A stretch of DNA of 47,710 nucleotides from Patescibacteria group bacterium (GTDB taxonomy: Bacteria; Patescibacteriota; Patescibacteriia; UBA2591; JAQWAS01): the NCBI GenBank assembly GCA_028707495.1, contig JAQWAS010000003.1, positions 1-47,710 on the forward strand. Reading direction: 5' to 3'. Shown piece after piece: positions 1 to 47,710 of the stretch (position 1 is its first letter; each line of letters starts with the position of its first letter). The notes under the pieces are model-generated. The model had not been told where the DNA came from. It did not search any database and saw only the letters and a program-made list of their open reading frames with translations. The position numbers were made by a program, and so were the translations under genes.

Positions 1-521
1 CACGATCTCGCATTAGTATCACCTTATTTGATCAATATGGCGACGTATTAAAACAACCCAACATTGAAATCCATTTAGATTTAATTCCCACACCAGAGAT
101 GGAACGATTGACTTACGATGATGACGAGATGGGTTATTTAACTCAAACAATTGTCACGACTAACGATCAAGGCGAGGCTAACACTTTTTACAATTCAGGC
201 CACTTACCCTTGGAATTAATCTTGTCAGCCCAAGCGCCTGAGTATCCCGACATCTTTGATGACACCCTCGACATTATTTTAACCCAAGCGCCACGTCCTT
301 ATTTAAAACTTACCAAAAGTGTGGTTGTCACGCGAGCCAGTGAAGTTCAGAACGACGATGACGAAGAAACTACCACCTGGGGTGTTTTAGCTGGTGCCGT
401 GGGTTGCTTAATGTCTTTTATGCCGTGGTATATGTATGCTTTAGCCGTTATCTTATTCATCGCTTTATTCTGGCAAAAGGATTGGGGAAAGAAGATGAAG
501 CGGTGGTGGAGGCGACAATAA
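1..521 (+). CDS. C-terminal end of an Ig-like, membrane-anchored surface protein (partial)
   Basis: The reading frame is open from the left edge (first full codon at base 3), so only the C-terminal part of a larger protein is present. The visible sequence begins with a beta-rich stretch (ITLFDQYGDVLKQPNIEIHL, then TTNDQGEANTFYNSGHLPLE) resembling a Big_1/invasin-type Ig-like domain, in which a 'D.GEA' turn precedes the last strands. An acidic linker (NDDDEE) follows, then a hydrophobic segment with a conserved-looking proline break (MSFMPWYMYALAVILFIALF), and a very basic tail (KKMKRWWRRQ). Acidic outside, hydrophobic span and basic end together suggest a C-terminal membrane anchor with the Ig-like part outside the cell. 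The specific function is unknown. The Ig-like call is from pattern only. Confidence 0.6.
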   Translation, partial: RSRISITLFDQYGDVLKQPNIEIHLDLIPTPEMERLTYDDDEMGYLTQTIVTTNDQGEANTFYNSGHLPLELILSAQAPEYPDIFDDTLDIILTQAPRPYLKLTKSVVVTRASEVQNDDDEETTTWGVLAGAVGCLMSFMPWYMYALAVILFIALFWQKDWGKKMKRWWRRQ

Positions 522-559
522 AATTAATTTTAAAATTTAAAAATAAATAACAAAAAAAT

Positions 560-916
560 ATGATTCAAGAAATCAAAAAAATCAACGCCTTATCTACGGC
601 CAAAATTTACGCTCTAATTTTGGGGGTAATTTATTTAGTAGGTATTTTAGTTTTAATCATCCTAGCAGTGATTGGTTCTGGTTTCAGTTGGGTTAGCCAG
701 GCTGGAGTTACCGTTTGGTCGATTTTAAGTACAATCATTTTAGCGATTGTCATTGGCTTGGTAAGTGGCTTTATTCTAGGTGGCGTGAGTGCTTGGATTT
801 ATAATCTGGTTGCGCCTTGGATTGGTGGAGTAAAAATTGAATTAGATAAACCTCAAGAACCACAAGACAAGATTAAAACTAAAACAGAAACTAAAATTAA
901 AACTAGGAAAAAATAA
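560..916 (+). CDS. Small two-segment membrane protein, unknown function
   Basis: A 118-residue protein with two long hydrophobic segments, roughly residues 17-42 and 51-80. A short conserved-looking stretch follows (AWIYNLVAPWIGGVKIEL), and the tail is Lys/Thr-rich and charged. It starts 38 bases after the preceding gene and probably shares its transcript, which ends at the hairpin at 929-966. No Shine-Dalgarno sequence is visible before the ATG, as for most genes here. Small proteins ending in 'IYN...WVGGIEIEL'-like motifs are, as I recall, common in Patescibacteria genomes. I do not know a function and assign none. Confidence 0.7.
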   Translation: MIQEIKKINALSTAKIYALILGVIYLVGILVLIILAVIGSGFSWVSQAGVTVWSILSTIILAIVIGLVSGFILGGVSAWIYNLVAPWIGGVKIELDKPQEPQDKIKTKTETKIKTRKK

Positions 917-928
917 ATTTTTATTTTT

Positions 929-966
929 AAAACAGGCTTAATTCTAAAAAATCAAAGTCTGTTTTT
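929..966 (+). terminator. Rho-independent-type terminator
   Basis: An 11-bp stem pairs bases 929-939 with 955-965, with one G-U pair. The right arm itself ends in a T run. It lies between the small membrane protein gene and the gyrB promoter. Confidence 0.65.
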
Positions 967-981
967 AATTAGATTTAAGGC

Positions 982-1010
982 TTGTAATTAAGTTAAAAAA
1001 TTGCTATAAT
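982..1010 (+). promoter_or_regulatory. gyrB promoter, extended -10
   Basis: TTGTAA (982-987), 17-bp spacer, TATAAT (1005-1010). The -10 box is preceded by TGC, giving an extended -10. It predicts a leader of about 20 nt before the gyrB ATG at 1037. Confidence 0.7.
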
Positions 1011-1036
1011 TTAAAGATAATTGAGAATATTTTAAT

Positions 1037-3106
1037 ATGACTAAAACAAACAAAGAAGCGACAATGTCAAACCAATCAACCGAAAATAAAATCAGTAAAA
1101 AATCAGATTATCGTGCCAAAGATATTACTGTATTGGAGGGCTTAGATCCAGTTAGAAAACGTCCGGCGATGTATATTGGTTCGACTGGTATTGAAGGTTT
1201 ACATCATTTAATTTGGGAAGCTGTTGACAATTCCATTGATGAAGCCATGGCGGGCTATTGTGATTCTATTGAAGTAGCAATTTTACCCGAGAATGCAATT
1301 CGTGTTAGTGATAATGGTCGAGGTATTCCAGTTGATATTCATTCACAAACCAAAAAATCAGCCTTAGAATTAGTCATGACCAAACTACATGCTGGCGGTA
1401 AGTTTGACAATAACGCCTATAAAGTTTCGGGCGGTTTACATGGTGTAGGTATATCTTGTGTCAATGCTTTATCAACTTGGTTGCGGGCCGAAGTTCGTCG
1501 AGATGGTAAAATTTATGTTCAGGAATATAAAATTGGCAAACCGCAAGCCAAAGTTAAAAGTATTGGCAAAACTTCAGAAAATGGCACAACGGTTATTTTT
1601 AAACCAGATGAAACTATTTTTAAAACGACAGAATTTAATTTTAAAACTATTTTAACTCACTTACGACAGCAAGCTTATTTAACCAAGGGCGTTAAAATAA
1701 AAATCAGAGATGAACGCAATCAAAACGAAATTAAAGAATATAATTTTTATTTTGAAGGTGGGTTAATTTCCTATATTAAACATTTAAATCATAATAATAA
1801 AAAAGAGCAACAAAACATTTTTTACGTTGAAAAAGAGTCAGAGGGGATTAAAGTTGAAGTAGCTTTACAATATACTGACGAATACAAAGAAAGTGTTTTT
1901 ACTTTCGCTAATAATATTTTCACGGTTGAGGGCGGTACTCATTTGTCTGGTTTTAAAGCAGCCTTAACGCGGAGCATTAATGCTATTGCCAGAGAAAAAG
2001 CGATTTTGAAAGATAAAGAAGATAATTTAAGCGGTGATGATATTCGTGAAGGATTAACAGCAGTTATTAGTGTTAAAGTTCCGGATCCACAATTTGAAGG
2101 TCAAACTAAAAGTAAATTAGGCAACCCCGAGGGTCGAACAGCTGTTGAAACTGTTTTTGCTGAAGCTTTTAATGATTTTTTAAGAGAAAATCCAGCCGAC
2201 GCTAATAATATTATAAAAAAATGTTTATTGGCTTCGCGAGCGCGTCAGGCAGCCAAGAGCGCACGTGAAACTGTTTTACGTAAAGGCGTTTTAGATGGTA
2301 TGACTTTACCTGGTAAATTAGCCGATTGCTCTAATCAAGAACCAGAAAAATGTGAGTTATTTATAGTCGAGGGTGATTCAGCTGGCGGTTCAGCCAAACA
2401 GGGTCGCGATCGTGAATTTCAAGCCATTCTACCACTAAGGGGTAAAATTTTAAATGTCGAAAGAACACGTTTAGATAAAATTTTAGCTAACGAAGAAATC
2501 AAATCTTTGATTATTGCCATGGGGACTAGTATTGGCGAGGAATTTGAAGTAGAAAGATTACGTTATCACAAAGTTATTATTATGACCGATGCGGATGTTG
2601 ACGGATCACATATTCAAACGCTTTTATTAACTCTTTTCTACCGTTATTTTCAAAATTTAATTATTCAGGGAAATCTGTATATTGCTCAACCACCATTATA
2701 TAAGGTTAAAAGTGGTAAAGAATCAAAATATATTTATTCAGATGAAGAATTAACTAGTTTTAAAAATAAGTTAGCTAAAACAAAAACACCAATAGAGATT
2801 AAAAATCTAAAACAGGACGCAGAGACCGGATTTAGTAAAAAAGAAATTAATGATGAAGAAATAGAAGATAAGGTCGATTTAGAAGCAAAATTAGATATTC
2901 AGCGCTATAAAGGTTTGGGCGAAATGAATCCTGATCAGTTATGGGAAACTACTATGAACCCAGACCATCGTGTCTTGAAACAAGTTAAAATTGAAGACGC
3001 GGAAGAGGCCGACCATATTTTCGAAACTTTAATGGGTAAGGAAGTTCAGCCTCGAAAAATTTTTATTCAAACTCACGCTAAACGAGTCAAAAATTTAGAC
3101 ATTTAA
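1037..3106 (+). CDS. gyrB: DNA gyrase subunit B
   Basis: ATPase subunit of type II topoisomerase, which with GyrA introduces negative supercoils. At 689 residues it is the compact form without the long insert of proteobacterial GyrB. GHKL ATPase motifs are in order: EAVDNSIDEA near residue 65, DNGRGIP near 93, and GGKFDNNAYKVSGGLHGVG near 120. The transducer is followed by the TOPRIM domain with its catalytic glutamate in VEGDSAGG (near 445) and the metal site DADVDG (near 518). The C-terminal tail contains QRYKGLGEMN. The start at 1037 adds nine residues before a second ATG at 1064. Either is possible, since neither has a Shine-Dalgarno sequence. It has its own extended -10 promoter and sits between two terminator-like hairpins, so it is probably monocistronic. 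gyrA is not in the window. Confidence 0.97.
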   Translation: MTKTNKEATMSNQSTENKISKKSDYRAKDITVLEGLDPVRKRPAMYIGSTGIEGLHHLIWEAVDNSIDEAMAGYCDSIEVAILPENAIRVSDNGRGIPVDIHSQTKKSALELVMTKLHAGGKFDNNAYKVSGGLHGVGISCVNALSTWLRAEVRRDGKIYVQEYKIGKPQAKVKSIGKTSENGTTVIFKPDETIFKTTEFNFKTILTHLRQQAYLTKGVKIKIRDERNQNEIKEYNFYFEGGLISYIKHLNHNNKKEQQNIFYVEKESEGIKVEVALQYTDEYKESVFTFANNIFTVEGGTHLSGFKAALTRSINAIAREKAILKDKEDNLSGDDIREGLTAVISVKVPDPQFEGQTKSKLGNPEGRTAVETVFAEAFNDFLRENPADANNIIKKCLLASRARQAAKSARETVLRKGVLDGMTLPGKLADCSNQEPEKCELFIVEGDSAGGSAKQGRDREFQAILPLRGKILNVERTRLDKILANEEIKSLIIAMGTSIGEEFEVERLRYHKVIIMTDADVDGSHIQTLLLTLFYRYFQNLIIQGNLYIAQPPLYKVKSGKESKYIYSDEELTSFKNKLAKTKTPIEIKNLKQDAETGFSKKEINDEEIEDKVDLEAKLDIQRYKGLGEMNPDQLWETTMNPDHRVLKQVKIEDAEEADHIFETLMGKEVQPRKIFIQTHAKRVKNLDI

Positions 3107-3164
3107 AAGTTTTAAAATAATTTATTTAAAAATTTGTATATTTAAATTTTTGCATGTCTTGGGG

Positions 3165-3201
3165 TTATCCACTTGTATTATTTTTAATTTTGATTTATAT
3201 T
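3165..3201 (+). promoter_or_regulatory. secE-nusG-rplKA promoter with overlapping DnaA-box-like site
   Basis: TTGTAT (3173-3178), 17-bp spacer, TATATT (3196-3201). Immediately upstream and overlapping the -35 by one base is TTATCCACT (3165-3173), one mismatch from the DnaA box consensus TTATNCACA. It is single, so it may be chance. Confidence 0.5.
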
Positions 3202-3214
3202 AATAATATAGATT

Positions 3215-3233
3215 AGCCCGAAAAGGGCTTTTT
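3215..3233 (+). terminator. Short GC hairpin with T tract before secE
   Basis: AGCCC (3215-3219) pairs with GGGCT (3225-3229) across a GAAAA loop and is followed by a run of five T. It looks like a terminator for gyrB read-through. However, it lies downstream of the predicted secE promoter and only 13 bases before the secE ATG, so it could also act as a leader attenuator. Confidence 0.5.
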
Positions 3234-3246
3234 AAAAACCAAATTT

Positions 3247-3432
3247 ATGTCTAACAAATTATTTAATTATTTTAAGGAATCTAAACACGAACTTAAAAAA
3301 GTAACTTGGCCCGGCAAAGAAAAAACCGCTAAGGATGCTGTAATGATCGTGGTAGTTATTTTTGTTGCTGCCGCTTTTTTAGGTCTGTTAGATTTTGGTT
3401 TAACTAAACTATTGGAAATATTATTAAAATAA
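3247..3432 (+). CDS. secE: Preprotein translocase subunit SecE
   Basis: A 61-residue single-span SecE that clamps the SecY channel. The family signature is clear: an amphipathic N-terminal helix with ELKKVTWPGKEKTAKDA (residues about 15-31), then one transmembrane helix (about 33-54). The length is typical of the short SecE of non-enteric bacteria. It is followed 7 bases later by nusG, the classic secE-nusG-rplK-rplA order. The usual upstream tRNA-Trp and rpmG of many bacteria are absent here. Confidence 0.95.
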   Translation: MSNKLFNYFKESKHELKKVTWPGKEKTAKDAVMIVVVIFVAAAFLGLLDFGLTKLLEILLK

Positions 3433-3439
3433 AATTTAT

Positions 3440-3985
3440 ATGCCTAAACAAACATCACAGGAAGGTAAACGATGGTATGCTATTCATACTTATTCGGGCT
3501 ATGAAGAAAATGTCGCACAAAACTTAAAACAGCGTATCAAATCCATGGACATGGAAGATAAGGTGTTAGATATTATAGTGCCCAAAGAAAAAAAAATTAA
3601 AATTAAAAATGGTAAAAGAACAATTATTGAAGAAAAGATTTTTCCAGGTTATGTTTTGGTTGAAATGGTAGTGACCGATGATTCATGGTATGTAGTTAGA
3701 AACACTCCCAATGTCACCGGTTTTATTGGTGCGGGGACGGTTCCAACGCCAGTTTCTGATGAAGAAATTGCTGAACTACAAAAGCGAATGGGCGTTCAAG
3801 AGCCAGAATATAAAATTGATATTAAAAAAGGAACGCCAGTTAGAATCGTCGATGGTCCATTTAAAGATTCCGAAGGCAAAATTTCAGAAATTAATAAAGA
3901 AAAGGGGACAGTCAAAATTTTAATTAATATGTTTGGCAGAGAAACGCCAGTTGAACTAGATTATTTACAAATTAAAAAACTTTAA
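3440..3985 (+). CDS. nusG: Transcription termination/antitermination protein NusG
   Basis: A 181-residue NusG. The N-terminal NGN domain begins KRWYAIHTYSGYEENVAQNL and carries the FPGYVLVEM strand and WYVVRNTPNVTGFIG. The C-terminal KOW domain (about residues 127-180) contains the KGTPVRIVDGPFKDSEGKI motif. NGN binds RNA polymerase, and KOW links it to Rho or ribosomal protein S10. It follows secE by 7 bases without a Shine-Dalgarno sequence. Confidence 0.97.
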   Translation: MPKQTSQEGKRWYAIHTYSGYEENVAQNLKQRIKSMDMEDKVLDIIVPKEKKIKIKNGKRTIIEEKIFPGYVLVEMVVTDDSWYVVRNTPNVTGFIGAGTVPTPVSDEEIAELQKRMGVQEPEYKIDIKKGTPVRIVDGPFKDSEGKISEINKEKGTVKILINMFGRETPVELDYLQIKKL

Positions 3986-4029
3986 TTAATTCACAGATGA
4001 ATTATTAAAATTTAATGATATTAAAATAT

Positions 4030-4455
4030 ATGGCAAAAAAGATAAAGACAATTATAAAATTACAAATTTCAGGTGGACAAGCTAATCCAGCTCCTCCCGT
4101 TGGTCCAGCTTTGGGTCAACATGGTTTAAATATTCAAGATTTTTGTACACAATTCAACGATAAAACACGTGACAAAATGGGTGATGTGGTTCCAGTTGAA
4201 ATTACGGTTTATGAAGATAGAAGTTTTGATTTTATTTGCAAAACTCCACCAGCGGCTGAATTATTAAAAAAGGCAGCTGGAGTTCAGAAGGGTTCCAGCA
4301 AGCCCTTACAAGAAAAAATAGCTAAAGTTAGTAAAAGTCAATTAAGACAAATTGCTGAAACTAAATTACCAGATTTAAACACCAATAACGTTGACCAAGC
4401 AATGAAAATTATTGAGGGCACGGCTCGACAAATGGGTTTAGAAGTTAAAGATTAA
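4030..4455 (+). CDS. rplK: 50S ribosomal protein L11
   Basis: A 141-residue L11, part of the GTPase-associated centre of the 50S subunit. The conserved N-terminal domain has [20 protein letters not shown] followed by QHGLNI. The C-terminal rRNA-binding domain ends ...[12 protein letters not shown]. The start at 4030 (MAKKIKTII) matches the family. An upstream in-frame ATG at 4015 would add five unconserved residues and is less likely. Third gene of the secE operon. Confidence 0.96.
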
Positions 4456-4477
4456 AATTAATAAATAAATTTTTAAT

Positions 4478-5125
4478 ATGGAAATCGATACAAATAAAAT
4501 TTATGCCTTAGAAGAAGCAGTGGATGTAATTAAAAAAAATCCAGTAGCTAAATTTGATGAAACAATTGAGTTGCATTTACGTTTAGGTATTAATGTTAAA
4601 AAAACTGAACAACAGGTTCGCGGAAACGTAGTCTTGCCTCATGGCACTAGTAAAAAATTAACCATTGCGGCTATTGTTAACCCTGCCAAACAAGCTGAAG
4701 CTAAAAAGGCTGGCGCTAATATAGTGGGCGGTCCAGAATTGATTGAAGAGATAAAAAAAACCAAAAAATGTGATTTTGATGTTTTAGTTACTGAACCAGC
4801 TTTAATGAAAGACATGGCACAAGTTGCTCGAGTTTTGGGTCCACGTGGTTTAATGCCAGCCCCCAAAAATGGCACAGTTAGTGATGATGTCGTTGGTATG
4901 ATTGAAGAATTAAAAAAAGGTAAAATTAATTTTAAAAATGATGATTCAGGTATAATTCATCAGGCAGTTGGTAAAATGTCATGGGATAAAGAAAAATTAA
5001 TTGAAAATACCCAGAAATTTATTGAAGCTGTTATTAAAGCTAAGCCGGCTGGTGTTAAGGGTAATTATATTAAAAAAATTACCATGTGTTCAACTATGGG
5101 CAAAAGTTTAAAAGTAGAGATGTAG
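4478..5125 (+). CDS. rplA: 50S ribosomal protein L1
   Basis: A 215-residue L1, the L1-stalk protein and in many bacteria the translational repressor of its own operon. Family motifs are EQQVRGNVVLPHGTSK, VLGPRGLMPAPKNGTV and GKMSWDKEKLIEN. It lacks about 15 basic N-terminal residues that precede 'Y(S/A)LEEAV' in most bacterial L1 proteins. No upstream start would restore them. Last gene of the operon, followed by a strong hairpin. The usual next genes, rplJ and rplL, lie 40 kb away in this window. Confidence 0.95.
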   Translation: MEIDTNKIYALEEAVDVIKKNPVAKFDETIELHLRLGINVKKTEQQVRGNVVLPHGTSKKLTIAAIVNPAKQAEAKKAGANIVGGPELIEEIKKTKKCDFDVLVTEPALMKDMAQVARVLGPRGLMPAPKNGTVSDDVVGMIEELKKGKINFKNDDSGIIHQAVGKMSWDKEKLIENTQKFIEAVIKAKPAGVKGNYIKKITMCSTMGKSLKVEM

Positions 5126-5150
5126 ATAGAGTTGATTATATTTTATTTAA

Positions 5151-5182
5151 TAGAAGGCGACACGTCGACGTGTCGCTTTCTT
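5151..5182 (+). terminator. Long perfect hairpin after rplA
   Basis: A 20-bp perfect palindrome (5157-5176) containing TCGA at its centre extends to a stem of about 13 bp (5152-5164 with 5169-5181). The T tract is weak (TTTCTTATTT). It probably ends the secE-rplA transcript. Confidence 0.6.
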
Positions 5183-5206
5183 ATTTGTGTGATTAAAAAT
5201 TTGCTC

Positions 5207-5235
5207 TTGACATTTTATTTTAAATGTGCTAAAAT
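5207..5235 (+). promoter_or_regulatory. Strong promoter of the 61-residue peptide gene
   Basis: TTGACA (5207-5212), 17-bp spacer, TAAAAT (5230-5235) preceded by TGC (extended -10). It matches the -35 consensus exactly. Confidence 0.8.
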
Positions 5236-5278
5236 TAATATAAGAACAAAACAAGCACATTTTATAAAAGGAGTAAAA

Positions 5279-5464
5279 ATGGAAGATTTAATTTCCATAT
5301 TTTTTCTTTTGGGTATAGCAATTCTGACATTAAAGTGGTTGTCTAAGCAAGACTGCCCTTTGGGTCAGGTGGCAAAACAAGTCTTGGATGAATTTAGGGG
5401 ACTACCAAAATTCATTTTCGACGTCATTATTGAAGACCTTCAAAGAAGAAACAAAAAACCATAA
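5279..5464 (+). CDS. Small single-span membrane peptide, SD-led monocistron
   Basis: A 61-residue protein of unknown function. Residues about 4-20 (LISIFFLLGIAILTLKW) form one hydrophobic segment. The rest is a charged, probably cytoplasmic tail ending QRRNKKP. I chose the ATG at 5279 because it has a strong Shine-Dalgarno sequence (AAGGAG at 5268-5273, 5-nt spacing), which is rare in this window. The frame is open further upstream to 5132, but that region contains the promoter and terminator. The gene is a self-contained unit: consensus promoter, Shine-Dalgarno sequence, short gene, strong terminator. This layout suggests a highly and independently expressed peptide. No family was recognised. 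Confidence 0.75.
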   Translation: MEDLISIFFLLGIAILTLKWLSKQDCPLGQVAKQVLDEFRGLPKFIFDVIIEDLQRRNKKP

Positions 5465-5465
5465 G

Positions 5466-5494
5466 CGAGTTGTTGAAGAGCAACTCGTTTTTTT
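5466..5494 (+). terminator. Strong rho-independent terminator
   Basis: CGAGTTG (5466-5472) pairs with CAACTCG (5481-5487) and is followed by seven T. It begins two bases after the stop codon of the 61-residue peptide gene. Confidence 0.85.
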
Positions 5495-5521
5495 GCTTTT
5501 TTAATGTTTTTTTGCTAAAAT
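5493..5521 (+). promoter_or_regulatory. Promoter of the dTMP-supply operon
   Basis: TTGCTT (5493-5498), 17-bp spacer, TAAAAT (5516-5521) preceded by TGC. The -35 overlaps the T tract of the preceding terminator. Confidence 0.6.
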
Positions 5522-5551
5522 AAAAGAATCTAATATTTAAATTTTAAAAAT

Positions 5552-6073
5552 ATGCAACAAGCAAGAAAAGACTGTCCTTCTTGGGACGAATATTTTATAA
5601 ACATTGCCAAAGAAGTCTCTAAGCGGTCAAAAGATCCATCCTCGCAAGTAGGTTGTGTGATTGTAGATGGAAAAAATAAGCCCATTTCTTTTGGCTATAA
5701 TGGTATGTTGGCTGATTGTGATGAAAGTTATATGACATGGGAACGTCCGATGAAATATCATCTAGTTTTACACGCGGAAATTAATGCTATTCTTTTTGCC
5801 AAGAGGGATTTAAAAGGTTGCAAACTTTATTCGGCTGTTGCGCCTTGTGAAAATTGTTTAAAATATATTTTACAAACTGGCATTCGAACTATAATTTATG
5901 AAAATGTGATGGTTAAAAGTGGTACACTGGGTAATGGAGTTCAAGATGATGCCAAGGAAGCAGTCACGCGATTAGTTAAATCAATTCAAGATTTAGATTT
6001 TAGAAATATTAATGGTCAAACATATTTAGATGAATTGTGGGGAGGAGAAGTTCCCGATTTTAAACAAAAATAA
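5552..6073 (+). CDS. dCMP deaminase family protein
   Basis: A 173-residue zinc-dependent deaminase. The catalytic motif HAEINAI (about residues 75-81) and the zinc ligands in PCENC (about 98-102) fit the CDA fold. The N-terminal SSQVGCVIVDGKNKPISFGYNGM is typical of dCMP deaminase/ComEB. The family reaction is dCMP to dUMP, which would feed the ThyX-like protein encoded two genes downstream. First gene of a run (5552-10305) with gaps of 15, 1, 11 and 8 bases. The context of ThyX and thymidylate kinase strongly favours dCMP as substrate over other cytidine-like bases. Confidence 0.88.
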   Translation: MQQARKDCPSWDEYFINIAKEVSKRSKDPSSQVGCVIVDGKNKPISFGYNGMLADCDESYMTWERPMKYHLVLHAEINAILFAKRDLKGCKLYSAVAPCENCLKYILQTGIRTIIYENVMVKSGTLGNGVQDDAKEAVTRLVKSIQDLDFRNINGQTYLDELWGGEVPDFKQK

Positions 6074-6088
6074 TTAAATAAAAATAAT

Positions 6089-6643
6089 ATGATAATTGGT
6101 ATCACTGGCACCTTGGGTGCTGGCAAAGGCACAATTGTTGAATATTTATTAAAAAAAGGTTTTAAGCACTATTCGGTGCGAGCTTATTTAACTGAAGAAA
6201 TAAAAAAACGTGGTTTAGAAATTAATCGCGACAGTATGGTACAAGTCGCTAATGACTTGCGAGAAAAAAATTCACCTAGTTATTTAGCTGAACAACTTTT
6301 TAAACAAGCTCAAACCTTAAATCAACCGGCGATTATTGAAAGTTTGCGTACAGTTGGTGAGGTTGAAAGTTTAAAAAATAAAGGTGAATTTTATTTATTA
6401 GCTGTTGACGCTGATCCAGAAATTAGATACAGAAGAGTTTTTCAGCGTCAAAGTTCAACTGACAATATTAGTTTTGAAAAATTTTTAGAAGACGAAGAAC
6501 GAGAGATGAAGTCAGACGATCCTAATAAACAAAATTTACAAGCATGCATAAAATTGGCTGATTTTAAATTAGAAAATAATGATGATTTTGAAAATTTATA
6601 TCAACAAATTGATCAGATTCTAAACAAGATTTCATCAAATTAA
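6089..6643 (+). CDS. P-loop kinase of the dephospho-CoA/nucleotide kinase type
   Basis: A 184-residue P-loop NTPase opening MIIGITGTLGAGKGT, with Walker A GTLGAGKGT at residues 7-15. A lid-like arginine-rich segment follows (DADPEIRYRRVFQRQ, about 109-123). The sequence resembles dephospho-CoA kinase and the archaeal UPF0200-type kinases, but no motif fixes the substrate. Its place between dCMP deaminase and the ThyX-like protein, 1 base before the latter, suggests a deoxynucleotide-related kinase. That is inference from context. No ACP- or CoA-pathway gene is nearby. Confidence 0.75.
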   Translation: MIIGITGTLGAGKGTIVEYLLKKGFKHYSVRAYLTEEIKKRGLEINRDSMVQVANDLREKNSPSYLAEQLFKQAQTLNQPAIIESLRTVGEVESLKNKGEFYLLAVDADPEIRYRRVFQRQSSTDNISFEKFLEDEEREMKSDDPNKQNLQACIKLADFKLENNDDFENLYQQIDQILNKISSN

Positions 6644-6644
6644 T

Positions 6645-8084
6645 ATGCAAAATTATAATCAACGTCAAATTTATTTATTAAAAGATTTAACCCCAGAAGT
6701 TAAAGCAGTAACTTTTGCTAAATGCAGTCGTTCGCCAAAATCTTTTAAAGAAATTGCCACCGAATTAACCGAAGAAAAATCGGCCGAGTTTCATGAAAAG
6801 TGGGTGGTAGGCTATGGTCATTCTTCAGTGGCCGAGCACGCAGTTTTGTCGATTGCTTTTGAAAATGTGTCAATTTTAGCGTCAAAGTTTATTGAAGATA
6901 ATCGTTTGGCTTCGTATACTGAAAAATCAACCCGTTATCAAGATTTTAGCGCTCATCCAGAATTATTAGGTCAAAAAAATATTTTAACTCCTTATCGTTA
7001 TTATTGCCCACCGGAAATTATTAATTCCGAATTTAAAGATGAATATATTCAAGTTCTAGATAATTTATTTAAAACCTATGAAAATCTATTAGCGCCCATG
7101 ACGGAATTTATTAAAAATAAATATCCGCGTGAAGACGGAATCATCGAGGGTGTATATAATTCTATTGCCAAAGCAAGAGTTTTTGACAATATACGTTATC
7201 TTTTGCCGGTCGCCACTTTAACTAATTTAGGTATGACGGTTAATGCGCGTAATTTAGAACATGCTATTTGTAAAATGAAGTCACAAACTTTGACAGAAAT
7301 TAAAGACATCGGCGAAGAACTTAAACAAGCGGCTCAATTAGAGGTTCCAACTTTGATTAAATATGCCGATCAAAATGATTATTTACAAAAAACGCAAGAT
7401 CAACTTTTAAAAATTAGTCAGTCAAATTTAAAACCACAAGATATTGATCAACAACCAGTAGCGTTGGTTAATTATGACCCACAAGCCGAAATTAAATTGG
7501 CCATTGCGTTATTATATAAAAATGCTAATTTATCCTATCGGCAGATTGAACAGCAAGTTAAAAATATGTCAGATCAAGACAAACAATTAATTATTGATCA
7601 AGCTTTAAATCAAATAACAGAACATGACTGGCCAATTCGTGAATTGGAACATATTGCTTATACTTTTGATATTTTAATTGACTATGGAGCGTTTCGAGAT
7701 ATTCAGCGTCATCGGATGTGTACCCAGACTAATCAAATTTTAACTGCTGATTATGGTTATGATATTCCAGAAGAAATCCAAGAGGCGAATTTACAAGATC
7801 AATATATATCTGCTATGGAAAAGGCTCAAGATTTAAATTTAAAATTACAAGAAAAATATAGATTAGAAGCACAATATATTTTACCATTAGCTTTTAGAAA
7901 AAGAACTTTGTATACTTGGAATTTAAGGGAGTTACATTGGTTTATAAAATTGCGGAGTGGGGGAGCTGGTCATGCGTCTTATCGTAAAATTGCTCAATTG
8001 TGTTTTAAAGAAATTGAAAAGGTTCATCCTTTTTTAGCTAAATATATTCGCGTCAATTTAGAGGGAATTGGCGCTCATACTTAA
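6645..8084 (+). CDS. thyX: Tandem two-domain ThyX-like (FAD-dependent thymidylate synthase) protein
   Basis: A 479-residue protein made of two ThyX-like halves. Classical ThyX is about 220-260 residues and acts as a homotetramer, methylating dUMP to dTMP with FAD and methylene-tetrahydrofolate. The first half has YGHSSVAEHAV and then DNRLASYTEKSTRY (about 85-98), which aligns with the ThyX signature RHRxxSxNxxSxRY but with DNR in place of RHR. The second half has QRHRMCTQ (about 353-360), keeping RHR but losing the serines and the final Arg-Tyr, then LRELHWFIKLRSGGAGHASY. The two halves thus carry complementary parts of the motif. The pathway context (dCMP deaminase upstream, thymidylate kinase downstream) supports a role in dTMP synthesis. 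Whether one composite site forms is untested. Confidence 0.85.
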   Translation: MQNYNQRQIYLLKDLTPEVKAVTFAKCSRSPKSFKEIATELTEEKSAEFHEKWVVGYGHSSVAEHAVLSIAFENVSILASKFIEDNRLASYTEKSTRYQDFSAHPELLGQKNILTPYRYYCPPEIINSEFKDEYIQVLDNLFKTYENLLAPMTEFIKNKYPREDGIIEGVYNSIAKARVFDNIRYLLPVATLTNLGMTVNARNLEHAICKMKSQTLTEIKDIGEELKQAAQLEVPTLIKYADQNDYLQKTQDQLLKISQSNLKPQDIDQQPVALVNYDPQAEIKLAIALLYKNANLSYRQIEQQVKNMSDQDKQLIIDQALNQITEHDWPIRELEHIAYTFDILIDYGAFRDIQRHRMCTQTNQILTADYGYDIPEEIQEANLQDQYISAMEKAQDLNLKLQEKYRLEAQYILPLAFRKRTLYTWNLRELHWFIKLRSGGAGHASYRKIAQLCFKEIEKVHPFLAKYIRVNLEGIGAHT

Positions 8085-8095
8085 TTAAATTTTTT

Positions 8096-8719
8096 ATGTC
8101 AGGTAAATTTATAGTTTTTGAAGGTGGTGAGGGTGGTGGCAAGACCACTCAAATTAGACTTTTAAAATATTATTTAGAAAAGAAAGGATATCAAATTATT
8201 TTAACACGTGAACCTGGTGGAGTAAATTGTCCATTAGCAGAAGCTATTCGTCATATTTTGGTTGATCCAGAGTATAAATCAATTGATAATAAAACTGAAC
8301 TTTTTCTGTTTTTAGCAGCTCGAGCTCAGCATGTTAAAGAAATTATTCAACCAGCCATAGAAAGCGGAAAAATAGTTTTGTGTGATCGTTTTGATGGTTC
8401 AACTTTTGCGTATCAGCATTTTGCGCGTGGCTTGAATTTAGATAAAATAAAAGAGTGGAACGATTGGGCAAAGAATTATTTAGAACCTGACTTAGTAATT
8501 TTATTAGATGTTGATCCGATTATTGGCATTAAAAGGCGTGGTAAAGATTTAAATAGAATTGATACTGAAACAATGGATTTCCATCAAAAAGTAAGAGAGG
8601 GGTATTTAGAATTATCAAAAAAACTTAATAATTGGCAAATTGTTGATGCTAATCAAGAGGTTGAAAATATTAGTCAAGATATTATTAAAATCGTTGATAA
8701 TTTATTAATAAAAAAATAA
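8096..8719 (+). CDS. tmk: Thymidylate kinase
   Basis: A 207-residue kinase converting dTMP to dTDP. The P-loop is FEGGEGGGKTT (about residues 8-18). A DRF motif near residue 97 is followed by STFAYQHFARGL, and the LID segment GIKRRGKDLNRID lies at about 143-155. All match bacterial Tmk. It follows the ThyX-like gene by 11 bases, completing a dCMP to dUMP to dTMP to dTDP series within one operon. Confidence 0.94.
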   Translation: MSGKFIVFEGGEGGGKTTQIRLLKYYLEKKGYQIILTREPGGVNCPLAEAIRHILVDPEYKSIDNKTELFLFLAARAQHVKEIIQPAIESGKIVLCDRFDGSTFAYQHFARGLNLDKIKEWNDWAKNYLEPDLVILLDVDPIIGIKRRGKDLNRIDTETMDFHQKVREGYLELSKKLNNWQIVDANQEVENISQDIIKIVDNLLIKK

Positions 8720-8727
8720 ATAAAATT

Positions 8728-10305
8728 ATGACATTAAGGCCCATTATTGGTTTAGAAACACATGTGCAATTAAAAACCGAGTCAAAAATGTTTTGCTCGT
8801 GTTTAAATGTTGTAGATGAAGATAATCCAAATATTAATATTTGTCCCGTGTGCACTGGTCAACCAGGCGTTTTGCCAGTAGTGAATCAGCAAGCGATTGA
8901 TTGGGGAATTAAAATTGCCTTAGCTTTAAATTGTAAAATTAATTTATGGAATAAATTTGACCGTAAAAATTATTTTTATCCAGATTTACCCAAGGGTTAT
9001 CAAATTAGTCAATATGATGTGCCTTTGGCCGAAGATGGTTTTTTGGAAATTAATATTGACGGTCAATTAAAAAAAATCCACATTGAAAGAGTCCACTTAG
9101 AAGAAGATTCAGCTCGTTTAATTCATCCACTTGCTGGCGAAGAAAGTTTATTAGATTTTAATCGTGCCGGTATGCCGTTAGTTGAAATAGTCACTAGGCC
9201 CGACATTCGTACACCACAAGAAGCTAAAATTTTTATGCAAGAGCTAAGATTAATTATGCGCTATTTAGATGTGTCAGATGCTGATATGGAAAAGGGTCAA
9301 CTGCGATGCGACGTGAACGTTTCTTTAATTGATACAGATAAATTAATCGAAATAGATAAACATGATCAAAAACAGACTTGGGTGACACAAATAGAGAATA
9401 AAATAATTTTAAACCAAGATTTAAACGCTAAACTAGAAATTAAAAATTTAAATTCTTTTAAATCAATTGAAAAGGCTTTAGAATATGAAATTAAGCGCCA
9501 AACGGAATTATGGCAAAAAAATAAAATTCCACAACAACAGGAAACGCGCGGTTGGGATGAAAATTTAAATGTGACAGTTAAACAACGTCGCAAGGAAAAT
9601 TTATCAGATTATCGTTATTTCCCAGAGCCAGATTTACCCCCCTTAGAAATTAAAAAGAAAAACGTTGAACATTTTGAAAATAATTTACCTGAGTTGCCTC
9701 TCGCCAAAAGGAAACGTTTTATCCAGGAATATAATTTAAATTTAGAAGACGTTGAAATTTTAGTTAATCATGAAGAATTGGCTCATTATATTGAAAAAGT
9801 TTTTTCGGAATTAAAAGCTTGGTTAATTGCTACGGAAGAGCTAAAGAGTGAGCAAAATGAAATTAAGCCAGAATTAAAAGATAAATTAGCACGTTTAGTC
9901 TCGGGTTGGTCTATTGTTCGTTTAAAAAAGATTTTAGATGATCGAGGAGTTGAAATTAAAAACTGTCAGATTACACCAGAAAATATGGCCGAATTGATTA
10001 CCTTAATTTACAGAAATAAAATTAATAGTACGAGTGCGCAATCGATTTTAGAAGAAATGTTTGAAAACGGATCGGACCCATCACACATTATGAAAGATAA
10101 AAAACTTGGACAAATTAGCAAAACAGAGGACTTACTAGATATAGTTGATGTTGTAATAAAAAATAACCCGCAACAAACAGAAGAATATCGCCAAGGCAAG
10201 GAACCTTTGATTAAATTTTTTATTGGTCAAGTAATGAAAGAGACACAAGGCAAGGCTAATCCAAAAGTGGTAGAGGATCTTTTGAAGGAAAGATTGAAAA
10301 TTTAA
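8728..10305 (+). CDS. gatB: Aspartyl/glutamyl-tRNA(Asn/Gln) amidotransferase subunit B
   Basis: A 525-residue GatB, the tRNA-binding and kinase-like subunit that converts Glu-tRNA(Gln) or Asp-tRNA(Asn) to the amide form. Motifs are IGLETHVQLKTESKMFC (about 6-22), CPVCTGQPGVLPVVN, KNYFYPDLPKGYQISQYD, EEDSARL, DFNRAGMPLVEIVTRPD and GQLRCDVNVS. A C-terminal YqeY/GatB helical domain ends in KANPKVVEDLLKERL. Between RCDVNVS and EIKNLNSF there are about 37 residues where most GatB proteins have about 13, so a charged insertion of about 24 residues is present. GatA and GatC are not in the window. It closes the dTMP operon by spacing (8 bases after tmk). Confidence 0.95.
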   Translation: MTLRPIIGLETHVQLKTESKMFCSCLNVVDEDNPNINICPVCTGQPGVLPVVNQQAIDWGIKIALALNCKINLWNKFDRKNYFYPDLPKGYQISQYDVPLAEDGFLEINIDGQLKKIHIERVHLEEDSARLIHPLAGEESLLDFNRAGMPLVEIVTRPDIRTPQEAKIFMQELRLIMRYLDVSDADMEKGQLRCDVNVSLIDTDKLIEIDKHDQKQTWVTQIENKIILNQDLNAKLEIKNLNSFKSIEKALEYEIKRQTELWQKNKIPQQQETRGWDENLNVTVKQRRKENLSDYRYFPEPDLPPLEIKKKNVEHFENNLPELPLAKRKRFIQEYNLNLEDVEILVNHEELAHYIEKVFSELKAWLIATEELKSEQNEIKPELKDKLARLVSGWSIVRLKKILDDRGVEIKNCQITPENMAELITLIYRNKINSTSAQSILEEMFENGSDPSHIMKDKKLGQISKTEDLLDIVDVVIKNNPQQTEEYRQGKEPLIKFFIGQVMKETQGKANPKVVEDLLKERLKI

Positions 10306-10414
10306 ATAAAATTTTATAAATTAAACTCTCAATATTTGTCAGTTTTTTTATTTTTTAAATTACAAAATTACAAAATAACTTAAAAATCCGAAGATTGATA
10401 TCACCAGTTTTTGC

Positions 10415-10507
10415 TTGACAAGATTTTTACTATATGCTATATATAATATGTTATAATTATTTGACATAAAATTAGCTATGTTATATAATAAAACAATATG
10501 TTATAAT
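10415..10507 (+). promoter_or_regulatory. Tandem promoters with three operator-like repeats before the sigma4-HARE gene
   Basis: Two promoters are visible. P1 is TTGACA (10415-10420), 17-bp spacer, TATATA (10438-10443), with an extended TGC. P2 is TTGACA (10461-10466), 17-bp spacer, TATAAT (10484-10489), a full consensus match. The 12-mer ATATGTTATAAT occurs at 10446-10457 and again at 10496-10507, exactly 50 bp apart. A variant, CTATGTTATATAAT (10476-10489), covers the P2 -10 box. The rest of the 250-bp gap (10306-10555) is AT-rich with nothing else recognised. Confidence 0.65.
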
Positions 10508-10555
10508 AATTTTAAGATTTATTTTTTAAAAATTATCAATTATTAATTTAAAAAT

Positions 10556-11680
10556 ATGACTCAAAAGAAAATATCCAGCTCAACAGCCTCAACTAATGGC
10601 AAATTAATGCTTTTTGCCAACATTCAAAAGGCCTTAAATAGTGGTTTAGCTGACCAAGAAAAGGACATTTTAGTCCGACATTTTGGTTTAGAAAAAGACG
10701 AAAACTTATCTCAAGAAAATAAGGTTTTAACTTTAGATAAAATCGGTAAGTCTTATGGTTTGACTCGAGAACGTATTCGTCAAATAGAGAAGCGCGCTGT
10801 GGATAAAATTAAGAAAACCGATTTATATCACAAATCAATTTTGCCAATTGCCGACATGGTAGTTAAGGTTTTAGAAAAATATCATGGCGTTTTATTAGAA
10901 AATGATTTATTGGTAGAAGTTTTACAAAAAGAGGATACTCCTGAAAATCGTCGCAGTTTAATTTTTGTTTTAACTAAAATGTTCGATGATCGAATAATCG
11001 ATATTAAGCCAACTGGTAATTTTTTAAAGAGTTGGCGTTTAAAAAGTTTACAAATTAAATATTTAGAAGAAATTACCAAGGGCATTATTAATTTATTTAA
11101 AGATAAAGACAGGGTTTTGAAAATTGATGCTGTATGGGATAATTTTCGTGAAACCGATATTTATAAAAAAAATCGTCAGAATTTATCTCAAGATGCTATT
11201 TTGTCTTATATGCGAGTAAGTAAATATTTAGATCGAACTGTTTTTGGTGAATGGGGTTTAGTCTCTTGGGGAATGGTAAATTTAAAACGTGTCAGTAATA
11301 AAGTTTATGTGGTTTTGCAAGAAACTAATAAGCCATTACATTTTAGAGAATTAACTGCTTTAATTAATGACCGTGGTTTAGATAATAAACGCGTACACGC
11401 GCCCACGGTGCACAATGAATTAATTGCTGATAGTCGTTTTATGCTATTGGGTCGGGGTGTTTATGCATTAACTGAATGGGGCTATTTATCTGGCACTACG
11501 GCAGAAGTAATTGAAAAAATATTATCAGAAAGTGGTGGCCCAGTTCATAAAGAAGAATTAATTAAAGAAGTTTTGAAACATAAAGCAATAAAAAAACAAA
11601 CTGTTTTAAGTGTTTTAATGAATAATGATCGTTTTCAAAAGCATGACAAAGATCATTATGTTATTAAAAAAAATAAATAG
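10556..11680 (+). CDS. Sigma-70 region 4-like HTH protein with HARE-type winged-helix domains
   Basis: A 374-residue probable transcription factor. Residues about 25-88 form a sigma-70 region 4 helix-turn-helix with LTLDKIGKSYGLTRERIRQI then EKRAVDKI, as in primary sigma factors. There is no region 2, so it cannot be a full sigma factor. The C-terminal third contains segments like HARE-HTH domains (as in the RNA polymerase delta subunit): one from about residue 236 (NKPLHFRELTALIND ... GRGVYALTEWGY) and a second at the end (GGPVHKEELIKEVL ... HYVIK). Sigma4 plus HARE combinations have been described in bacteria. A role in modulating RNA polymerase is inference. Its promoter region is unusually elaborate, suggesting autoregulation. 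Confidence 0.82.
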   Translation: MTQKKISSSTASTNGKLMLFANIQKALNSGLADQEKDILVRHFGLEKDENLSQENKVLTLDKIGKSYGLTRERIRQIEKRAVDKIKKTDLYHKSILPIADMVVKVLEKYHGVLLENDLLVEVLQKEDTPENRRSLIFVLTKMFDDRIIDIKPTGNFLKSWRLKSLQIKYLEEITKGIINLFKDKDRVLKIDAVWDNFRETDIYKKNRQNLSQDAILSYMRVSKYLDRTVFGEWGLVSWGMVNLKRVSNKVYVVLQETNKPLHFRELTALINDRGLDNKRVHAPTVHNELIADSRFMLLGRGVYALTEWGYLSGTTAEVIEKILSESGGPVHKEELIKEVLKHKAIKKQTVLSVLMNNDRFQKHDKDHYVIKKNK

Positions 11681-11738
11681 AGAGTATTCGCAGTTTGTTT
11701 TAGTTTAATAAAAATAAAGACACAAAAATAATTTTAAT

Positions 11739-13232
11739 ATGACCATTGATTTAACTTTTATTGGTGATTTATTGGCAATGTCGCTCCCAGAGTTAGCCTG
11801 GTTATTCTTTGTATATGGGGGTTGGTTGGTTATATTAACTTTTATAGTTGGATTTATTTGGATACATCATTTAATTAAAGTTAGACGAGAATACGAATCC
11901 AGTATTAAATATGTTTTATTGGCTATCGACGTGCCTAAATTAAACGAACAAGGCCCAAAAGCAGTTGAGCAGATTTTTGCTCATTTAGCTGGCGTGGAAG
12001 ACGAGGGGTCTTGGAAAGATCGCTATTTACGTGGTTATCATCAACCACGTTTTAGTTTAGAAATTATTAGTTTAGAAGGTTATATTCAATTTTTAATTCG
12101 CACACCCGAAGATTATCGTGATTTAGTGGAAGCGGCCATTTATGCTCAATATTCAGATGCAGAAATTACTGAGGTGGAGGATTATATCCAATATTTGCCT
12201 GATGATTTTGATTCCAATAATTCTAATTATGATCTTTGGGGAACTGAATTTATTTTATATAACGAAGATGCTTACCCGATCAGAACTTATCCAGAATTTG
12301 AAGATAAAACCAGTGAAGATCAATTTAAAGATTCAATGGCCGCCTTGCTTGAGTCTTTAGGTAAGGTTGGTCGAGGCGAACAATTATGGGTTCAATGGGT
12401 CGTCAGCACAACCGATGGCAAAGATTGGCAAGATCGTGGTCGTAGATCGATTAATAAGCTAATTGGTGCTAAGCCAAAAGCTAAAAATGCTTGGTACATG
12501 TGGCCATTAAGTTTAATTGGTGATGTCGGTCGAACGGCGGTAGAAATTCCATATGCTGGTTTAACTTTTGAAACTTTTGGACAGTTTGAAAATAGTCCTC
12601 AAAAAAAAGAAGATTCGCCCAATAAATTACAATATCTAACTCCGGGAGAAAAACATGTACTAGAAGCTATGCAACACAAATTATCAAAGATTCCTTTCAA
12701 GGTTAAATTTAGGGTTGTTTATTTAGCTGAAAAAGATATTTTTTCCAAAGCGCGAGTGATTGGTTCCTTGGTTGGAGCTATCAAACAATTTAACACTTTA
12801 GATATGAACGGTTTTAAGCCAGATAGTAAGAAAAAAACTTCAGCTAAAGGTTTTCGAAAAGAAAAAAAATTAGAGAAGAAGAAAAAAAATATTTTAAAAT
12901 ATTATAAAAAACGCAAAGCCTGGATGGATACCGAAAAGGGCTATGTTTTAAATATTGAAGAATTAGCGACTTTGTTTCATTTTCCAATGAAGGGTGTTAA
13001 GGCGCCATTATTAAAAACAACTGAAATGCGTCGAGCTGAAGCACCATTTAGTTTACCAACTCAGGCTGAAGTCGATTTGCCAGAATTGCAGGGAGTAATT
13101 AAAGAAGAAGCTATGCCAGCGTTTTTACCAATTTCAGAGTCATCAACAGCGGTGAAAGATAAACCTACTTCTGATCAGCCGACAGACGAAAAGGAAAAAT
13201 CTGACGTGCCACCGGCAAATTTACCAATTTAA
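11739..13232 (+). CDS. Membrane-anchored protein paired with a T4SS-like ATPase
   Basis: A 497-residue protein with two closely spaced hydrophobic stretches at about residues 9-47 (ending IVGFIWIHHLI). A large soluble region follows, then a Lys-rich linker (about 365-390) and a Pro/Glu/Ser-rich C-terminal tail. No catalytic motif was recognised. It ends 7 bases before the VirD4/TraG-like ATPase gene, so the two are almost certainly co-expressed and probably form a complex. The pair resembles a module I recall as common in Patescibacteria, but its function (DNA transfer, pilus-related or other) is not known to me. Confidence 0.75.
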   Translation: MTIDLTFIGDLLAMSLPELAWLFFVYGGWLVILTFIVGFIWIHHLIKVRREYESSIKYVLLAIDVPKLNEQGPKAVEQIFAHLAGVEDEGSWKDRYLRGYHQPRFSLEIISLEGYIQFLIRTPEDYRDLVEAAIYAQYSDAEITEVEDYIQYLPDDFDSNNSNYDLWGTEFILYNEDAYPIRTYPEFEDKTSEDQFKDSMAALLESLGKVGRGEQLWVQWVVSTTDGKDWQDRGRRSINKLIGAKPKAKNAWYMWPLSLIGDVGRTAVEIPYAGLTFETFGQFENSPQKKEDSPNKLQYLTPGEKHVLEAMQHKLSKIPFKVKFRVVYLAEKDIFSKARVIGSLVGAIKQFNTLDMNGFKPDSKKKTSAKGFRKEKKLEKKKKNILKYYKKRKAWMDTEKGYVLNIEELATLFHFPMKGVKAPLLKTTEMRRAEAPFSLPTQAEVDLPELQGVIKEEAMPAFLPISESSTAVKDKPTSDQPTDEKEKSDVPPANLPI

Positions 13233-13239
13233 ATTTTTT

Positions 13240-15192
13240 ATGGAAACGGACAATCAAACAATTAAATTAAACGAAACGTCACAACACGAAGAAACTTCCA
13301 ACCAAGTTTTAAAAGATGAAGTGACTTATTTTGCTGAAACCAATTTCCGTAATCAACGGGTAAAATTTGGAATTAAGAAAGATGATCGCCGTCGACATAT
13401 GTATGTAATTGGTAAAACTGGTATGGGTAAAACAGTTTTATTGGAAAATATGACCATAGCTGATATCCGAAATGGTCATGGAGTTGGCGTAGTCGATCCA
13501 CACGGCGAATATGCTGAAAAAATGTTGGAATTTGTACCGTCTAGTCGAATTAATGATGTTATTTATTTTAATCCTCAAGATATTGATTTTCCAATTTCTT
13601 TTAATGTGATGGAACAGGTTCCTTTAGAACATAGACATTTGGTCGCTTCAGGTTTGGTGGGAGTTTTCCAAAAAATTTGGGCCGATTCGTGGGGTCCGCG
13701 CTTGGAATATGTTTTACGTAATGCTATTTTAGCTTTATTAGAATATCCAGGCTCAACTTTATTGGGAATTATGCGGATGTTGACCGACAAAGCTTTTCGT
13801 AAAAAAGTTATTGCTAATTTAAGTGATCCGGTGGTGCGATCTTTTTGGGTAGACGAATATTCGCGCTATCCAGATCGTTTTCAAACGGAAGCAGTTGCTC
13901 CAATTCAAAACAAAGTAGGTCAATTTTTATCAAGTCCGCTAATTCGTAATATTGTTGGTCAGACCAAATCAAAAATTGATATTCGTGAGTTGATGGATCA
14001 GCGGAAAATTTTAATTATGAATTTATCTAAGGGAGCTATTGGTGAGGATGCGAGTCATTTATTGGGTGCAATGATGATTACCAAAATTCAATTAGCTGCT
14101 ATGAGCCGGGTTGATATGCCCGAAGATCAAAGAAATGATTTTTATCTTTATGTTGATGAATTTCAAAATTTTGCTACCGAGTCTTTTGCTAATATTTTAT
14201 CTGAAGCGCGTAAATATCATTTATGTTTAACTTTAGCTCATCAGTATATTACTCAAATGGAAGAAATTGTCCGCGATGCGGTTTTTGGCAACGTAGGCAC
14301 TTTGATTACTTTTAGAGTTGGTGCAGCCGATGCTGAATTTTTAGAAAAAGAATTTGAACCGGTTTTCACAGCCAATGATTTAGTTAATTTGCCTAAATAT
14401 AATACGTATTTAAAATTAATGATTAATGGTGTAGCCAGCGATGCCTTTAGTTCTACAACATTACCACCGCTTCTTAAAGAAGAAAAAAGTCAAGTTGATA
14501 AAATTATTCGGGTATCGCGTGAGAGATATTCAACTGATCGCGCCGTAATCGAAGATAAAATTAGTCGTTGGAGTGAAGTTATTCCTGATGAAAAAGATAA
14601 CAAATTTCAATCGGATAATCAAAATACAAACTCCAATTTTAAACGTCAAAATTTTAAAGATAGGCCAGCTGAATCATCAGCTAAAGTTGTTAATGCTTTA
14701 AAATATCAAAATACCAACCCTGTTCAACAACATCAAAATACTAATTTTACTCCTTATCAACATGAAGCTAAGTGTTGGGCGTGTGGCAAAAAAACACACG
14801 TATCTTTTGAACCGGATGGTAAACGGCCAATTTTTTGTAAAGATTGTTTAAAAAAATATAAACAAGGTATTATTAGCGAAAAGGATTTTTTAACTCAGCC
14901 ACAGCAGGAAGTTAAAGAAGCTAGTCGGCCTATTTCTTTAAAAGAATTAAGTCAAAAACAACCGGTCAACTTTAATGGTCAGCCAGCAGAAGTTGGGGGA
15001 AATAAAAATCAGAATGAAAATATTGTTAAAAATCAACCTGAGTTGCAACCCGCAGAAGTTGAAGCTAAAACAGAAGTTAAACCAATTATTAATCAATCCT
15101 CGCCGGTTGCGCAACCTCAGGTTGATCAGAGTTGTCAATCTCGACCGCGTCGGCAAGTTTTAAAACCGGGTGAAGTGGTTAATTTAGATTAA
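13240..15192 (+). CDS. VirD4/TraG-like (HerA/FtsK superfamily) ATPase with C-terminal zinc ribbon
   Basis: A 650-residue P-loop ATPase. Walker A is GKTGMGKT at residues 58-65, and GVVDPHGEYAEKML follows, typical of type IV secretion DNA-binding/coupling ATPases. Walker B is LYVDEFQNF at about 303-311, then AHQYITQM (sensor region). After the motor domain comes a low-complexity Asn/Gln linker. A CxxC...CxxC zinc ribbon (CWAC at about 512 and CKDC at about 531) is followed by a second charged, disordered tail. No N-terminal membrane segments are present, so anchoring may come from the upstream membrane protein. No other T4SS genes (VirB4, VirB6, relaxase) are visible, so a conjugation role is not supported by context. 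Confidence 0.85.
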   Translation: METDNQTIKLNETSQHEETSNQVLKDEVTYFAETNFRNQRVKFGIKKDDRRRHMYVIGKTGMGKTVLLENMTIADIRNGHGVGVVDPHGEYAEKMLEFVPSSRINDVIYFNPQDIDFPISFNVMEQVPLEHRHLVASGLVGVFQKIWADSWGPRLEYVLRNAILALLEYPGSTLLGIMRMLTDKAFRKKVIANLSDPVVRSFWVDEYSRYPDRFQTEAVAPIQNKVGQFLSSPLIRNIVGQTKSKIDIRELMDQRKILIMNLSKGAIGEDASHLLGAMMITKIQLAAMSRVDMPEDQRNDFYLYVDEFQNFATESFANILSEARKYHLCLTLAHQYITQMEEIVRDAVFGNVGTLITFRVGAADAEFLEKEFEPVFTANDLVNLPKYNTYLKLMINGVASDAFSSTTLPPLLKEEKSQVDKIIRVSRERYSTDRAVIEDKISRWSEVIPDEKDNKFQSDNQNTNSNFKRQNFKDRPAESSAKVVNALKYQNTNPVQQHQNTNFTPYQHEAKCWACGKKTHVSFEPDGKRPIFCKDCLKKYKQGIISEKDFLTQPQQEVKEASRPISLKELSQKQPVNFNGQPAEVGGNKNQNENIVKNQPELQPAEVEAKTEVKPIINQSSPVAQPQVDQSCQSRPRRQVLKPGEVVNLD

Positions 15193-15198
15193 GTATCT

Positions 15199-16248
15199 AT
15201 GTCCTTAAAAGTGTGTTTAGCTATGTCAGGAGGGGTTGATTCGGCGGTCGCCGGATTATTATTAAAACAAGCAGGCTTTCAAATAACGGGAGTCTTTTTT
15301 AAATTATGGCATGTCAGATCACAAGAGGCGTATTTTAAAAAAACAGAAAAGAACGCCCGACAGATTTGTCGACAATTAAAAATTGATTTTCAGGTTTGGG
15401 ATATGCACGCAGAATTTAAAAAACAGGTAGTGGATTATTTTATTCAAACCTATGATAAAAATTTAACACCTAATCCATGTGTGGTGTGTAATCAAAAAAT
15501 TAAATTTGGTCAATTTATTAAATTGGCAAAAAAACAAGGTTTTGATTATATTGCGACTGGTCATTACGCTAAAGTTAAATATCAAAATAATCAAGTTCAA
15601 TTATTGAAAGCAAAAGATAAAGACAAAGATCAATCTTATTTTTTATATAAATTAAGTCAATCTCAATTAAAACACATTTTATTTCCAGTTGGGGATTACA
15701 CTAAAATAGAAATAAAAAAAATAGCTCAAAAAAATAATTTAATTTTTAAAAATACAGTTGATAGTCAGGAAGTGTGTTTTATTAATACTAAATTAGATAA
15801 ATTTTTAAAATCTAAAATTGAATTTAGGCCAGGGAAAATTATTGATATTAATTCAAACCAAGTTTTAGGCCAACACAATGGTATTCAATTTTATACTATT
15901 GGTCAGAGAAAAAATATCGGTTTAGCTGGTGGACCATGGTATGTAGTTAAAAATATTAAAAATGATTTATTGGTGACAAATTTTAAAAATGACCCAGTCT
16001 TATTTTCTCAAAAGGTTAAAATTAAAAATATCAATTGGATAAGTGGTACTAGTCCAAAGTTGCCAATCAAAATTAAAGTTAAAATCAGATATCGTCATCA
16101 ACCGGCTGAGGCAATTTTAAAATATATTTCTAAAACAAAAAGCTATCAACTTGAATTTAATAAACCACAACGCGCAGTTACGCCCGGTCAGTCAGCGGTT
16201 TTTTATCAAGGGCAACAAGTTTTGGGTGGGGGAGAGATAAAAGCTTGA
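15199..16248 (+). CDS. mnmA: tRNA-specific 2-thiouridylase
   Basis: A 349-residue MnmA, which thiolates U34 of tRNA(Lys, Glu, Gln). The PP-loop is AMSGGVDSAVAG (about residues 8-19). The catalytic cysteine pair is Cys94 in TPNPCVVCN and Cys193 in DSQEVCFI. Other motifs are FDYIATGHYAK, DQSYFLYKL and the tRNA-binding FYTIGQRKNIGLAGG. It starts 6 bases after the ATPase gene. Its stop codon (TGA, 16246-16248) is embedded in the TTGACA box of the next promoter. Confidence 0.96.
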   Translation: MSLKVCLAMSGGVDSAVAGLLLKQAGFQITGVFFKLWHVRSQEAYFKKTEKNARQICRQLKIDFQVWDMHAEFKKQVVDYFIQTYDKNLTPNPCVVCNQKIKFGQFIKLAKKQGFDYIATGHYAKVKYQNNQVQLLKAKDKDKDQSYFLYKLSQSQLKHILFPVGDYTKIEIKKIAQKNNLIFKNTVDSQEVCFINTKLDKFLKSKIEFRPGKIIDINSNQVLGQHNGIQFYTIGQRKNIGLAGGPWYVVKNIKNDLLVTNFKNDPVLFSQKVKIKNINWISGTSPKLPIKIKVKIRYRHQPAEAILKYISKTKSYQLEFNKPQRAVTPGQSAVFYQGQQVLGGGEIKA

Positions 16249-16272
16249 CAAAAAAAACGATAGATGTAAAAT
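16245..16272 (+). promoter_or_regulatory. Promoter of the 94-residue coiled-coil gene
   Basis: TTGACA (16245-16250), 16-bp spacer, TAAAAT (16267-16272). A second possible -10, TATAAT, lies at 16276-16281. The -35 overlaps the mnmA stop codon. Confidence 0.65.
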
Positions 16273-16319
16273 GCATATAATTCGTAGAAATCAAAACAGC
16301 TCTTTAAAAAGGAGGATGT

Positions 16320-16604
16320 ATGTCGGAATCACAAGTAAAAGCAATAATGGAAGAATTAAAAATGTCCTTACTGGAGGTTTATGAAAAACTAGCAAGTGTG
16401 GCTCGAGAAGTCGAGAATAGGCCTAGTGAAAACAAATCTAATCCTGCTCTAAACTCTAAATATCCACGTTTGGGTTCGACTTATAGTCTAGCCGAAATTA
16501 TGGCATGGATAGAAAAAGTATTGCCAATGTTTCTGGCGGTGAGAGATGAAAATCAAGCGTTAAAGGAGGAGATGGAAGCCATCAAAAAAATTGTTGGCAT
16601 ATAG
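16320..16604 (+). CDS. Small coiled-coil protein, SD-led monocistron
   Basis: A 94-residue soluble protein, mostly helical. Residues 1-35 and 68-94 are predicted coiled-coil-like (heptad leucines, ENQALKEEMEAIKKI). They are separated by a polar loop with a NPALNSKYPRLGSTYS stretch. The start is fixed by an excellent Shine-Dalgarno sequence, AAGGAGG (16309-16315), 4 nt before the ATG. Like the 61-residue peptide gene it is a stand-alone unit with its own TTGACA promoter and GC-rich terminator. No family was recognised. Abundant expression is suggested by the signals only. Confidence 0.75.
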   Translation: MSESQVKAIMEELKMSLLEVYEKLASVAREVENRPSENKSNPALNSKYPRLGSTYSLAEIMAWIEKVLPMFLAVRDENQALKEEMEAIKKIVGI

Positions 16605-16610
16605 AGATAC

Positions 16611-16632
16611 GGGGCGCAATGCGCCCCTTTTT
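16611..16632 (+). terminator. GC-rich rho-independent terminator
   Basis: GGGGCGC (16611-16617), loop AAT, GCGCCCC (16621-16627), then five T. It starts six bases after the preceding stop codon. Confidence 0.9.
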
Positions 16633-16640
16633 ATTTTATC

Positions 16641-16669
16641 TTGAAAAAAAATAGACATTAAGCTATAAT
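16641..16669 (+). promoter_or_regulatory. alaS promoter giving a leaderless or near-leaderless transcript
   Basis: TTGAAA (16641-16646), 17-bp spacer, TATAAT (16664-16669). Only 8 bases separate the -10 box from the ATG at 16678, so transcription should begin at or next to the start codon. Confidence 0.75.
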
Positions 16670-16677
16670 CAATATAT

Positions 16678-18441
16678 ATGAATATGACAGCTGAAAAATT
16701 ACGTGAAAAGTATTTAGAATTTTTTAAGCAGAAGGGACACAGTATTATTCCTTCAGCTTCTTTAATTCCTGAAAACGATCCAACAGTTTTATTTACTACT
16801 GCTGGGATGCATCCGTTGGTGCCGTATTTAATGGGTGAAAAACATCCCCAAGGTACCCGTTTAGCCAGTTGCCAAAAATGTATTCGGACTGGCGACATTG
16901 ATGAAGTTGGTGATGCTTGGCATTTAACTTTTTTTGAAATGTTGGGCAATTGGAGTTTAGATGACTATTGGAAAAAGGAAGCCATTGAAATGAGTTGGGA
17001 ATTTTTAACCCAAGAACTAAAATTAGACAAAAATAGATTAGCCGTATCGGTTTTTGCTGGTGATGAAGATGCACCCTTTGATAGCGAGTCGTTTGAAATT
17101 TGGAAAAACTTAGGTATACCTGAAAAACGCATTGCTAGATTACCCAAAAAAAATAATTGGTGGGGGCCAGCTGGTCAGACCGGCCCATGTGGTCCAGACA
17201 CAGAAATGTTTTATTGGACTGGTGAAGGTCAGATACCAGATAGTTTTAATGACGATAATGACAATTGGGTAGAAATTTGGAATGATGTTTTTATGGAATA
17301 TAATAAGACGCTAGATGGAAAATATCTTAAAGCTGAAAAACGTAATATTGATACCGGCATGGGATTAGAAAGAACAGTGGCAGTGTTGAATAATTATGAC
17401 GATGCTTATCATTGTCCGCATATTTGGCCAATTGTTGAAGAAGTAGAAAAATTAAGTAATAAAAAATATAATCAAGATATAGTGATTCAAAAATCAATGC
17501 GAATTATTGTTGATCATTTACGCTCAGCTACGTTTATTTTAGGCGACCAAAAGGGGGTTGAGCCATCCAATGTTGATCAGGGCTATGTTTTACGTAGATT
17601 GGTTCGACGAGCAATTCGTTATGGTCATCAAATAGGAATTCAAGGTATTTTTTGTTTTAAGGTAGCTGAAAGAGTAATAAAATTAATGTCTGAAATTTAT
17701 CCTGAATTAAAAAAGAATCAAGATTTTATAATTGAACAATTAGTTAGAGAAGAAGAAAAATTTAATCAAACTCTAGAAAAGGGCATAAAAGAGTTTGAAA
17801 AAATGGCTCAGCAAAAAAAAATATCCGGTCATGAAGCCTTTATTCTATTTTCTACTTATGGTTTTCCTTTTGAAATGACACAAGAATTAGCCAACGAGCA
17901 AGGATTTAATATAGATTCAAAAGACTTTAATGAAGAGTTTAAACACCATCAAAATCTTTCTCGCCAGGGTGCAGAAAAACGTTTTAAGGGTGGCTTGGCT
18001 GATCATTCAGAAATAGCCACTCAATATCACACAACGACGCATTTATTGCATCAAGCTTTAAGACAAGTATTGGGTGAGCATGTTGAACAAAAGGGGAGTA
18101 ATATCACAGCTGAACGTTTACGTTTTGATTTTTCACATGGAGATAAAATGACACCTGAACAAATTCAACAAGTTGAAAATATAGTTAATGAACAAATAAA
18201 AAAAGGTTTGCCAGTTAAGTGCGAAGAAATGACAGTTGCGGAAGCTAAACAACAAGGTGCGATTGGTTTGTTTGAACAAAAATATGGCGATAAAGTTAAG
18301 GTTTATTCGGTGGGAGAATTTAGTCAAGAAATTTGCGGTGGTCCGCATATTAAAAATACCAACGAATTGGGTGAGTTTAAAATAATTAAAGAAGAGTCTT
18401 CATCTGCCGGGATTAGGCGGATTAAGGCAATTCTAAAATAA
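16678..18441 (+). CDS. alaS: Alanyl-tRNA synthetase, short form lacking the C-Ala/DHHA1 domain
   Basis: A 587-residue AlaRS; bacterial AlaRS is usually about 870 residues. The aminoacylation domain is complete: FFKQKGHSIIPSASLIPEND, FTTAGMHPLVPYL, and GPCGPDTEMFYW. The tRNA-recognition region and the editing domain are also present, with the zinc-site motifs TTHLLHQALRQVLG and CGGPH. The protein stops right after SSSAGIRRIKAIL, where the C-terminal coiled-coil/DHHA1 (C-Ala) domain would normally follow. No frameshift or downstream remnant is seen, so this is a natural short form. A second ATG at 16684 is an alternative start. Confidence 0.95.
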   Translation: MNMTAEKLREKYLEFFKQKGHSIIPSASLIPENDPTVLFTTAGMHPLVPYLMGEKHPQGTRLASCQKCIRTGDIDEVGDAWHLTFFEMLGNWSLDDYWKKEAIEMSWEFLTQELKLDKNRLAVSVFAGDEDAPFDSESFEIWKNLGIPEKRIARLPKKNNWWGPAGQTGPCGPDTEMFYWTGEGQIPDSFNDDNDNWVEIWNDVFMEYNKTLDGKYLKAEKRNIDTGMGLERTVAVLNNYDDAYHCPHIWPIVEEVEKLSNKKYNQDIVIQKSMRIIVDHLRSATFILGDQKGVEPSNVDQGYVLRRLVRRAIRYGHQIGIQGIFCFKVAERVIKLMSEIYPELKKNQDFIIEQLVREEEKFNQTLEKGIKEFEKMAQQKKISGHEAFILFSTYGFPFEMTQELANEQGFNIDSKDFNEEFKHHQNLSRQGAEKRFKGGLADHSEIATQYHTTTHLLHQALRQVLGEHVEQKGSNITAERLRFDFSHGDKMTPEQIQQVENIVNEQIKKGLPVKCEEMTVAEAKQQGAIGLFEQKYGDKVKVYSVGEFSQEICGGPHIKNTNELGEFKIIKEESSSAGIRRIKAILK

Positions 18442-18460
18442 TTAATTAAATTTTAAAATT

Positions 18461-18811
18461 ATGAACATCCACTATTACACTCGTAAATTTGACTTAGACC
18501 AAGAGACTAAAAATTATATCGAGGAAAAGTTAAAATTAGTCAAAAAACATTTTGAACAAGTCATTGACGTGCATGTCGATTTAAGCACTAATGATGCTCA
18601 CAAAAAAGATGAAATTTATCGAGTGGAAATTAATGTACACGTGCCCAAACAAATTTTAAGAGCCGTTGAAAGAGCTAGTAATAAATGGACAGCGATTGAT
18701 GAAGTGATTAATAAATTATTACGTGAAGTTAGAAAATATAAGACTAAAATAGATAATCGCAATCGCCATCGCCGTTATTTGCGTAAAATTGGAGAATTTT
18801 TCGGTAGATAA
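18461..18811 (+). CDS. hpf: Short-form ribosome hibernation/RaiA-type factor
   Basis: A 116-residue HPF/RaiA (sigma-54 modulation) protein opening MNIHYYTRKFDLDQETKNYI. It has the beta-alpha-beta-beta-beta-alpha layout and a basic C-terminal helix (VRKYKTKIDNRNRHRR). Such factors bind the 30S decoding region and inactivate ribosomes under stress. The long-form dimerisation domain is absent. It follows alaS by 19 bases. A repeat-rich gap of about 400 bp follows it. Confidence 0.9.
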   Translation: MNIHYYTRKFDLDQETKNYIEEKLKLVKKHFEQVIDVHVDLSTNDAHKKDEIYRVEINVHVPKQILRAVERASNKWTAIDEVINKLLREVRKYKTKIDNRNRHRRYLRKIGEFFGR

Positions 18812-18844
18812 AACACGGTTAATTTTGTAACGTTGATTTTTAAT

Positions 18845-19171
18845 TAAAACGTCTTACTTGATTACAGATCCTGAAATAAATTCAGGATGACAATACAAAA
18901 ACTCAGGATGACATCGGGGGCTCAGAATGACACAATTCTGTCATACTGAATTTATTTTAGCGTTTATTAGCACCTCCTAAAATGTCATGCTGAACTTGTT
19001 TCAGCATCTGTTAGCGCAAGAAGTGTCATGCTGAACTCTAGTCCGCCAAATCGGAGGATGTTTCAGCATTTGTGATCTGGATAAAATTTGTTATTTAAAA
19101 TAAGCGTCATGAGCGTTTAAAGATCCCTGAATCAAGCTCAGGGCAAGGCTCTAAGGCAAGTTCAGGATGAC
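18845..19171. repeat. Repeat block of family A elements (GTCATnCTGAA inverted-repeat type)
   Basis: This 408-bp gene-free stretch between hpf and secA is almost filled with repeats. 18845-18891 matches the right half of the elements at 24661 and 29463. 18984-19010 is a compact hairpin (GTCATGCTGAACTTGTTTCAG plus CATCTG). 19025-19171 is a full element: GTCATGCTGAAC at the left end and TTCAGGATGAC at the right, which are inverted copies of each other. It includes the insert CTAGTCCGCCAAATCGGAGG, also found at 23850 and 24597. No transposase is encoded. Confidence 0.8.
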
Positions 19172-19219
19172 ACTAATTGTTTGTATAAATTTAGATATAT
19201 ATTTTTAGATAGAATTTTT

Positions 19220-21973
19220 ATGTCATTGTTAAAAAAAATTTTTAGTGATCCAAATCAAAAAATTGTAGATAAAATAAAACCTTTGGTTGATCAAATTAAT
19301 CAACTCGAATCTCAATTCGAGGCTTTTTCGAATGATGAACTTAGAAATCAAACTCAAAAATTCAAACAACAAATTAAAGATGGTCAGGCACTAGACGATC
19401 TTTTGCCGGAGGCTTTTGCTTGCGTTAGAGAGGCTGCCAAACGAAATTTAAAACAACGGCATTATGATGCGCAATTGATTGGTGGAATTGTTTTACATCG
19501 CGGACAGATTGCTGAAATGAAAACTGGTGAGGGTAAAACTTTAGCTGCGACTTTGCCTTTGTATTTAAACGCTTTGACCGGCAAGGGTTGTCATTTGGTG
19601 ACAGTTAATGATTATTTAGCCAAACGTGATGCGGTGTGGATGGGTAAGGTTTATCATGCCCTAGGTTTAAACACCGCCTGTATTGTGCATGAAGCAGCTT
19701 TTGTTTATGATCCAAATTATCAAAAACCGCCAGACGATTTAGATGATAAAAAAGAAACAGCTATCCAGAGCTTTAAAGTTGAAGATGAATTTTTACGACC
19801 AGTCACTCGCCAAGAAGCTTACCAAGCTGATATTGTATATGGCACAAACAATGAATTTGGTTTTGATTATTTAAGGGATAATATGGTTCAAGGTTTATCA
19901 GAGATGGTTCAAAGAGATTTAAATTATGTAATCGTGGATGAAATTGATTCAATTTTAATTGATGAAGCGCGCACACCATTAATTATTTCTGGCGCAATCG
20001 AAGAATCAACTGATAGATATTATAAATTTGCTTCATTAATTAAAAACTTAATTCCTGATGTAGATTACAATGTAGATGAAAAAATGAAGTCAGTGACTTT
20101 TACTGATGATGGTCAATCAAAAATAGTTAATTTTTTGGGTGATGATCCGTGGTTACAAAATGACATCTTAACTGTTCATCAGCTAGAGTCAGCCTTAAAA
20201 GCCAAAGCTTTATTTAACAAAGAAAAAGAATATATTGTTAAAGATGGTGAGGTAATGATTGTGGATGAATTTACGGGACGTTTGATGCCGGGTCGACGTT
20301 ATTCGCAAGGTTTACATCAAGCCATTGAAGCTAAAGAGGGTGTGGAGATTAAACGCGAAAGCGTAACTTTGGCGACAATTACTTTTCAGAATTTTTTTCG
20401 TATGTACACTAAATTAGCTGGCATGACGGGGACGGCGGTGACGAGTGCGGAAGAATTTGACAAAGTTTACAATTTAGAAGTGGTGGTTATTCCAACTAAT
20501 CAAGTTGTTCAACGCCAGGATTTAACTGACAAGATTTATAAAAATGAATCTGGTAAATTTCAAGCGATTGTTAAAGAAATTAAAGAACGCAGTCAAAAAG
20601 GTCAACCAATTTTAGTCGGTACAGTTTCAATTGAAAAAAATGAAATTTTAGGGGAACTTTTAGCGCGCGAAGGTATTCAACACAACATTTTAAACGCCAA
20701 AAATCATCAACGTGAAGGTGAAATTATTGCTCAGGCTGGTCAGCCGGGAGCGGTGACAATTGCAACCAACATGGCTGGTCGGGGAGTGGATATTATTTTA
20801 GGTGGCAATCCGCCTGATGAAAAATTACAACAAAAGGTTTTAGAAGCTGGTGGCTTATTTGTTTTAGGCACTGAAAGACACGAGGCTCGGCGAATTGATA
20901 ATCAATTACGTGGTCGAGCTGGTCGCCAGGGCGATCCCGGTTCTTCACAATTTTTTGTTTCAATGGATGATGATTTAATGCGAATTTTTGGTTCGGGACG
21001 GATGAAATCAGTTATGAATAGTTTGGGTGTACCAGATGATATGCCGGTAGAAAATAGGTTAATTGCCAAATCAATTGAAAAAGCTCAACAACGAGTTGAG
21101 GGTTCAAATTTTGATATTCGTAAACATTTATTAGAATATGATGACGTTGTTAATAAGCATCGCGAAACTATTTATCGTAAACGGCGGGAAATTTTACGAT
21201 CTCAAGATGTAGATTCAAATTATAGTCGCCAAGAAATTATTAAAATGATTCAACAGGAAATAGATCAAATTATAAATTTACATCTAGTAAATGATCACAA
21301 GAGTCAACACCAGCTAGATGAAATTTATAAAGTTATAGCCACAATTTTTCCATTAAAAAATGCAGAACAGATTAATTTGACTCAAATCATTAATCAGATT
21401 GCAGACAAGGTTGATTCAATTCAAAAAATAAAAATTTATTTATATCAACTTGCCGAAAAAGCCTATGAACGTTTAGAGCAGAAAGTTAATGATTCTAAAT
21501 TAATGCGACGGTTGGAGGCGGGCATTTTATTGCGTTCGATTGATACTTTATGGATTGAACACTTGGAAGCTATTGATTATTTAAAAACCGGTATTGGTTT
21601 GCGTGGTTATGGTCAGCGTGAGCCGTTGGTAGAGTTTAAAAAAGAATCTTTTAAATTATTTAATCATTTGTTGGATAGTATTCAAAATCAAGTCGTCTAT
21701 AGTATTTATAAAATTGGTTTAGCGGATGAAATTGCGCCGGGTGTTTTAGATCAAGCTAGTCAGTCAATACAGTTAGAGGCACCAGATAAGCAAGGTAATA
21801 ATCAATTTCAAAGTACTACTCAGACTTCAGGTCGATCACAAAATATTAAAAAAGATATCAAACATAAATATGGTCGTAAAATTGGGCGCAACGATGAATG
21901 TCCTTGCGGGTCTGGTAAAAAATATAAAAAGTGTTGCATGCAAAAAGATGAAGCAGAAGGGTATATTGTTTAA
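19220..21973 (+). CDS. secA: Preprotein translocase ATPase SecA
   Basis: A 917-residue SecA, the motor that drives preproteins through SecYEG. The start at 19220 (MSLLKKIFSDPN) fits the family. An upstream TTG at 19181 would add 13 residues and is less likely. Walker A is MKTGEGKTL (about 100-108), then TVNDYLAKRDAVWMG, YGTNNEFGFDYLRDNM and IVDEIDSILIDEARTPL. Motif VI is QLRGRAGRQGDPGSS. The C-terminus carries the SEC-C zinc motif CPCGSGKKYKKCC (about 895-907), which binds SecB or ribosomes in other bacteria. A 30-residue insert after FVYDPNYQKPPDD is typical of shorter-branch SecA proteins. Confidence 0.97.
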   Translation: MSLLKKIFSDPNQKIVDKIKPLVDQINQLESQFEAFSNDELRNQTQKFKQQIKDGQALDDLLPEAFACVREAAKRNLKQRHYDAQLIGGIVLHRGQIAEMKTGEGKTLAATLPLYLNALTGKGCHLVTVNDYLAKRDAVWMGKVYHALGLNTACIVHEAAFVYDPNYQKPPDDLDDKKETAIQSFKVEDEFLRPVTRQEAYQADIVYGTNNEFGFDYLRDNMVQGLSEMVQRDLNYVIVDEIDSILIDEARTPLIISGAIEESTDRYYKFASLIKNLIPDVDYNVDEKMKSVTFTDDGQSKIVNFLGDDPWLQNDILTVHQLESALKAKALFNKEKEYIVKDGEVMIVDEFTGRLMPGRRYSQGLHQAIEAKEGVEIKRESVTLATITFQNFFRMYTKLAGMTGTAVTSAEEFDKVYNLEVVVIPTNQVVQRQDLTDKIYKNESGKFQAIVKEIKERSQKGQPILVGTVSIEKNEILGELLAREGIQHNILNAKNHQREGEIIAQAGQPGAVTIATNMAGRGVDIILGGNPPDEKLQQKVLEAGGLFVLGTERHEARRIDNQLRGRAGRQGDPGSSQFFVSMDDDLMRIFGSGRMKSVMNSLGVPDDMPVENRLIAKSIEKAQQRVEGSNFDIRKHLLEYDDVVNKHRETIYRKRREILRSQDVDSNYSRQEIIKMIQQEIDQIINLHLVNDHKSQHQLDEIYKVIATIFPLKNAEQINLTQIINQIADKVDSIQKIKIYLYQLAEKAYERLEQKVNDSKLMRRLEAGILLRSIDTLWIEHLEAIDYLKTGIGLRGYGQREPLVEFKKESFKLFNHLLDSIQNQVVYSIYKIGLADEIAPGVLDQASQSIQLEAPDKQGNNQFQSTTQTSGRSQNIKKDIKHKYGRKIGRNDECPCGSGKKYKKCCMQKDEAEGYIV

Positions 21974-22055
21974 CTAGGTGGTAGGTATTAGAAATTAGGT
22001 TGTAGGTGGTAGGGGGTAGGTTGTAGGGATTAGGGATTAGGTGGTAGGGACTGGG
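21974..22055. repeat. G-rich degenerate TTAGG/TAGGT tract
   Basis: About 80 bp directly after the secA stop consist of degenerate units of TAGGTGGTAGG, TTGTAGG and GATTAGG. Almost no C is present on the + strand. It abuts the left end of a 138-bp inverted-repeat element. A shorter, related TTAGAATTTAGGATT tract lies at 45474-45497 next to the sister element. Confidence 0.65.
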
Positions 22056-22057
22056 TT

Positions 22058-22195
22058 GTCATTCCCGCGTAGGCGGGAATCCAGGGTTGGTCGCTTTTAA
22101 CTTTTCTCTAAAAAAGTCTTCTAAATCCAACAAAACTTATTTTAAAAATGAATATTTTCGTATTAACACTGGATTCCCACTTTCGTGAGGATGAC
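22058..22195. repeat. 138-bp inverted-repeat element, family C, copy 1
   Basis: The left end is GTCATTCCCGCGTAGGCGGG then AATCCAGGG. The right end is CTGGATTCCCAC...GAGGATGAC. The termini are inverted copies, and the left arm contains its own GC hairpin. It has exactly the same length as the element at 45315-45452, with matching ends and a weakly similar interior (AACTTTTC). A further partial right end (CTGGATCCCCACATTCCC) follows at 22204-22221. Confidence 0.75.
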
Positions 22196-22227
22196 ACAAA
22201 GTCCTGGATCCCCACATTCCCTTCTCT

Positions 22228-22255
22228 TTGACTGACTTAATCAAAAAGATATAAG
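22228..22255 (+). promoter_or_regulatory. Candidate promoter of the L,D-transpeptidase gene
   Basis: TTGACT (22228-22233), 16-bp spacer, TATAAG (22250-22255), just upstream of the ATG at 22264. The gap would again give a very short leader. Confidence 0.5.
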
Positions 22256-22263
22256 ATTACACC

Positions 22264-23667
22264 ATGAAAAAGATTTTAACCATATTATTTTTAATAATTT
22301 TAATTCTAACTTTACCTAACTTAACTAGGGCTGAGATTGTAATTCAACCAGAATTGCAATTTTTTAATTTAGCTGGTCAAAAAATTAAATCAACTATTTT
22401 ACAGCAACTAGATTTTAAAGCCGGTTTAGATATAGCCACTTTAGATTTGGGCAACGATGGAATTGATGAATTAATAGTCACTCAGGGTTTAAGCGGTCAG
22501 CCAGAGGTTAGAATTTACCGTCAGGATGGATCTTTGATTAATTCATGGTTGGCGTATGCCGAACACTTAAAATGCGGTGTTAACGTGGCGACGGCTGATT
22601 TAGACAAAGACGGTTTGAAAGAAATCATCACTGCTCCAGGCATCGGCGGGGGACCGCACGTTAGGGTTTTTGATGGTTTTGGACAGCCTAAAGTTAACGC
22701 TGGTTTTTTTGTTACAGATCAGGATTATAAATGGGGAGTAGAATTGGCGGGTGGTGATATAGATGGCGATGGACGTGATGAAATTATAACTGGTTTTAAA
22801 CAAGATAATAATTTTGTTATTAAAATTTTTAATGCTTGGGCGCAAGAAGTAGAACAATTTATAGCTTTCAAAAATATTACAGACCTAGGTTTTAATATAG
22901 GCACGGTTGATTTAGGTGGTGATGGGCGAGATGAGATTTTAATTGGTGCTGGTATAAATCAAGATCCAGCGGTTAAAATTTTTCAAGCTGATGGCAAATT
23001 AATTAATTCTTGGTTAGCATATCCGCGAGGTTTTAGAGGGGGTGTTAAGGTTAGGGGAGCGGATTTGGACAGAGATGGGCGAGAGGAAATTATCACTAGC
23101 GCTGGTTTTGGAGGCACACCGCATATCAGAATTTTAGATGGTTATGGCCAACCTAAAATTAATGCTGGTTTTTGGGGTGCTGATCAAAGCTTAAAAACCG
23201 GAGTTAAAATTTTACCAGTTCAAACAAAAGCCGGTTTAGAATTATTATCATTGCCAAATCAAACAATTATTCAGACAGACGAGATTATTAATAAATTAAT
23301 TCAAGTTGATATTTCAGATCAAGAATTAACATATTTTCAAACAGGTTTGCAGATTGAGCAACAACCAGTTTCGAGTGGCAAAATTAGTATGCCAACACCT
23401 TTGGGTGATTTTTCGATTTTAAATAAAGATTTAGAAAAATATTCTCAAGCTTACAATTTATACATGCCACATTGGATGCAAATTACTTGGTCGGGCGTGG
23501 GATTGCATGGTTTGCCATTTTGGAAATATTCTTGGGGGATTGTACACGAAGGGGTAAATCACCTTGGTCAGCGCGTATCGCATGGTTGTGTGCGCTTACC
23601 ATTAGATGCAGCTGGGCGATTGTATGAATGGGCGAATCCAGGGGATAAGGTGAGGGTGGTGGAATAA
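22264..23667 (+). CDS. Exported L,D-transpeptidase with FG-GAP-type repeats
   Basis: A 467-residue secreted protein. The signal peptide is clear: MKK, a hydrophobic core ILTILFLIILILTL, and a likely cut after TRAE or nearby. Residues about 50-320 hold at least five FG-GAP/VCBS-like calcium-site repeats (DLGNDGIDEL, DLDKDGLKEI, DIDGDGRDEI, DLGGDGRDEI, DLDRDGREEI), consistent with a beta-propeller. The C-terminal YkuD domain carries HGLPFWKYS and the catalytic SHGCVRLPLDAAGRL, with nucleophile Cys442. YkuD enzymes form 3-3 crosslinks in peptidoglycan or attach proteins to it. The propeller probably binds a wall or surface ligand (inference). Confidence 0.9.
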   Translation: MKKILTILFLIILILTLPNLTRAEIVIQPELQFFNLAGQKIKSTILQQLDFKAGLDIATLDLGNDGIDELIVTQGLSGQPEVRIYRQDGSLINSWLAYAEHLKCGVNVATADLDKDGLKEIITAPGIGGGPHVRVFDGFGQPKVNAGFFVTDQDYKWGVELAGGDIDGDGRDEIITGFKQDNNFVIKIFNAWAQEVEQFIAFKNITDLGFNIGTVDLGGDGRDEILIGAGINQDPAVKIFQADGKLINSWLAYPRGFRGGVKVRGADLDRDGREEIITSAGFGGTPHIRILDGYGQPKINAGFWGADQSLKTGVKILPVQTKAGLELLSLPNQTIIQTDEIINKLIQVDISDQELTYFQTGLQIEQQPVSSGKISMPTPLGDFSILNKDLEKYSQAYNLYMPHWMQITWSGVGLHGLPFWKYSWGIVHEGVNHLGQRVSHGCVRLPLDAAGRLYEWANPGDKVRVVE

Positions 23668-23682
23668 ATAATTATTTTTATC

Positions 23683-23702
23683 GAAGGTGATACGTCGCCT
23701 TC
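23683..23702 (+). terminator. Hairpin after the L,D-transpeptidase gene
   Basis: GAAGGTGA (23683-23690), loop TACG, TCGCCTTC (23695-23702), one G-U pair. No T tract follows, so termination is uncertain. It abuts the repeat that starts at 23704. Confidence 0.4.
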
Positions 23703-23703
23703 A

Positions 23704-24085
23704 CTTGAATTATAATTGAAGCGTTGATTTACGGGATTGCCACGTCGTCGAATTACCTCCTCCTCGCAATGACACCATAGAGACGGGATTGCCGCGTCGT
23801 CGTCTGCCGAATCGGCGGACTCCTCCTCGCAATGACACATATCTAAAGTGTCATGTTGAACTCTAGTCCGCCAAATCGGAGGATGTTTCAGCATCTGTGA
23901 TCAAGTTGAACGTTTCATTTAAATAAACGGAGTGAGCGCCAACAGATCCTGAAATAAATTCAGGATGACAATATAAAATTCAGGATGACAAAAATAATCA
24001 CAATGACACCTCGGGGACGGGATTACGTTTCTGTTAGTCGGCGGGCAGGCGTCACCGTCAAATCGGTGGATTCTTTTGCAATGAC
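23704..24085. repeat. Cluster of family A and B repeat elements upstream of the GIY-YIG gene
   Basis: The 493-bp gap 23668-24160 holds no convincing gene. 23704-23898 is a direct repeat of 24446-24647. Within the cluster, family B units (ACGRGATT ... CTCGCAATGAC, with central hairpins) lie at 23728-23773 and 23783-23836, and a diverged one at 24017-24085. A family A element (GTCATGTTGAAC ... TTCAGGATGAC) occupies 23850-23969, followed by an extra TTCAGGATGAC at 23979-23989. Minus-strand open frames here are translations of the repeats and were not called. Confidence 0.8.
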
Positions 24086-24096
24086 ACTTTTTCAGG

Positions 24097-24524
24097 GTCA
24101 TTGCGAGCCCTCTCCTTTTACTAAAGGAGAGGGACGAAGCAATCTCGTAAAAATATCCTTATGACTTCTAAAAAACAAAATTACGTTTATATTTTAACTA
24201 ACAAAGGTAATACGACTCTATATACAGGCGTCACAGATAATTTAAGAGAGCGTATTATTCAACATAAAACAAAAATTAATCTTCAAAGTTTTAGTTCAAA
24301 GTATAACCTTAATAAGTTGGTTTATTATGAAACATATCAAGACATCCGAGAAGCGATTGAACGTGAAAAACAAATTAAAGCAGGTTCAAGACAAAACAAA
24401 CTCCAGTTTATTAAAAAATATAATCCAGGCTGGAGAGATTTGAGTCTTGAATTGTAGTTGAGGTGTTGATTTACGAGATTGCCACAGTCGCCCGCCGAGT
24501 CGGCAGACTCCTCCTCGCAATGAC
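24097..24524. mobile_element. Putative GIY-YIG cassette bounded by inverted 55-bp family B elements
   Basis: The left arm is 24097-24151, starting GTCATTGCGAG and ending GCAATCTCGTAAA. The right arm is 24470-24524, starting TTTACGAGATTGC and ending CTCGCAATGAC. They are inverted relative to each other and both are 55 bp long. Each has a different central hairpin (CCCTCTCCTTT stem on the left, GCCGAGTCGGC on the right). The only gene between them is the GIY-YIG gene. Calling it mobile is inference. Confidence 0.5.
24161..24457 (+). CDS. Small GIY-YIG nuclease-domain protein
   Basis: A 98-residue single-domain protein of the UvrC N-terminal/YhbQ-like GIY-YIG type. It has the two strands YVYILTNKG and LYTGVTDNL in place of GIY and YIG. 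The catalytic-type arginine lies in LRERIIQHK, and the family pattern continues with YYETYQDIREAIEREKQIK then NPGWRDL. The family cuts DNA at branched or specific sites, and the role of these stand-alone forms is poorly known. It lies between inverted repeat elements. The last codons (Leu-Glu-Leu-stop) belong to a repeat unit that also occurs at 23704. No Shine-Dalgarno sequence. Confidence 0.88.
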   Translation: MTSKKQNYVYILTNKGNTTLYTGVTDNLRERIIQHKTKINLQSFSSKYNLNKLVYYETYQDIREAIEREKQIKAGSRQNKLQFIKKYNPGWRDLSLEL

Positions 24525-24759
24525 ACCACGGAGACGGGATTGCCGCGGTCGTCTGCCGAGTCGGCGGACTCCTCCTCACAATGACACATACTTAAAGTGT
24601 CATGCTGAACTCTAGTCCGCCAAATCGGAGGATGTTTCAGCATCTGTTAAAGCAAGAGGTGTCATACTGAACTTGTTTCAGAATCTATTGGTGCTTATGA
24701 TGTTTCTTTTAGAAAAACGTTTTTTCTGATTCCAGATCCTGAAATAAATTCAGGATGAC
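24446..24759. repeat. Repeat block downstream of the GIY-YIG gene
   Basis: 24446-24647 is the second copy of the roughly 200-bp direct repeat (first copy 23704-23898). It contains family B units at 24470-24524 and 24534-24585 and the left part of a family A element at 24597-24647. A separate 99-bp family A element lies at 24661-24759, with ends GTCATACTGAACTTGTTTCAG-like and CTGAAATAAATTCAGGATGA-C (inverted). The rest of the gap up to 24812 holds only a further GTCATTG-type fragment (CAATGACAC). Confidence 0.8.
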
Positions 24760-24812
24760 AGCAAGGTTGACGTGTAGGGTTGCCACGTTTTATTTACAAT
24801 GACACTCTAGGA

Positions 24813-24841
24813 TTGACAAAATATAAAAAATAACCTAAGAT
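24813..24841 (+). promoter_or_regulatory. plsC promoter
   Basis: TTGACA (24813-24818), 17-bp spacer, TAAGAT (24836-24841), with further -10-like TATTAT and TATAAA just downstream. The arrangement closely resembles the promoter at 25515. Confidence 0.55.
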
Positions 24842-24878
24842 ATTATAAAATGTTCATTAATAACAATAGGGAGGAATT

Positions 24879-25481
24879 GTGGATAAGTATGATAGATGGT
24901 ATTGGCTTTTCCAGCGATTGATTAGAATTATTTTATTGCCTTGGCGGATCAAAGTTGAAGGCGATTTGCCAAAAGAGGGAGCCTTTGTTGTGATTGCTAA
25001 CCATCGTAGTCACGCCGATCCGGTTTTAATAGGTGTGAACTTAAATCGTCGGATGTGGTTTTTGGCTAAAAAAGAAATTTTTTCTTGGCCAATTATCGGT
25101 TGGCTGGTCAAAAATCTTGATTGGGCGTTGCCAGTTAGAAAAGGGGCAACATTGTCTTCGTTAAAAAAGTCTTTAGAGCTTTTAAAACAAGGCAAGCCAG
25201 TTGCTCTTTTCCCTGAAGGTGGCTTAAGGGAGCATCTTGAAGACTTTCAGGGCGGTTTCATTTTTCTGGCTAAAGCTGGAAAAGTGCCAATTATACCAAT
25301 TGCCGTTTTGGGCGCTGGCGCTTTTTTGCCAAAAGGCAAAATTTTTCCCAGACTGACTCGCATAATCATAAGAGTTGGTGAACCGATTCCGTATGATGAA
25401 AGGCAAAGCAAAGAAGAGCTAAAAAAGCTAGCCATGCAAAAAATGGCAGAACTCTTAAGAGATACATCAAGCCAAAATTGA
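24879..25481 (+). CDS. plsC: 1-acyl-sn-glycerol-3-phosphate acyltransferase family protein
   Basis: A 200-residue PlsC-type acyltransferase that would acylate lysophosphatidic acid or a related glycerolipid. The catalytic NHxxxxD motif is NHRSHADP (His42, Asp47). The substrate-binding FPEGGLRE (about 111-118) and the late motif VPIIPIAVLGAG follow. The start is GTG at 24879, fixed by AGGGAGG (24868-24874), one of the few real Shine-Dalgarno sequences here. Leucine codons CTT and CTG are more frequent than in the core genes around, hinting at a different origin (by eye only). It is a single-gene unit with its own promoter and terminator. Confidence 0.9.
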   Translation: MDKYDRWYWLFQRLIRIILLPWRIKVEGDLPKEGAFVVIANHRSHADPVLIGVNLNRRMWFLAKKEIFSWPIIGWLVKNLDWALPVRKGATLSSLKKSLELLKQGKPVALFPEGGLREHLEDFQGGFIFLAKAGKVPIIPIAVLGAGAFLPKGKIFPRLTRIIIRVGEPIPYDERQSKEELKKLAMQKMAELLRDTSSQN

Positions 25482-25502
25482 TTTTCAGTTTTGGCTTTTT
25501 TA
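25469..25502 (+). terminator. Terminator overlapping the end of plsC
   Basis: AAGCCAAAA (25469-25477) pairs with TTTTGGCTT (25489-25497), followed by T residues. The left arm lies inside the last codons of plsC. Confidence 0.85.
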
Positions 25503-25514
25503 TTTTTAAGGGGC

Positions 25515-25543
25515 TTGACAAAATAAGTTAGATATAATAAGAT
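25515..25543 (+). promoter_or_regulatory. Promoter of the methyltransferase gene
   Basis: TTGACA (25515-25520), 17-bp spacer, TAAGAT (25538-25543). A TATAAT at 25533-25538 is too close to the -35 to pair with it. Confidence 0.55.
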
Positions 25544-25590
25544 TAATTTAATTAGTTAACAAAAATGCACCTTAAAAACAGGGAGAAAAA

Positions 25591-26469
25591 ATGAGAAAAA
25601 ACATTGAATCATATGTAGATAAAGATAAAAACATTTTTTACGAGAATATTGGTTTTTGGGGTTGGTTATTAAGATTTCCTTTGGTTTTTTTAATTAATAT
25701 TTTACCTGGGTTTTTAAGTCGGATAATCTTTACTATTTTTAGTAAAAGAGATAGTGATACGCAAATTGTCTTAAATAACCCAACAAAATATCCAGCCCTA
25801 GAAACAATGTATACCTTTAAGGGTAGTGATAGAAGTATTGCTGATTGTTTCTGGCAAAAATTTTTAAGAAACGCCATGGCAATTAGAAATAGACTAAAAC
25901 TAACCAAAAAAGAAATCAGTTTAATAATAAAGCAGGTTTATCTACATAAACGGAATATAAATATTGTTAGTTTGGGTAGCGGAAGTGCTCGTGCTGTTAT
26001 AGAAGCTTTAGCAGAAATAGATTTAAATTTAGACGTTAGAGCCAATTTCATTGATCTTAGTAGAGATGCTATAAATTTTAGTAAGGAATTGGCTTCGGAA
26101 AAAGGAATCACAAGTTTAAATTTACAATGGCATAGATCGCGAGCCGAAAATGTTTCAAAAATTTGTAATGGGTTTCAGCCAGATATAGTTGAAATGGTTG
26201 GTCTTCTAGACTATTATCCTTTCGACGAAGCTGTTGAGTTAATTCGTGCAATTTATGAAACATTACCCGATGGTGGGCATTTAATAACCTGTAATATTTC
26301 TCCTAATATTGAAAGAGCTTTTGTAACAAAAGCTCTCAGATGGCCGATGATTTATCGTGAGCCTAAGGAAATAAGAGATATTCTTGTTTCTGCGGGTTTT
26401 TCCATTGATAGAGTTAACATCTTATATGAACCTCTTGGAGTGCACGGTTTAGCCATAGCAATAAAATGA
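25591..26469 (+). CDS. Class I SAM-dependent methyltransferase-like protein
   Basis: A 292-residue protein. The SAM-binding Rossmann motif I is IVSLGSGSARAVIEAL (about residues 129-144), followed by an acidic strand end (ANFIDLSRDAINFS). Motif IV-like DIVEMVGLLDYYP and a post-motif LPDGGHLITCNISPN come next. An N-terminal hydrophobic stretch (about 30-50, FPLVFLINILPGFLSRIIFT) may associate with the membrane. The substrate is unknown. GGGAG at 25581-25585 serves as Shine-Dalgarno. A 9-codon upstream frame (25565-25594) overlaps the start as ATGA. It has its own promoter and terminator, like plsC. Confidence 0.78.
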   Translation: MRKNIESYVDKDKNIFYENIGFWGWLLRFPLVFLINILPGFLSRIIFTIFSKRDSDTQIVLNNPTKYPALETMYTFKGSDRSIADCFWQKFLRNAMAIRNRLKLTKKEISLIIKQVYLHKRNINIVSLGSGSARAVIEALAEIDLNLDVRANFIDLSRDAINFSKELASEKGITSLNLQWHRSRAENVSKICNGFQPDIVEMVGLLDYYPFDEAVELIRAIYETLPDGGHLITCNISPNIERAFVTKALRWPMIYREPKEIRDILVSAGFSIDRVNILYEPLGVHGLAIAIK

Positions 26470-26477
26470 ATTGATTG

Positions 26478-26517
26478 ACCTCTAGAAATATGTTAAAATA
26501 TATCTAGAGGTTTTTTT
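26478..26517 (+). terminator. Strong terminator after the methyltransferase gene
   Basis: ACCTCTAGA (26478-26486) pairs with TCTAGAGGT (26503-26511), and seven T follow. Confidence 0.9.
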
Positions 26518-26550
26518 ATATTTTATTTAAAATTTAATAAAAATATTTTT

Positions 26551-28770
26551 ATGAATATTTATGCCTTAATGGCTTTATTGAATGCTTTGGTTAGCACAAT
26601 TCTCGGAATATTTGTATATAGTAGAAAGAAAAAGACTTTAAACAAAAGGTTTGTTTATGTTTGTTTGGTTGCTGCTGTTTGGAGTTATTCTTATTTTATA
26701 TGGCAAATTTCTACCACTGAAAAATTGGCTCTTTTTTGGTCTAGGGCATTAATGATGGGTGCTATTTTTTTGCCGGTAGTTTACTTACATTTTGTTTCTG
26801 AATTAATAGGAGAAACAAAAAAAAGAAAAGGGGTGATTATTTTTGGCTATATACTTTTTTCTTTATTTTTTTTATTGAATTTTACGCCTCTTTTTGTAGA
26901 GAGTGTTGGTCCTAAATTAAATTTTGACTTTTGGCCAAATGCAGGCATTTTTTATTCACCATTTTTATTTTTTTGGTTTTGTTATGCTTTATATACAATT
27001 TTTTTATTATTTAAAGGATATAAATATAATAGAGGGATTAAGCAAATACAAATAAAGTATACACTGATTGGTATAACAGTTGGTTATTTGGGCGGACTTA
27101 CAAATTTTTTCTTATGGTATGATATACCAATTAATCCTTTTGGAAATTGGACAACTTCTTTTTATCTTATATTAGCGGCATACGCCATCATCCGCTATCG
27201 TTTTATGGACATCCGCGTAGTCATCAAAAAAACTACAGTCTATGGTTTATCTATCATCTCAGCTGGTGGTTTGGGAGTCTTGATCATGTGGTTATTAAAT
27301 AGTTTTTTTGGTCATCAGGTAAATGGTTTATTTCTACTTTTAAATACCCTAGCCATTTTAGTGGTTATGGGTGTTTTTATACCCTTAGTTTCATTTTTTG
27401 AAAAACTAGCCAATAAATATTTTTTTGCTACTTTATACAATGAGCAACGCAAGCTAGAACAAGTTATCAATGAACTACCTAAAACTTTTTATTTAAATGA
27501 TACGGTCAATTTAGTTTTTAATACTATTTATGAAACATTGCATGTTGATAAAATCGTTGTTTTAGCTAAGGAACCGGATGAAGAAAGATTTAAAATTTTA
27601 AAAGAATCTGAAGAATGTCAGAAAATAAATTGTGGTCAGGTGATTAATGATCCCTTGCGTTTGTTATTTAAAAAACTTAAGAAAACTTTAATATTTCAAG
27701 AGGTTAAGTCCTTGCCGATAGAAGACAAAGAAAGGGATATGATTCTGGATTATACTCAAAAAACCGGCGTTATTTTGGCTTTACCCTTGATGAGTAAAGG
27801 AGAAGTTTTTGGGGCAATTTTATTGGGCGAAAAAGCTTCAGGTGATGCTTATTCAGTTCAAGATATTCGTTTGTTAGAAAATTTAGCTAATCAGGCTTCA
27901 ATTACTATTGAAAATGCTTTGTTATTTAGAAAAACAGAAAGGTTTGCCGAAGAATTACAGACTAAAGTTAAACAGGCCACCAAAGAATTACGCGTGGCCA
28001 ATAAAGAGCTAAGACAACTTGATGAAGCCAAGTCGGAATTCTTACGAATAGTGTCTCATCAGTTACGGACGCCGATGACCGCTTTGCGTTGGTATTCAAA
28101 AGGATTGTTAGAAGGTCAATATGGTCCAGTTGAAAATGAAAAACAAAAAGAAACTATCACAGACATTTATGATGGTACGGTGCGCCAAATTAAATTAATT
28201 GGCAGCTTTTTAGACGTGGCGCATATTGAAGTTGGTAAATTAACATTAAAAAAAGAAAAGGGTCGCGTGGAAGATCTTATCAAAAGCGTCATCAAAGAGT
28301 TGATGGTGTTTGCCGATAAGTCGGGGTTATTTGTTAAATTTAACCAACCTAAAGTTTTAACTCCAGAATTTGAATTTGATCAAGAAAAAATACGTGAAGT
28401 TATCACTAATTTAATTGACAATGCCATTAAATATACTCCCAAGGGTGGTATTACTGTGGATTTGAGTTATAATAATAAAGATGAGATTATTAATATTTCG
28501 GTTAAGGATACGGGCGTTGGGTTTAGTAAAAAAGATAAAGAAAAATTATTTAACAAATTTTCTAGATTAAACACTAGTCAGATTTATCCTTGGGGTTCGG
28601 GCTTAGGTTTGTATGTTTGTAAACGTTTATTAGAAGCCCAAGGTGGGGAGATTCAAGCTGATTCACCAGGCGAAGGCAAGGGTTCAACCTTTTCATTTAC
28701 TTTGCCAGTCCATCAACCCGAAAGCGAATTAAAAAGTATGGTGTCGGCTGGGTCGAGTTTGAGAGAGTGA
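26551..28770 (+). CDS. Membrane sensor histidine kinase (7TM-like, GAF, HisKA, HATPase)
   Basis: A 739-residue sensor kinase. The N-terminal third (about residues 1-290) holds seven to nine hydrophobic segments, like the 7TM histidine-kinase sensor module. A GAF-like domain follows (about 310-460). A coiled helix leads to HisKA with the phospho-acceptor His503 in IVSHQLRTPMTALRW. HATPase motifs are complete: N box NLIDNAIKYTPKGG, G1 DTGVGFS, F box FNKFSRL and G2 GSGLGLYVC. The stimulus cannot be inferred. The response regulator 206 bp downstream is the probable partner, although a repeat element lies between them. Confidence 0.93.
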   Translation: MNIYALMALLNALVSTILGIFVYSRKKKTLNKRFVYVCLVAAVWSYSYFIWQISTTEKLALFWSRALMMGAIFLPVVYLHFVSELIGETKKRKGVIIFGYILFSLFFLLNFTPLFVESVGPKLNFDFWPNAGIFYSPFLFFWFCYALYTIFLLFKGYKYNRGIKQIQIKYTLIGITVGYLGGLTNFFLWYDIPINPFGNWTTSFYLILAAYAIIRYRFMDIRVVIKKTTVYGLSIISAGGLGVLIMWLLNSFFGHQVNGLFLLLNTLAILVVMGVFIPLVSFFEKLANKYFFATLYNEQRKLEQVINELPKTFYLNDTVNLVFNTIYETLHVDKIVVLAKEPDEERFKILKESEECQKINCGQVINDPLRLLFKKLKKTLIFQEVKSLPIEDKERDMILDYTQKTGVILALPLMSKGEVFGAILLGEKASGDAYSVQDIRLLENLANQASITIENALLFRKTERFAEELQTKVKQATKELRVANKELRQLDEAKSEFLRIVSHQLRTPMTALRWYSKGLLEGQYGPVENEKQKETITDIYDGTVRQIKLIGSFLDVAHIEVGKLTLKKEKGRVEDLIKSVIKELMVFADKSGLFVKFNQPKVLTPEFEFDQEKIREVITNLIDNAIKYTPKGGITVDLSYNNKDEIINISVKDTGVGFSKKDKEKLFNKFSRLNTSQIYPWGSGLGLYVCKRLLEAQGGEIQADSPGEGKGSTFSFTLPVHQPESELKSMVSAGSSLRE

Positions 28771-28793
28771 GTATAAATTTAATATTAAACCCC

Positions 28794-28933
28794 GTCATTC
28801 TGGAGGGAGTCCGCCTAGGGCGGACGACCGATAGAATCCCGTAGAATTTGCCGAGAATGTTTTAAAATGTTGATTTGTTATCTCACGGGATCCTATCGCT
28901 TTGCTCACTATGTTCGCTCCGCTCCAGGATGAC
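28794..28933. repeat. 140-bp inverted-repeat element between kinase and response regulator
   Basis: The left end GTCATTCTGGAG and the right end CTCCAGGATGAC are inverted copies with one mismatch. Internal arms GATAGAATCCCGTAGA and TCTCACGGGATCCTATCG also pair. The left arm carries its own hairpin (GTCCGCC/GGCGGAC). Length and termini match the 138-bp family C elements. It fills most of the 206-bp gap. Confidence 0.75.
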
Positions 28934-28976
28934 ATATATTAATAAAATTATAACTTAATATTTAACTATCAAAATT

Positions 28977-29396
28977 ATGTCTAAACAAATTTCCGAGCAA
29001 GAAATTTTAAATGCTCGCGTCTTAATTATCGAAGACGACGTTTCTTTGTTAAAATTTTATCAACAACGTTTTGAGGCTGATGGGTTTAAAAACGTTGACA
29101 CAGCTATGTACGGTGAAGAAGGGATTGAAAAAATTGAGCAACAAAAACCAGATATTATTTTATTAGATTTAATTTTACCCAAGATGAATGGTTTTGCGGT
29201 TTTAGAAAAAATAAAAGAAAGAAAAGAAACTGCTCAGATCCCGGTTTTAGTTACCACAAATTTAGCTCACGACGAAGACAAGCAAAGAGCCGAAATTTTA
29301 AAAGCGGATGAATATTTAATTAAATCTGATTATGATCCAGATCAGATTGTCAGTAAGGTAAAAAAATATTTGGCGGAATATTTGGGGAATAAGTAG
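28977..29396 (+). CDS. Single-domain response regulator
   Basis: A 139-residue receiver domain with no output domain. The acidic pair is in LIIEDDVSLL (about residues 19-20), the phospho-acceptor is Asp64 in LLDLILPKMNG, the switch threonine is in VTTNL, and the conserved lysine is in YLIKSDYD. It is probably phosphorylated by the kinase encoded upstream and acts by protein-protein contact, or passes phosphate on. That pairing is inferred from position. Confidence 0.92.
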   Translation: MSKQISEQEILNARVLIIEDDVSLLKFYQQRFEADGFKNVDTAMYGEEGIEKIEQQKPDIILLDLILPKMNGFAVLEKIKERKETAQIPVLVTTNLAHDEDKQRAEILKADEYLIKSDYDPDQIVSKVKKYLAEYLGNK

Positions 29397-29462
29397 AGTT
29401 GTTAATCTTAGATTTTATTTATCGATAAATTAACAACAAAATCTCATTCTGAACTTAAAATT

Positions 29463-29585
29463 GTCATTCTGAACTTGTTTCAGAATCTATTGGTGCTTAT
29501 GACATCTCTTTTGTAAAAACGTTTTTTCTGATTTTAGATCCCTGAACTGAATTCAGGGCAGGCTCTGAAATAAATTCAGGATGAC
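29463..29585. repeat. Family A inverted-repeat element
   Basis: GTCATTCTGAACTTGTTTCA at the left and TGAAATAAATTCAGGATGAC at the right are inverted copies. The interior (ATTGGTGCTTATGA, AAAACGTTTTTTCTGATT) is nearly identical to the element at 24661-24759. This copy is 24 bp longer because of an extra CCTGAACTGAATTCAGG hairpin. The rest of the 295-bp gap (29397-29691) is AT-rich with nothing recognised. Confidence 0.8.
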
Positions 29586-29691
29586 AACTCAAAATTTTAG
29601 GATAACAGATGTTGAGTATTTTTATATTAAATTCTTGAATAAATTTAAATAAATTAATTTTAGATTAAAAAATACTTAGTAATTTATAAAT

Positions 29692-31284
29692 ATGGCTGAA
29701 AAATATAAAAAAGCAATGTTGGTGATCATGGATGGAGTGGGCATTTCGGAAGAAACCAAAGGCAATGCCGTCAAAAAAGCCAAAACGCCCTTTTGGGATA
29801 ATTTATGGCGTGATTATCCACATGGCGTCTTACAAGCCTCAGGTGAGGCTGTGGGTTTGAATTGGGGTGAAATGGGAGGCTCGGAAGTTGGCCATATGAA
29901 TATTGGCTCGGGGCGGGTGGTTTATCAAAGTTTACCTAGAATCAATCGGGCAATTATGGATGGAACTTTTTTTACCAATGAAGCTTTGATGCAAGCCATA
30001 GCGCATGCTAAAAAGTATGAATCAAAAATTCATTTGATAGGTTTATTGAGTCCAGGTGGGGTGCACAGTACTATCGAACATTTGCATGCTCTATTAAGAT
30101 TTTTAAAGCAAAGTAAAATTAAAAAAGATGATGTGTGTGTGCATGGTTTTACTGATGGTCGGGATGCACCATCAGACAGTGGTTTGATGTTTTTGCGTAA
30201 ATTGGAGGACATGTTTAAAGAAGTTAAAATTGGTAAATTAGTTTCATTAATTGGACGTTATTATGCTATGGATAGAGACGAGCGTTGGGAAAGAACCGTT
30301 CAAGCTTACAATTTATTAGTTCAAGCTCAAGGTGAAATGTTTAAGACAGGCGAAGAGGCTTTAAAAAAATCTTATGAACAAAAAATTACGGATGAATTTG
30401 TGACAGCCAAAGTGATTGCTAAAAAAGAAAAAGATATCATTAAGATTGAAAAAAATGATGTGGTTATTTTTTACAATTTTCGAGCTGACCGCGCTCGACA
30501 ATTAACCAAAGCTTTTGTTTCAGATGATTTTAAGGGATTTGAAAGATCTAAAATTTCTAATTTATTTTTTGTAACCATGATGAAATATGATGATAATTTG
30601 CCAGTCAATGTGGTTTTTGAGCCTCAAATTGTTAAAGAAACATTAGCTGAAGTTGTCTCTCGAGCTGGTTTAAAACAATTGCATATTGCTGAAACTGAAA
30701 AATTTCCTCATGTGACTTTTTTCTTTAATGGTGGTCAGCATCAACCTTTTAAAAATGAAGATCAAGTTAAAATTCCTTCGCCTCGAGTAGCAACTTATGA
30801 TTTAAAGCCAGAAATGTCAGCCGACAAAGTGACAGAAAAAATAATTCAGGCAATTAAAAAAGACGATTATAGCTTTATAGTGGTAAACTATGCCAATGGT
30901 GATATGGTTGGCCATACAGCTGATTTTAAAGCTACAGTCAAGGCTTTGGAATTTTTAGATAAGTGTCTTAGCCAGTTAATCCCAGTCGCTCAGGCTCATG
31001 AGTTTAAAATATTTTTTACAGCTGATCATGGTAATTGTGAAGAAATGATTAGTTTACAAAGTGGCAAAAAATTAGCTGAACATTCTAATAATCCAGTACC
31101 TTTTGTGGTCGTCGATGAAGATAAAAAACCTCAATTGGGTGAAGATAATGTGATAGAACAGGGCGTTTTAGCTGACGTGGCACCAACCATTTTAAATATT
31201 ATGGGTCTAAAAGTGCCAGAAGAAATGACCGGCCGAAATTTATTGGTCAAAAGAAAATCCGACGAGATTCCAGAAGTGATGTAG
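29692..31284 (+). CDS. gpmI: 2,3-bisphosphoglycerate-independent phosphoglycerate mutase, copy 1
   Basis: A 530-residue iPGM interconverting 3- and 2-phosphoglycerate with Mn2+. All key residues are visible: VIMDGVG (metal Asp), Ser64 in GGSEVGHMNIG (phospho-Ser nucleophile), His in GGVHS, Asp/Arg in TDGRD, Arg residues in GRYYAMDRDERWER and NFRADRARQLT, Lys in ETEKFPH, DMVGH and TADHGN (metal ligands), and the last His in EHSNNPVPF. It appears catalytically intact. It lacks the canonical Asn before the nucleophile (Gly-Ser-Glu instead of Asn-Ser-Glu). Glycolytic neighbours pgk and eno follow. Confidence 0.94.
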   Translation: MAEKYKKAMLVIMDGVGISEETKGNAVKKAKTPFWDNLWRDYPHGVLQASGEAVGLNWGEMGGSEVGHMNIGSGRVVYQSLPRINRAIMDGTFFTNEALMQAIAHAKKYESKIHLIGLLSPGGVHSTIEHLHALLRFLKQSKIKKDDVCVHGFTDGRDAPSDSGLMFLRKLEDMFKEVKIGKLVSLIGRYYAMDRDERWERTVQAYNLLVQAQGEMFKTGEEALKKSYEQKITDEFVTAKVIAKKEKDIIKIEKNDVVIFYNFRADRARQLTKAFVSDDFKGFERSKISNLFFVTMMKYDDNLPVNVVFEPQIVKETLAEVVSRAGLKQLHIAETEKFPHVTFFFNGGQHQPFKNEDQVKIPSPRVATYDLKPEMSADKVTEKIIQAIKKDDYSFIVVNYANGDMVGHTADFKATVKALEFLDKCLSQLIPVAQAHEFKIFFTADHGNCEEMISLQSGKKLAEHSNNPVPFVVVDEDKKPQLGEDNVIEQGVLADVAPTILNIMGLKVPEEMTGRNLLVKRKSDEIPEVM

Positions 31285-31313
31285 TTGACATTTTTTTTAA
31301 AATATGCTAATAT
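31285..31313 (+). promoter_or_regulatory. Promoter directly after gpmI copy 1
   Basis: TTGACA (31285-31290), 17-bp spacer, TAATAT (31308-31313) with extended TGC. The -35 begins at the base after the gpmI stop codon. Confidence 0.75.
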
Positions 31314-31345
31314 AAAAGATAAGATAATTTATTTAAAAATAATCT

Positions 31346-33562
31346 ATGTTTAAACATCGCGAAGGCGAACCATCGCCAGAAAATTTATCAGCAATAGATG
31401 TTTTAGGCCGAGAGGCTATTTATAAAATTTTAAATAATCCCGATGTGACTCAGGAGCAGGATGAATATAAGCGCCAGCAAAAGGTGGCTTATTATATTTT
31501 TCAAGAAAGAATGAACAGAGGATTGGAAGTTAAAAATATTGATAACCAATTTGGCAAATTTAATTCAGCCAGTGATCAAGCCTATCAGGAGTGGGATTGG
31601 TTGGAAGCCGGTAAATTATTAACCGAGCAACACAATTTTACGAATCAATCGGAAGAGGATATATTAAATGCGTCAGAAGGAAAAATTAATGATATTTTGG
31701 CAGAATTGTCGACTGAGAATTTAGAAGACATGACGAGTGATGAATTAGACCAAATTATTAAAAACTTAGATTCTGAATCATCTCAACCGCCAGAAAAGAT
31801 TGAATCACCTAAAACAACTGAATCGGTGATAGAGCCTTCTCCTGATAAAATAGATGTTGGCGAATTAGATTTGGAACCAAAATTTGATCCAATTGAGGTG
31901 GCTTCAGAAAAAAAATTAGTTTCAACACAAGAAATAGAAGAATCAAATTTACCCATTAAAGATATAAAATTAGATCAAAAGGAAGAAGAAATAATTCCAT
32001 TTGTCGAAGTTAAACCCAATATAGATAAATTATTTGAGGCGTATGAAAGATTTTTAAGTCAGCCCGATTATAAACTAAAAAGCTATTTAAATTTTTTAAG
32101 TTATTTAAAAAATCAAGAAGACCAAACTCAAAATTATTTTGGTTTTTCTTATGAAGAAGTCGGGGATAGAATGAGTGTTTTAAGACAACGAGCAGGTGTG
32201 CCAGAAAATCCTTACGATATGGAACCAAATTTAATTAAACCAGAAACAGGGGCAGAGAAAAAATCAGAAATTTCCAAAGAAGAAAATGTTCAAAAAATTG
32301 AATCATCTGAAGATCAAGAAAAAACCATAGCTGACAAAGTTGATACTTTTTTAACTCAGATGTATGAATTAAACCATCCGGATTTAAAAAATTTAGAAAA
32401 ATTCAAAAAAAGCGATAAAACTTTAATTGGTTTATATCGTTTTTTGGGTGGACAAAACAAAAATGATAAAACCATAGATAACATTAGAGAAAAATTGATA
32501 AATTTTACAAAAAGCACTGGCAAAGATTTCGGTGACGAATTGACTCCGCAAGAAATTAAACAATTAAATTTAGAATCTGCGCAGGAATTGCAGTATAAAA
32601 TTATCAAAGAAACCGAAAAATTAATGACTGAGTTTGGGCAAGATGGTTTTATTATTGATACGCCTCGGGGCAAAGCTGTGATAGATATTGGTCGTCGCAT
32701 GGCTTCACAAATGACAGGGGCAATGGCTTATGGTTGTGATGTGTATATTAATTATAATCCAGTCAAACAAAATATTTATATAGAACAAACCTCAACCGAT
32801 CAGCCCCTTGAAAAAAATTTAGATAGCACAGAGGTGGTGGCGAATGGTCGAAAAATGATTAAACCAGCTCTTGATCGTTATGAGCCGGTTACGACTGACA
32901 ATATAATGTTAGCAAACTTAGAAACAGTTTTAAGCAGTATAGCCGGTCAAGATTTTAAATCAACTGGTAAGTTAAAAGAATATATTGAGCAGGAAAATTT
33001 ATCGCTCGAAACTCCAAAAATCGAAGGGGTTAAAATTGAAGAAGTTAATCAAGAAAAACTGGAATATAGAATTAAGGCTAGAAATTCAGCTGGCATATAT
33101 AAAACGGGTATAGTTATTTTTCCGCCAACAACAGAATATAATCCAGGGCAGACCTATGATGTTAAAATTGTTCAAGATACTCATCCGGGCGAGAAAAAAG
33201 GTGTTTATTTTTTAAAAGTTTTAACACCAAAAGAAAATAAAGTCTTTGAATCGTTGGATAAAATAGCCGACGAGTTAGAAAGGGAAATTAAGTCCGAACA
33301 GCCCAAAAAATCAGAAGAAAAACCTAAGGAAAGAAAAATTAAAGAGGAAGATTCTGAGGTCGCAAAAATGAGATTTAAAAATTATAAACGTCAAAAAAGA
33401 CAACCAGTGACTGAGACTAAATCACACAATGGCAGATCTAATAAAAAAGAACGGCCATCTTCAACTTCAAGAAAACAAAAAAAATCGACCGGTGGCCGGC
33501 AAGAAGTTAGTGCAACTGGTTTTAATATGAAAGATGTTTTAGGCAAAAATGTTAAATTATAA
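31346..33562 (+). CDS. Large acidic/lysine-rich cytoplasmic protein, unknown function
   Basis: A 738-residue protein with no signal peptide or membrane segment. It begins with a helical region (about 1-110). A long Glu/Ser/Pro-rich, probably disordered stretch (about 115-340) is interrupted by a short folded part (YLNFLSYLKNQ...GVPENPYDME). A globular core follows (about 340-540, with GFIIDTPRGKAVIDIGRRMA and YGCDVYINYNP). A small beta-rich segment (about 565-630, YRIKARNSAGIYKTGIVIF ... GVYFLKVL) could be an OB/TRAM-like fold. The tail is very basic, rich in Lys, Arg and Ser, which suggests nucleic-acid contact. I do not recognise a family. It has its own extended -10 promoter and ends 15 bases before pgk, so it may be co-transcribed with pgk. 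Confidence 0.75.
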   Translation: MFKHREGEPSPENLSAIDVLGREAIYKILNNPDVTQEQDEYKRQQKVAYYIFQERMNRGLEVKNIDNQFGKFNSASDQAYQEWDWLEAGKLLTEQHNFTNQSEEDILNASEGKINDILAELSTENLEDMTSDELDQIIKNLDSESSQPPEKIESPKTTESVIEPSPDKIDVGELDLEPKFDPIEVASEKKLVSTQEIEESNLPIKDIKLDQKEEEIIPFVEVKPNIDKLFEAYERFLSQPDYKLKSYLNFLSYLKNQEDQTQNYFGFSYEEVGDRMSVLRQRAGVPENPYDMEPNLIKPETGAEKKSEISKEENVQKIESSEDQEKTIADKVDTFLTQMYELNHPDLKNLEKFKKSDKTLIGLYRFLGGQNKNDKTIDNIREKLINFTKSTGKDFGDELTPQEIKQLNLESAQELQYKIIKETEKLMTEFGQDGFIIDTPRGKAVIDIGRRMASQMTGAMAYGCDVYINYNPVKQNIYIEQTSTDQPLEKNLDSTEVVANGRKMIKPALDRYEPVTTDNIMLANLETVLSSIAGQDFKSTGKLKEYIEQENLSLETPKIEGVKIEEVNQEKLEYRIKARNSAGIYKTGIVIFPPTTEYNPGQTYDVKIVQDTHPGEKKGVYFLKVLTPKENKVFESLDKIADELEREIKSEQPKKSEEKPKERKIKEEDSEVAKMRFKNYKRQKRQPVTETKSHNGRSNKKERPSSTSRKQKKSTGGRQEVSATGFNMKDVLGKNVKL

Positions 33563-33577
33563 TCAATATTTAATTCA

Positions 33578-34726
33578 ATGTTAAAAAAAATTCAGCAAGT
33601 CAAAAATTTAAAAAATAAAACAGTTTTATTAAGAACTGATTTTAACGTACCATTAAAAAATGGTCGAGTTGAAGATGATTATCGAATTGCAATGAGCTTA
33701 CCAACGATTCAGTATTTAATTAAAAAACAAGCTAAAATAGTTTTAGTTTCTCACTTGGGTCGACCTGATGGTCAAATTAAACCTGAATTAAGTTTACAGC
33801 CGACGGCTAAAAAATTGTCTCAACTTTTAAAACAACCAGTTTTTTTTATTAATCAAAATATTGGTCAAGAAGTTAAAAATAAAATTAAAGAATTAAAGCC
33901 AGGTCAAATTTTAGTTATAGAAAATATTCGTTTTCAACCGCGCGAAGAAAAAAATTGTCAACGTTTAGCCAAGCAATTAGCTAGTTTAGCTGATATATAT
34001 GTAAACGACGCTTTTGCCGTGTCTCATCGAGCAAATTCATCAGTCAGCGCGATTACACAATATTTACCAAGTTATGCCGGTTTATTGATGCAAGACGAAA
34101 TTCAAAATTTAAATCAAGCTTTAAAACCACAACATCCGGCGGTGGCTATTCTAGGCGGAGCCAAGATTTCAACCAAAATTAAATTAATTGATAATTTATT
34201 AACTAAGTTTGATAAGGTTTTATTAGGTGGCGCTTTGGTCAATAATTTTATTCAAGCAGTTGGTTATGAAGTTGGTCAGTCAATAGTTGATACAGATTAT
34301 CAAGTTAAAATGAATAAATATGATTCTAAAAAATTAATTTTGCCGATTGATGTTAAAGTTAAAACTGCCAACAATCGAGCGATAATTAAATATATTAATG
34401 AGGTTGGTAAAACAGATAAAATTTTAGATTTAGGACCTAAAACAGTGGAAAATTTTAAAAAAGATATTCAAAAAGCTAAAACCATTGTGTGGAATGGGCC
34501 ATTAGGTTATTTTGAAGATATCAGATTTAAACAAGCTAGTCAGGAAATTGTTAAAGCCATTTTAAAAAATAAATCAGCTCATATCATTATTGGCGGGGGA
34601 GAAACAGTTTCATTATTAGAATCAAAGCAAAACACATCAAAAATTTTCATTTCAACTGGTGGCGGAGCTATGCTTGAATTTTTAGAGGGCAAGGTTTTAC
34701 CAGGTATTAAGCCTTTAATAAAATAA
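33578..34726 (+). CDS. pgk: Phosphoglycerate kinase
   Basis: A 382-residue PGK making ATP from 1,3-bisphosphoglycerate. N-domain motifs are VLLRTDFNVPL, SHLGRPDG and ENIRFQPREE. C-domain motifs are AILGGAKISTKIKLIDNLL, VWNGPLGYFE, IIGGGETVSLL and the final STGGGAMLEFLEGK. It is slightly shorter than the usual 390-400 residues. It is followed by a terminator and then by eno. Confidence 0.96.
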   Translation: MLKKIQQVKNLKNKTVLLRTDFNVPLKNGRVEDDYRIAMSLPTIQYLIKKQAKIVLVSHLGRPDGQIKPELSLQPTAKKLSQLLKQPVFFINQNIGQEVKNKIKELKPGQILVIENIRFQPREEKNCQRLAKQLASLADIYVNDAFAVSHRANSSVSAITQYLPSYAGLLMQDEIQNLNQALKPQHPAVAILGGAKISTKIKLIDNLLTKFDKVLLGGALVNNFIQAVGYEVGQSIVDTDYQVKMNKYDSKKLILPIDVKVKTANNRAIIKYINEVGKTDKILDLGPKTVENFKKDIQKAKTIVWNGPLGYFEDIRFKQASQEIVKAILKNKSAHIIIGGGETVSLLESKQNTSKIFISTGGGAMLEFLEGKVLPGIKPLIK

Positions 34727-34747
34727 ATTTTCTTATTTAATTTAAAG

Positions 34748-34773
34748 AAACGTTCCTAACTGGGCGTTTTTTT
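34748..34773 (+). terminator. Terminator after pgk
   Basis: AAACGTTC (34748-34755) pairs with GGGCGTTT (34762-34769), with two G-U pairs, and continues into a run of seven T. Confidence 0.75.
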
Positions 34774-34789
34774 ATTTATCAAAACATGT

Positions 34790-34795
34790 TATAAT
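34790..34795 (+). promoter_or_regulatory. Probable -10 box for the eno operon
   Basis: TATAAT at 34790-34795, 28 bases before the eno ATG. No convincing -35 was found, because the region 17 bp upstream is the T tract of the pgk terminator. Confidence 0.45.
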
Positions 34796-34823
34796 AAATG
34801 AATAATTACTAAATTAAAAACAC

Positions 34824-36062
34824 ATGGCAAAAAATAACAAAATTACTCAAATTAAAGCCTTGGAAATTTTAGATTCTAGGGGCAATCCGACTGTTCAAGT
34901 CACTGTTTTTAGCGGTAAAGAAAAGGCCCGGGCTTGTGTGCCTTCTGGTGCCTCAACTGGTATACATGAAGCCGTTGAATTAAGAGATGGCGACAAAAAA
35001 CGTTATCATGGCAAAGGCGTAACCAAAGTGATTAAAAATATTGAAACCAAAATAGCGCCTAAATTAAAAAATAAATCTTTAGATCAAATAGATAAGATTT
35101 TACTTGAATTAGATAAAACAGACAATAAATCCCAACTCGGCGCTAATGCTATTTTGGGTATATCTTTAGCTAGTGCACGTTTATCCGCTAGACTTAAAAA
35201 TAAAACTTTATATCAATATATCAACCAGGTTTATAAATTTAAAAATAAAACTACACTACCCATACCAATGTTTAATGTTATCAATGGTGGTCAGCACGCT
35301 GATTCTGGTTTAGATGTTCAGGAATTTATGTTGGTGCCAGCTGGTATTAAAAAATATCATTTACAACTTAGAGCTGGCAGTGAAATTTTTCATACTCTAA
35401 AAAAGGTTTTAGCTAATCAAAATTTAAGAACAGCGGTCGGTGATGAGGGTGGTTTTGCACCTAAAATTAAAACCAATACTCAAGCTTTAGATATTTTAGT
35501 TACTGCAATTAAACAGGCCGGTTATCGACCGGGTAAAGACATTTTTATTGCTTTAGATGTGGCAGCTTCAGCTTTTTATCAAAACGATAAATATAGTTTT
35601 GAAGGCAAAAAAATTTATAGTGGTGATTTAATAGAGATTTATACCCAATGGTTAAAAAAATATCCGATTATTTCCATTGAAGACGGTTTAGCTGAAGATG
35701 ATTGGACGGGTTGGCATTTATTAACGCAAAAATTAACTAAAAAATCTATGTTGGTTGGTGATGATATTTTTACCACGAATGTAGATAGATTAAAACACGG
35801 TTTTGAAATGAATGTGGCCAATTCAATTTTAATTAAACCTAATCAGATTGGTACACTTAAAGAGACCATTGAGTGTATTCAATTAGCTCAAAAAAATAAT
35901 TATAAAGTTGTTATTTCGCATCGTTCAGGAGAAACAACAGACCCATTTATTGCTGATTTGGCGGTGGCTAGTGGAGCGGAATTTATTAAAACTGGTGCGC
36001 CTAATCGAGGTGAGCGAGTAGCTAAATATAATCGTTTATTAGAAATAGAGTTTAATTATTAA
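34824..36062 (+). CDS. eno: Enolase
   Basis: A 412-residue enolase (2-phosphoglycerate to phosphoenolpyruvate). Motifs in order: ALEILDSRGNPTV, VPSGASTGIHEAVELRDGD, SQLGANAILGISLA, FNVINGGQHADSGLDVQEFM, VGDEGGFAPK, metal site ALDVAASAFY, ISIEDGLAEDDWTGW, VGDDIFTTN, ILIKPNQIGTLKET, and catalytic-site VISHRSGETTD. It heads a run of nine closely spaced genes (gaps 3-10 bases) reaching 45040, with no terminator between them. Confidence 0.97.
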   Translation: MAKNNKITQIKALEILDSRGNPTVQVTVFSGKEKARACVPSGASTGIHEAVELRDGDKKRYHGKGVTKVIKNIETKIAPKLKNKSLDQIDKILLELDKTDNKSQLGANAILGISLASARLSARLKNKTLYQYINQVYKFKNKTTLPIPMFNVINGGQHADSGLDVQEFMLVPAGIKKYHLQLRAGSEIFHTLKKVLANQNLRTAVGDEGGFAPKIKTNTQALDILVTAIKQAGYRPGKDIFIALDVAASAFYQNDKYSFEGKKIYSGDLIEIYTQWLKKYPIISIEDGLAEDDWTGWHLLTQKLTKKSMLVGDDIFTTNVDRLKHGFEMNVANSILIKPNQIGTLKETIECIQLAQKNNYKVVISHRSGETTDPFIADLAVASGAEFIKTGAPNRGERVAKYNRLLEIEFNY

Positions 36063-36072
36063 TTTTTTTATT

Positions 36073-37632
36073 GTGCAAATCGTAAAATCAAAATTATCAA
36101 AAGCGGTTTTAATTATTCTGGATGGTTGGGGAATTGCTCCAGCCGGTCTGGGCAACGCCATTAGTTTAGCTAAAACACCGACGATGGATCAAATTAGTCG
36201 TGATTTTCCTTATACACAACTCATAGCGCATGGTCAACGGGTAGGCTTGCCTGACAATCAAGATGGTAACTCCGAAGCGGGGCACATGAATATTGGCGCT
36301 GGTCGAATAGTTAAACAAGATGCCGTTTATATCAATCGGGCAATTAAGGATAAAACTTTTTTTAAGAATACAGCCTTCAAAGAAGCTTTAAAGCACTTAA
36401 AAAAATATAAAACTCGTTGTCATATTATGGGTTTATTATCTGCTTCAGAGAGCGCCCATGCTGACCCGGGTCATTTAAAAGCTTTATTAGAATTAGTACG
36501 GCAGAATAAAGTTAAAAATACTTTTTTACATTTATTTACTGACGGACGTGATTCGTCACAACATGAAGCCTTAAATTTAATAAAAAAGTTAGAAAAAGAA
36601 TTAAAGCCTAACGAACAAATTGCCTCGATTACTGGACGTTATTATGCTATGGATCGTAAAAAAAATTGGCATAATATTAAGTTAGTCTATAATGCTTTAG
36701 TTTTAGGTCGGGGAGATAGGGTGCATAATTCTCAAGAGGCTATTACGAAAGCTTATAATCGGGAGCAAACAGACGAGTATATTTTGCCAAGTGTAATTGT
36801 TAAGCGTAATAAACCATTGGGTTTAATTCAAGATGATGATATTATTATCTTCTTTAATTTAAGGTCAGATCGTGCTCGTGAATTAACAAAAACTTTTGTT
36901 CAGCCGAACTTTGAGGAAATTAATCCACACAGTTTTAAGCGCCAAAGAATTGCTCGCAATATCCGTTTTGTAGCGATGACTGATTTTGGTCCAGATTTGC
37001 CATATATTCTAACTGCTTTTCCGAGTCGTGATTTACAAAAAACTTTGCCAGTATTATTAAAAAACAAAAAGCAACTTTATTTAGCTGAAGCTGAAAAATA
37101 TTCACATATGACTTATTTTTTCAATGGCGGCTATGCCGAGCCAGTAGCTGGAGAAAAAAGAGTTAGAATCGCTTCGCCAGATGTATCAAGCTATGACCAA
37201 CGGCCAGAGATGAGCGCTTTTGAGATTAAGGATTATTTAATTCAAGTTATGAAAAAAAATATCTATGATTTCACGGCTGTCAATTTTGCCAATCCAGACA
37301 TGGTGGGTCATACGGGCAATTTGCAGGCAGGGGTTAAAGCTGTTGAGAGTGTGGATAAGTGTTTAAAAGATATTATTAAACAAGCCTTGAAACAAAATGT
37401 AAGTTTAATTATTACCGCCGATCACGGTAACATTGAGGAAATGATAAATTTAGAAACGGGTGAAATTGACACAAAACATTCGATTAATCCAGTACCGTTT
37501 ATTTTAGTTGATAAAAATTTTAAGAAAAAAAAGTTAAATGCTGGTATTTTAGCCGATATTGCGCCAACACTTTTAAATATTATGCATGTCGAACAACCCA
37601 AATTAATGACCGGGAAAAATTTATTAATATAG
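36073..37632 (+). CDS. gpmI: 2,3-bisphosphoglycerate-independent phosphoglycerate mutase, copy 2
   Basis: A 519-residue iPGM starting with GTG. It keeps every expected catalytic residue: ILDGWG, Ser67 in NSEAGHMNIG, a histidine in ESAHADPGHL, TDGRD, GRYYAMDR, NLRSDRARELT, EAEKYSH, NPDMVGH, TADHGNIEE and KHSINPVPF. The loop around the substrate-binding His is one residue longer than in copy 1, and the sequence differs widely from copy 1, so the two are old paralogues or one was acquired. It lies 10 bases after eno and 3 bases before the degenerate third copy. Confidence 0.94.
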   Translation: MQIVKSKLSKAVLIILDGWGIAPAGLGNAISLAKTPTMDQISRDFPYTQLIAHGQRVGLPDNQDGNSEAGHMNIGAGRIVKQDAVYINRAIKDKTFFKNTAFKEALKHLKKYKTRCHIMGLLSASESAHADPGHLKALLELVRQNKVKNTFLHLFTDGRDSSQHEALNLIKKLEKELKPNEQIASITGRYYAMDRKKNWHNIKLVYNALVLGRGDRVHNSQEAITKAYNREQTDEYILPSVIVKRNKPLGLIQDDDIIIFFNLRSDRARELTKTFVQPNFEEINPHSFKRQRIARNIRFVAMTDFGPDLPYILTAFPSRDLQKTLPVLLKNKKQLYLAEAEKYSHMTYFFNGGYAEPVAGEKRVRIASPDVSSYDQRPEMSAFEIKDYLIQVMKKNIYDFTAVNFANPDMVGHTGNLQAGVKAVESVDKCLKDIIKQALKQNVSLIITADHGNIEEMINLETGEIDTKHSINPVPFILVDKNFKKKKLNAGILADIAPTLLNIMHVEQPKLMTGKNLLI

Positions 37633-37635
37633 TTT

Positions 37636-39201
37636 ATGAATAAAAAAATAAATAATTTTGTAAGTTTAATTATTTTAGATGGTTGGGGTATAGCTCCTGA
37701 TTCTAGGGGGAATGCGATTAGTTTAGCGCAAACACCTAATTTTGATTATTTACTAGCAAATTATAAAACTTTGACTTTAAATGCAGCTGGCGAAGATGTG
37801 GGTTTATTAAATGGTCAACCAAGCACAGCCGAGTATAGCTATTTAAATATTGGCGCTGGAAGGAAAATTTATCAACCACTGATCGAAATTGATAACGCTA
37901 TTAATAATAAATCGTTTTTTGTTCACAAAATTTTACGTAAAGCTTTTTTAGATATAAAAAAAAACAATCAGACGTTGCATTTGATTGGTGTTATTTCAGC
38001 ACAAAGAAAAATTAGTTCTTTAGATCACTTATATGCTTTATTAATCATGGCCCAGAAAATAGGTTTGGCTAAAGTTAATTTGCATTTAATTTTAGATTTT
38101 TATCAAGCTGAACAAGAGAATGCTCTGCAATTAATTGATCAAATTCAAACCGAATTAAATATGTTAGGTTTAGGTCAAATTTGTTCAATAAGTGGTCGAA
38201 ATTATGCTTTAAATGACAATAAGGAATGGGGAAAAACTAAAAAAATTTATACGACCATTTTTGAAGGCAAAAGTGAAAAAGTTTACAATCGAGTTGATAA
38301 AGCTATTAATAGTTTCTATGCTCAAGATATTTTTGATGAAAACATACCGCCATTGATTATTGGTGATTATGATGGTGTCCAGGATGGGGATGGGGTCGTA
38401 TTTTTTAATTTTAATCCACAGGGTTTATATCAATTAGGGAGAGCTATCTGTCAGTCTAATTTTAATTTGTTTCAACGTAATCATTTTTTTAAAAAAATTA
38501 ATTTAGTTACTTTAACCAACTATGGAAGCGAATTCAAGGCTAAAATAGTTTTTGATCGATCGGAAATAAAAAATACTCTAGGCGAAATTATTAGCCGACA
38601 AGGTTTAAAACAATTACATTTGACCGAGACGGAAAAATATATTTATACAACGTATTTTTTAAATGGTCGGCGCTTAGAACCTTTTAATAACGAAACAGAT
38701 ATAGCCGTTACCTCACCTTATTTGGATGACTATCAACAAAATCCACAAATGTCAGCCGTTAAAATAGCCAAAAAAATAGCTAGTTTGATTTTGGAAAATA
38801 CTTATGATTTTATAGCTATAAGTTTAGTTAATGCTGATATGGTGGGACATAGTGGTAATTTAGAGGCGACAATTAAAGCGATTGAAGCGATTGATCGAGC
38901 CTTGGGGATTTTGGTTGAAATTATTCAATCACAAAGGGGTCGAGCTATTATTCTTGGTAGTCACGGCAACGCCGAAGAAATGATTAAATTACAAACTGGC
39001 CAAATTGATCAAGAACATTCTTTAAATCCAGTCCCAATGATTTTTTTAGGTGCTGATTGGAAAAGGGATGATAGTTTAGTTAATTTATTGGATTTAAGTT
39101 TAATTCAACCAGCTGGTATTTTGGCTGATGTCGCGCCAACAATTTTAAAAATTATGGGAATTAAAACACCCCAAGAAATGACCGGCCATTCTTTAATTTA
39201 A
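37636..39201 (+). CDS. Degenerate iPGM paralogue, probable pseudoenzyme
   Basis: A 521-residue, full-length iPGM homologue with an intact frame but a disabled active site. Aligning by the NIGAGR motif, the nucleophile serine is Ala65 (TAEYSYLNIG instead of NSEAGHMNIG). The substrate His is lost (QRKISSLDHL). TDGRD has become LDFYQ. The Arg after GRYYAMD is lost (GRNYALND), and the two Arg of NLRSDR are lost (NFNPQG). The metal Asp of TADHGN is Ser (LGSHGN). Retained are the first Asp (ILDGWG), DMVGH, the His of HGN, the Lys of ETEKY and the last His (EHSLNPVPM), so one metal site may survive. The fold looks conserved while phosphotransfer should not work. It probably forms part of the copy 2 transcript. 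Confidence 0.88.
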   Translation: MNKKINNFVSLIILDGWGIAPDSRGNAISLAQTPNFDYLLANYKTLTLNAAGEDVGLLNGQPSTAEYSYLNIGAGRKIYQPLIEIDNAINNKSFFVHKILRKAFLDIKKNNQTLHLIGVISAQRKISSLDHLYALLIMAQKIGLAKVNLHLILDFYQAEQENALQLIDQIQTELNMLGLGQICSISGRNYALNDNKEWGKTKKIYTTIFEGKSEKVYNRVDKAINSFYAQDIFDENIPPLIIGDYDGVQDGDGVVFFNFNPQGLYQLGRAICQSNFNLFQRNHFFKKINLVTLTNYGSEFKAKIVFDRSEIKNTLGEIISRQGLKQLHLTETEKYIYTTYFLNGRRLEPFNNETDIAVTSPYLDDYQQNPQMSAVKIAKKIASLILENTYDFIAISLVNADMVGHSGNLEATIKAIEAIDRALGILVEIIQSQRGRAIILGSHGNAEEMIKLQTGQIDQEHSLNPVPMIFLGADWKRDDSLVNLLDLSLIQPAGILADVAPTILKIMGIKTPQEMTGHSLI

Positions 39202-39209
39202 TTTTTTTT

Positions 39210-40070
39210 ATGCCCGAATTACCTGAAATAGAAACAATTAAACAAGATTTAGCTGATTTAATCAAAAATAAAAAAATCAGATCAATCAAAATTAATTTAG
39301 CTAAACAAGTTCAGGGTTCAGCTAAAAATTTAATAACCAAAGTTAAAAATAGGCGAGTGGTTAAAGTTCATCGGCGAGCTAAAATTTTAATTTTAGATTT
39401 AGATAATCATTGGCACTTGGTTTTTCATCTCAAAATGACCGGTCAACTTATTTACGTTGATAAAAATAAAATCGCCGGTGGTGGGCATCCTATTAAACAC
39501 GATTTGCAAAATTTACCTAACAAGTATTCTCACGTTATTTTTAATTTTACAGATGGTTCGCAATTATTTTTTAATGATACTCGTCAATTTGGTTGGGTAA
39601 AATTGGTCGCCGATCGAGAATTAGAAAAAAATTTAGACAAATATGGACCAGAACCTTTAGATAGCAATTTTTCTTTAATTAAATTTAAAAATCAAATTTT
39701 AAAACGTGCCAAGACACCGATTAAGCCGTTGCTAATGGATCAAAAAATAATTGCCGGTATTGGTAATATTTATGCGCAAGAAGCATGTTTCTGTGCTAAA
39801 ATTTTACCAACCCGTAAAGCTGAGAATTTAAAACTAAGCGAAATAAAAAAACTTTATCAATGTTTAAAAAAGATCTTAAAGCAAGCAATTAAAAAAAGAG
39901 GCACCTCTTCAAGCGATTACGTAGATGCTTTAGGGAGATCAGGTTCAATGAATGATTATTTAAAAATTTATGGCCGGGCAGATGAAAAGTGCTATTGCTG
40001 TGGAACTAGAATTAAAAAAATCAAACAACAACAACGTAGTACGTGTTATTGTCCTAAATGCCAGAAATAA
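39210..40070 (+). CDS. mutM: Formamidopyrimidine-DNA glycosylase
   Basis: A 286-residue Fpg/MutM that removes 8-oxoguanine and other oxidised purines. The catalytic N-terminal Pro2-Glu3 is present (MPELPEIETI). Also seen are FHLKMTGQL, the H2TH region with MDQKIIAGIGNIYAQEAC, and the C-terminal zinc finger with CYCCG and CPKC (about residues 266-284), preceded by KIYGRADEKC. It is slightly longer than usual. Position inside the eno operon has no obvious metabolic logic. Confidence 0.96.
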   Translation: MPELPEIETIKQDLADLIKNKKIRSIKINLAKQVQGSAKNLITKVKNRRVVKVHRRAKILILDLDNHWHLVFHLKMTGQLIYVDKNKIAGGGHPIKHDLQNLPNKYSHVIFNFTDGSQLFFNDTRQFGWVKLVADRELEKNLDKYGPEPLDSNFSLIKFKNQILKRAKTPIKPLLMDQKIIAGIGNIYAQEACFCAKILPTRKAENLKLSEIKKLYQCLKKILKQAIKKRGTSSSDYVDALGRSGSMNDYLKIYGRADEKCYCCGTRIKKIKQQQRSTCYCPKCQK

Positions 40071-40076
40071 TTTTTT

Positions 40077-40611
40077 ATGAATTTAGATTATCAAATTTTT
40101 AAAATAATTAATGATTTAGCAGAACGAAATCCAATTTTAGATTATCTGGGGATTTTTAATGCTAAATATTTGATTTGGGTTTTTGCCATCTTACTGATAG
40201 TTTTGGTTTTATTCTATAAAAATAAACAAAAACATAGAATAATTTTGAGGGTTTTAATTTGTTGTTTAATGTCAATTATTAGTGTTTTGGCGATTAATTA
40301 TTTGACATCATTATTTTATTTTAGACCCAGACCCTTTGTTGATCATGGAGTTAATTTATTAATTCAAATTAATAATTTAAGTAAATCATTGCCATCTAAT
40401 CACACGGCTATAGCTATGACAGTGGCCTTTTGTTTATACTTTTTTAACAAAAAAAATAGGCTATATTTTAATTTTTCTAGCGGTTTTGATTGGTTTAGCC
40501 AGAATTTTTGTTGGTGTACATTATCCCTTAGATATAATTATGGGTGGTCTAATTGGTTGGTTGGTAGCTTTATTGAATTGTAAAATAATAATTAATTATC
40601 TTAAAATATAA
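40077..40611 (+). pseudogene. PAP2-family membrane phosphatase, frameshifted in an A8 tract
   Basis: The first frame (40077-40583) encodes four hydrophobic segments and the first two PAP2 motifs, YFRPRPF and SLPSNHTA. It then runs into an unrelated end (FDWFSQNFCW...). The +2 frame encodes the missing third motif and last helices, ARIFVGVHYPLDIIMGGLIG, ending at a TAA at 40609-40611. The switch falls at a run of eight A (40449-40456), and removing one A restores one open frame of about 177 residues. The restored end lies 4 bases before pcm, matching the tight spacing in this operon. It could be a sequencing error, a real mutation, or a slippage site. The family removes phosphate from lipids such as undecaprenyl or phosphatidyl phosphates. 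Confidence 0.8.
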
Positions 40612-40615
40612 TTTT

Positions 40616-41236
40616 ATGAAAGAATTAATTCAAAAATTAATCGATCAAGGTTATTTAAAAACAAAAAAAGTTATTCAAGCCTTAATCAAAATTAAACGCC
40701 AAGATTTTTTACCAGCGGAATTGGTTAAACAAGCGACGGGTAATTATCCTTTACCAATTGGGGATGGTCAAACCAATTCACAACCTTTGACGGTGGCATT
40801 TATGTTAGAATTGCTAGATTTACAGTCAGGACATAAAATTTTAGATATTGGGTCTGGTTCGGGCTGGACGAGCGCCTTAATCGCTGAAATTGTAGGTGAA
40901 TATGGTAGAGTAGTTGCCATTGAAAGAGTAAAAGGGTTAAAAGAATTTGGCGAAAAAAATGTTAGAAAATATTTTTCAGACAAACAGGTTAAATTTATTT
41001 GTGCAGATGGTTCAAGGGGTTATAAAAAATTAGCGCCTTATGATCGTATTCATGTGGCTGCAGCCGGAAACGAAATTCCAATTGAATTATTTCGTCAACT
41101 TAAAGTTGGGGGCAAATTAGTTATGCCATTAAAAAATTTATCCTCAGAGTTAATATTAATTGAAAAATTAAACCAAAAAGAATATACAGAAAAAAGATAC
41201 CCAGGCTTTGTTTTTGTGCCTTTAATTATTAATTAA
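40616..41236 (+). CDS. pcm: Protein-L-isoaspartate O-methyltransferase
   Basis: A 206-residue PCMT that methylates isoaspartyl residues for repair. The N-terminal part has RQDFLPAELVKQA and PLPIGDGQTNSQP (family signature with the substrate-binding loop). SAM motif I is ILDIGSGSGWTSALI (about 80-94). AIERVKGL and the late PYDRIHVAAAGNEIP follow. It starts 4 bases after the restored PAP2 end. Confidence 0.94.
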   Translation: MKELIQKLIDQGYLKTKKVIQALIKIKRQDFLPAELVKQATGNYPLPIGDGQTNSQPLTVAFMLELLDLQSGHKILDIGSGSGWTSALIAEIVGEYGRVVAIERVKGLKEFGEKNVRKYFSDKQVKFICADGSRGYKKLAPYDRIHVAAAGNEIPIELFRQLKVGGKLVMPLKNLSSELILIEKLNQKEYTEKRYPGFVFVPLIIN

Positions 41237-41242
41237 AAAAAT

Positions 41243-42319
41243 ATGTATCCATTAATTTTAGCTGGTGGTGGTGGTACGCGTTTGTGGCCAGTTTCACGAG
41301 AAAAATATCCCAAACAATTGCAAGCTTTATTCGGCCAAAAAACACTTATTCAGCAAACATTTGAACGTTTAAATCAAGGTTTTAAAAGTGAAAATATTTT
41401 AATTAGTACTAATTATCAGCAGGTTAAGCATATTCAAAAGCAATTACCTAAATTAAATCAGTCTAATTTTATTTTAGAGCCCATGCCTCGTGGTACGGCG
41501 GCAGCTATTGGTTTAGCGGCTTTTAAAATTTACCAGCAAGATCCAACAGGAATTTTAATTACAATTAATTCAGATCATTATATTAAAGATAGTCAAGAAT
41601 ATATACGCGTTTTAAAACAAGTTGAACAAGTTGTTAAAGATAATCCCCAACAGACCGTTTTAGTTGGCATTGAAACAGCTTATCCCGAGGTGGGCTATGG
41701 TTATATTGAACGGGGAGAAAAAATGTTTACAGTCGGTAAGGAGAAAATTTATAAAGTTAAAAAATTCAAAGAAAAACCTGATATTAAAACGGCTGAAAAT
41801 TATTTTTCTCATCCAGATTATTTTTGGAATCCAGCTATCTTTTGCTGGCGAGTTGATTATCTGATAGACTTATTTAAGCGTTATTTACCGGATCAATATA
41901 AAATTTTTAAAAAAATTCAGCCGGCCATTGGTACGCGCCATGAGAAAAAAGTTTTAAAAACAGAATTTGCCAAACTTCAGCCAGTTTCAATTGATTATGG
42001 TATTATGGAAAAAACCAAGGAGATATTAATGTTGATTGGTAAATTCGAATGGTTAGATATCGGTCACTGGCGAGCAGTGAAAGAAATGATGGGTGTTAGC
42101 CAGGAGGACAGTGTCATTAAGGGTAAACATATTGCCCTAGAAAGCGCGGGAAATTTAGTTTACAGTGAATCAAATAAATTAGTCACCACTTTGGGTATAA
42201 AAGATTTGGTAATTATTGATACGCCAGATATTTTATTAATTTGCCCCAAAGAAAGATCGCAAGAGGTTAAATCAATTATTGCTGAAATAAAAAAGCGCGG
42301 TTTAGAAAATTACTTATAA
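41243..42319 (+). CDS. manC: Mannose-1-phosphate guanylyltransferase
   Basis: A 358-residue GDP-mannose pyrophosphorylase. The signature LAGGGGTRLWPVSREKYPKQ (about residues 5-24) binds GTP. EPMPRGTAAAIGLAA, a metal-binding Asp in INSDHYI, FKEKPD, FWNPAIFCWR and IDYGIMEKT follow. It lacks the fused phosphomannose isomerase domain of the long ManC/AlgA type. It would supply GDP-mannose for surface glycans. No glycosyltransferases are in the window. Confidence 0.94.
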   Translation: MYPLILAGGGGTRLWPVSREKYPKQLQALFGQKTLIQQTFERLNQGFKSENILISTNYQQVKHIQKQLPKLNQSNFILEPMPRGTAAAIGLAAFKIYQQDPTGILITINSDHYIKDSQEYIRVLKQVEQVVKDNPQQTVLVGIETAYPEVGYGYIERGEKMFTVGKEKIYKVKKFKEKPDIKTAENYFSHPDYFWNPAIFCWRVDYLIDLFKRYLPDQYKIFKKIQPAIGTRHEKKVLKTEFAKLQPVSIDYGIMEKTKEILMLIGKFEWLDIGHWRAVKEMMGVSQEDSVIKGKHIALESAGNLVYSESNKLVTTLGIKDLVIIDTPDILLICPKERSQEVKSIIAEIKKRGLENYL

Positions 42320-42326
42320 AAACTTT

Positions 42327-43376
42327 ATGTCGATTAAAAAAATCAAATTTATTTTTTTACTAATTATTATTTTAACAATAATTTACCTTGGTTATTTTTT
42401 TAGTTTAATTTATTTTTCTAATAACACGAATTTAAACCAAGAGAGATTTGTTATTGAAAGTGGGCAGGGAGTTAAACAAATTACTTCTAAGTTAAAACAA
42501 GATGGTTTGATTAAAAACAAGTTTTTATTTGAAGTATATATTTATCTAAAAAAAAGCGAGGCTAATTTTCAGGTAGGAGAATTTTATTTAAGGCCAGGTT
42601 TGGGTTATAAAAAAATAGTCCAAAAATTAACCAGCACAACTGAAGCCAAAGAAAAACAAATCACCCTAATTGAAGGCTGGAGAGTGGATGATATTGGTCA
42701 ATATTTAGAAGAGCAAGGCTTGTTTTCTAAAAAAGAATTTTTAGAATTAGTTGGTTGGCCAAGAATTAATTATAATTTTAATGACGATTTGTCTAGACCT
42801 AAAGATTTTTCTGAGGATTATGATTTTTTACAAGATAAGCCAAAAAATTATGGATTGGAAGGTTATATTTTCCCAGATACTTATAGAATTTATCAAGAAG
42901 CGAGTATTGAAGATATTGTTCGTAAATCTTTGGATAATTTTAATACTAAATTAACTTCAGAGTTGCGTCAGGAAATTAAAAAACAAAATAGGTCAATTTA
43001 TGAAATTATCACCCTAGCTTCAATTATCGAGAAAGAGGTGGTGCGTGATGAAGATCGGAAAATTGTAGCTGGAATTTTTTATAATCGTTTAAATATAAAC
43101 ATGGGCTTACAGGCAGATTCAACTATTAATTATATTACCGGCAAACAAAATACTCGTTCAACAATTGAAGATTTAGAAGTTGATTCTTTATATAATACTT
43201 ACAAATATCGTGGCTTGCCACCTGGGCCAATTTGTAATCCAGGTTTATCTTCAATTTTAGCCGCAATTTATCCAGCTGAGACTGATTATTTATATTTTTT
43301 AACCACCCCAGAGGGAGAAGCAATTTTTAGCCGAAATTTTGAAGAACACAAAATTAACAAGGCTAAATATTTATAA
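42327..43376 (+). CDS. mltG: Endolytic peptidoglycan transglycosylase MltG
   Basis: A 349-residue YceG/MltG protein that cuts nascent glycan strands. It has one N-terminal transmembrane helix (about 7-28), a LysM-like region (FVIESGQGVKQI ... FQVGEFYLRPG), and the catalytic YceG domain. That domain contains LEGYIFPDTY, ASIIEKEV (catalytic Glu at about 235-237), AGIFYNRLNINMGLQADSTI and the final YNTYKYRGLPPGPICNPG then SSILAAIYP. It is complete and typical in length. Confidence 0.95.
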   Translation: MSIKKIKFIFLLIIILTIIYLGYFFSLIYFSNNTNLNQERFVIESGQGVKQITSKLKQDGLIKNKFLFEVYIYLKKSEANFQVGEFYLRPGLGYKKIVQKLTSTTEAKEKQITLIEGWRVDDIGQYLEEQGLFSKKEFLELVGWPRINYNFNDDLSRPKDFSEDYDFLQDKPKNYGLEGYIFPDTYRIYQEASIEDIVRKSLDNFNTKLTSELRQEIKKQNRSIYEIITLASIIEKEVVRDEDRKIVAGIFYNRLNINMGLQADSTINYITGKQNTRSTIEDLEVDSLYNTYKYRGLPPGPICNPGLSSILAAIYPAETDYLYFLTTPEGEAIFSRNFEEHKINKAKYL

Positions 43377-43378
43377 AT

Positions 43379-45040
43379 ATGTTTTTAAAAACAATTACTT
43401 CATCTAAAAAAGTTAATCCGTATGGTCAAATTTTAAATGTTGATCAAAGTACGCGCTCATTTTTAGAGCGTTATTTTGGTTTATTAAGTAAGCAAAAAGC
43501 TAGTCAAGATAAACCCAAAATTAACGTTGATGAAATTAGTTTAAAAGTAGCTAGTTTTTACGAAAATATTCGTAAGGTGGTTGATTGGAAAGAAGAACAT
43601 TTGATGCGTCGAATTGCGATTGAAAGAATTATCAAACGCCGTCTTTTTTTAAGAAAAACCGTTGAGCAAGCGGCCGAACCCTTAGTTTTAGAATTAATTC
43701 GTGGTGGCCACTTTCCTAATAATTCAATTGAAAAAGCAAAAATTGACCAAGTACAACAATTAATTGAACGCTATAACTATTTTTTAACTCACACACCAAC
43801 TATACCCAAAGGCATTACTAAATCACAGTTTTATGATTTTATTTTTAAAATAGCTGCTTGCGACCTAGAAGAATTATTAGATCCGTGGAGTTATGCCCAA
43901 GCACGCATTTTAATGAGCTATATGGAAGAAATCATGAAAAAGAAAATTTATATCAACGAAAAAACACGGCAATTAACTCAATTAGATAGTCAGGAATTAA
44001 CTCTTCAAATTTATATCGCAGTTCAACAAGCTTTATTTAAACTTGATCGGCCGATTATGGCTTATAATTTATTAAAAAGATATTATGCCAAATGGTTTAG
44101 CGACGAAGAACAAGATATTAAATATATTAATCAACATGTTTTTGATTTATATAATACTATTCAACAACGCTTTGATCATAAATTAGCTAATAAATTTTAT
44201 AATGTATGTTCGTCCTATAATACTCCCTTTGTGTTGTTGGGAGATATTATTATTCAAGATCCCAACGAGTTAAACCAAAAAATTACTCAGCCAAATCACA
44301 TGCGTGAATTATTGCGGCAAACTTATGAAAAACGCCTAGGTGGATTAAAAAAACGGTTAGGTCGCTCGGCTCTATATAGTACGATTTCGGTTTTTTTTAC
44401 TAACATTTTTTCATTATACGCAATTGAAATTCCCTTCGCTAAATTGGTTTTAGGTAAATTCGATTTAATTTCTATGGTGGCGGACATTTTTGTGCCAACT
44501 CTATTGATGGCTTTTCTGGTTTTCATTATTAAAAAACCGCCAGCAAATAATTTTGAGCTTATTTGGGAAGAAACTAAGAAAATTTTATATGCCAACGATC
44601 AATTGGGTCGAGTTGAAGTAGAAAGTTATAAGGGGAAAAATATTATTTTAAAATTTATTTTTGGTTTCCTGTATTTATTAAGTTTTGTAGTTTGTTTAGG
44701 TGGAATGATTTGGTTTTTAAATAAATTACACTTTCCTTTGCCATCGTATTTTATTTTTGTTATTTTTGCTTCCTTAATTTTATTTACTGGCTCCATTATT
44801 CGTAAACGATCGCGCGAATTACATATGCGTCCACCCAGAGAAAGTTTTTGGACTTTTATTTCTGATCCGTTTATTTTACCAATCATTTATCTTGGCAAAT
44901 GGTTAGCTGGTAAATGGCAAAAATATAACGTTATCGGCATTTTCTTTGTGATTCTAGTTGATAGTCCGTTTGTAGTTTTTGCGGAAATTTTAGAACAATG
45001 GCGCTATTTTATTCGGGAAAAGAAAGAGGGGATACACTAG
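43379..45040 (+). CDS. Large polytopic membrane protein, unknown function
   Basis: A 553-residue protein starting 2 bases after mltG. The first 320 residues are soluble and helix-rich (EEHLMRRIAIERIIKRRLFL, then many charged repeats). The C-terminal part has four or five hydrophobic segments: about 340-358, 367-385, 421-445, 450-470 and 520-540. Charged linkers separate them. No catalytic motif was recognised. Position after mltG hints at a cell-envelope role, but that is weak evidence. It ends the eno operon. Confidence 0.75.
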   Translation: MFLKTITSSKKVNPYGQILNVDQSTRSFLERYFGLLSKQKASQDKPKINVDEISLKVASFYENIRKVVDWKEEHLMRRIAIERIIKRRLFLRKTVEQAAEPLVLELIRGGHFPNNSIEKAKIDQVQQLIERYNYFLTHTPTIPKGITKSQFYDFIFKIAACDLEELLDPWSYAQARILMSYMEEIMKKKIYINEKTRQLTQLDSQELTLQIYIAVQQALFKLDRPIMAYNLLKRYYAKWFSDEEQDIKYINQHVFDLYNTIQQRFDHKLANKFYNVCSSYNTPFVLLGDIIIQDPNELNQKITQPNHMRELLRQTYEKRLGGLKKRLGRSALYSTISVFFTNIFSLYAIEIPFAKLVLGKFDLISMVADIFVPTLLMAFLVFIIKKPPANNFELIWEETKKILYANDQLGRVEVESYKGKNIILKFIFGFLYLLSFVVCLGGMIWFLNKLHFPLPSYFIFVIFASLILFTGSIIRKRSRELHMRPPRESFWTFISDPFILPIIYLGKWLAGKWQKYNVIGIFFVILVDSPFVVFAEILEQWRYFIREKKEGIH

Positions 45041-45143
45041 TAAATTGCAAAATCCAAATTATAAATATCAAAGAAATTTTAAATTTCAAATTTAGAAATA
45101 AATCTTAGATATTTTTGGAGTTTTTTCTTGTGGAAAACTAAAC

Positions 45144-45171
45144 TTGACTGGATTTTTAATTCTGCTATAAT
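45144..45171 (+). promoter_or_regulatory. rplJL promoter
   Basis: TTGACT (45144-45149), 16-bp spacer, TATAAT (45166-45171) with extended TGC. The start would be at about 45178-45180, right before the leader RNA. Confidence 0.75.
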
Positions 45172-45180
45172 TTAGACATT

Positions 45181-45284
45181 ACCACAGACAGCGGGCAAAA
45201 AGTAAGACCCGCCGAGGCAAATAAAACAAAAATTATTTTTTGTTTATTTCATTCTAGCTGTCTGTGGTTTAACCACAGATTTTT
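45181..45284 (+). ncRNA. L10 leader RNA (ribosomal protein autoregulatory leader) with overlapping terminator
   Basis: The sequence matches the conserved L10 leader pattern (AGACAGC-GGG ... CCCGCCGAGG). The three-way layout is clear. P1 is a perfect 12-bp helix, 45181-45192 with 45257-45268. P2 is GCGGG (45191-45195) with CCCGC (45208-45212). P3 is an AT hairpin (about 45219-45249) after the conserved CGAGG. The 3' arm of P1 also forms the 5' arm of a second hairpin, TCTGTGG (45261-45267) with CCACAGA (45273-45279), followed by five T. P1 and that hairpin are mutually exclusive. L10 or L10(L12)4 is the known ligand in other bacteria. Confidence 0.82.
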
Positions 45285-45314
45285 AAATTCTAAATCTTAA
45301 ATTCTAAATTTTTT

Positions 45315-45452
45315 GTCATTCCCGCGCAGGCGGGAATCCAGGGTAGAAAGCGATAAACTTTTCCTAGAATAGGATATACTTAATTTAAAAAGATTTTTTT
45401 AATCAAAGTATTTATGGATTAACCCTGGATCCCCAATCAAGTTGGGGATGAC
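45315..45452. repeat. 138-bp inverted-repeat element, family C, copy 2, inside the rplJ leader
   Basis: GTCATTCCCGCGCAGGCGGG then AATCCAGGG at the left, CCCTGGATCCCC ... GGGGATGAC at the right. It has the same length and ends as the element at 22058-22195. It is bracketed by inverted AT-rich tracts: AAATTCTAAATCTTAAATTC at 45286-45305 on the left, and TTAGAATTTAGGATTTA at 45476-45492 on the right. It lies between the L10 leader and rplJ in a 529-bp gene-free stretch whose other parts are the leader, its promoter and AT-rich sequence. Confidence 0.75.
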
Positions 45453-45569
45453 GGCCAGGTTTAGGACTTGGATATTAGAATTTAGGATTTAAAATCTATT
45501 TTAAAAAAATGATATTATATATATTTAAAATGTAAAAATACAGAATAAACTATAATTAAAACAAATATT

Positions 45570-46094
45570 ATGCCAAAAACAAGACAACAAAAAGCAGATA
45601 TTCTGCAAGAATTACAAGATAGATTAGCTAAAATCAAAACAGCTGTTTTTTCGAATTATCATGGTTTGAGCGTGCAAGAATTAGAAGAATTAAGACAAGA
45701 ATTAAATAAGAACCAAGCGGATTACATGGTTGCGCCTAAAACTTTATTTAATTTAGCCGCTAAAGAAAACAAGATTGAAAATGTTAATACTAAGGAACTT
45801 AATGGAAGTTTGGGGGTAGCCTTCGGTTATGGAGACGAAGTCAGTACAGCTAAAGTTTTATCAGAATTTAAAAAGAAACATGAAAAGTTAAATATCGTTG
45901 GTGGTATTTTTGAAAATCAATTTATCACCGCTGAAAAGGTCGAAGCCTTGGCAAAAATTCCAACCCGACCAGAATTATTGGCCAAAGTGGTCGGTAGCTT
46001 AAAAGCACCTATTTCTGGTTTGGCGAATGTCTTGCAAGGCAATCTACGTAATTTAGTTTACGTTTTAAATGCAATTAAAGATAATAAAGCTTAA
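45570..46094 (+). CDS. rplJ: 50S ribosomal protein L10
   Basis: A 174-residue L10, the base of the ribosomal stalk that binds 23S rRNA and the L7/L12 dimers. The N-terminal domain has KTAVFSNYHGLSVQELEELR and YMVAPKTLFNLA. GSLGVAFGYGDEVSTAKVL and VVGSLKAPISGLANVLQG follow. The C-terminal helix that binds L7/L12 is short (LRNLVYVLNAIKDNKA). A TATAAT lies at 45551-45556 just upstream without a good -35. A second start close to the gene cannot be excluded. Confidence 0.96.
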   Translation: MPKTRQQKADILQELQDRLAKIKTAVFSNYHGLSVQELEELRQELNKNQADYMVAPKTLFNLAAKENKIENVNTKELNGSLGVAFGYGDEVSTAKVLSEFKKKHEKLNIVGGIFENQFITAEKVEALAKIPTRPELLAKVVGSLKAPISGLANVLQGNLRNLVYVLNAIKDNKA

Positions 46095-46122
46095 ATTTAA
46101 TTAATAATTAACATATAAACTT

Positions 46123-46614
46123 ATGGCAGAAGAAAATACAACTATAACAACTCCAACTGACGAACAAGCTCCAGTTGAAGAAACTAAAAAAGAAGAAGTT
46201 AAAGAAGAGTCCAAGGTTGAAACTAAAGAAGTTGAAGTTCCCGACAAATTTAAAAAATTAGTCGAGGAAATTGAAAAAATGTCAGTCTTGGATTTATCAG
46301 AATTAGTTAAAATTTTAGAAGATAAATTCGGTGTTTCAGCCGCTGCTCCTATGGCTATGATGGGAGTTGTAGCTGGCGGGGGAGCTGAAGCTGTTGAAGA
46401 AAAAGACAGTTTTGACGTTGAATTAACCGCAGCTGGTGACAATAAAATCGGTGTGATTAAGGTTGTCCGCGAAATCACCCAAAAGGGTCTTAAAGAAGCT
46501 AAAGATTTAGTTGACGGTGCTCCACAAATAGTAAAAGAAGGAGCTAAAAAGGCTGAAGCTGAAGAAATTAAGAAAAAAATAGAAGAAGCTGGTGGTAAGG
46601 TGACTTTAAAATAA
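46123..46614 (+). CDS. rplL: 50S ribosomal protein L7/L12 with an N-terminal acidic extension
   Basis: A 163-residue L7/L12. The usual length is about 120-130. The L10-binding N-terminal domain ([20 protein letters not shown] then [10 protein letters not shown]) begins only at about residue 43. It is preceded by about 42 Glu/Lys/Thr-rich, probably disordered residues. The hinge and C-terminal factor-binding domain are normal ([40 protein letters not shown]). The ATG at 46123 is the first start, and no Met nearer the core offers a shorter version. It is followed by a strong terminator. Confidence 0.95.
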
Positions 46615-46630
46615 AGATTGAATTCAAACA

Positions 46631-46665
46631 AAAAAGACGGTGCTTGCGAGCATCGTCTTTTTTTT
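46631..46665. terminator. Bidirectional terminator between rplL and the minus-strand gene
   Basis: A 14-bp stem (46631-46644 with 46649-46662, one G-U pair, TGCG loop). An A run on the left and a T run on the right allow it to serve both converging genes. Confidence 0.85.
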
Positions 46666-46688
46666 ATTGATTATTTTTTAAGAAAATT

Positions 46689-47710
46689 TTATTTATTTTC
46701 AATTTGATATATTTTACTACCGTTGAGTAAATATATCTTATTATTTTTTTCATCAACCGCAAAGTCTTTTAAATTGTCAAATTTATTAGAAGTGTATTGT
46801 TTTTTAAGTCGTCCAGCTTTATCTAAGACAATTAAGCGTTGCGAATCAGGATCTAGAAGATAAATATTATTCCAATTTTCTTGAGTATAAATTTTAGTTG
46901 CTTGAATTAAATCAGGTTTAATATTGGTTTTAAAATTATTTTCTATTTGACCGGTATAAATTTTAATAATTTGATTTTGGTTATTTAAAATATAAATTGC
47001 ACCATCAATAGCTAGTGAGACGGCAGTAGAAAGATCGATGTCATCTTTCAGCCAGGCTTGGCCATTACCATAGCCAGTGTCAGTCTTATAAAATTTAAAG
47101 ATTTGTTTTTGACCGGGATCAAGTAGATAAATTTTATTTTGATAATAACCTATGTCTTGTATTTGGTCACTTAGAATATCAGCGTTAAAATCAAGTTGAT
47201 TTAATTGTTGATTAGTTGAATCAAATTGATTAAGTTTTTTATCGTTATAAAATAGTAAGCGATTATTATCAGTAATACCTAAATTAAAATTGTAATTTGC
47301 CTGACCAACTTGATTAATTTTATTATCGGTTAAATTAATCTGATAAATTTTATAATTTTCAGGTTGCCAAGTATAAAGTTGGCCAGCGTTAAAAACGATT
47401 TTGTTATTTTTATCTAAAGATGGATCAGTTGCCCACAAATCAATAATTTCAGTTGGTTGGTCGATGATAACTAAATGACGCAATTGATTAAGTTGTTCAG
47501 CATTTTTTTCGCTTAAAGTTTGAATTTGGTCGCGATATTTACGTGGTAATTTTTCAGGCAATTCATTTAAAATTTGATCAACCTCTTCTAATCGTAAACG
47601 AGCTTTTTCTTCGTCATAAATCATAGCAGAAACGGCGATATTTTGTTTTTCTTCGATTTGCTGGATAATATTTTCAAAATCGACATTATTTGAACTACGA
47701 TTGGTGCCTA
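46689..47710 (-). CDS. Propeller-like repeat protein, partial (N-terminus beyond the window)
   Basis: The minus-strand frame is open to the right edge. The internal Met at 47624 is not a convincing start, because about 28 further codons (ending EEKQNIAVSAM) continue upstream. The visible 340 residues begin with a helical, charged stretch (EEKARLRLEEVDQILNELP). Many short beta repeats of the type 'IYLLD...', 'AIYILNNQNQIIKI' and 'NIYLLDPDSQRLIVLDKAG' follow, consistent with an NHL- or PQQ-like beta-propeller. No signal peptide can be judged. The function is unknown. It converges with rplL. Confidence 0.7.
   Translation of the reverse strand, partial: GTNRSSNNVDFENIIQQIEEKQNIAVSAMIYDEEKARLRLEEVDQILNELPEKLPRKYRDQIQTLSEKNAEQLNQLRHLVIIDQPTEIIDLWATDPSLDKNNKIVFNAGQLYTWQPENYKIYQINLTDNKINQVGQANYNFNLGITDNNRLLFYNDKKLNQFDSTNQQLNQLDFNADILSDQIQDIGYYQNKIYLLDPGQKQIFKFYKTDTGYGNGQAWLKDDIDLSTAVSLAIDGAIYILNNQNQIIKIYTGQIENNFKTNIKPDLIQATKIYTQENWNNIYLLDPDSQRLIVLDKAGRLKKQYTSNKFDNLKDFAVDEKNNKIYLLNGSKIYQIENK

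Follow-up and report, generated by a model that had tools for sequence, protein, structure and literature searches.

A type-2 iPGM homologue of Patescibacteria with 8 of 15 catalytic residues lost, probably kept as a folded pseudoenzyme in a conserved glycolytic gene slot

Introduction

Why would a bacterium with an 857 kb genome keep a full-length gene for an iPGM homologue whose active site has largely been lost, directly behind an intact copy of the same enzyme? The question is raised by the window analysed here, the whole of a 47,710-nucleotide stretch of contig JAQWAS010000003.1 (assembly GCA_028707495.1, Patescibacteria group bacterium), which encodes three iPGM homologues, referred to below as A, B and C (Table 1). 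A first-pass annotation of the bare sequence had described C as a full-length frame without catalytic chemistry and had proposed a selected non-catalytic role, either as a regulatory partner of B or with a new ligand or substrate. Pseudoenzymes as such are a known kind of protein, and some are kept as regulators or scaffolds. Our literature searches found no paper on an iPGM pseudoenzyme and nothing on tandem iPGM genes in Patescibacteria, and those parts of a survey of bacterial PGMs (PMC2964296) that pseudoenzyme-type terms lead to deal with broken pseudogenes only. As far as these searches reach, the iPGM pseudoenzyme, the recurrent loss at one slot and the domain-deleted forms described below are new.

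Table 1. Features of the window that bear on the analysis of C (positions are those of the window).
Feature	Position	Strand	Remark
A, extra intact iPGM	29692..31284	+	about 50% identical to type 2, shortened loop only
pgk	33578..34726	+	conserved neighbour of the slot
eno	34824..36062	+	conserved neighbour of the slot
B, intact type-1 iPGM	36073..37632	+	tandem partner of C
C, full-length catalytically degenerate type-2 iPGM homologue, 521 aa	37636..39201	+	ATG start
Ala65 codon	37828..37830	+	replaces nucleophile Ser62; alignment to Geobacillus iPGM
Ile126 codon	38011..38013	+	replaces substrate-binding His123
Tyr156-Gln157 codons	38101..38106	+	replace Arg153-Asp154
Asp194 codon	38215..38217	+	replaces Arg191
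Asn260 and Gly263 codons	38413..38424	+	replace Arg261 and Arg264
Ser442 codon	38959..38961	+	replaces metal ligand Asp444
Type-2-specific loop insertion, about residues 475-492	39058..39111	+	WKRDDSLVNLLDLSLIQP

Results and discussion

The 15 catalytic sites were compared with those of the Geobacillus iPGM (1EJJ numbering), with residue roles that we take to be the ones established for that enzyme. A and B are intact at all 15, while C lacks eight, the nucleophile Ser62 among them, and retains D12 (D15 in C), R185 (R188), K336 (K334), D403 (D401), H407 (H405), H445 (H443) and H462 (H461). The metal site D403/H407/H462 is complete, the site D12/S62/D444/H445 has lost S62 and D444, and among the substrate residues H123, R153, D154, R185, R191, R261, R264 and K336 only R185 and K336 are kept. 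The full-length frame, every substitution named in the first-pass annotation and its single retained metal site were all recovered in this alignment, in which the losses of the catalytic Ser and Arg residues stand. In the type-1 and type-2 reference copies of the class the signature of all 15 residues is perfect in 130 of 132, and C reads DAIYQRDNGKDHSHH where 130 of the 132 intact copies read DSHRDRRRRKDHDHH. Conservation in C is lower at catalytic sites (7/15) than at other invariant residues (36/46; Fisher p 0.027), and lower again by comparison with invariant residues more than three positions away from catalytic ones (26/28; Fisher p 0.0013). These counts indicate that the loss in C is targeted to catalytic residues, and C is predicted to be unable to work by the known iPGM mechanism.

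The fold seems to have been spared. Over its full length C matches the Pfam families Metalloenzyme (203.6 bits) and iPGM_N (150.7 bits), and its score against NCBIfam TIGR01307 (451 bits) lies above the cut-off of 330.65. An AF2 model of C built on a 68-row homologue alignment, which was used because prediction from the single sequence gave a pLDDT of 37, reached a pLDDT of 93.5 and a pTM of 0.89 and has the two-domain iPGM fold, with a TM-score of 0.91 to the S. aureus iPGM, a similarity that is expected given that the input alignment consisted of homologues. C thus resembles the solved iPGMs (Geobacillus 1EJJ, S. aureus 4MY4) in full-length homology, domain architecture, one metal site and family score, but differs from them by replacement of the nucleophile, of one metal ligand and of most residues that bind the substrate. 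It also resembles the S62A laboratory mutant of the Geobacillus enzyme (PDB 1O99), which has the same Ser62 to Ala exchange and a kept fold, whereas C is of natural origin and has seven more catalytic changes. With essential catalytic residues lost and the fold conserved as far as can be predicted, C appears to be a pseudoenzyme.

Relatives that bear names (Kerfeldbacteria, Magasanikbacteria, Kuenenbacteria, Falkowbacteria) put the genome in Patescibacteria, probably in class ABY1. In the window, pgk and eno directly precede B, C begins 3 bases past the stop of B, and mutM follows C. Two iPGM genes were found at 47 of the 60 relative loci, mostly adjacent, type 1 before type 2, and usually downstream of pgk and eno. 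The tandem position, which the first-pass annotation had wanted checked in related genomes, is ancient. The 13 loci with a single iPGM, some of them cut by contig ends, all have type 2. B falls with type 1 in a 95-row tree, in which types 1 and 2 are separate clades (support 100 and 99) and C sits on a long branch of no firm position; in a reduced-set tree C joins type 2 with support 98, a placement for which the AU test does not reject the alternative grouping of type 1 with B and C. We assign C to type 2 because of its tandem position, its best matches, which are type-2 copies, and its type-2 loop. C is accordingly placed, on gene order and similarity, in an old class-wide slot: pgk, eno, type-1 iPGM, type-2 iPGM. 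The third homologue of the window, A, lies upstream of pgk and is nearest to type 2 (50-53%); it might be a relocated type-2 copy or the result of a transfer.

The type-2-specific loop, about 12 residues long, lies ahead of the GxLADxAPT motif. It is absent from type 1 (B) and from the Geobacillus enzyme, and is common to C (where a few of its residues are missing), the intact type-2 copies and the other dead copies. The loop (DLS) was considered as a mark of pseudoenzymes only, which was rejected since intact type-2 copies carry it too. Of seven segments, six have a lower information content in the dead set; the exception runs from NPVP through the loop to APT and is better conserved in dead (2.66 bits) than in intact type-2 copies (2.34 bits), a value inflated by relatedness because the f62/f26 clade dominates the dead set. 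No other part of the dead proteins is conserved as well as the loop. The cyanobacterial iPGAM (PMC12077085), which is an active enzyme, as C is predicted not to be, likewise has an additional loop that follows the NPVP strand and precedes the GxLxDxAPT motif; there the loop and the C-terminal segment modulate control by PirC, the loop has been swapped for TKKGI, and it also raises manganese affinity. In the Geobacillus enzyme, TKKGI stands at the position of the type-2 insertion. We regard the likeness as a parallel of position, not as demonstrated homology, and, given the effect on manganese affinity, a metal-binding role would be an alternative reading of the loop in active type-2 copies.

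Among the 215 sequences first collected there was no other full-length copy resembling C, a scan of genome contigs for a closer orthologue gave a best match of 46% and none degenerate at full length, and a scan of viral contigs gave no relatives. Degenerate type-2 copies of other kinds, reached through weak matches in the search of the class, were found in several lineages. In f26 there are dead copies of 488-552 aa and of about 300 aa; those of f62 measure about 300 aa and cleanly lack the iPGM_N transferase domain (Pfam: Metalloenzyme only); the f48 copy (G060) has 512 aa and S62C, with the other metal ligands kept and substrate residues lost. In f76 (G136) the order is pgk, eno, an intact type 1 and a domain-deleted type 2 of 281 aa, and in f19 (G031) pgk, eno, an intact type 1 and a type 2 with H123E, R261G and D444S, a separate copy lying elsewhere. 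The mild case of f63 (G082; R153V, R261K) has an extra intact copy. Domain-deleted homologues (about 280-330 aa) were noted at L253-L264 and L323-L327 (f62), L251 and L252 (f26) and L321:6463-7305 (f76); they lack the transferase domain and most catalytic residues and lie downstream of pgk-eno. Almost every dead copy of f26, f48 and f62 adjoins pgk, and as a rule eno immediately precedes it. No eno turned up at the locus in four dead-copy cases; the gene most regularly present next to the dead copies is pgk.

In a pgk+eno tree that covers 73 loci, a minimum of four changes is required to explain the dead state, and well-supported (starred) branches force three or more of them; f76, f26 and f62 fall into one clade, and the window belongs to a starred clade together with 11 intact relatives. 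Loss of catalysis in this slot thus appears to have happened four or more times and along different routes. Orthologues with the same substitutions as C, which the first-pass annotation had suggested looking for, did not turn up: those of the order are intact, and other lineages lost catalysis separately, with different substitutions. Private decay of a duplicate had been considered for C and was rejected once dead copies turned up in other genomes.

These copies also bear on whether C has adopted a new substrate or reaction, for which its one complete metal site (Asp401, His405, His461), together with Lys334, Arg188 and His443, might serve. The retained site makes a different chemistry possible for C, which has kept Asp15 as well. 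L218 and L221 keep D403, H407, H445 and H462 with D444 changed to Thr, and PhpG (NF038358), a weak match of B, is a homologue family with altered chemistry. We nevertheless consider new chemistry quite unlikely, since C has lost the nucleophile and most substrate arginines and since further dead copies of the slot, domain-deleted ones included, lack most metal ligands and have no new active-site pattern in common. The earlier suggestion of a new ligand or substrate is weakened by the same domain-deleted relatives.

Selection on the dead proteins could be estimated in three close pairs with measurable dS. The domain-deleted proteins gave dN/dS values of 0.10, 0.10 and 0.20, which are approximate since dS is high (0.9-2.0), and the enolases of the same pairs gave 0.065, 0.088 and 0.070; the dead proteins are therefore under purifying selection. 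C has no close relative, and we infer selection on it from its open frame, targeted loss and codon usage. Its 521 codons contain no stop, where a neutral simulation yields about eight already at 80% identity and the closest homologues of C are only 44-46% identical, and its codon usage matches that of neighbouring genes (RSCU r 0.96). The possibility that C is a duplicate in decay and due to be lost would fit its fast evolution (terminal branch about 1.4 in the 95-row tree, where the median is 0.4), its redundancy with A, B and an aPGM, and the restriction of catalytic losses to C among the three copies. It is nonetheless highly improbable in view of a frame still open at 44% identity, the kept distant invariant residues, the codon usage, the confident fold and the dN/dS values of dead copies elsewhere. 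The selected non-catalytic role proposed at the outset is strongly supported by the comparison with relatives, and these values and the pLDDT of C agree with it.

Loss of catalysis raises the question of which protein does the reaction. Strong dPGM matches (TIGR01258, GpmA type, E <=1e-48, full length or split in two; weaker, fragmentary matches were left out of the count) occur in 20 of 381 genomes of the class. Eighteen of the 20 have no intact iPGM, their only homologue being dead, and all 18 keep this type-2 copy beside pgk, most of them also after eno; the exceptions are G299, which has no iPGM match, and G256, which has a strong iPGM match too. Some f62 genomes combine a full-length iPGM match elsewhere with the short dead protein. 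The window genome has no dPGM; its candidate active PGMs besides C are A, B and an aPGM (G000:C7:3262-4443, L276; TIGR00306, 430.7 bits, above cut-off), by which it is predicted to be buffered. Taken together, the distribution of dPGM, iPGM and aPGM suggests that catalysis is lost where another PGM exists and that the type-2 protein stays. An exception to this replacement pattern is G060 (f48; 97% complete), in which no dPGM, aPGM or intact iPGM was found above cut-off. With its degenerate type-2 copy (L247:6252-7787), this genome either has no PGM step or has an unrecognised enzyme; PGM went undetected in several Parcubacteria clades in a study of CPR metabolism (PMC7304191).

The same distribution speaks to the idea that C regulates or stabilises B in particular, as in other enzyme-pseudoenzyme pairs. 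The 3-base spacing, the class-wide tandem and the pairs of G136 (f76) and G031 (f19), in which type 1 is intact and type 2 dead or damaged, agree with such a partnership, which we still consider unlikely: the dead protein persists in f26, f48 and the listed f62 genomes, where no intact iPGM, and hence no type 1, was found, and a lone iPGM at the locus is type 2. Solved bacterial iPGMs are, moreover, described as monomers. Since the partner has to be present also where type 1 is lacking, B is excluded as the general one; the first-pass proposal of a regulatory partnership may hold in the window genome and fails as a general role.

The reading we prefer, at roughly two chances in three, is that C is a type-2 tandem iPGM that lost its mutase chemistry and is kept as a folded pseudoenzyme with a second, non-mutase role. 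The second role of type 2 is probably protein binding that survives catalytic loss, since the protein outlives its catalytic site, loses a domain, stays in the pgk-eno operon and keeps its loop. Type-2 iPGMs would carry a job independent of catalysis, in which a partner protein might be bound via the face of the phosphatase domain that bears the loop, and this binding may modulate or organise the lower glycolytic steps (PGK, enolase, or a PGM). Where another PGM supplies the activity, the type-2 protein could then survive without catalysis, much like pseudoenzymes kept as regulators or scaffolds, with which C shares lost catalytic residues, a predicted kept fold and, to judge from the dead homologues of its slot, selection. 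The wider proposal, that type 2 is bifunctional and that its non-catalytic job as a subunit for docking or regulation in lower glycolysis outlived the activity in several lineages, where the protein was reduced as far as a core of about 300 residues that bears the loop and lacks the transferase domain, is tentative, and we would put it a shade below an even bet.

In this slot nature has run an experiment: a core enzyme of glycolysis has lost its chemistry again and again while the gene stayed, usually with a replacement enzyme in the genome. This pattern points to a hidden second function of the iPGM lineage and makes that function testable. It also has a practical side, as equivalog models call dead proteins active mutases, C included with its score well over the threshold, and such mis-calls distort metabolic reconstructions of uncultured bacteria.

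Other observations

Several further copies deserve mention. In Falkowbacteria bin.303 (L078, 1886-3474) the type-1 copy is broken up into a pair of ORFs, and the adjoining type-2 copy is intact. Tandem iPGM pairs also occur outside Patescibacteria, in MAGs labelled Actinomycetota (L126, L147, L167); the two genes of L126 are sisters in the tree and hence probably stem from a separate duplication. In the window itself, a PAP2-like ORF at 40077-40583 has a C-terminal part that looks garbled, possibly by a frameshift or an assembly error. Finally, an iPGM homologue of 317 aa without the transferase domain (L322:6301-7251; G074, f61), alongside which no pgk or eno was found, retains both sets of metal ligands as well as Ser62 and is possibly a stand-alone phosphatase.
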